This document shows, piece by piece, positions 1 through 20,862 of a stretch of DNA of 20,862 bases. The translations under genes and the position numbers were made by a program. This DNA comes from a virus, in IMG/VR virus record IMGVR_UViG_3300042402_000637, positions 1-20,862 of that record; one strand, 5' to 3'. Within the stretch, counting starts at the first letter, position 1. Each line of letters begins with the position of its first letter. The notes below the pieces were generated by a model, which saw only the letters and a list, made by a program, of their open reading frames with translations, made no database searches and was not told where the DNA came from.

Positions 1-59
1 AAGAAGAACAACTCATTGAGCAGATGAAAGAGATTCTCTCCAAGTGGAATGGAAAGTAA
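1..59 (+). CDS. 3' end of an unidentified phage gene
   Basis: Only the last 18 codons lie in the window (frame beginning at base 3, stop TAA at 57-59). The tail is hydrophilic and glutamate/lysine rich (EEQLIEQMKEILSKWNGK), consistent with a helical C-terminus. A gene just upstream of scaffold and major capsid genes is often a prohead protease or another head protein in tailed phages, but this fragment is too short to show that. It is followed by a 39-nt AT-rich gap. Confidence 0.55.
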   Translation, partial: EEQLIEQMKEILSKWNGK

Positions 60-61
60 AA

Positions 62-92
62 TTGCAACAAGTAAAAACAAAATCTAATTTAT
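62..92 (+). promoter_or_regulatory. possible Bacteroidota-type promoter before the scaffold gene
   Basis: TTG at 62-64, a 20-nt spacer, then TAATTTAT at 85-92, which matches 6 of 8 positions of TAnnTTTG. The start codon follows at 99, so the transcript leader would be only a few nucleotides. The match is weak by itself. The exact spacing and the position in a true gap are the support. Confidence 0.3.
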
Positions 93-98
93 ATCAAA

Positions 99-635
99 AT
101 GAACGCAAAAGAAACACTCAAGGAAATCCGCACGATGTTGGGATTCTCCGAAGAAGAAATCAAAGTTGAGATGGCAACTGCCACTTTGACTGATGGAACA
201 ATCGTTGAATGGGAAGGTGAATTGGTTGTAGGAACTGCCATCTTCGTTCAAACTGCTGAAGGTTCAATTCCAGCACCTGACGCAACTCACGAGGTTGAAG
301 GTGGTTTGTTGGTGACAACTGTTGACGGTATCGTTACTGAAATCGTTGAACCCGAAATTGAAATCGAAGTTGAAGCCAAAGAAGAGTTTGCAACCGTATC
401 TCATTTCAATGATGTTGTGAGCAAGTTGGAAAGTGCAATCGCTGAATTGTCTGCAAAGGTTGTGGCTTTGTCTGCATCTAACACCCAGCACAAAGAAGCA
501 ATGAGCAAAGCAATTGACTTGATTGAGAAAGTTGCTGACTTACCAAGCGAAACCCCAATCAAAACCCCCGTTTCAAACAAGAAAAACGACCAGTTTGAAG
601 CACTTAAAAAATTCAAAAACGCAATAAATAAATAA
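99..635 (+). CDS. scaffold-like head assembly protein (putative)
   Basis: A 178-aa acidic protein directly upstream of the major capsid gene. Residues about 25-95 form a beta-rich stretch with alternating Val/Glu/Thr (TDGTIVEWEGELVVG, then a Glu/Ile/Val run near 82-95). Residues about 98-150 look like a coiled coil (VSKLESAIAELSAKVVALSA). The C-terminus is lysine rich (KKNDQFEALKKFKNAINK). An acidic coiled-coil protein with a basic tail placed immediately before the capsid gene is the usual arrangement of tailed-phage scaffolding proteins, where the basic tail contacts capsid subunits. The role is inferred from position and composition; I recognise no catalytic motif. The ATG at 99 follows an A/T-rich leader without a Shine-Dalgarno sequence, as is normal in Bacteroidota. 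Confidence 0.6.
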   Translation: MNAKETLKEIRTMLGFSEEEIKVEMATATLTDGTIVEWEGELVVGTAIFVQTAEGSIPAPDATHEVEGGLLVTTVDGIVTEIVEPEIEIEVEAKEEFATVSHFNDVVSKLESAIAELSAKVVALSASNTQHKEAMSKAIDLIEKVADLPSETPIKTPVSNKKNDQFEALKKFKNAINK

Positions 636-639
636 AACT

Positions 640-1569
640 ATGTCATTCTCTGTAGGATCACTCGCAAATTACACCAACGAACAATCAACTGATTTGTTGG
701 TTAAGGCTCTTTTCGGGAGCAAAACTGCAACCTTGTTGCAATCTTCAAACCAAGTTCAGGTAGGTGTAAAATCTGCATCTGCTTTGAACATCCTTGCTTC
801 AACCGTTTTCTTCCAAGCCGATGGTTGTGGTTACAACCCAAGTGGTACAACTGCCTTCACTCAGCGTAACATCACCGTTGGTGCTGTGAAAGTTGAAGAA
901 ACTCTTTGCCCAAAGACATTGGAAGCCAAGTGGATGCAAACTCAAATTATGCCTGGTTCACCAACTATGATTCCTTTTGAAGAGCAAGTAGGTGCTGAAA
1001 AGGCTGCCGTTATTGCACAAACTTTGGAAGTTGCAATGTGGCAAGGTGACACCACAAGTGGTAACCCTAACTTGAGTCGTTTTGACGGATTCAATAAAAT
1101 CATTGCTGCTGCTTCTCCAGTATTGGCGAACGCTGCACCAACCACCTTTACTTCAATCACCGCTGCAAACATCGATGACATCTTGGATCAGGTGTATGCA
1201 AACATCCCTGCTGCCGTTGCTGAAAAAACTGACTTGGTTTGTTTCTTGGGAATTGATGCCTACAAATTGATGTTGGTAAACTTGAAGAACGCTAACTTGT
1301 TTCACTATGTTGCCGATGCTGCCACTTCAATGGAAATGGTTTACCCCGGTACTAACATGAAGTTGATCGCTGTTGGTGGTTTGAACGGAACTAACAAGAT
1401 TGTTGCTGGTTCTTTGAGCAACTTCTTTATGGGTACTGACTTGATTGATGAGCAAGAAGAAGTGAAAATGTGGTACAGCATCGACAACGATGAGGTTCGT
1501 GTTCGTTTCACTTTCAAGGCTGGTGTTCAGGTTGCTTTCCCCGGAGAAATCGTTTACTTCACCCTTTAA
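640..1569 (+). CDS. major capsid protein
   Basis: A 309-aa protein starting 4 nt after the scaffold-like gene. Its sequence resembles HK97-fold capsid proteins of uncultured Bacteroidota phages. It has an N-terminal arm (SVGSLANYTNEQSTDLLVKA), a central segment with an E-rich helix around residues 108-130 (FEEQVGAEKAAVIAQTLEVA), a conserved loop (WQGDTTSGNPNLSRFDGF, about 131-148) and a C-terminal beta segment ending FPGEIVYFTL. The length fits small HK97-type capsids without a large cleaved delta domain. The separate scaffold-like gene upstream agrees with that. Codon use is rich in GTT/ACT/GCT and looks optimised, as expected for an abundant protein. The gene is followed by one more gene and then a strong terminator, so this is probably a highly expressed late unit. 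Confidence 0.85.
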   Translation: MSFSVGSLANYTNEQSTDLLVKALFGSKTATLLQSSNQVQVGVKSASALNILASTVFFQADGCGYNPSGTTAFTQRNITVGAVKVEETLCPKTLEAKWMQTQIMPGSPTMIPFEEQVGAEKAAVIAQTLEVAMWQGDTTSGNPNLSRFDGFNKIIAAASPVLANAAPTTFTSITAANIDDILDQVYANIPAAVAEKTDLVCFLGIDAYKLMLVNLKNANLFHYVADAATSMEMVYPGTNMKLIAVGGLNGTNKIVAGSLSNFFMGTDLIDEQEEVKMWYSIDNDEVRVRFTFKAGVQVAFPGEIVYFTL

Positions 1570-1581
1570 TCTTTTTAACTG

Positions 1582-2088
1582 ATGGCTTGTTTACTCACAC
1601 AAGGATTCACTCTTGACTGCAAAGATGCAGTAGGAGGTATCAAATCAATCCACCTTATCACTTGGGTTGATTCAAAGTTCACCGTTGCAAGTGGTGAAGT
1701 AACTGCCACAACCGTTGCAAGTGGTGATGTTTATGATTACGAGTTGCCTAAAGGTACTGGATCATTGACAACCACAACCAATGTATCTGTTGAGAACGGA
1801 ACATCATTCAATCAATCGGATGTTGTTTTCAAACTTCGCAGATTGTCAACTACCAAGCGTAACGAAATGAAGCTTCTTGCTCAAGGTCGTTGCTATTGCA
1901 TCGTTAAGAACAACAACGATGAGTATTGGTTGGTTGGTAAGGAGTACGGATGTGATGTGACTGCAATGGTTGCAAACACCGGTACTGCTATGGGCGATAG
2001 TAACGGTTATGAAGTTACTCTTTCCGCTATCGAAGCGGAAGCACCTTACAAATTGCAAGGTTCAGTTGTTACCGCTTTAGGTATCTAA
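1582..2088 (+). CDS. small virion structural protein (unassigned)
   Basis: A 168-aa protein 12 nt after the capsid gene and the last gene before the terminator at 2115. It begins MACLLTQGFTLDCKDAVGGI and continues beta-rich with many Thr, Val and Gly, with no membrane segment or catalytic motif. Proteins starting with this CxxxGxxLxCxDxxGGIK-like pattern sit next to capsid genes in Bacteroidota phages and are usually annotated only as hypothetical or structural. A tail tube, decoration or head protein are all possible. Co-transcription with the capsid gene supports an abundant virion component. That it is structural is a good inference; which structure is not known. Confidence 0.6.
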   Translation: MACLLTQGFTLDCKDAVGGIKSIHLITWVDSKFTVASGEVTATTVASGDVYDYELPKGTGSLTTTTNVSVENGTSFNQSDVVFKLRRLSTTKRNEMKLLAQGRCYCIVKNNNDEYWLVGKEYGCDVTAMVANTGTAMGDSNGYEVTLSAIEAEAPYKLQGSVVTALGI

Positions 2089-2114
2089 TTGATTCTTTGT
2101 TCATAGGCTAAATG

Positions 2115-2141
2115 GGGAGGGCAATTGCTCTCCCTTTTTTT
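2115..2141 (+). terminator. intrinsic terminator closing the capsid operon
   Basis: An 8-bp stem GGGAGGGC (2115-2122) / GCTCTCCC (2127-2134) with an AATT loop, one G-U pair, and seven T residues at 2135-2141. It lies 26 nt after the stop of the 1582 gene. The stem-loop plus T tract is complete on the + strand, in the direction of the surrounding genes. Confidence 0.9.
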
Positions 2142-2170
2142 GTTACATATTTTTACTCTCGCTATTTTCA
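2139..2170 (+). promoter_or_regulatory. possible promoter immediately after the terminator
   Basis: TTTG at 2139-2142, a 20-nt spacer, and TATTTTCA at 2163-2170 (6 of 8 matches to TAnnTTTG). The next ATG is at 2175, so the transcript would be nearly leaderless. A new promoter is expected here because the terminator isolates the downstream genes. Confidence 0.35.
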
Positions 2171-2174
2171 ATAG

Positions 2175-2525
2175 ATGTTGAAGGTAACCAAACAAGATTC
2201 CGAATACTGGTATGTGACATTGACCGAAAAGGTCACTATTGCAAACCCGTATTTTCTCTTCAGTATGAAGTGCCGACAAACTGACGCATACAAGAATTTC
2301 ATTTTGACCGATGTATCAACTGCCAAAGAAAGATACAACAAGTTTTTGTTTGATGAAGGTGCAACCGACAACACAACTTTGGAAGTTGGTGAACACGAAT
2401 ACAGAATCTACGCACAGATTTCATCTAACAACTTGAATCCGTCATTGGCTGATGAGTTGGTTGAAAGTGGCATCTTGAAAGTTCTCCCATTGTTAAACAA
2501 CGAATTATTCTATCAGGTATCGTGA
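2175..2525 (+). CDS. hypothetical phage structural-region protein
   Basis: A 116-aa protein and the first gene after the capsid terminator. It is soluble and mixed alpha/beta (MLKVTKQDSEYWYVTLTEKV, then a segment with FSMKCRQTDAYKNFI), with no membrane segment and no recognisable enzyme motif. Its place ahead of a tail fibre and adhesin-like genes suggests a small tail or baseplate component or a fibre assembly factor, but nothing in the sequence proves it. Its stop overlaps the GTG start of the next gene (GTGA), which indicates translational coupling. Confidence 0.55.
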   Translation: MLKVTKQDSEYWYVTLTEKVTIANPYFLFSMKCRQTDAYKNFILTDVSTAKERYNKFLFDEGATDNTTLEVGEHEYRIYAQISSNNLNPSLADELVESGILKVLPLLNNELFYQVS

Positions 2526-2749
2526 GCGAAAAAATATATACCACAAATCGTGATATGGGTGTTGAACACGAAGTTGATCTCACCAAGAAACTATTCACAA
2601 CAAACCGTGATATGGGTTTTGAACGGAATGTGGAATTCAACCAACGAAACTACGATGTTGATGCATTGAGGGCTTTCTTTTTATTGACTGAAGATTCATT
2701 TTTATTACTCCAAGAGGATGGAGGTCGTTTGGTAGAAAGTTATGGCTAA
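2522..2749 (+). CDS. small protein with an internal 19-residue repeat
   Basis: A 75-aa protein that must start at GTG 2522, overlapping the previous stop as GTGA; no upstream in-frame ATG is available. Residues 6-24 and 25-43 are an imperfect tandem repeat, with TTNRDMG at 7-13 and again at 26-32. The C-terminal half (DALRAFFLLTEDSFLLLQEDGG) is more hydrophobic but not a clear membrane segment. I do not recognise a family. The position between a structural gene and the tail fibre suggests a minor virion protein. It overlaps the fibre gene by 8 nt. Confidence 0.5.
   Translation: MSEKIYTTNRDMGVEHEVDLTKKLFTTNRDMGFERNVEFNQRNYDVDALRAFFLLTEDSFLLLQEDGGRLVESYG
2537..2650 (+). repeat. two imperfect 57-nt tandem units inside a small gene
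   Basis: Units at 2537-2593 and 2594-2650, each encoding 19 residues. The core CGTGATATGGGT occurs in both units at a 57-nt offset. Keeping the reading frame suggests an in-frame duplication of a short structural module. Confidence 0.65.
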
Positions 2750-3542
2750 TAAAAAAATATCCCAATTAGACCCGATAGGAACTATTGATGTCGTTCAAGA
2801 TAGTATTCCGATTGTTGATTATTCCGAAGGTGTAACCAAACGGACAAACCTTGCCAACATCGGTCAGCGTGTATTGGAAGCAAGTTCAACCACAAACCTT
2901 GCAGAAGGAACAAACCTATATTTCACCAATACACGAGTTTACACGAAGGTCAAAGCCACTTTGTTGGCTGGTTCAAACACATCTATCACCTTTGACGATG
3001 CACTTCAAACCATCACCATCGCATCACAAGGGAATGTTCAATCCGTAAACACAAAGACGGGTGCAGTTGTATTGACTACAACGGACATCAGCGAGGGAAC
3101 AAACGAGTATTTCACCGCAGCGAGAGTGAGGTCAGTGGTTTTGACTGGTATTTCATTGGTGACAAATGCCGTGATTTCTGCAACTGATACCGTATTGGTT
3201 GCCTTCGGAAAGTTACAGGCACAAATCACCGCCAATCTTTCAACACTTACATCACACACATCCAATACAAGCAACCCACACGCCACCACAAAAGCACAAG
3301 TCGGGTTGGGCAATGTTGCCGATGTAGACACCACAAACGCATCAAACATTGCGAGTGGTACATTGAGTGATTCACGCCTATCATCTGCCGTTACAAAGCA
3401 AGGAAACACATTCAACGGAGCATCTCAATTAGTTCAGTTGGATGCATCTGCAAAACTGCCAGCCGTTGACGGTTCTAATTTAACAAACTTACCAATTCCA
3501 CCAAGTACAGGTGGTAATTTATACTTATTTTATAACTACTAA
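2742..3542 (+). CDS. tail fibre protein
   Basis: A 266-aa protein with typical trimeric fibre sequence. The N-terminus (MANKKISQLDPIG...DSIPIVDYSEGVTKR) resembles fibre attachment regions. Two related units carry EGTNLYFTNTRV (55-66) and EGTNEYFTAARV (118-129), each followed by a short beta stretch. Next comes a helical connector with the common fibre motif NPHATTKAQVGLGNVADVDT (178-197). The C-terminal part (SGTLSDSRLSSAV...VQLDASAKLPAVDGSNLTNL) is another frequent fibre segment. No peptidase-type chaperone domain is visible at the C-terminus. The protein ends soon after a Pro/Gly-rich stretch, so the receptor-binding tip is probably supplied by the genes that follow. It acts at the virion tip in host attachment. 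Confidence 0.8.
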   Translation: MANKKISQLDPIGTIDVVQDSIPIVDYSEGVTKRTNLANIGQRVLEASSTTNLAEGTNLYFTNTRVYTKVKATLLAGSNTSITFDDALQTITIASQGNVQSVNTKTGAVVLTTTDISEGTNEYFTAARVRSVVLTGISLVTNAVISATDTVLVAFGKLQAQITANLSTLTSHTSNTSNPHATTKAQVGLGNVADVDTTNASNIASGTLSDSRLSSAVTKQGNTFNGASQLVQLDASAKLPAVDGSNLTNLPIPPSTGGNLYLFYNY

Positions 3543-3543
3543 A

Positions 3544-3948
3544 ATGGCAGCAAATACATCACCCATATTCGCACTTGTTCCCGAAACAAAAATAGTAACT
3601 GTTACAAGTGCTACTACCGATAGAACGGGGTCAACTACAACTAATCTTGTTGAACTATTAACTGCTACAACTGACGGCACAAAAATCACTCAGATAGGGG
3701 CGAAGGCAGCTGGTTCAAATGTTGCAACCAATGTTTTGATATTTATCACTAACACAAGTGGAACAAGCCCTAAACTTTATGATGAGATTATATTACTTGC
3801 TGTTACTGCAGGTAATACAACAACATCTCAAAGACAAGTTACGGCATATAGTGATTTACAATTAAAAAGCGGTCAAAAAGTTTTAGTAGGAATAACAGTT
3901 GCCGTAACTGACGGGATAAACATCTTTGCAATTAAAGGGGACTATTGA
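3544..3948 (+). CDS. beta-rich fibre/virion accessory protein
   Basis: A 134-aa protein. I use the ATG at 3544 rather than an earlier in-frame start at 3511, because 3544 lies just after the fibre stop while the longer form would overlap the fibre end. It is rich in Thr, Ser, Val and Ala and reads as an all-beta domain (NVATNVLIFITNTSGTSP, SDLQLKSGQKVLVGITVAV). It has no cysteines and no membrane segment. Similar beta-sandwich proteins follow fibres in Bacteroidota phages and may decorate the fibre or virion. It is coupled to the next gene through TGATG. Confidence 0.55.
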   Translation: MAANTSPIFALVPETKIVTVTSATTDRTGSTTTNLVELLTATTDGTKITQIGAKAAGSNVATNVLIFITNTSGTSPKLYDEIILLAVTAGNTTTSQRQVTAYSDLQLKSGQKVLVGITVAVTDGINIFAIKGDY

Positions 3949-4760
3949 TGCCTGACTTTGGTATTTTTAGAGGGATTTCGGAAAAATCGTTTGGCGATAA
4001 ATTATTTGCTGGGCAATTACCTATTGAATTAGGATACAACAATTTTTGTTCCGAATATATAGCGATTTTATCAGTTGCTAAATATTATAATTATACATTA
4101 CCATCATTTTCTCAGCAATTAAAACAAAATGATTTGTTGCTGAATTTGAAATCATCAGGGGTTTGGTCAAAATTAGATTCTTTTGGATTATTTGCAACTG
4201 ATGGAAGCGGTGAATTTGCTTTAATTGATTGGAAAAGATTGTCGTTATATACTGCAATTAATAGTCCAACATTTTCATTAAACGGGGGATTTACGGGAAA
4301 CGGAACAAGTGCGTATATTGATACTAATTTTAATCCGACAATTGGGACTAATAACTACCAACTAAACGACGCAGGTCGTTTTTATTGGGTTGATAATTAT
4401 GTAAGTGGTGGAATAACTATTGAAGGAACTTCAACGGGAGGTGTTAACGTATCTACATATCAAAATGCTGCATCTCAAAGAATAAATCAGGGAGGTACAA
4501 ATTTAAATAGTGCGGTTAATTTAGTTGGAAACGGCTTTAGATCAATAAATCGTACATCTTCTACAAATGTAGAAATATTTTTTAATGTGACTCAATCTTC
4601 ACGGACAGCAACTTCAACTTCAGTTCTAAATTCTAATCAATGGATTTTTAGAGGTAATTTTCCTATCATTAGATTTAGATTGTACGCAATGGGTGCGTCA
4701 CTGGTTTCTGAGAATACTGACTTTTATAACGCAATAAACACATATTTAACATCAATATGA
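3948..4760 (+). CDS. adhesin-like receptor-binding protein (putative lectin-type domain)
   Basis: A 270-aa protein starting at ATG 3948, which overlaps the previous stop; the TTG three bases earlier is unnecessary. Residues about 1-90 are a helical, aromatic-rich region. From about 90 onward the sequence resembles a concanavalin/LamG-type beta sandwich (NGGFTGNGTSAYIDTNFNP near 113-131, then RINQGGTNLNSAVNLV and QWIFRGNFPIIRFRLYAMG). Such domains bind glycans. Placement directly after the tail fibre supports a host-recognition role. Base composition is unlike the capsid region: 22% and 30% G+C in two hand-counted 60-nt lines (4081-4140, 4501-4560), against 47% in a capsid line (1201-1260). 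This suggests separate acquisition. The fold assignment is by eye only. Confidence 0.55.
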   Translation: MPDFGIFRGISEKSFGDKLFAGQLPIELGYNNFCSEYIAILSVAKYYNYTLPSFSQQLKQNDLLLNLKSSGVWSKLDSFGLFATDGSGEFALIDWKRLSLYTAINSPTFSLNGGFTGNGTSAYIDTNFNPTIGTNNYQLNDAGRFYWVDNYVSGGITIEGTSTGGVNVSTYQNAASQRINQGGTNLNSAVNLVGNGFRSINRTSSTNVEIFFNVTQSSRTATSTSVLNSNQWIFRGNFPIIRFRLYAMGASLVSENTDFYNAINTYLTSI

Positions 4761-4957
4761 TAGTATTACATCCAAATGCCGAACAATATAACGCCCTAAA
4801 CGGCTATAAGCATAACGCAAGTGAATTACTATTTGTCAAAGATGGCTCTAATAGATGGATAGTTGGATTAGAGGTTTTAAATGACTTTAACTTTGCCGAA
4901 ATTCACGACCAACTTGACCAACTTGAAAGAATTGAATATACACCTTCCGAAGAATAA
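4757..4957 (+). CDS. small hypothetical protein, possible fibre accessory
   Basis: A 66-aa soluble acidic protein (MIVLHPNAEQYNALNGYKHNA...) that overlaps the adhesin-like gene through ATGA and the following membrane gene through TAATG. It shares the AT-rich composition of the preceding gene. Proteins of this kind follow adhesins in Bacteroidota phages. A chaperone or fibre-assembly role is possible but not shown by any motif. Confidence 0.5.
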   Translation: MIVLHPNAEQYNALNGYKHNASELLFVKDGSNRWIVGLEVLNDFNFAEIHDQLDQLERIEYTPSEE

Positions 4958-5136
4958 TGAAAAACCTTAATGATACCACCGCAGCCATTGCCACCGCCAT
5001 CACGGGTTCATCAGCGGTCATCACTTTTGCTCAAATTTATCAACCCCTTGTTACTTTTGGCGTGGGGATTCTTGGTATTATTTCGGGCGTTTTGGCTGTT
5101 ATATATTGGGCTAAAAAAATTAATCGCATCAAATGA
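4957..5136 (+). CDS. small membrane protein, holin-like
   Basis: A 59-aa protein (MKNLNDTTAAIATAITGSSA...). The start overlaps the previous stop (TAATG) and the stop overlaps the next start (ATGA), so it fits exactly in the operon. Residues about 16-51 are hydrophobic (ITFAQIYQPLVTFGVGIL, GIISGVLAVIYWA), enough for one long or two short membrane spans. The C-terminus is basic (KKINRIK). Small size, membrane spans and a charged tail resemble holins or holin partners, which make pores in the inner membrane at lysis. A better-placed holin lies at 6530. A longer overlapping frame at 4970-5179 is a shadow. Confidence 0.6.
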   Translation: MKNLNDTTAAIATAITGSSAVITFAQIYQPLVTFGVGILGIISGVLAVIYWAKKINRIK

Positions 5137-5414
5137 CCGTAAAAAAACCATCCGCAAATCCGCTACCAATTTCGTTTGATCAATTCCGAAAGAATCCCGT
5201 TGCTGGGGTTGCTTTCCTCGCATTGGTAGGTGTGAGCTATTTATACTATGATGTCAAGTCATCGTACACCGAGCAACTTGAAAACTCCAACAAGAAGATT
5301 GAAGCGTTGGATTTGAAGATTGATCGTCTTGGATATGCTCTCAAGAAATCCGATTCCGCATTGGCTGCTGCCATCACAGAACTTCGCATCATCAACACCG
5401 TCAAAAAATTATGA
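5133..5414 (+). CDS. single-span membrane protein with coiled coil
   Basis: A 93-aa protein with a polar N-terminus, one membrane span at about residues 23-40 (PVAGVAFLALVGVSYLYY) and then a continuous heptad-like helix (YTEQLENSNKKIEALDLKIDRLGYALKKSDSALAAAI is the region, about 45-83). This inner-membrane anchor plus periplasmic coiled coil is the shape of inner-membrane spanin subunits, which help disrupt the outer membrane at the end of lysis. The neighbour at 5411 has a signal peptide and coiled coil and could be its partner. Sequence alone cannot prove a spanin role. Confidence 0.55.
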   Translation: MTVKKPSANPLPISFDQFRKNPVAGVAFLALVGVSYLYYDVKSSYTEQLENSNKKIEALDLKIDRLGYALKKSDSALAAAITELRIINTVKKL

Positions 5415-5857
5415 GGTACTTTGTCATTTTGTTTTGTCTGTTCATCGCAGCCATTGAGATTGCCTTCCCAGTTGGTGCAGTTACAACACCCCCGATTGAT
5501 GAGGTGGAAGCAATGTTGAAAAAGGTTGAATCAAATCTTCGTCAAGCATCGGCAGTTGTCTCCGTAGCAAAAGCCAAAGGAGAAGAAATGGTTGAAGGCA
5601 AAGTGCAAGAGAAAGAGCAATTGAAAGAAGCCGTGGTGAATGCTGAAAAGAAAGCCGAATCCGTAATTCAACAGATGCAAGTTGTTCAAGACCAAATGGA
5701 GGTGTATGCGGTCAAGATGGTAGGTGCTGGATTAGATACCACAACCACACCAATTGAGTTCAAAGGAGTGATCTATGATGCGTATTTGAACTATCTCTCC
5801 GAAGGTGGAAAGGAAGAGTTTGACTATTTTAGAATGTACCTATGGCAGCCAAAGTAA
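5411..5857 (+). CDS. exported coiled-coil protein, lysis region
   Basis: A 148-aa protein with a likely signal peptide at residues 1-23 (MRYFVILFCLFIAAIEIAFP), followed by a long Glu/Lys/Ala helix at about 30-105 (EAMLKKVESNLRQASAVVSV and onward) and a C-terminal aromatic segment. No lipobox cysteine is visible after the hydrophobic stretch, so it is not an obvious lipoprotein. It is probably periplasmic or membrane attached. It sits between a single-span coiled-coil protein and the cell-wall enzyme, so a role in envelope disruption is reasonable but unproven. It overlaps the next small gene by 16 nt. Confidence 0.5.
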   Translation: MRYFVILFCLFIAAIEIAFPVGAVTTPPIDEVEAMLKKVESNLRQASAVVSVAKAKGEEMVEGKVQEKEQLKEAVVNAEKKAESVIQQMQVVQDQMEVYAVKMVGAGLDTTTTPIEFKGVIYDAYLNYLSEGGKEEFDYFRMYLWQPK

Positions 5858-5961
5858 ACATCACATCATTCCGTTCTAAACCCAAAAACAAACTTGGCAG
5901 ACATACCAAGCACAAGAACAAACACAAGAGTTCCAAACCATATAAAGGACAAGGCAAATGA
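5842..5961 (+). CDS. 39-aa highly basic protein
   Basis: A short open frame beginning at ATG 5842 and ending TGA 5959-5961, where the stop overlaps the ATG of the next gene. It encodes a 39-residue protein starting MAAKVNITSFRSKPKNKLGR and ending PYKGQGK. About 40% of residues are Lys, Arg or His and none are acidic. It fills an otherwise empty 100-nt gap and is coupled on its 3' side, which supports a real gene. It could bind nucleic acid or the acidic cell surface, or be a small virion protein. No known domain. Confidence 0.65.
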   Translation: MAAKVNITSFRSKPKNKLGRHTKHKNKHKSSKPYKGQGK

Positions 5962-6533
5962 TAGACAAAATCAAACAAGCAATGAAGGTCAAAGATTACA
6001 AGTTCTTTGAATCAGGTGATTACAACTTGAACATCATTGGGATTCGCAATTCGGATACTGGTAACAAAGTGACAAATGTCTTTGATGACTTGTTAACCGT
6101 CAGTTACAAAATCGGAGATGTGTGGCATTTTAAGAAATGGGCAGCGACAACTGATCCAGGCACAAAGGGAGTGAAGGAATTTCACAATGCACAAGGCGTT
6201 GCTCGGTTAGTTCCCGGACAATATCGTGGTTCACACGCAATCGGTTTGCATCAAGGCAAATATGAGGCGTTGAAACAAGCCAAACCCGTGAAGGTTTATC
6301 GTGATGCTAACAAGGATATGACCTACGACACCAAGTTAATCACAGAGGGCATCTACGGAATCAACATCCACAAGGCTGGTGCAGATTCAACCTATGTTGA
6401 GAATTGGAGTGAAGGTTGTCAGGTGTTCAAAAAGTCAGCAGATTTTGACGAGTTTATGGCTTTAGTCAAGAAGGCTGCCACCTTGCACGGCAATTCATTC
6501 ACTTACACACTATTAGAAAGTAAGGATTTATGA
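5958..6533 (+). CDS. L,D-transpeptidase-like cell-wall enzyme, probable endolysin
   Basis: A 191-aa protein whose C-terminal half has the YkuD (L,D-transpeptidase) type active-site pattern: GIYGINIHKAG with His138, then SEGCQVF with Ser151, Gly153 and Cys154, separated by 12 residues. In this fold the Cys is the nucleophile. The N-terminal half (RNSDTGNKVTNVFDDLLTVS; HFKKWAATTDPGT) matches phage wall enzymes found beside holins in Bacteroidota phages. The likely role is cleaving or remodelling peptidoglycan at host lysis. No signal peptide is visible, so export would depend on a holin, and the next gene is holin-like. The transpeptidase fold is fairly certain; hydrolytic use as endolysin is inferred from context. 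Confidence 0.7.
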   Translation: MIDKIKQAMKVKDYKFFESGDYNLNIIGIRNSDTGNKVTNVFDDLLTVSYKIGDVWHFKKWAATTDPGTKGVKEFHNAQGVARLVPGQYRGSHAIGLHQGKYEALKQAKPVKVYRDANKDMTYDTKLITEGIYGINIHKAGADSTYVENWSEGCQVFKKSADFDEFMALVKKAATLHGNSFTYTLLESKDL

Positions 6534-6754
6534 AAAAATTAATGGAAATTTTCACGGGTGACAAAGGAGAGATGTCATCAAAACGATTCGTTGGGATCAT
6601 CGGTGCTTTTGTACTTTTTGGTACTATGGCTCACAATAGTTTGTCTCCTGCTGATATCGTACCATCTCCAGAGTTGGTGACAGCGGTTGAATTCATCGTG
6701 ATTGCTTGTCTTGGATTCACATCAATAGACAAGTTCTCAAACAAAAAAGATTGA
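6530..6754 (+). CDS. holin-like protein, two membrane spans
   Basis: A 74-aa protein directly coupled (ATGA) to the cell-wall enzyme. Membrane spans lie at about residues 19-38 (RFVGIIGAFVLFGTMAHN) and 47-67 (ELVTAVEFIVIACLGFTSID), joined by a short Pro/Ser loop, with a basic C-terminus (KFSNKKD). The N-terminal segment KGEMSSKRFVGII is common to a family of phage holins in Bacteroidota. It would form inner-membrane lesions that release the wall enzyme. This is the best holin candidate in the window. Confidence 0.7.
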   Translation: MKKLMEIFTGDKGEMSSKRFVGIIGAFVLFGTMAHNSLSPADIVPSPELVTAVEFIVIACLGFTSIDKFSNKKD

Positions 6755-6770
6755 TTGCTATTTGATAGAG

Positions 6771-8651
6771 ATGATATTCCAAAGAATAAACTTTCACGAT
6801 AACAAGTTGCCCGTTTTCAAAGAGAACAAGGCAAAGGGATTCGTGACATTTGGTGCAGACAATCTCTATCCTGATTTTCTAATTGAACTATTTAACAAAT
6901 CACCAAAACACAATGCAATCGTTTCTGCAAAAGCTTCTTATGTGGCTGGAATTGGTACTGAAGTTTACGGACAAAGCACCGAAGACATCGCCAAAATCCA
7001 AAACAAACTCAAAAGCATTAACGCCTACGAAACCTACGAGGAACTCAAAGCAAAAGTAGCATACGATGCCGAGTTGTTCAATGGGTTTGCAGTTGAGGTG
7101 ATTTGGAACAAGGCAAAAACCGCACCTTCGGAGTATTATCACATTCCATTCAAAGACATCCGCAAAGGATTGGAGGGTGAATATGTATATTGTGCTGACT
7201 GGACAGATAGCAAAGCGGAGAAAATCCACTATCAACCCTACAACCCAATTACTCGTGAATCAAAGCAATTATATTACTGCCAATTCTATCGTCCCGGACA
7301 AGGCGAATATCCTTTGCCCGATTATGTAGGTGCGTTGAAATACATTGAGGTTGACACCGAGATATCTAACTATTATTTGAATAGCATCAAGAACGGATTC
7401 ACGGCGCAAACCCATATTCAGCTCTTCAAGGGGTATCCCTCTGCCGAAGAAGCCCGTCAAACTGCTCGTAGATTCAAGGAAAGTTATCAAGGCACGGACA
7501 ATGCCGGTGGGTTAATTATCCAATACAACGATCCAACAGAGAAGGAATCAGTCATCAACAACCTTCAACCATCGGATTTTGACAAGCAATTTGACTTGTT
7601 AAATAAGACCGTACAACAAGAGATATTTGTTGCACACAAGGTCAACTCCCCAATGTTGTTTGGAGTTCGTGTAGAGGGACAATTAGGTGGTCGTAGCGAG
7701 TTGATTGAAGCCTATGAGATGTTCCATCACGCCTACATTGAACCCCGTCAACAAAAAATTGATGATACCTTTGCTTACTTGCTTGAACCTATCGCATCAG
7801 TTCGCTTGGAAACCATCAACAAACCGCCAATTGGTCTTGACTATCAGGCTTTGTTTACTGCTGGAGTTATCACAAACGAAGAAGCGAGAAAGGAACTTGG
7901 ATTGCCATTGATCACCGATGTGAAGCAATCATCTTTGAACGATGCCATCAATGCTTTGAGTCCGTTGGTTGCAAACAATGTGTTGTCAAATATGACAATC
8001 AACGAAAAACGCCAATTGGCAAATCTTCCACCGATTGCCGGAGGAGATTCATTGCCATCCGCATCACCCGTTGCCCTATCAAAACAAAATCCCTTTGGAT
8101 GGGATGATGAAAGAGACATCAAAGTGTTTCAACAATATGGAGAGAGTGCAGACAACTTTGAAGCGTACAAGTTTGAGTTCGTGGATGCCGTTGAAACTGC
8201 CATCTTGAATGTGTTAAAAGAGAACAAAGGTCTTCAGGTTGGAGACATTGTGAACATCACCAAGTTGGATGCAAAGGTTGTCGCTGATGCCATTGCTAAA
8301 CTTGCCAAAGCGGAGTTGATCAAATCATACGAAGATGGTCTTGAAACAACCCCGAAAGGAGTTGAAGAAGTCAAGAGATTGCAAACAGAAATTGTGGTTC
8401 GTTATGGTTATGCTTTAGCTCCTGGAATCAAAGGTGGTTTGCTTATTCCCGGTTCAAGAGATTTTTGCAGACAAATTGTAGGAAGTAATCGTGTGTATAG
8501 TCGTGAGGACATTAACGCAATGTCTGCACAACTTGGTTACGATGTATGGAAACGCAGAGGGGAATGGTACACCAACAAAGAAACTGGAATCACCACACCA
8601 CAATGCAGACACATTTGGCAACAACAATTATTAAGGAGGATTAAACGATGA
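6771..8651 (+). CDS. portal protein fused to a MuF-like C-terminal domain
   Basis: A 626-aa protein. I start at ATG 6771; a TTG at 6762 would add three residues. Residues about 15-400 are a phage portal, the dodecameric ring through which DNA enters the head: N-terminal FGADNLYPDFLIELFNKSPK, KASYVAGIG, the central VDTEISNYYLNSIKNGF, and VAHKVNSPMLFGV. The last part is unusual for a portal. About residues 475-525 look like a small winged helix (NITKLDAKVVADAIAKLAKA). About 530-626 match the end of MuF/SPP1 gp7-type head-morphogenesis domains (PGSRDFCRQIVGSNRVYSRE, then CRHIWQQQLLRR). Portal and MuF are normally adjacent separate genes, so this is a fusion. It overlaps the connector gene by 4 nt. 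The portal call is strong and the MuF call moderate. Confidence 0.8.
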   Translation: MIFQRINFHDNKLPVFKENKAKGFVTFGADNLYPDFLIELFNKSPKHNAIVSAKASYVAGIGTEVYGQSTEDIAKIQNKLKSINAYETYEELKAKVAYDAELFNGFAVEVIWNKAKTAPSEYYHIPFKDIRKGLEGEYVYCADWTDSKAEKIHYQPYNPITRESKQLYYCQFYRPGQGEYPLPDYVGALKYIEVDTEISNYYLNSIKNGFTAQTHIQLFKGYPSAEEARQTARRFKESYQGTDNAGGLIIQYNDPTEKESVINNLQPSDFDKQFDLLNKTVQQEIFVAHKVNSPMLFGVRVEGQLGGRSELIEAYEMFHHAYIEPRQQKIDDTFAYLLEPIASVRLETINKPPIGLDYQALFTAGVITNEEARKELGLPLITDVKQSSLNDAINALSPLVANNVLSNMTINEKRQLANLPPIAGGDSLPSASPVALSKQNPFGWDDERDIKVFQQYGESADNFEAYKFEFVDAVETAILNVLKENKGLQVGDIVNITKLDAKVVADAIAKLAKAELIKSYEDGLETTPKGVEEVKRLQTEIVVRYGYALAPGIKGGLLIPGSRDFCRQIVGSNRVYSREDINAMSAQLGYDVWKRRGEWYTNKETGITTPQCRHIWQQQLLRRIKR

Positions 8652-9208
8652 CCAATTTTGTATATTTCATTTCAACCACTTATCTCAAAGACAACACGCC
8701 TTTGAATGAGAATGTGGATGACAAATTGCTGAAGTCAGCAATCAAAGAAGCTCAAGAAATCTACATCCGTGATGTGATTGGTTCAGGTATCTACAATGAG
8801 TTGCAAGTACAGGCATTTGCTGGAACATTAACGCAGTTGAATACTACCCTTTTGGATTCATATATCGCACCGTGTTTGAAGTATTACACATTGACCGAAG
8901 CAATGCTTCCAATGACCTTCAAACTGATGAACAAATCGGTTGCATCTCGTGAGAGTGACAATGCAAGGGCGGTATCAGTTGAGGAAATGACAATGATTGA
9001 AGGTCGTTATCGTGATAAAGCCGAATACTATGCGAACAGATTGAGGGATTATCTCCGCACATACACCAATGACTATCCTTTGTTCTTGAATCCCGGCAGT
9101 ACCTTTGATACAATCCGACCAAAGAACACCGCTTTTGTCGGTGGTATTTATCTTCCAACATCTCAAGATTGTTTTTGGAACTATGACTTCCCCGACACGG
9201 ACAAATAA
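8648..9208 (+). CDS. head-tail connector-type protein
   Basis: A 186-aa, mainly helical protein directly after the portal (ATGA overlap). The N-terminal part (YLKDNTPLNENVDDKLLKSA, IKEAQEIYIRDVIGSGIYNE) is the pattern of the Bacteroidota-phage connector family, comparable with gp6-like adaptors: helices that dock below the portal. Residues about 95-140 (SRESDNARAVSVEEMTMIEG, YRDKAEYYANRLRDYL) form a second helical hairpin. Its likely role is the first ring of the neck joining head and tail. The family assignment rests on sequence pattern and position. Confidence 0.65.
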   Translation: MTNFVYFISTTYLKDNTPLNENVDDKLLKSAIKEAQEIYIRDVIGSGIYNELQVQAFAGTLTQLNTTLLDSYIAPCLKYYTLTEAMLPMTFKLMNKSVASRESDNARAVSVEEMTMIEGRYRDKAEYYANRLRDYLRTYTNDYPLFLNPGSTFDTIRPKNTAFVGGIYLPTSQDCFWNYDFPDTDK

Positions 9209-9305
9209 ATGGCAAAAGAACAACGAAGCCAAACTTCTCAAATTTCTCAAGAATGACACTAAACCAAATAATAGCAAAGATTCAAACGGCAGCCGAAAGC
9301 CATAA
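9183..9305 (+). CDS. doubtful 40-aa overlapping ORF
   Basis: An ATG at 9183 opens a 40-codon lysine- and asparagine-rich frame (MTSPTRTNKWQKNNEAKLLK...). It overlaps the connector gene by 26 nt and the next gene by 53 nt. It covers the 44-nt space between them. An alternative is a 15-codon ORF at 9209-9256 that ends exactly in an ATGA junction with the 9253 gene. Either may merely carry ribosomes across the gap. Low confidence that the peptide is functional. Confidence 0.25.
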   Translation: MTSPTRTNKWQKNNEAKLLKFLKNDTKPNNSKDSNGSRKP

Positions 9306-9693
9306 GATGGTTCACAAGTTTGGCGTTGGTCAGCAGTCAAATATGACGGTTGAGAATGTTGAGTATTATCCTTTGGTTTGGTTGTATCCTGATGGATTCA
9401 ATTTGCAGTCCGGTGGGAATCTTCAAACCTATAATTTCGCATTGCTTGTGATGGATCGTGTATTTGAAAGCGAATCCAACACCATTGAAGTGCTTTCGGA
9501 TACTGCACAGATTATGACCGACATCTTTGCGTTGATTGAGGACAACACCCAAAACGATGAGGATTTTGAGATTGTGATCAACGGCAACGCATCTCCTTTC
9601 TACGATTCAAAAACTGATATTCTCGCTGGTTATGCAATCAACTTCCAAGTCCTCACTCCTTATTTACATAATACTTGCGTTGTTCCTGTTTAG
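9253..9693 (+). CDS. neck/tail-terminator-like protein (putative)
   Basis: A 146-aa soluble alpha/beta protein (MTLNQIIAKIQTAAESHKMV...). The middle is YPLVWLYPDGFNLQSGGNLQ followed by YNFALLVMDRVFESESNTIE and a helix with DTAQIMTDIFALIED. The layout (N-terminal helix, beta sheet with a long loop, helix, final beta strands) and its place between connector and HK97 gp10-like genes fit a tail-completion or tail-terminator protein. No motif proves this. Its last 62 nt are shared with the following gene in another frame. Confidence 0.5.
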   Translation: MTLNQIIAKIQTAAESHKMVHKFGVGQQSNMTVENVEYYPLVWLYPDGFNLQSGGNLQTYNFALLVMDRVFESESNTIEVLSDTAQIMTDIFALIEDNTQNDEDFEIVINGNASPFYDSKTDILAGYAINFQVLTPYLHNTCVVPV

Positions 9694-9922
9694 TTGGTTG
9701 TGGGCGTTCTTCAATTATGATGAACCAGTCCGCTATATTAAACCACTAAATGTTGAACTGCACGAAAGGATTATTGAAAAAGAGAAGATCAAACGAATCA
9801 CACTAATCCAAGAACTGAACCACTATGATACGATTTATCTTGATACTTTTGATGCTACATCTTCAGGGCTTGAAGGGGCAATCCGTCTCCATAGATTCTG
9901 CGACACTTCGGGTTGCGAATAG
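9632..9922 (+). CDS. single-span membrane protein, overlapping gene
   Basis: A 96-aa protein with a positively charged start (MQSTSKSSLL), one strong membrane span at about residues 9-28 (LLIYIILALFLFSWLWAFF) and a charged soluble domain (NVELHERIIEKEKIKRITLI). It overlaps the upstream gene by 62 nt and the downstream one by 98 nt, each in a different frame. No start codon nearer the upstream stop keeps the whole span. The topology suggests an inner-membrane protein with a periplasmic domain. With the next gene it resembles nested spanin pairs, but it sits away from the lysis genes, so this is only a possibility. Confidence 0.5.
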   Translation: MQSTSKSSLLIYIILALFLFSWLWAFFNYDEPVRYIKPLNVELHERIIEKEKIKRITLIQELNHYDTIYLDTFDATSSGLEGAIRLHRFCDTSGCE

Positions 9923-10169
9923 TTATCTCGTCAAGGGTGCGATTGCACGGCAAAAAGTTAGCCAATTACTGAAGGTTGTTCACTCGGATTCTATCATAAT
10001 TTCGGAACAAGATTCTGTCATCACCAAACAAAAGGTAAACATCGCATACTTGAATGCAGAGAATGATTCACTTGTGAAGCAAAATAAAGCCATTACAAGG
10101 ACTTTAAAGTTGTTTAAGGGTATAAGTATAGGTTTAGGAATTTTAACGCTTGTGGGATGGCTACAATAG
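9825..10169 (+). CDS. exported coiled-coil protein with C-terminal membrane span
   Basis: A 114-aa protein with a signal-peptide-like N-terminus (MIRFILILLMLHLQGLKGQS), a long helical region with regularly spaced hydrophobics (about 28-90, including SQLLKVVHSDSIIISEQDSV), and a hydrophobic C-terminus at about 97-113 (GISIGLGILTLVGWL). Two membrane-active ends around a coiled coil is the layout of unimolecular spanin-like or envelope-spanning proteins. It starts inside the preceding gene in another frame and its end overlaps the next gene by 13 nt. The function is unproven. Confidence 0.5.
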   Translation: MIRFILILLMLHLQGLKGQSVSIDSATLRVANSYLVKGAIARQKVSQLLKVVHSDSIIISEQDSVITKQKVNIAYLNAENDSLVKQNKAITRTLKLFKGISIGLGILTLVGWLQ

Positions 10170-10693
10170 ACCTTGATAAATTACCCGATGCCCTTGATAC
10201 TTATTTAGGGGATGCATCCGAAGGCTCACTCCTTCAGCAAATCATTATTGATTGGTGGAACAAGAAGGTGATCCCACCGATTTGGGCGAATCTTGACAGT
10301 AAAAAGATAAACGCATCATCTTCGTTGAGACAATCTTTTGTCCCCGGACAGATAACCAAATCACCCACATCCATCAACACGATTCTTCTCGCAGAAGATT
10401 ACTGGGAGTTCGTGGAATACGGAAGGAAGCCAACAAGAAATGGTCACATTGAAGGCACTCCGTATCTATGGCAGTCAATCAAAGAATGGATGGCATTCAA
10501 AGCCGTCAAACCACCTGAAGATTTTACCTATGATTCCTATGCAAAAGCCATTGCAAGAAAGATTCACAGAGTAGGTACAAAGCCAAAGCCATTCCTTGAA
10601 AGTGCGTTTACAGAATCAATACAGATGGAATTGGTGAATGAGTTAAATGCTCGTTTCGGAGATTTGATATTTTCGGAAGACATAAAATTGTAA
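10157..10693 (+). CDS. HK97 gp10-like head-tail/tail component
   Basis: A 178-aa protein with the typical elements of HK97 gp10-like proteins: an N-terminal helix, a central SLRQSFVPGQITKSPTS and TILLAEDYWEFVEYGRKPTR with the hallmark W/Y-x-F-x-E-x-G-x-x-P, then GTPYLWQSIKEWMAFKA and the C-terminal KAIARKIHRVGTKPKPFLES. Members join head and tail or cap the tail. It is the last gene of the late block; a 56-nt gap with a promoter follows. Confidence 0.7.
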   Translation: MATIDLDKLPDALDTYLGDASEGSLLQQIIIDWWNKKVIPPIWANLDSKKINASSSLRQSFVPGQITKSPTSINTILLAEDYWEFVEYGRKPTRNGHIEGTPYLWQSIKEWMAFKAVKPPEDFTYDSYAKAIARKIHRVGTKPKPFLESAFTESIQMELVNELNARFGDLIFSEDIKL

Positions 10694-10709
10694 CAAAAAG
10701 AAAAGTTTA

Positions 10710-10741
10710 TTTGCATTACTGATAAGTTTATTTTACTTTTG
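10710..10741 (+). promoter_or_regulatory. consensus Bacteroidota promoter for the early operon
   Basis: TTTG at 10710-10713, a 20-nt spacer, and TACTTTTG at 10734-10741, an exact TAnnTTTG match. The ATG of the next gene is at 10750, so the leader would be about 5 nt. The -33 half is also part of the shared element TTTGCATTACTGATAAG (10710-10726), which recurs in two other early gaps, so an operator may overlap the promoter. Confidence 0.7.
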
Positions 10742-10749
10742 CTCTTGTT

Positions 10750-10935
10750 ATGGATTACAACAAAGCAATTGAAACTATCAAACTTAAACGCAGACAAGGG
10801 CTATTTCAAATAGTCGCTCGTAAAACAGGGGTATCACTTCCAACGGTTAGAAAATATTTGGTTGAGGGAAACATCGTTTCTCCCAAAGCCAAAGCCGTCA
10901 TTGAAATTGCATTGAGGGAGGTGAACAATGATTGA
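10750..10935 (+). CDS. small helix-turn-helix regulator
   Basis: A 61-aa basic protein, the first gene after the early promoter. Residues about 18-40 (GLFQIVARKTGVSLPTVRKY) form a clear helix-turn-helix: FQIVARKTG as first helix, VSLPTVRKYL as recognition helix. The remainder (SPKAKAVIEIALREV) resembles the C-terminal helix of small Cro/C1-type proteins. It probably binds DNA, perhaps its own promoter or the related TTTGCAT elements. It overlaps the next gene by 8 nt. Confidence 0.65.
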   Translation: MDYNKAIETIKLKRRQGLFQIVARKTGVSLPTVRKYLVEGNIVSPKAKAVIEIALREVNND

Positions 10936-11188
10936 AGCAACAATCAACGGATGGATTCTTACACTCGGTAAGGATGATAAGTATGTCTACATTGACAAGC
11001 AAGTTGATGACTATTTACTTGAGCATCACTTTGATGAACTTGAACCATACCTGATCAAGCGAGATGTTTATTTCGGTGGGTGCGTTGAGACCAACTTGGT
11101 CGGCATTGAGACGGAAAGATTCTTCTATCTTGAACCCGACAAGTTTACTATTATTTTTATGCTCGGACACAAAACAAATTTCCTATGA
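10928..11188 (+). CDS. hypothetical early protein
   Basis: An 86-aa acidic soluble protein (MIEATINGWILTLGKDDKYV...) rich in Tyr, Asp and Glu, with a segment LEHHFDELEPYLIKRDVYFG. No membrane segment or known motif. It lies between the helix-turn-helix gene and the ERF recombinase and overlaps both (8 and 4 nt), so it belongs to the same early transcript. Small acidic early proteins are often host-takeover factors, but nothing here proves that. Confidence 0.5.
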   Translation: MIEATINGWILTLGKDDKYVYIDKQVDDYLLEHHFDELEPYLIKRDVYFGGCVETNLVGIETERFFYLEPDKFTIIFMLGHKTNFL

Positions 11189-11721
11189 ATAAAAGCGAAT
11201 CAATCAAGAACATTGCTGGTGCGTTGGTAAAATTCCAAGCATCGGTGAGCAAGGTAGCAAAGGAAGCCAACAATCCTTTCTTCAAATCCAAGTATGCGTC
11301 ATTGGCGAACATACTGGATACAATTCAAAAGCCATTGAGTGAATGTGGTTTGGCAATCAGTCAATTCCCTGATGGGAACGCACTCACAACAATCATCCTT
11401 CACGCTGATTCAGGTGAATGGATGGAATCATCCTATGTGATGCCGGTTGCAAAGCAGAACGATCCACAAGCAATGGGAAGTGCAATGACCTACGCACGGA
11501 GGTATGCACTTGGTTCAATCCTAAACTTAAACATTGACGATGACGATGACGGAGAGAAAGCAATGGGCAGACAGATTCCAAAGAAAGATGAACTCACACC
11601 AAAGCATCCATCGTGGGCAAAAGCCGTTGAGCATCTCAAGACAGGTGGATTGATGACAGACATCACAAGCAAGTTTGAAGTATCTCCGGTGAATATGAAA
11701 CTTTTAATCGGAGAGAAATGA
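11185..11721 (+). CDS. erf: ERF-family single-strand annealing recombinase
   Basis: A 178-aa protein with the ERF superfamily signature. N-terminal helix KNIAGALVKFQASVSKVAKE, then NPFFKSKYASLANILDTIQK (about 30-49), LSECGLAISQFPDG, and the conserved MGSAMTYARRYALGSILNLN (about 95-114), followed by an Asp-rich stretch DDDDDGEKAMG. ERF proteins form rings on single-stranded DNA and anneal complementary strands in phage recombination and repair. It partners with the adjacent YqaJ-type exonuclease, which makes the 3' tails. The stop overlaps the nuclease start (ATGA), supporting joint expression. Confidence 0.88.
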   Translation: MNKSESIKNIAGALVKFQASVSKVAKEANNPFFKSKYASLANILDTIQKPLSECGLAISQFPDGNALTTIILHADSGEWMESSYVMPVAKQNDPQAMGSAMTYARRYALGSILNLNIDDDDDGEKAMGRQIPKKDELTPKHPSWAKAVEHLKTGGLMTDITSKFEVSPVNMKLLIGEK

Positions 11722-12365
11722 ATCAGTCACATCCAGTTATTCACACTTCTTTGAACGAAGAAGATTGGCAGAGGTTGAGAAGTTCACGCTTCACCGCATC
11801 CGAAATTCACAAACTGATGGGAACTCCGAAAAACAAATCGGAGTTCTTGTCGGAAACTGCGAAATCATTTGTCTTTGAGAAGGCAGCGGAATACTTAACC
11901 GGTGCGAAATCGGAGATCTATGGTCGTGCTTTGGATTGGGGAAAGGAACACGAGAAGGAAGCCTTCCACTATTTCTCCCAACAAACCGATGATTTCTTCA
12001 CTTACTACGGTGCAGAGACATACACCTTTATCACTTATGGTGAATGGGGAGGGTATTCACCTGATGCACTTGGTGGGCAGTTGGTAGAAATCAAATGTCC
12101 TTTCAATTCAGGCAACCACCTTCAAAACTTCTTCATCCAAAACAATGAGCAGTTGAAGTCAAAACGCACGGAGTACTTTTGGCAGATGCAAATGGGGATG
12201 ATTGCAACCGGATTGGAAGAAGGTTTGTTTGTTTCATACGATCCCCGAATGCCCATCGGCAAGAAGCTCACAACCACTCTTATCACTTTGGAAGAGGACA
12301 TCCAAGAAATCATTGATGAGAAATTGAACTACGCTGGGGAACTATTTTTGTCAATCACAAAATAA
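11718..12365 (+). CDS. YqaJ-type phage exonuclease
   Basis: A 215-aa protein of the YqaJ/lambda-exonuclease group with a PD-(D/E)xK core. The N-terminal WQRLRSSRFTASEIHKLMG (17-35) is the family start motif. Glu78 lies in GKEHEKEA. The catalytic Asp116 is in GYSPDAL, and Glu124 and Lys126 are in LVEIKCP. A downstream helix has YFWQMQMGM (153-161) with the usual Gln. It is expected to digest one strand of double-stranded ends 5' to 3', giving single strands to the ERF partner encoded just upstream. Confidence 0.88.
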   Translation: MNQSHPVIHTSLNEEDWQRLRSSRFTASEIHKLMGTPKNKSEFLSETAKSFVFEKAAEYLTGAKSEIYGRALDWGKEHEKEAFHYFSQQTDDFFTYYGAETYTFITYGEWGGYSPDALGGQLVEIKCPFNSGNHLQNFFIQNNEQLKSKRTEYFWQMQMGMIATGLEEGLFVSYDPRMPIGKKLTTTLITLEEDIQEIIDEKLNYAGELFLSITK

Positions 12366-12394
12366 ATCGTTCATTCACAAAGCCAATTAGAAAA

Positions 12395-12402
12395 TAAATT
12401 TG
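12395..12402 (+). promoter_or_regulatory. promoter-like element in the 12366-12434 gap
   Basis: TAAATTTG at 12395-12402 matches TAnnTTTG exactly. No good TTTG lies 20 nt upstream, so the promoter is incomplete. It merges with the shared block TTTGCATAAGTGAAAG (12399-12414), found in similar form at 10710 and 17537. The following ATG is at 12435. The rest of the 69-nt gap is AT-rich without a hairpin. Confidence 0.45.
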
Positions 12403-12434
12403 CATAAGTGAAAGAAAGTATGTTGTTTTGAACT

Positions 12435-12641
12435 ATGGCACTTGACATAATTTATCCAATCGTTTTAACACCCATCGTTTTTGCGGTGGGTTATTCTATC
12501 CATTGCATTAAGAAAGCAATGAACAAAGAACTTCCCGAAGCCAAACCATACCAGTTTGAAAGGGACGAGTACAAACCAGAGTTTGACCAATTCAGTCAAG
12601 CCATTTTCAATCACAAATTTTATAAAGGAAAAGCAAAATGA
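12435..12641 (+). CDS. small membrane-anchored protein
   Basis: A 68-aa protein with a hydrophobic N-terminal segment at about residues 3-23 (LDIIYPIVLTPIVFAVGYSI) followed by a basic patch (HCIKKAMNK) and a soluble charged tail with many Phe and Tyr. This is consistent with one membrane span and a cytoplasmic tail. No family recognised. It is the first gene after the promoter-like gap and overlaps the next gene by 4 nt. Confidence 0.5.
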   Translation: MALDIIYPIVLTPIVFAVGYSIHCIKKAMNKELPEAKPYQFERDEYKPEFDQFSQAIFNHKFYKGKAK

Positions 12642-12985
12642 AACCATTTGATTTACAAAAAGCATTAGCGGGTGAACCTGTTGTTACCAAGCAAGGTGAT
12701 AAAATAATTCAATTACATTACTTCCCAAATCTTGGCAGCGAGTTCAAAGTCATAGTACATAAAGAACATTCTTTTTCAATTGATACATATAAAATTAATG
12801 GAATGTATGGAGAACGTGAGAGCCAATTAGATTTAGTAATGGAATATCAAGAACAATGGGCGAATATCTATTGGGATGATATATCATTAAAAGCATATAT
12901 CGGAGATATTATATATTCAACAGAAGAAGAAGCCAAAGAAAACGGCAAAGGTGCAAATTACCGAACAACAATAAAACTAAAATGA
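12638..12985 (+). CDS. conserved phage early protein, unknown function
   Basis: A 115-aa protein. The start MKPFDLQKALAGEPVVTKQG is a widespread phage/prophage pattern (KPFDLexALAGepVvtrdG), in which the rest is a small beta-rich domain (KIIQLHYFPN, FSIDTYKINGMYG, DDISLKAYIG). The role of the family is unknown to me. This copy is AT-rich (17 G+C of 60 in the line at 12781-12840), lower than its neighbours. It overlaps the next gene by 4 nt. Confidence 0.6.
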   Translation: MKPFDLQKALAGEPVVTKQGDKIIQLHYFPNLGSEFKVIVHKEHSFSIDTYKINGMYGERESQLDLVMEYQEQWANIYWDDISLKAYIGDIIYSTEEEAKENGKGANYRTTIKLK

Positions 12986-13284
12986 TAACTTACTTAATCT
13001 CGGCAGCGGTCTTCGCCCTTCTCATTTACCGGTTATGGTATTTAGAAAAAGCAACCGATGAACTTCAAGAAGAGGTCAACCAACGCAATCGGCAAATTTG
13101 GGATTTAGAAACAGAAATCTTAACTATCCGGTCAACCATCCAGCAAGGCAAGGATGATTTAAACCAAGCGAAGATGATGAGCGAGAAACGAATCGCAGAG
13201 TTGGAGGACAAGTTGCAAACTTTCAAGAACCAATTTACAGATTTGAAAAATGTTAAAAGCGAGGGTAGTAAAGGCAACAATTAA
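12982..13284 (+). CDS. membrane-anchored coiled-coil protein
   Basis: A 100-aa protein with an N-terminal membrane span at about residues 2-18 (ITYLISAAVFALLIYRL) and then an almost uninterrupted coiled coil from 20 to 93 (EKATDELQEEVNQRNRQIWD, ISEKRIAELEDKL-like heptads). No catalytic motif. It resembles small inner-membrane phage proteins of unknown role. It overlaps the next small gene by 35 nt in a different frame. Confidence 0.5.
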   Translation: MITYLISAAVFALLIYRLWYLEKATDELQEEVNQRNRQIWDLETEILTIRSTIQQGKDDLNQAKMMSEKRIAELEDKLQTFKNQFTDLKNVKSEGSKGNN

Positions 13285-13387
13285 TTCAATTGAGAAATGG
13301 CGGGTATACTTCGCTGGAGAATTACTCGCCACATTTGAATGCGAAAAAGATGCACGAGATTACGCAGAATTTATAGACAGACAATGA
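13250..13387 (+). CDS. 45-aa small phage protein
   Basis: ATG 13250 to TGA 13385-13387; the stop overlaps the ATG of the next gene (ATGA). The peptide begins MLKARVVKATINSIEKWRVY and ends CEKDARDYAEFIDRQ. It reads as a beta hairpin (WRVYFAGELLATFE) plus a C-terminal helix, a compact fold common among very small phage proteins. It fills the 99-nt space between the coiled-coil gene and the next one. Function unknown. Confidence 0.65.
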   Translation: MLKARVVKATINSIEKWRVYFAGELLATFECEKDARDYAEFIDRQ

Positions 13388-13557
13388 AGACACCTATTGA
13401 CCGCTTGGTGGAACACCTACGCACGGAGTTCCCCGATTTGGATATCAGCCCACACCTGATCTTCAACTTCAAACAACTGGAAAAGATGGAACAACAACTG
13501 GCATACAATGCCGGGTTTGCATATGCAAAGAAAATGTACAGTGAAAAATCTAACTGA
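13384..13557 (+). CDS. 57-aa helical phage protein
   Basis: I start at ATG 13384 (coupled to the previous stop) rather than at an in-frame ATG at 13339 that would overlap the previous gene. The protein (MKTPIDRLVEHLRTEFPDLD...) is helical, with a second helix QLEKMEQQLAYNAGFAYAKK and a polar tail. The C-terminal part resembles the E-x-x-x-I-x-x-A-x-x-x-G type tails of small Bacteroidota-phage proteins. No function is assigned. Confidence 0.6.
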   Translation: MKTPIDRLVEHLRTEFPDLDISPHLIFNFKQLEKMEQQLAYNAGFAYAKKMYSEKSN

Positions 13558-13690
13558 TAAACAAGCACTATGTTGGGCAATTGCAATCCTTCGTGATGAT
13601 ATGCGTTGCACCTGGAGACAGATTGCCCAGCGAATGCAATTCAGCGAATGCAAAGTGCGTCACCTTTACACCCAAACAAAACCCCTATGA
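13523..13690 (+). CDS. small helix-turn-helix protein
   Basis: The frame can start at ATG 13508, ATG 13523 or GTG 13541; I give 13523. All variants contain NLTDKQALCWAIAILRDDMR followed by CTWRQIAQRMQFSECKVRHL, which reads as a helix-turn-helix (WRQIAQRM, turn, ECKVRHLY) like those of sigma-factor region 4 or Trp-repressor-type folds. It probably binds DNA. It overlaps the previous gene by 35 nt with this start (17 nt with the GTG) and its stop forms ATGA with the next gene. Start uncertain, coding status good. Confidence 0.55.
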   Translation: MQRKCTVKNLTDKQALCWAIAILRDDMRCTWRQIAQRMQFSECKVRHLYTQTKPL

Positions 13691-13962
13691 ATGTAACCAA
13701 AAAACTTGTGTTAAAATTGCTTGAGCAATATCCACAAACAAGAGACAATGACAACCTTTTGATGTCAATGATTTGGCGAAGCGAATCAAATCTGTTCAAC
13801 TTCTTCCATCGTTTAGAATCAGGCAAGTTAACACCAGCGGAAACCATCCGCAGATGCCGTCAACGGTTGCAGTTAGATGATCCAGAATTGCGAGGTGAGA
13901 CCTATGAGCTTCGACAAAAACACCAAGCAAAAGTGAAAAAAGAATTGGGATATGATGTGTGA
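13687..13962 (+). CDS. conserved phage protein, upstream of replication genes
   Basis: 91 aa from ATG 13687, coupled (ATGA) to the preceding stop; an earlier in-frame ATG at 13606 would overlap that gene heavily. Conserved-looking blocks are VLKLLEQYPQTRDNDNLLMS (about 9-28), LESGKLTPAETIRRCRQRLQ (about 44-63) and DDPELRGETYELRQ (65-78). This pattern (T.D.LL, then SI.R.RR.LQ, then P.LRG..Y..R) is widespread in phages of Gram-positive and Bacteroidota hosts just before replication genes; its role is not known. The promoter at 13945 lies inside its last codons. Confidence 0.65.
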   Translation: MNVTKKLVLKLLEQYPQTRDNDNLLMSMIWRSESNLFNFFHRLESGKLTPAETIRRCRQRLQLDDPELRGETYELRQKHQAKVKKELGYDV

Positions 13963-13975
13963 TTGATTATCTTTG
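13945..13975 (+). promoter_or_regulatory. consensus promoter for the structured RNA and replication genes
   Basis: TTG at 13945-13947, a 20-nt spacer, and TATCTTTG at 13968-13975, an exact TAnnTTTG match. It starts within the end of the preceding gene. A start of transcription about 4-5 nt after the -7 box falls at 13979-13980, which is the first base of hairpin 1 of the RNA described next. Confidence 0.75.
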
Positions 13976-13979
13976 TAGT

Positions 13980-14073
13980 GTTAACGAGAAGGTTGCAGTT
14001 TCTCAATGTTAAAAGATTTTTACCCTGTTGGAATAGTCGCACTGCAACTGCACTATTTCGATGGGGTTTTTTT
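13980..14073 (+). ncRNA. two-hairpin RNA with complementary apical loops (kissing-loop leader or small RNA)
   Basis: About 94 nt between a consensus promoter and the ATG at 14074. Hairpin 1: TTAAC (13981-13985) and GAGAA (13986-13990) pair with TTCTC (14000-14004) and GTTAA (14008-14012), with a 3-nt AAT bulge. A G-U pair (13991/13999) closes the 7-nt loop GTTGCAG (13992-13998). Hairpin 2: 14022-14041 pairs with 14049-14067 in 19 base pairs with one bulged C (14038), and its 7-nt loop is CTGCAAC (14042-14048). The two loops are exact reverse complements, so a 7-bp kissing helix is possible, within one molecule or between two. A 9-nt A/T-rich linker joins them. Several G-U pairs in hairpin 2 favour the + strand RNA over the antisense. 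I recognise no known RNA family. It may act as an attenuator or as a free small RNA. Confidence 0.6.
14022..14073 (+). terminator. intrinsic terminator abutting a start codon (attenuator candidate)
   Basis: Stem 14022-14041 / 14049-14067: ACCC with GGGT, then a mixed section with U-G pairs, then AATAGT with ACTATT, one bulged C, and GCA with TGC; 19 pairs in all, with loop CTGCAAC. T residues run from 14067 to 14073. The next base begins the ATG of the replication gene. A terminator here would stop transcription before the gene unless its loop is engaged or the structure is disrupted. Confidence 0.75.
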
Positions 14074-14670
14074 ATGTCAAAAAATAAGAAATCATTCCTA
14101 CTCTATTGTGATTTAATTCACACGGTAGACCAACTCACAAACGAACAGGCTGGTGATCTGTTCAAGCACATACTACGATATGTGAATGACCAAGAACCAC
14201 AGACGGACAATGTGATAACTCGCATTGCTTTTGAACCTATCAAGCAATCATTGATGAGAGATTTGGTAAAATACAAATCTATTTGTGAACGGAATTCGGA
14301 CAATGCAAAGAAGCGATGGGATGCGACCGCATCCGATGGCATACGACCGCTTACCAAAAATGCCGATAGTGATAGTGATAGTGATAGTGATAGTGATAAT
14401 GTAAAAGAAGAATACAAACTATCGTTTGATTTGTGGTTGAAGTATAAGAAAGAAAAAAAACAGAAATACACAACAACTGGCATTAAACAACTCATCAAAT
14501 CTTGTCAGTCAAAATACACACCAAAAGAATTCACGGAGGTCGTTGAACACTCCATCACTCAAAACTATTCAGGTTTATATGCACCAAAAGATTTTGAGAA
14601 AAACAAAACAATTGAAATCATTAACAACAAAAACAAATTTAATTTGAAAGATTATGACGAACGAGCTTGA
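14074..14670 (+). CDS. replication initiation-type protein (DUF6291-like N-terminus)
   Basis: 198 aa from ATG 14074. A longer frame from a TTG at 13963 would translate the structured RNA and is rejected. Residues 5-83 (KKSFLLYCDLIHTVDQLTNE, AGDLFKHILRYVND and onward to NSDNAKKRW) match the N-terminal domain found in phage replication-initiation or replisome-organiser proteins (DUF6291-like). A low-complexity linker follows (DS repeated five times, 98-107). The C-terminal domain (YTTTGIKQLIKSCQSKYTPK; NYSGLYAPKDF) is like the helicase-loader end of such proteins. The gene directly precedes the DnaB-type helicase (17-nt overlap), so it probably binds the origin and loads the helicase. The exact biochemical role is inferred. 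Confidence 0.7.
   Translation: MSKNKKSFLLYCDLIHTVDQLTNEQAGDLFKHILRYVNDQEPQTDNVITRIAFEPIKQSLMRDLVKYKSICERNSDNAKKRWDATASDGIRPLTKNADSDSDSDSDSDNVKEEYKLSFDLWLKYKKEKKQKYTTTGIKQLIKSCQSKYTPKEFTEVVEHSITQNYSGLYAPKDFEKNKTIEIINNKNKFNLKDYDERA
14365..14400 (+). repeat. hexanucleotide repeat (GATAGT)5 plus GATAAT
   Basis: Five perfect GATAGT units at 14365-14394 followed by GATAAT at 14395-14400, inside the replication protein gene. It encodes alternating Asp-Ser. Unit changes by slippage would keep the frame and only change linker length. Confidence 0.95.
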
Positions 14671-15892
14671 AGAATACATCATCGGTCAATTGCTTTACTA
14701 CGAACAGACCAGAGCATTATTACCAAGAATTAAACCAGTGTGGTTTGAAACAAAACTATATCAAAGAGTGATTGACTTTATGATGGACAGATATATACAA
14801 AACGAACCCATTGACTATGTGTGTTTGGTTGGGAAGTTTGAAAGAACTGAAGTACAACATCTTGTGACAATTGGTCAAGCCGTTTATTCTATGCCCAATT
14901 TAAGCCAATATCTTCCAAAATTGGAACATAGATACTTACAAAAGAATTTCGTTCAGCAAATCTCTTCTATTGATGTCACATTGGATTTGAAAGAGATGCT
15001 CACCTTTACACAAACTTTGATTGATAACACCAAGTTCACCACCATAAACGATCCTTTGTCTATTCACAAAGTTGTGGCATCGGCAGTTGATACAATAACC
15101 GAATCAATCAAAAGGGGTGACAAGATAACCGGGAAGCAAACTGGATGGCAATCACTTGACAGGGTATTGGGTGGATGGAATCACGGTGATTTGGTTGTGA
15201 TGGCTGCGAGACCGGGACAAGGAAAGACCGCACTTGCTTTGTCATTGATGTATGAGTTTGGGAAATTGGGTGGTAAGGGGTTATTCATTTCACTTGAAAT
15301 GTCATCCGAACAATTGGCGAAGAGATACTTGTCATTGATTTGTGATTTGCCAAACTGGAAAATTCGCAATGCGACATTGAGAGAAAATGAGGTGATTTAT
15401 ATGTGTGACAGTGTGAACAATTCGGTGGTTGAGTTCTTTGTTGATGACGATCCGAATTCATCCATCAATCAAATCAAATCAAAAGCAAAAATACACAAGG
15501 CAAAACACGGATTGGAATTGTTGATCATTGATTACATCCAGTTAATCAAAGGAACAAAGCAAAACAGAGAGCAAGAAATCGCAGAGATATCACGAAACCT
15601 TAAATTATTGGCAAAGGAATTGCAAATCACCGTTATTGTTTTGGCACAACTTTCAAGGAAGTGTGAGGAGAGAGCAGATAAAAGACCGATGCTATCCGAC
15701 ATTCGGGAAAGTGGAAGCATTGAACAAGATGCAGATGTTGTGATGTTCCCCTTTAGACCTGATTACTATTCAAAGGAACGCAATGAATCGGAGGATGCTG
15801 AACTCATCATCGCAAAGAACAGGCACGGAGAATGTTTCACAATTGAAACCACCTTCATTGGATCACGAACAATGTACAAGGAACGCATATGA
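14654..15892 (+). CDS. dnaB: DnaB-type replicative DNA helicase
   Basis: 412 aa, near the usual length of phage DnaB proteins. The N-terminal primase-interaction domain (about 1-125) starts MTNELEEYIIGQLLYYEQTR. After a linker comes the RecA-like core: TGWQSLDRVLGGWNHGDLVV (163-182), Walker A ARPGQGKT (185-192, Lys191/Thr192), FISLEMSSEQLAKRYLSL (211-228), Walker B LLIIDYIQLI (289-298, Asp293), and the H3/H4 region VLAQLSRKCEERADKRPMLS (329-348) followed by DIRESGSIEQDADVVMF. It unwinds DNA ahead of the phage replication fork as a hexamer. It overlaps the preceding initiator gene by 17 nt and the HNH gene by 4 nt. Confidence 0.92.
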   Translation: MTNELEEYIIGQLLYYEQTRALLPRIKPVWFETKLYQRVIDFMMDRYIQNEPIDYVCLVGKFERTEVQHLVTIGQAVYSMPNLSQYLPKLEHRYLQKNFVQQISSIDVTLDLKEMLTFTQTLIDNTKFTTINDPLSIHKVVASAVDTITESIKRGDKITGKQTGWQSLDRVLGGWNHGDLVVMAARPGQGKTALALSLMYEFGKLGGKGLFISLEMSSEQLAKRYLSLICDLPNWKIRNATLRENEVIYMCDSVNNSVVEFFVDDDPNSSINQIKSKAKIHKAKHGLELLIIDYIQLIKGTKQNREQEIAEISRNLKLLAKELQITVIVLAQLSRKCEERADKRPMLSDIRESGSIEQDADVVMFPFRPDYYSKERNESEDAELIIAKNRHGECFTIETTFIGSRTMYKERI

Positions 15893-16494
15893 GAAAGTAT
15901 TGGACAAAGGAAGAAGCTGAAGAATTACAGCGGTTATATCCAACAACCACTGGGAAAGATTTGGCTTTGCGTTTTGGATGTAATGTCCAGCAGATTTACA
16001 ACCGTGCAAACAAAATGGGATTACATAAAGATCTTGATTTTTTGCATCAATACTATCGTGAAAACTTCAAAGGACACCAAGCCACTCAATTCAAAAAAGG
16101 AATGAAATCCTGGAATAAAGGTCAAAAAGGATTACAGATCGGAGGAGTTGAAACACAATTCAAAAAGGGTAGATTGCCACACAATACCAAGCCGATTGGA
16201 TTCCGTTCATATCGTGATGGGTACTTGGTGGAAAGAGTTGAGAAAGGATTTGAATTTGTTCACAAACTAATTTGGAAACAACATCACGGAGAAATACCAA
16301 TGGGAATGTTTGTGGTATTCAAAGACCGAAACAAGAATAACATTTGTATTGAAAACTTGGAAATCATTGACCGAGTGGAACACATCCGGAGAAATCACAT
16401 CCAAAATCTACCACCAGAATTGAAGGAAGTAGTACATCTTAAAAAATCAATCACACGAAAAATTAATCAAATAGAAAAAAATGGCACGAAATAA
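15889..16494 (+). CDS. HNH endonuclease, homing-type, with N-terminal DNA-binding region
   Basis: 201 aa. Residues 1-48 (MRKYWTKEEAEELQRLYPTT, then LALRFGCNVQQIYNRANKMG) are a Myb/helix-turn-helix-like DNA-binding part. Two copies of a NUMOD3-like motif follow (TQFKKGMKSWNKGQKG at 66-81, TQFKKGRLPHNTKP at 89-102). The HNH nuclease core is FVHKLIWKQHHGEIPMGMFV (123-142) and VFKDRNKNNICIENLEII (143-160), with His125, Asp146, Asn150/151 and Asn156. Such proteins nick or cut DNA and are often mobile free-standing genes in phages. Here it is coupled to the helicase gene by ATGA and is not in an intron. A replication-linked nuclease is the alternative. Confidence 0.75.
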   Translation: MRKYWTKEEAEELQRLYPTTTGKDLALRFGCNVQQIYNRANKMGLHKDLDFLHQYYRENFKGHQATQFKKGMKSWNKGQKGLQIGGVETQFKKGRLPHNTKPIGFRSYRDGYLVERVEKGFEFVHKLIWKQHHGEIPMGMFVVFKDRNKNNICIENLEIIDRVEHIRRNHIQNLPPELKEVVHLKKSITRKINQIEKNGTK

Positions 16495-16702
16495 AATTAA
16501 CGATCTCCGTGATCACCTTTTTGAAACACTGGAACGCCTGAAAGATGGCGACATTGACATTGCAACTGCAAAAGCAATGGCAGATGTTGGACAAGTAATT
16601 ATCAATTCAGCAAAGATTGAAATTGATTTCATCAGAGCAACTGGATCAACAAAGGATTCAGGATTCATTCGGTTAGGCGAAGGCAATGAAAAGTTGTTAT
16701 GA
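16481..16702 (+). CDS. conserved small phage protein, unknown function
   Basis: 73 aa (MARNKINDLRDHLFETLERL...). The pattern INDLRDHLFETLERLKDGD followed by AKAMADVGQVIINSAKIEID is found in many phages and prophages next to replication or regulatory genes; its role is unknown to me. It reads as a helical hairpin. The start lies 14 nt inside the HNH gene and the stop overlaps the next gene (ATGA). Confidence 0.7.
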   Translation: MARNKINDLRDHLFETLERLKDGDIDIATAKAMADVGQVIINSAKIEIDFIRATGSTKDSGFIRLGEGNEKLL

Positions 16703-17010
16703 AAATAATTGACAGACGCAGAGACGAACAACTCGGAACAAAAGCAAAAGGATTGCCAATGTACAAAGAATTCATACAACTCGTTGAAAAGGATAAAAGG
16801 GTACAATCATACTACAATATGAAAGATATGCTCTTAGATGCGTTCAAATGGGATAAAACGCCACAAGGTCACGAGTACTGGCAATCGGTATATGATTCAA
16901 TCGTTATTGCAGACCATCCCAAATGTCCCCAGTGCAACACCATCGGCAAGGTAAAATTGCTCAAGACCGCAAACAAGCACAAGTGTAACAAATGTAAAAT
17001 CACATTCTAA
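16699..17010 (+). CDS. small zinc-ribbon protein
   Basis: 103 aa. The helical N-terminal two-thirds (LPMYKEFIQLVEKDKRVQSY, WDKTPQGHEYWQSVYDSI) carries no motif. The C-terminus has a zinc ribbon CPQC (76-79) and CNKC (96-99) separated by a short beta section (TIGKVKLLKTANKHK). Zinc ribbons of this kind bind DNA, RNA or proteins. Its place among replication genes suggests nucleic-acid work. Coupled on both sides (ATGA before; the TAATG junction after). Confidence 0.65.
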   Translation: MKIIDRRRDEQLGTKAKGLPMYKEFIQLVEKDKRVQSYYNMKDMLLDAFKWDKTPQGHEYWQSVYDSIVIADHPKCPQCNTIGKVKLLKTANKHKCNKCKITF

Positions 17011-17486
17011 TGATCAGCCACTATCAAGAAGTACACAACCTTAAGCAAGAGATTCGCAGATTGCGATTGCAGATTACAGAGATAACCGTCAAGCACGACA
17101 AAGAGTTGAAACGATTAAAAGAAGAAATCATTCAACCCAAGTGCGATTTGAATAGCATTGATGCTGACTGGACAGATGCTATGAGAGTTTGTTGTCAAGC
17201 CTACGATGTCACACCTGATCTCGTTATTTCATCATTGAGAAAACAATCCGTGGTGTATGCCCGTCATATGTTCTCCTTCCTTTGCCGTAAGCATTTGAAG
17301 ATGACATTTAGTTCAATTGGCTATATATTGGGGAGAGACCATTCCAGCGTGATGAATGCCATCAATGTGTTTGATAATTTAGTTACACACGACAAAACCA
17401 CAAGACAAACCTATGAAACATCCGTTCAGCTATTGGGTGATTACTTGCACCAAAGGACTCTCATCATCGATACACATCTTGTATGA
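17010..17486 (+). CDS. DnaA domain IV-like DNA-binding protein
   Basis: 158 aa. Residues 5-42 form a coiled coil (EVHNLKQEIRRLRLQITEIT). Residues about 62-125 match the C-terminal, DnaA-box-binding domain of DnaA: an N-terminal helix with DVTPDLVISSLRKQSVVYAR, then FLCRKHLKMTFSSIGYILGR and the signature GRDHSSVMNAI (108-118). The AAA+ ATPase part of DnaA is absent. It may bind an origin or DnaA boxes, either to initiate phage replication or to compete with host DnaA. It ends 72 nt before the sigma-like gene. Confidence 0.75.
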   Translation: MISHYQEVHNLKQEIRRLRLQITEITVKHDKELKRLKEEIIQPKCDLNSIDADWTDAMRVCCQAYDVTPDLVISSLRKQSVVYARHMFSFLCRKHLKMTFSSIGYILGRDHSSVMNAINVFDNLVTHDKTTRQTYETSVQLLGDYLHQRTLIIDTHLV

Positions 17487-17532
17487 GGAAGAACAAGTTT
17501 TGAGATGCCAAAAAAAGTACGAAAAAGATGGT

Positions 17533-17540
17533 TATATTTG
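17533..17540 (+). promoter_or_regulatory. promoter-like element before the sigma-like gene
   Basis: TATATTTG at 17533-17540 is an exact TAnnTTTG match, continuing into the shared block TTTGCATTATTGAAAAG (17537-17553). The only TTTG upstream (17499-17502) is 30 nt away, too far for the standard spacing. The gap 17487-17558 has no terminator hairpin. Confidence 0.45.
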
Positions 17541-17558
17541 CATTATTGAAAAGAAAAA

Positions 17559-18068
17559 TTGAATAAAGATGCCATCATATTGGAACTATCCAAAGCCGAT
17601 TGGCTGAAGAAAGCAACCAAGAACATTGCAAAAAACAATGAGTTGGCAAGGGAGTTGTATCAATTTTACTTTTTAACCATCCTTGAGAAACCTGATGAAC
17701 AAATCGAGAAAATATACAGAGACGGATACATCCAGTTTTGGTCAATCCGTCTTTTATACCTTTGTATCAACGGCAACCGGCATCCCTTTGGCGAATCAAG
17801 AATATATGATCAACAGGATGTGTACGAAATTGACTTCGCTGAAGAGATTGACTTACTGGATGACAGAGAGCAAACGGAAGGAATTGAACTTGAACGAATC
17901 AACAAAATAAACCAAGTAACAGAATCAGCATATTTCTATGAACGAGAACTTTTCAAACTATGGTGTTCAGGAATGTCAGCAAGGGCAATCCATAGAAAGA
18001 CAGATATCTCCGTTCGTGAAGTGTTGAGAGTAATTAAACTAATGAAAGAAAGATGTATAACGAAATAA
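17559..18068 (+). CDS. sigma-70-like phage transcription factor (putative)
   Basis: 169 aa starting at TTG 17559; an in-frame stop at 17547 excludes any earlier start and no suitable ATG lies near. The N-terminal part (KNNELARELYQFYFLTILEK, GYIQFWSIRLLYLCINGNRH) resembles region 2 of small sigma factors. An acidic linker (IDFAEEIDLLDDREQTEGIE) follows. The C-terminal YFYERELFKLWCSGMSARAI and TDISVREVLRVIKLM look like region 4 with a helix-turn-helix. Similar proteins are common in Bacteroidota phages. It may redirect host RNA polymerase to phage promoters. Confidence in the DNA-binding end is higher than in region 2. Confidence 0.6.
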   Translation: MNKDAIILELSKADWLKKATKNIAKNNELARELYQFYFLTILEKPDEQIEKIYRDGYIQFWSIRLLYLCINGNRHPFGESRIYDQQDVYEIDFAEEIDLLDDREQTEGIELERINKINQVTESAYFYERELFKLWCSGMSARAIHRKTDISVREVLRVIKLMKERCITK

Positions 18069-18307
18069 TTGGAATCGCTTGTTTAAGCATTATCATCGTA
18101 AACTTTGGCAAACCAGCCGATCTATTAAAACGCTATCTCTACGGTAGTGACTATTCCAAATGGAAACGAATGAAACCCCTTGACTGTGCTTTTTGTTTGT
18201 CTTGGTGGTTGGGCTTGTCCTTTTTCCTATACACCTACGGTTGGGTGGGGATACTTTACGCATCCATCGCAACTGTGATTGTCGCACTTCTTGAAACTAA
18301 ACTATGA
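18053..18307 (+). CDS. small membrane protein, DUF1360-like
   Basis: 84 aa with a hydrophobic N-terminal segment (IIGIACLSIIIVNFGKP), a motif KPLDCAFCLSWWLGLSFFLY at 41-60, and a second span at about 64-80 (VGILYASIATVIVALLE). The PxxCxxCLSxWxG motif is typical of DUF1360-type membrane proteins found in bacteria and phages; their role is not established. It overlaps the sigma-like gene by 16 nt and the next gene by 4 nt. Confidence 0.65.
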   Translation: MYNEIIGIACLSIIIVNFGKPADLLKRYLYGSDYSKWKRMKPLDCAFCLSWWLGLSFFLYTYGWVGILYASIATVIVALLETKL

Positions 18308-18495
18308 CACCACAAGAAAAAGCATATGAGATATGGCAAAAAATGATGAACGCTGATGTATTGGTTGATTCAATTAGCGCTAAACAATGCTCTTTAGTTG
18401 CAGTTGATGAGATATTGAGTATAAACTCCGTTGACAAGGATGAGGATTTATCAAACTATTGGGAAGAAGTAAAAAAAGAAATTGAGAAACTATGA
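18304..18495 (+). CDS. conserved small phage protein (AKQCSLVAVDEIL type)
   Basis: 63 aa, helical and acidic. MTPQEKAYEIWQKMMN at the start, AKQCSLVAVDEILS in the middle (26-39), YWEEVKKEIEKL at the end. This arrangement is common in Bacteroidota phages and prophages and its role is unknown. A related N-terminus (IPKEKAEELIETYLNM) appears in the partial gene at 20798, so there may be two members in this phage. Coupled on both sides by ATGA. Confidence 0.65.
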   Translation: MTPQEKAYEIWQKMMNADVLVDSISAKQCSLVAVDEILSINSVDKDEDLSNYWEEVKKEIEKL

Positions 18496-18764
18496 GCAAC
18501 ATTGAATTTATACTATCACTACAACCGTTGTACGACAACTGGAAGAAAACACAAGTATTTGCACCATCACCAGAACAAGGGGCAATCCTGAACAATGTCC
18601 ACCGTGAAATCTTCGGAAGGAACTTGCCTAATTGCAGTACCTGTATAACCGAAGCATTGCACTCACTTTTGATATGGGCAAACCAACAACAAGAAGCCAT
18701 CACCAAAGCACAACTTGCCGATGATGAGCAGAAACCAAAGAGGAGAAGAAAGAATGAGCAATAA
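18492..18764 (+). CDS. hypothetical phage protein with basic tail
   Basis: 90 aa (MSNIEFILSLQPLYDNWKKT...). The central part (IFGRNLPNCSTCITEALHSL) has a CSTC pair. The C-terminus is strongly basic (KPKRRRKNEQ). A pattern of helices followed by C-x-x-C and a basic tail is seen in small phage proteins of unknown role. One CxxC is not enough to claim zinc binding. It overlaps the next gene by 11 nt. Confidence 0.55.
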   Translation: MSNIEFILSLQPLYDNWKKTQVFAPSPEQGAILNNVHREIFGRNLPNCSTCITEALHSLLIWANQQQEAITKAQLADDEQKPKRRRKNEQ

Positions 18765-18996
18765 ACAACAAACGGCAGTAGAGTGGCAACACATTGAGTT
18801 GTCAAAATTTCTTAATGGCAAATCAGAGTTCACAGATGCACATGATATTTTAATTAAAGCCAAAGAAATGGAGAAAGAAAGAATTGAAACTGCATACAAC
18901 AAAGGAACAGTTCATGGAATTGATTATCCTGAAAGTACACTACCAATAACTGGTGAACAATACTACGAACAAACATACGGAGGAGGTGAGCAATGA
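18754..18996 (+). CDS. small phage protein, first of a tandem paralogue pair
   Basis: 80 aa from ATG 18754; a frame from 18715 would run deep into the preceding gene. It begins MSNKQQTAVEWQHIELSKFL and contains IKAKEMEKERIETAYNKG, a helix found in many small Bacteroidota-phage proteins (QAxxMExxQI.xA). The next gene has the same start pattern and the same central helix, so the two are tandem duplicates. Function unknown. Confidence 0.65.
   Translation: MSNKQQTAVEWQHIELSKFLNGKSEFTDAHDILIKAKEMEKERIETAYNKGTVHGIDYPESTLPITGEQYYEQTYGGGEQ
18760..18779 (+). repeat. 20-nt direct repeat, copy 1
   Basis: The 20 nt at 18760-18779 (coding NKQQTA and onward) recur without change at 19002-19021 near the start of the adjacent gene. 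They mark a tandem gene duplication. Confidence 0.85.
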
Positions 18997-19244
18997 CAAA
19001 CAATAAACAACAAACGGCAGTGGAGTGGTTAAGGCAAGAAGTATTAAAACAAGATATAGATTCATCAAGTAGAGAATTATATAAACAAGCCAAAGAAATG
19101 GAAATTGCAGGAAAGGAAATGAGTTATTCCGATGGTTATGCGGAAGGTTATAAACGGGCATTGGAAGTGATTGAGTGGTATATCAAAAACCACATTAGTG
19201 GAATGCCACAAGACCATATCGTTGACACGAACAAAATGATATGA
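18993..19244 (+). CDS. small phage protein, second of a tandem paralogue pair
   Basis: 83 aa, start ATGA-coupled to its paralogue. It begins MTNNKQQTAVEWLRQEVLKQ and has YKQAKEMEIAGKEMSYSDGY, matching the paralogue in NKQQTAVEW and in AKEME. The C-terminal halves differ (YAEGYKRALEVIEWYIKNHI here), so the pair has diverged. Function unknown. Confidence 0.65.
   Translation: MTNNKQQTAVEWLRQEVLKQDIDSSSRELYKQAKEMEIAGKEMSYSDGYAEGYKRALEVIEWYIKNHISGMPQDHIVDTNKMI
19002..19021 (+). repeat. 20-nt direct repeat, copy 2
   Basis: Identical to 18760-18779; the next base differs (G instead of A), then GAGTGG-type coding continues in both copies. Confidence 0.85.
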
Positions 19245-19498
19245 AACCCCACACCAAAATCTATATGAACCATTTCGGATATGACATCAGCTCATTCATA
19301 GATTGTGAGGTGTGCGGTAAAGTTGGAAACGACCTTCACCACATAGAAGCAAGGGGAATGGGAGGGACAAAGACAAAGGATGTCATTGAAAATTTAATGT
19401 GTTTGTGCAGAGAATGTCACATCAAGTATGGAGACAAGAAACAACACAAGGAGTGGTTGAAATCCATTCACGAGCAAAGATTGTCAATTGTAAAATAA
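19241..19498 (+). CDS. HNH nuclease next to the terminase region
   Basis: 85 aa with a complete zinc-type HNH core: CEVC (22-25), DLHHIEARGMGG (31-42) with His33/His34, IENLMCLCRECHIKYG (49-64) with Asn51, Cys56, Cys59 and His60. Many tailed phages carry a small HNH protein beside terminase genes, where it helps cut DNA during packaging. The neighbouring probable TerS fits this. The start overlaps the preceding stop (ATGA). Homing activity is possible but there is no NUMOD motif. Confidence 0.8.
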   Translation: MKPHTKIYMNHFGYDISSFIDCEVCGKVGNDLHHIEARGMGGTKTKDVIENLMCLCRECHIKYGDKKQHKEWLKSIHEQRLSIVK

Positions 19499-19520
19499 CA
19501 GCGAAATAACAACGAGAGCA

Positions 19521-19898
19521 ATGGCAAATGAACAGAACTTGAAACCATTCAAAAAAGGTGGGGATGAAAGGATAAATCTGCAAGGTAGACCGCAGAAACT
19601 CATCACACAAATGAAGGAGATTGGGTACACCAAATCCCAAGTGGAAGATACGATGTTGTCTATGTTGTCGCTTGGCCGTAAGGAACTGGAGAAGATAGAT
19701 CGTGGTGATGAGTACACGATAATGGAACGCACGATTGCCGGGGCATTGCTGAAAGGTCACGACAAGAACTCCCTGTTCAACTTGGAGATGTTGTTAACAC
19801 GATCACAAGGCAAACCAAAAGAGACAATTGACCAAACAATTGAAAGTAAAAATTTCACAATAACTTTGAATTTAGATGAAAGCAAACTGGAGAGATGA
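19521..19898 (+). CDS. probable terminase small subunit
   Basis: 125 aa. The N-terminus NLKPFKKGGDERINLQGRPQ (6-25) is a basic GRP motif that opens many phage DNA-packaging and DUF5681-type proteins. The middle (QVEDTMLSMLSLGRKELEKI, MERTIAGALLKGHDKNSLFN) is helical, and LLTRSQGKPKETI (91-103) is the typical end of these small subunits. The role would be recognising phage DNA and handing it to the large terminase. The HNH gene just before supports the packaging context. No large subunit follows within the window. Confidence 0.65.
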   Translation: MANEQNLKPFKKGGDERINLQGRPQKLITQMKEIGYTKSQVEDTMLSMLSLGRKELEKIDRGDEYTIMERTIAGALLKGHDKNSLFNLEMLLTRSQGKPKETIDQTIESKNFTITLNLDESKLER

Positions 19899-20061
19899 GA
19901 ACATCCTACCACCTGAAGACGAACGACTTTGTGTGGTGAGTGATAACCAAGAAATCAAACACCTTGCCCGTTACATTGAGGGTTATTGGATTGATGAATT
20001 CACAGGGAACTTTGTGGAGATGTTGTACTGGATGCCCATTCCCTTACTGCCGTACGAATGA
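19876..20061 (+). CDS. DUF551-like small protein
   Basis: 61 aa (MKANWRDENILPPEDERLCV...). The W-x-x-E-x-x-x-P-P-x-x-E start, a central V/HLARYIEGYWIDEFTG beta segment and the end FVEMLYWMPIPLLPYE, where W-M-P-x-P-x-x-P is the mark, fit DUF551-type proteins common in phages. Function unknown. It overlaps the terminase gene by 23 nt and the next by 4 nt. Confidence 0.6.
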   Translation: MKANWRDENILPPEDERLCVVSDNQEIKHLARYIEGYWIDEFTGNFVEMLYWMPIPLLPYE

Positions 20062-20801
20062 GAGTTATTCAGTCGGGACATCTTGGTGATTTAATCTATT
20101 CACTCACGGCAACCAAGCGAGTTGCAGAGTTGCACGGTGCGGTAGATTTCCACATCGGATTCCGTGAGCAGAATACTGTTTCCGGTCATCCAAGCGGAGG
20201 ATACTGTATGAACTTAAACTCATACGAATATATCAAACCATTGCTTGAGCATCAATCCTACATCCGAAAGGTTGAGATGCACTCACACATTGATATGGGT
20301 TATGACTTTGATAAGTTTAGGCGTCACGGATTAAATCTTGCTGCTGGTGATTTGAGACGGAATCACTTTCTTGTCTATCCTGAATTGATCACCGACCTTC
20401 ACGAACCTTGCATTGAAGCCAGTGAACCGATTCCATACTTTGCCGACAAGATTCTTTTGAACTTCTCTGCCCGTTATCGCAATCACGACATCAACTATTT
20501 CCCACTCAAGGAACACAAGTGCGTTTTCTTTGGCTACGAATCGGAATACATCGCATTCACCGAGAGATGGCAGTTGGATTGTGAACTCTTAAAATGTCAA
20601 GATGCATTGATGTTGGCAACCATTGTCGGCAGTTGCAAGGCGTTCATTGGGAATCAGTCAAGCACCTACGCAATCGCAGAGCAAATGAAGGTAAAACGAT
20701 TGCTTGAGGTGTGCGTTCACTCACCAAATGTTATTCCTGTCAACAATGGCTTTGATTATGTAACGAATCAAGGCTTTAACTTTTTATTACAAAACCTATG
20801 A
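20058..20801 (+). CDS. glycosyltransferase family 9-like protein
   Basis: 247 aa. The N-terminus MRVIQSGHLGDLIYSLTATK has the GDxIxxxP/T-type loop of heptosyltransferase-like GT-B enzymes (Gly10-Asp11). The C-terminal half has KILLNFSARYRNHD (131-144), CVFFGYESEY and CKAFIGNQSSTYAIAEQMKV (193-212), the GNxS-x-x-x-x-I/A-A sugar-nucleotide site. Only about 250 aa, shorter than bacterial heptosyltransferases, so it may be a minimal form. It might modify host surface sugars or phage DNA or protein; the target is not shown. It sits just after probable TerS and overlaps the next gene by 4 nt. Confidence 0.65.
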   Translation: MRVIQSGHLGDLIYSLTATKRVAELHGAVDFHIGFREQNTVSGHPSGGYCMNLNSYEYIKPLLEHQSYIRKVEMHSHIDMGYDFDKFRRHGLNLAAGDLRRNHFLVYPELITDLHEPCIEASEPIPYFADKILLNFSARYRNHDINYFPLKEHKCVFFGYESEYIAFTERWQLDCELLKCQDALMLATIVGSCKAFIGNQSSTYAIAEQMKVKRLLEVCVHSPNVIPVNNGFDYVTNQGFNFLLQNL

Positions 20802-20862
20802 TACCAAAAGAAAAAGCGGAGGAATTAATTGAGACCTATCTTAATATGAATGACGGATTAAT
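20798..20862 (+). CDS. 5' part of a small conserved phage gene
   Basis: ATG 20798, coupled to the preceding stop. The visible 21 residues (MIPKEKAEELIETYLNMNDG then Leu) follow the K-E-K-A-x-E-L pattern of the 18304 gene, a small helical phage protein of unknown role. The window ends before its stop. Confidence 0.5.
   Translation, partial: MIPKEKAEELIETYLNMNDGL

Follow-up and report, generated by a model that had tools for sequence, protein, structure and literature searches.

The window analysed here is a 20,862-base virus record (IMGVR_UViG_3300042402_000637), a phage. Its replication block encodes, in this order, ERF, YqaJ, small ORFs, a DUF6291 protein, DnaB, an HNH protein and a DnaA C-terminal protein. 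The DUF6291 protein displays weak matches to O-like replication initiation families (phrog_678 and phrog_4221). The interval between the end of the preceding ORF (13962) and the DUF6291 start codon contains a compact element composed of a promoter, two hairpins and a T tract (Table 1). As assessed by RNA folding, nucleotides 13980-14073 form just the two hairpins, with a minimum free energy (MFE) of -29.0 kcal/mol and a dinucleotide-shuffle z-score of -3.84 (1 of 200 shuffles was as stable). Transcription is likely to start at about 13979-13981, at the base of hairpin 1. An earlier note on this DNA, made from the sequence alone, had described a structured two-hairpin RNA with a promoter at its base, which agrees with the fold, the -7 box and the TTG spacing reported below. 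It had also described the two loops as perfect reverse complements, which they are, and the match can be extended to 8 nt (GTTGCAGT/ACTGCAAC).

Table 1. Features of the element and the genes that follow it (window coordinates)
Feature	Position	Strand	Basis and remarks
-33 TTG, Bacteroidota-type promoter	13945-13947	+	Sequence
-7 box TATCTTTG (TAnnTTTG)	13968-13975	+	Sequence; TTG 20 nt upstream (TTG-N20-TATCTTTG)
Hairpin 1	13981-14012	+	RNA fold
Hairpin 1, lower stem	13981-13985/14008-14012	+	RNA fold; covaries in wider set
Hairpin 1, upper stem	13986-13991/13999-14004	+	Two-sided changes in 6/6 pairs
Hairpin 1, 3-nt bulge	14005-14007	+	RNA fold
Loop 1 (GTTGCAG), kissing partner 1	13992-13998	+	Covaries with loop 2 across 58 distinct relatives
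A/T-rich linker	14013-14021	+	9 nt with lower stem formed; ~17 nt if opened
Hairpin 2, 19 bp, intrinsic-terminator-like	14022-14067 (arms 14022-14041/14049-14067)	+	RNA fold
Loop 2 (CTGCAAC), kissing partner 2	14042-14048	+	Sequence, fold and covariation
T7 tract	14067-14073	+	Sequence; zero bases before ATG at 14074
First operon gene, DUF6291 protein	14074-14670	+	Pfam PF19808, E 2e-24
Second operon gene, DnaB-like replicative helicase	14654-15892	+	Pfam PF03796, E 4e-84; phrog_19

The presence of TAnnTTTG in the unique elements identified by the scan described below, most frequently as TATATTTG, was demanded by the scan itself. A TTG is found 19 or 20 nt upstream of this box in 43 of 95 unique elements, compared with 1-11 elements each at spacings of 17, 18, 21 and 22 nt, and this peak supports a real promoter. 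On the opposite strand, TAnnTTTG occurs between loop 2 and +120 in just 7 of the 95 elements, which represents no signal for an antisense promoter, and an antisense RNA partner was therefore dropped.

Relatives of the DUF6291 gene in viral contigs also bear the element upstream, with other loop pairs (GTAAGAG/CTCTTAC, GTAGAAG/CTTCTAC, GTCGCAT/ATGCGAC and GGTAGTAGC/GCTACTACC). In an alignment of 18 sequences, six of the seven pairs of the kissing helix show two-sided changes and 96% of cells are paired. When 58 distinct relatives were aligned to a model without any kissing pairs, 98.5% of the 399 cells of the kissing helix were paired; 97 changes were two-sided and 0 one-sided (G-U), and all seven pairs covaried. 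Sliding the partner by 1-3 columns as a control lowered pairing to 26-58%. The stems hold many G-U intermediates, whereas the kissing helix holds none. In hairpin 2, two-sided changes affect 13 of 19 pairs in one alignment (A3) and 18 of 19 in another (A5). Near relatives differ by single compensatory steps, for example L200 (GTCGCAT/ATGCGAC) and L207 (GTCGGAT/ATCCGAC). Paired changes preserving both stems and the complementarity of the loops, which the earlier note had named as support for its proposal, are thus strongly represented in the 18- and 58-sequence alignments. This covariation removes the reading of the loop match as chance. The element is real rather than a coincidence, considering that dozens of related phages keep the match with entirely different loops. 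In two distant relatives (L037:4890-4990 and L038:2470-2570), the loops match over 9 nt (GGTAGTAGC/GCTACTACC) and a small additional hairpin has been inserted next to loop 2.

To follow the element further, 4.2 Mb of phage loci were scanned on both strands using fold-based, sequence-independent criteria, i.e. promoter, loop complementarity, minimal stem 1, terminator hairpin and T tract. The scan identified 165 units, which reduce to 96 unique elements and carry 44 different loop strings, in loci gathered around DUF6291, DnaB, winged-helix initiator and ParB-like protein genes, and these counts are not a phage-wide frequency. The relatives are mostly metagenomic contigs. Control scans for loops that were complementary without reversal, identical or reversed returned 8, 0 and 5 units, respectively. 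An earlier independent scan gave 148 units versus 10, 36 and 10 in its controls, or 138 versus 8, 4 and 1 with a strict promoter. The odds of 1 in 16,384 originally attached to the loop match ignored the freedom of the search, but both the comparison of relatives and the scan place the match far above chance. It is true that two-copy 7-mers arise randomly, and a few matches were seen in the controls. Nevertheless, the idea of an ordinary terminator bearing a complementarity without function is hardly credible in view of the scan counts (165 versus 8, 0 and 5) and the 97 to 0 balance of changes in the kissing helix, and we count it as refuted by covariation.

With strict criteria, the element was found in 40 of 78 DUF6291 loci with sufficient upstream sequence, and about 14 more were recognized by eye. 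Among named phages, the element occurs in Cellulophaga phi19:3 and phi13:2, in Flavobacterium tooticki6-1 with its relatives, in Flavobacterium elemoA and in Olleya Harreka_1. In 397 Flavobacteriaceae genomes, a covariance model of the window type gave 0 matches at E <= 1e-5, which shows little, as the search had no positive control and absence from chromosomes thus refers to one model and one bacterial family. As a working definition, the class comprises a TAnnTTTG promoter, hairpin 1, complementary loops of 6-10 nt that are ~50 nt apart, a terminator hairpin, and an ORF within ~28 nt. This definition fits positions 13968-14074 of the window as well as the remaining unique elements from the scan. 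Among the elements listed from a scan that did not demand a T tract, the tract was still present, with one visible exception. This element-like unit (L105:249-345, loops GTACAAG/CTTGTAC), in which the T tract is apparently missing, is possibly a variant without terminator.

An ORF starts no more than 28 nt after the end of the unit in 164 of 165 cases, with a median distance of 6 nt, which indicates that the element is a 5' leader and not merely a free small RNA. The 94-nt unit of promoter, RNA and terminator proposed earlier therefore stands as an architecture, but not as a free RNA only. Because the unit lies just before an ORF, a transcript starting there can include the gene only by reading through the terminator. 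Judged by sequence comparison, the promoter, both stems, the loop-loop pairing, the T tract and the position at ORF starts are established. DUF6291 is led by 99 units; the other genes encode HNH/NUMOD4 endonucleases, ParB-like methyltransferases, several winged-helix replication initiators and GIY-YIG-like proteins. Although most of the genes led are replication initiators of unrelated families, the element also precedes HNH, ParB-like, GIY-YIG-like and YopX genes and is thus not confined to replication genes; a site just before the replication genes, as first described, is correct for DUF6291/DnaB in the window but does not hold for every element. The YopX gene (gp058) is led by a second element in phi19:3 (L377:3710-3860, record 23510-23660) with loops CCTTCAC/GTGAAGG. 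In some loci (L028, L029, L059, L069, L150, L154, L168, L191, L193 and L040), HNH/NUMOD4 genes are inserted between the element and DUF6291 and come immediately after the leader. Neither the endonuclease nor its leader is present in lillamy9-1 and filifjonk9-1, suggesting that the two may travel together.

The earlier note knew of no described family with this form. Consistent with this, the window and 20 loci with other elements gave zero matches at gathering score in Rfam 15, and a permissive Rfam search of 13900-14150 returned sub-threshold matches only. No tRNA was found in the window. A literature search, leaving aside a 2017 survey of 224 structured RNAs, yielded no relevant description of such an element. 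The element is thus apparently an undescribed RNA, with features shared among several known systems. In ColE1 RNA I/RNA II, short kissing loops vary among types while the structure is kept. The same is true of the element, but no overlapping antisense transcript is predicted and the loops are complementary within one RNA, so the ColE1-type control invoked earlier serves as an analogy only. ColE1 control also involves a primer RNA that is processed at an origin and regulated by the antisense RNA. Antisense RNAs of the FinP/CopA class are ~80-90 nt long and have two hairpins, the last of which is a terminator, with specificity residing in the loops. The element shares the two hairpins, the terminator-like last one and the loop specificity, whereas its partner is the same RNA rather than a target from the other strand. 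The pRNA of phi29, which is part of the DNA packaging motor, forms oligomers through kissing loops. Intermolecular kissing loops are also used by the phage RNAs GOLLD and ROOL (PMC12286853). These RNAs are far larger or linked to packaging and are not 5' leaders with a terminator, unlike the element, which is found at replication and early operons and not at packaging genes.

In phage HK022, put RNA folds into two hairpins at the 5' end of early transcripts and modifies RNA polymerase in cis, suppressing downstream terminators. It has a conserved sequence, lacks a terminator of its own and is not known to have complementary loops. The element likewise opens the transcript with two hairpins, with one element per operon head, and could in principle be a processive antiterminator of this kind, loading onto RNA polymerase so that it passes its own and later terminators of the early operon. 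We consider this decidedly improbable, since the element has a terminal T tract of its own and since, outside the promoter and terminator base, no nucleotides appear universally conserved, unlike what an RNA that binds polymerase would need.

By analogy, the nearest precedent is the attenuator of repC in pT181-type plasmids. In pT181, a 5' leader with an intrinsic terminator precedes the replication initiator gene, a loop-loop contact decides termination, and a separate antisense RNA is required (PMC4878617). Similarly, the predicted terminator of the element, hairpin 2 with its T tract, is immediately followed by DUF6291/O-like genes or by genes for other initiators. The element differs in that both complementary loops are found in one transcript, an opposite-strand promoter for a countertranscript being seen in just 7 of 95 elements.

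We propose, with a probability of roughly 0.45, that the leader of the phage replication operon is a transcription attenuator built on self-complementary loops. In brief, (i) transcription would begin at the base of hairpin 1, (ii) with polymerase at the T tract and loop 2 freshly out, loop 1 would catch it ahead of the release of the 3' arm of hairpin 2, (iii) the loop1-loop2 helix would strain or delay the terminator and polymerase would enter the DUF6291 and DnaB genes, or (iv) the kiss would come too late, hairpin 2 would close and transcription would end after ~94 nt. Finished 94-nt RNAs, which have both loops, might then bind in trans to loop 1 of newly made transcripts, so that termination returns. 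Template copy number would thereby limit expression of the replication gene, as with the countertranscript RNAs of pT181-type plasmids, and a single RNA would be sensor and antisense at once. Termination, read-through, the direction in which the kiss acts and any action in trans are what we infer from the architecture of the leader.

If the transcript is cut right after loop 2, the MFE structure contains the loop1-loop2 helix for 36 of 44 loop types, compared with 2 of 44 for the full unit. Although the fold of the cut transcripts is partly a consequence of complementarity itself, this difference suggests an attenuator logic in which the kiss is an early competing contact. Loop 2 itself lies outside the terminator stem, which is relevant to an antiterminator fold that would exclude the terminator. 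The distance between the loops is conserved at ~50 nt (42-57 in nearly all elements) and, modelling helices as rigid rods with 2.8 Å per bp and 6 Å per nt, the linker is, once the lower stem is open, long enough to bridge the stacked helices in 72 of 82 elements. This spacing and the barely sufficient linker favour pairing in cis. With hairpin 1 fully formed, however, the 9-nt linker (~60 Å) of the window family is too short for both the kiss and the full terminator in cis, and for 30 of 64 structures the distance with all helices formed is too long. Considering that the lower stem of hairpin 1 covaries, the kiss may therefore be intermolecular, and the RNA may form a dimer or alternate between states. 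The element probably works as a switch.

The chief rival to the attenuator is that the terminated 94-nt RNA is the main product, with read-through secondary. It would form an antiparallel homodimer, in which loop 1 of one molecule pairs with loop 2 of the other and reverse, or would act in trans, e.g. in superinfection exclusion. We regard this as unlikely, although a closed dimer fits all covarying helices together, whereas the cis arrangement fails to do so in 30 of 64 structures. Both the position of the unit next to an ORF start and the strong conservation of loop spacing, which is needless for a dimer, speak against it, and the loop 1 sequence is found at other gene starts no more than by chance. 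Indeed, loop 1 copies that had been considered as trans targets are confined to the element's own downstream gene, in a few types.

These copies bear on another alternative, namely that control is translational, with hairpin 2 against the start codon, loop 2 pairing with the initiation region and loop 1 acting as a decoy. Four types have a third loop-1 copy between the T tract and the ATG (TCGCAGC, GTGCAG, GTCGCAG of L079, and GAGCAG), which could give loop 2 an additional partner in the initiation region. Most elements, including that of the window, are without a third copy, which makes this mechanism improbable for the class. The copies were seen in L028 (4474-4486), L069, L150, L154, L191, L193, L075 (3990), L079 (before 4001) and L093 (1359).

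Phages that are 95-100% identical around the element have different loop alleles, which would be expected of a specificity determinant and counts in favour of the attenuator. Compared with L006, the window is 95% identical in the upstream 390 nt and 98% at the gene start, but just 76% in the element; compared with L007, the first 282 nt of the gene are 100% identical and the element 77%. The differences among the three lie in stems and loops and are compensated. Moreover, alleles GTTGCAG and GTAAGAG are found with two types of DUF6291 C terminus in all four combinations (window, L006, L007, L018 and L019). This pattern fits an exchange of specificity alleles, although part of it could stem from the mosaicism that is ordinary in phages at module boundaries. 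Upstream of the promoter, the sequence is often wholly different, suggesting that the element marks a mosaic junction. A sequence identical to the loop-1 region, GGTTGCAGTT, is found in the preceding ORF of the window (13865-13874); as L006 keeps it despite its own loops GTAAGAG/CTCTTAC, it was rejected as a third partner and is probably a coincidence.

Differing loops in 95-100% identical flanks, and in all four combinations, would suit a dimer or trans-acting RNA, as would the unlike loops of genomes with two elements, i.e. the tooticki type (GTCGTCG and GTGAGACG), phi19:3 (CTCTCACA and CCTTCAC), L128 and L286, which are too few for this difference to be a test of avoidance. In a tentative and rather doubtful extension of the attenuator, a single RNA would provide both copy-number and self/non-self control, the leader of each phage being its own antisense RNA. 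Terminated copies would kiss new leaders and throttle the initiator according to genome number, and the loop would define an incompatibility type, driving loop diversification among phages that are otherwise identical. Against attenuation, the HNH, ParB-like and YopX genes with such leaders do not obviously need copy-number feedback.

Dose sensing by kissing loops in plasmid RNAs needs two transcripts. In the Bacteroidota, a large bacterial phylum, numerous phages seem to have both partners within a single leader of 90-130 nt, with ~44 loop strings kept complementary. If the element controls replication, it would be a compact regulator of phage genome copy number, and possibly of superinfection, and its naturally different loops would be a set of ready parts for RNA circuits.

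Within the DUF6291 gene of the window, a GATAGT-type tandem repeat (14365-14399) encodes SDSDSD, and relatives have other short repeats at the same place (TDTV, DNDN). They may represent iterons of an origin located within the gene for an O-like initiator.
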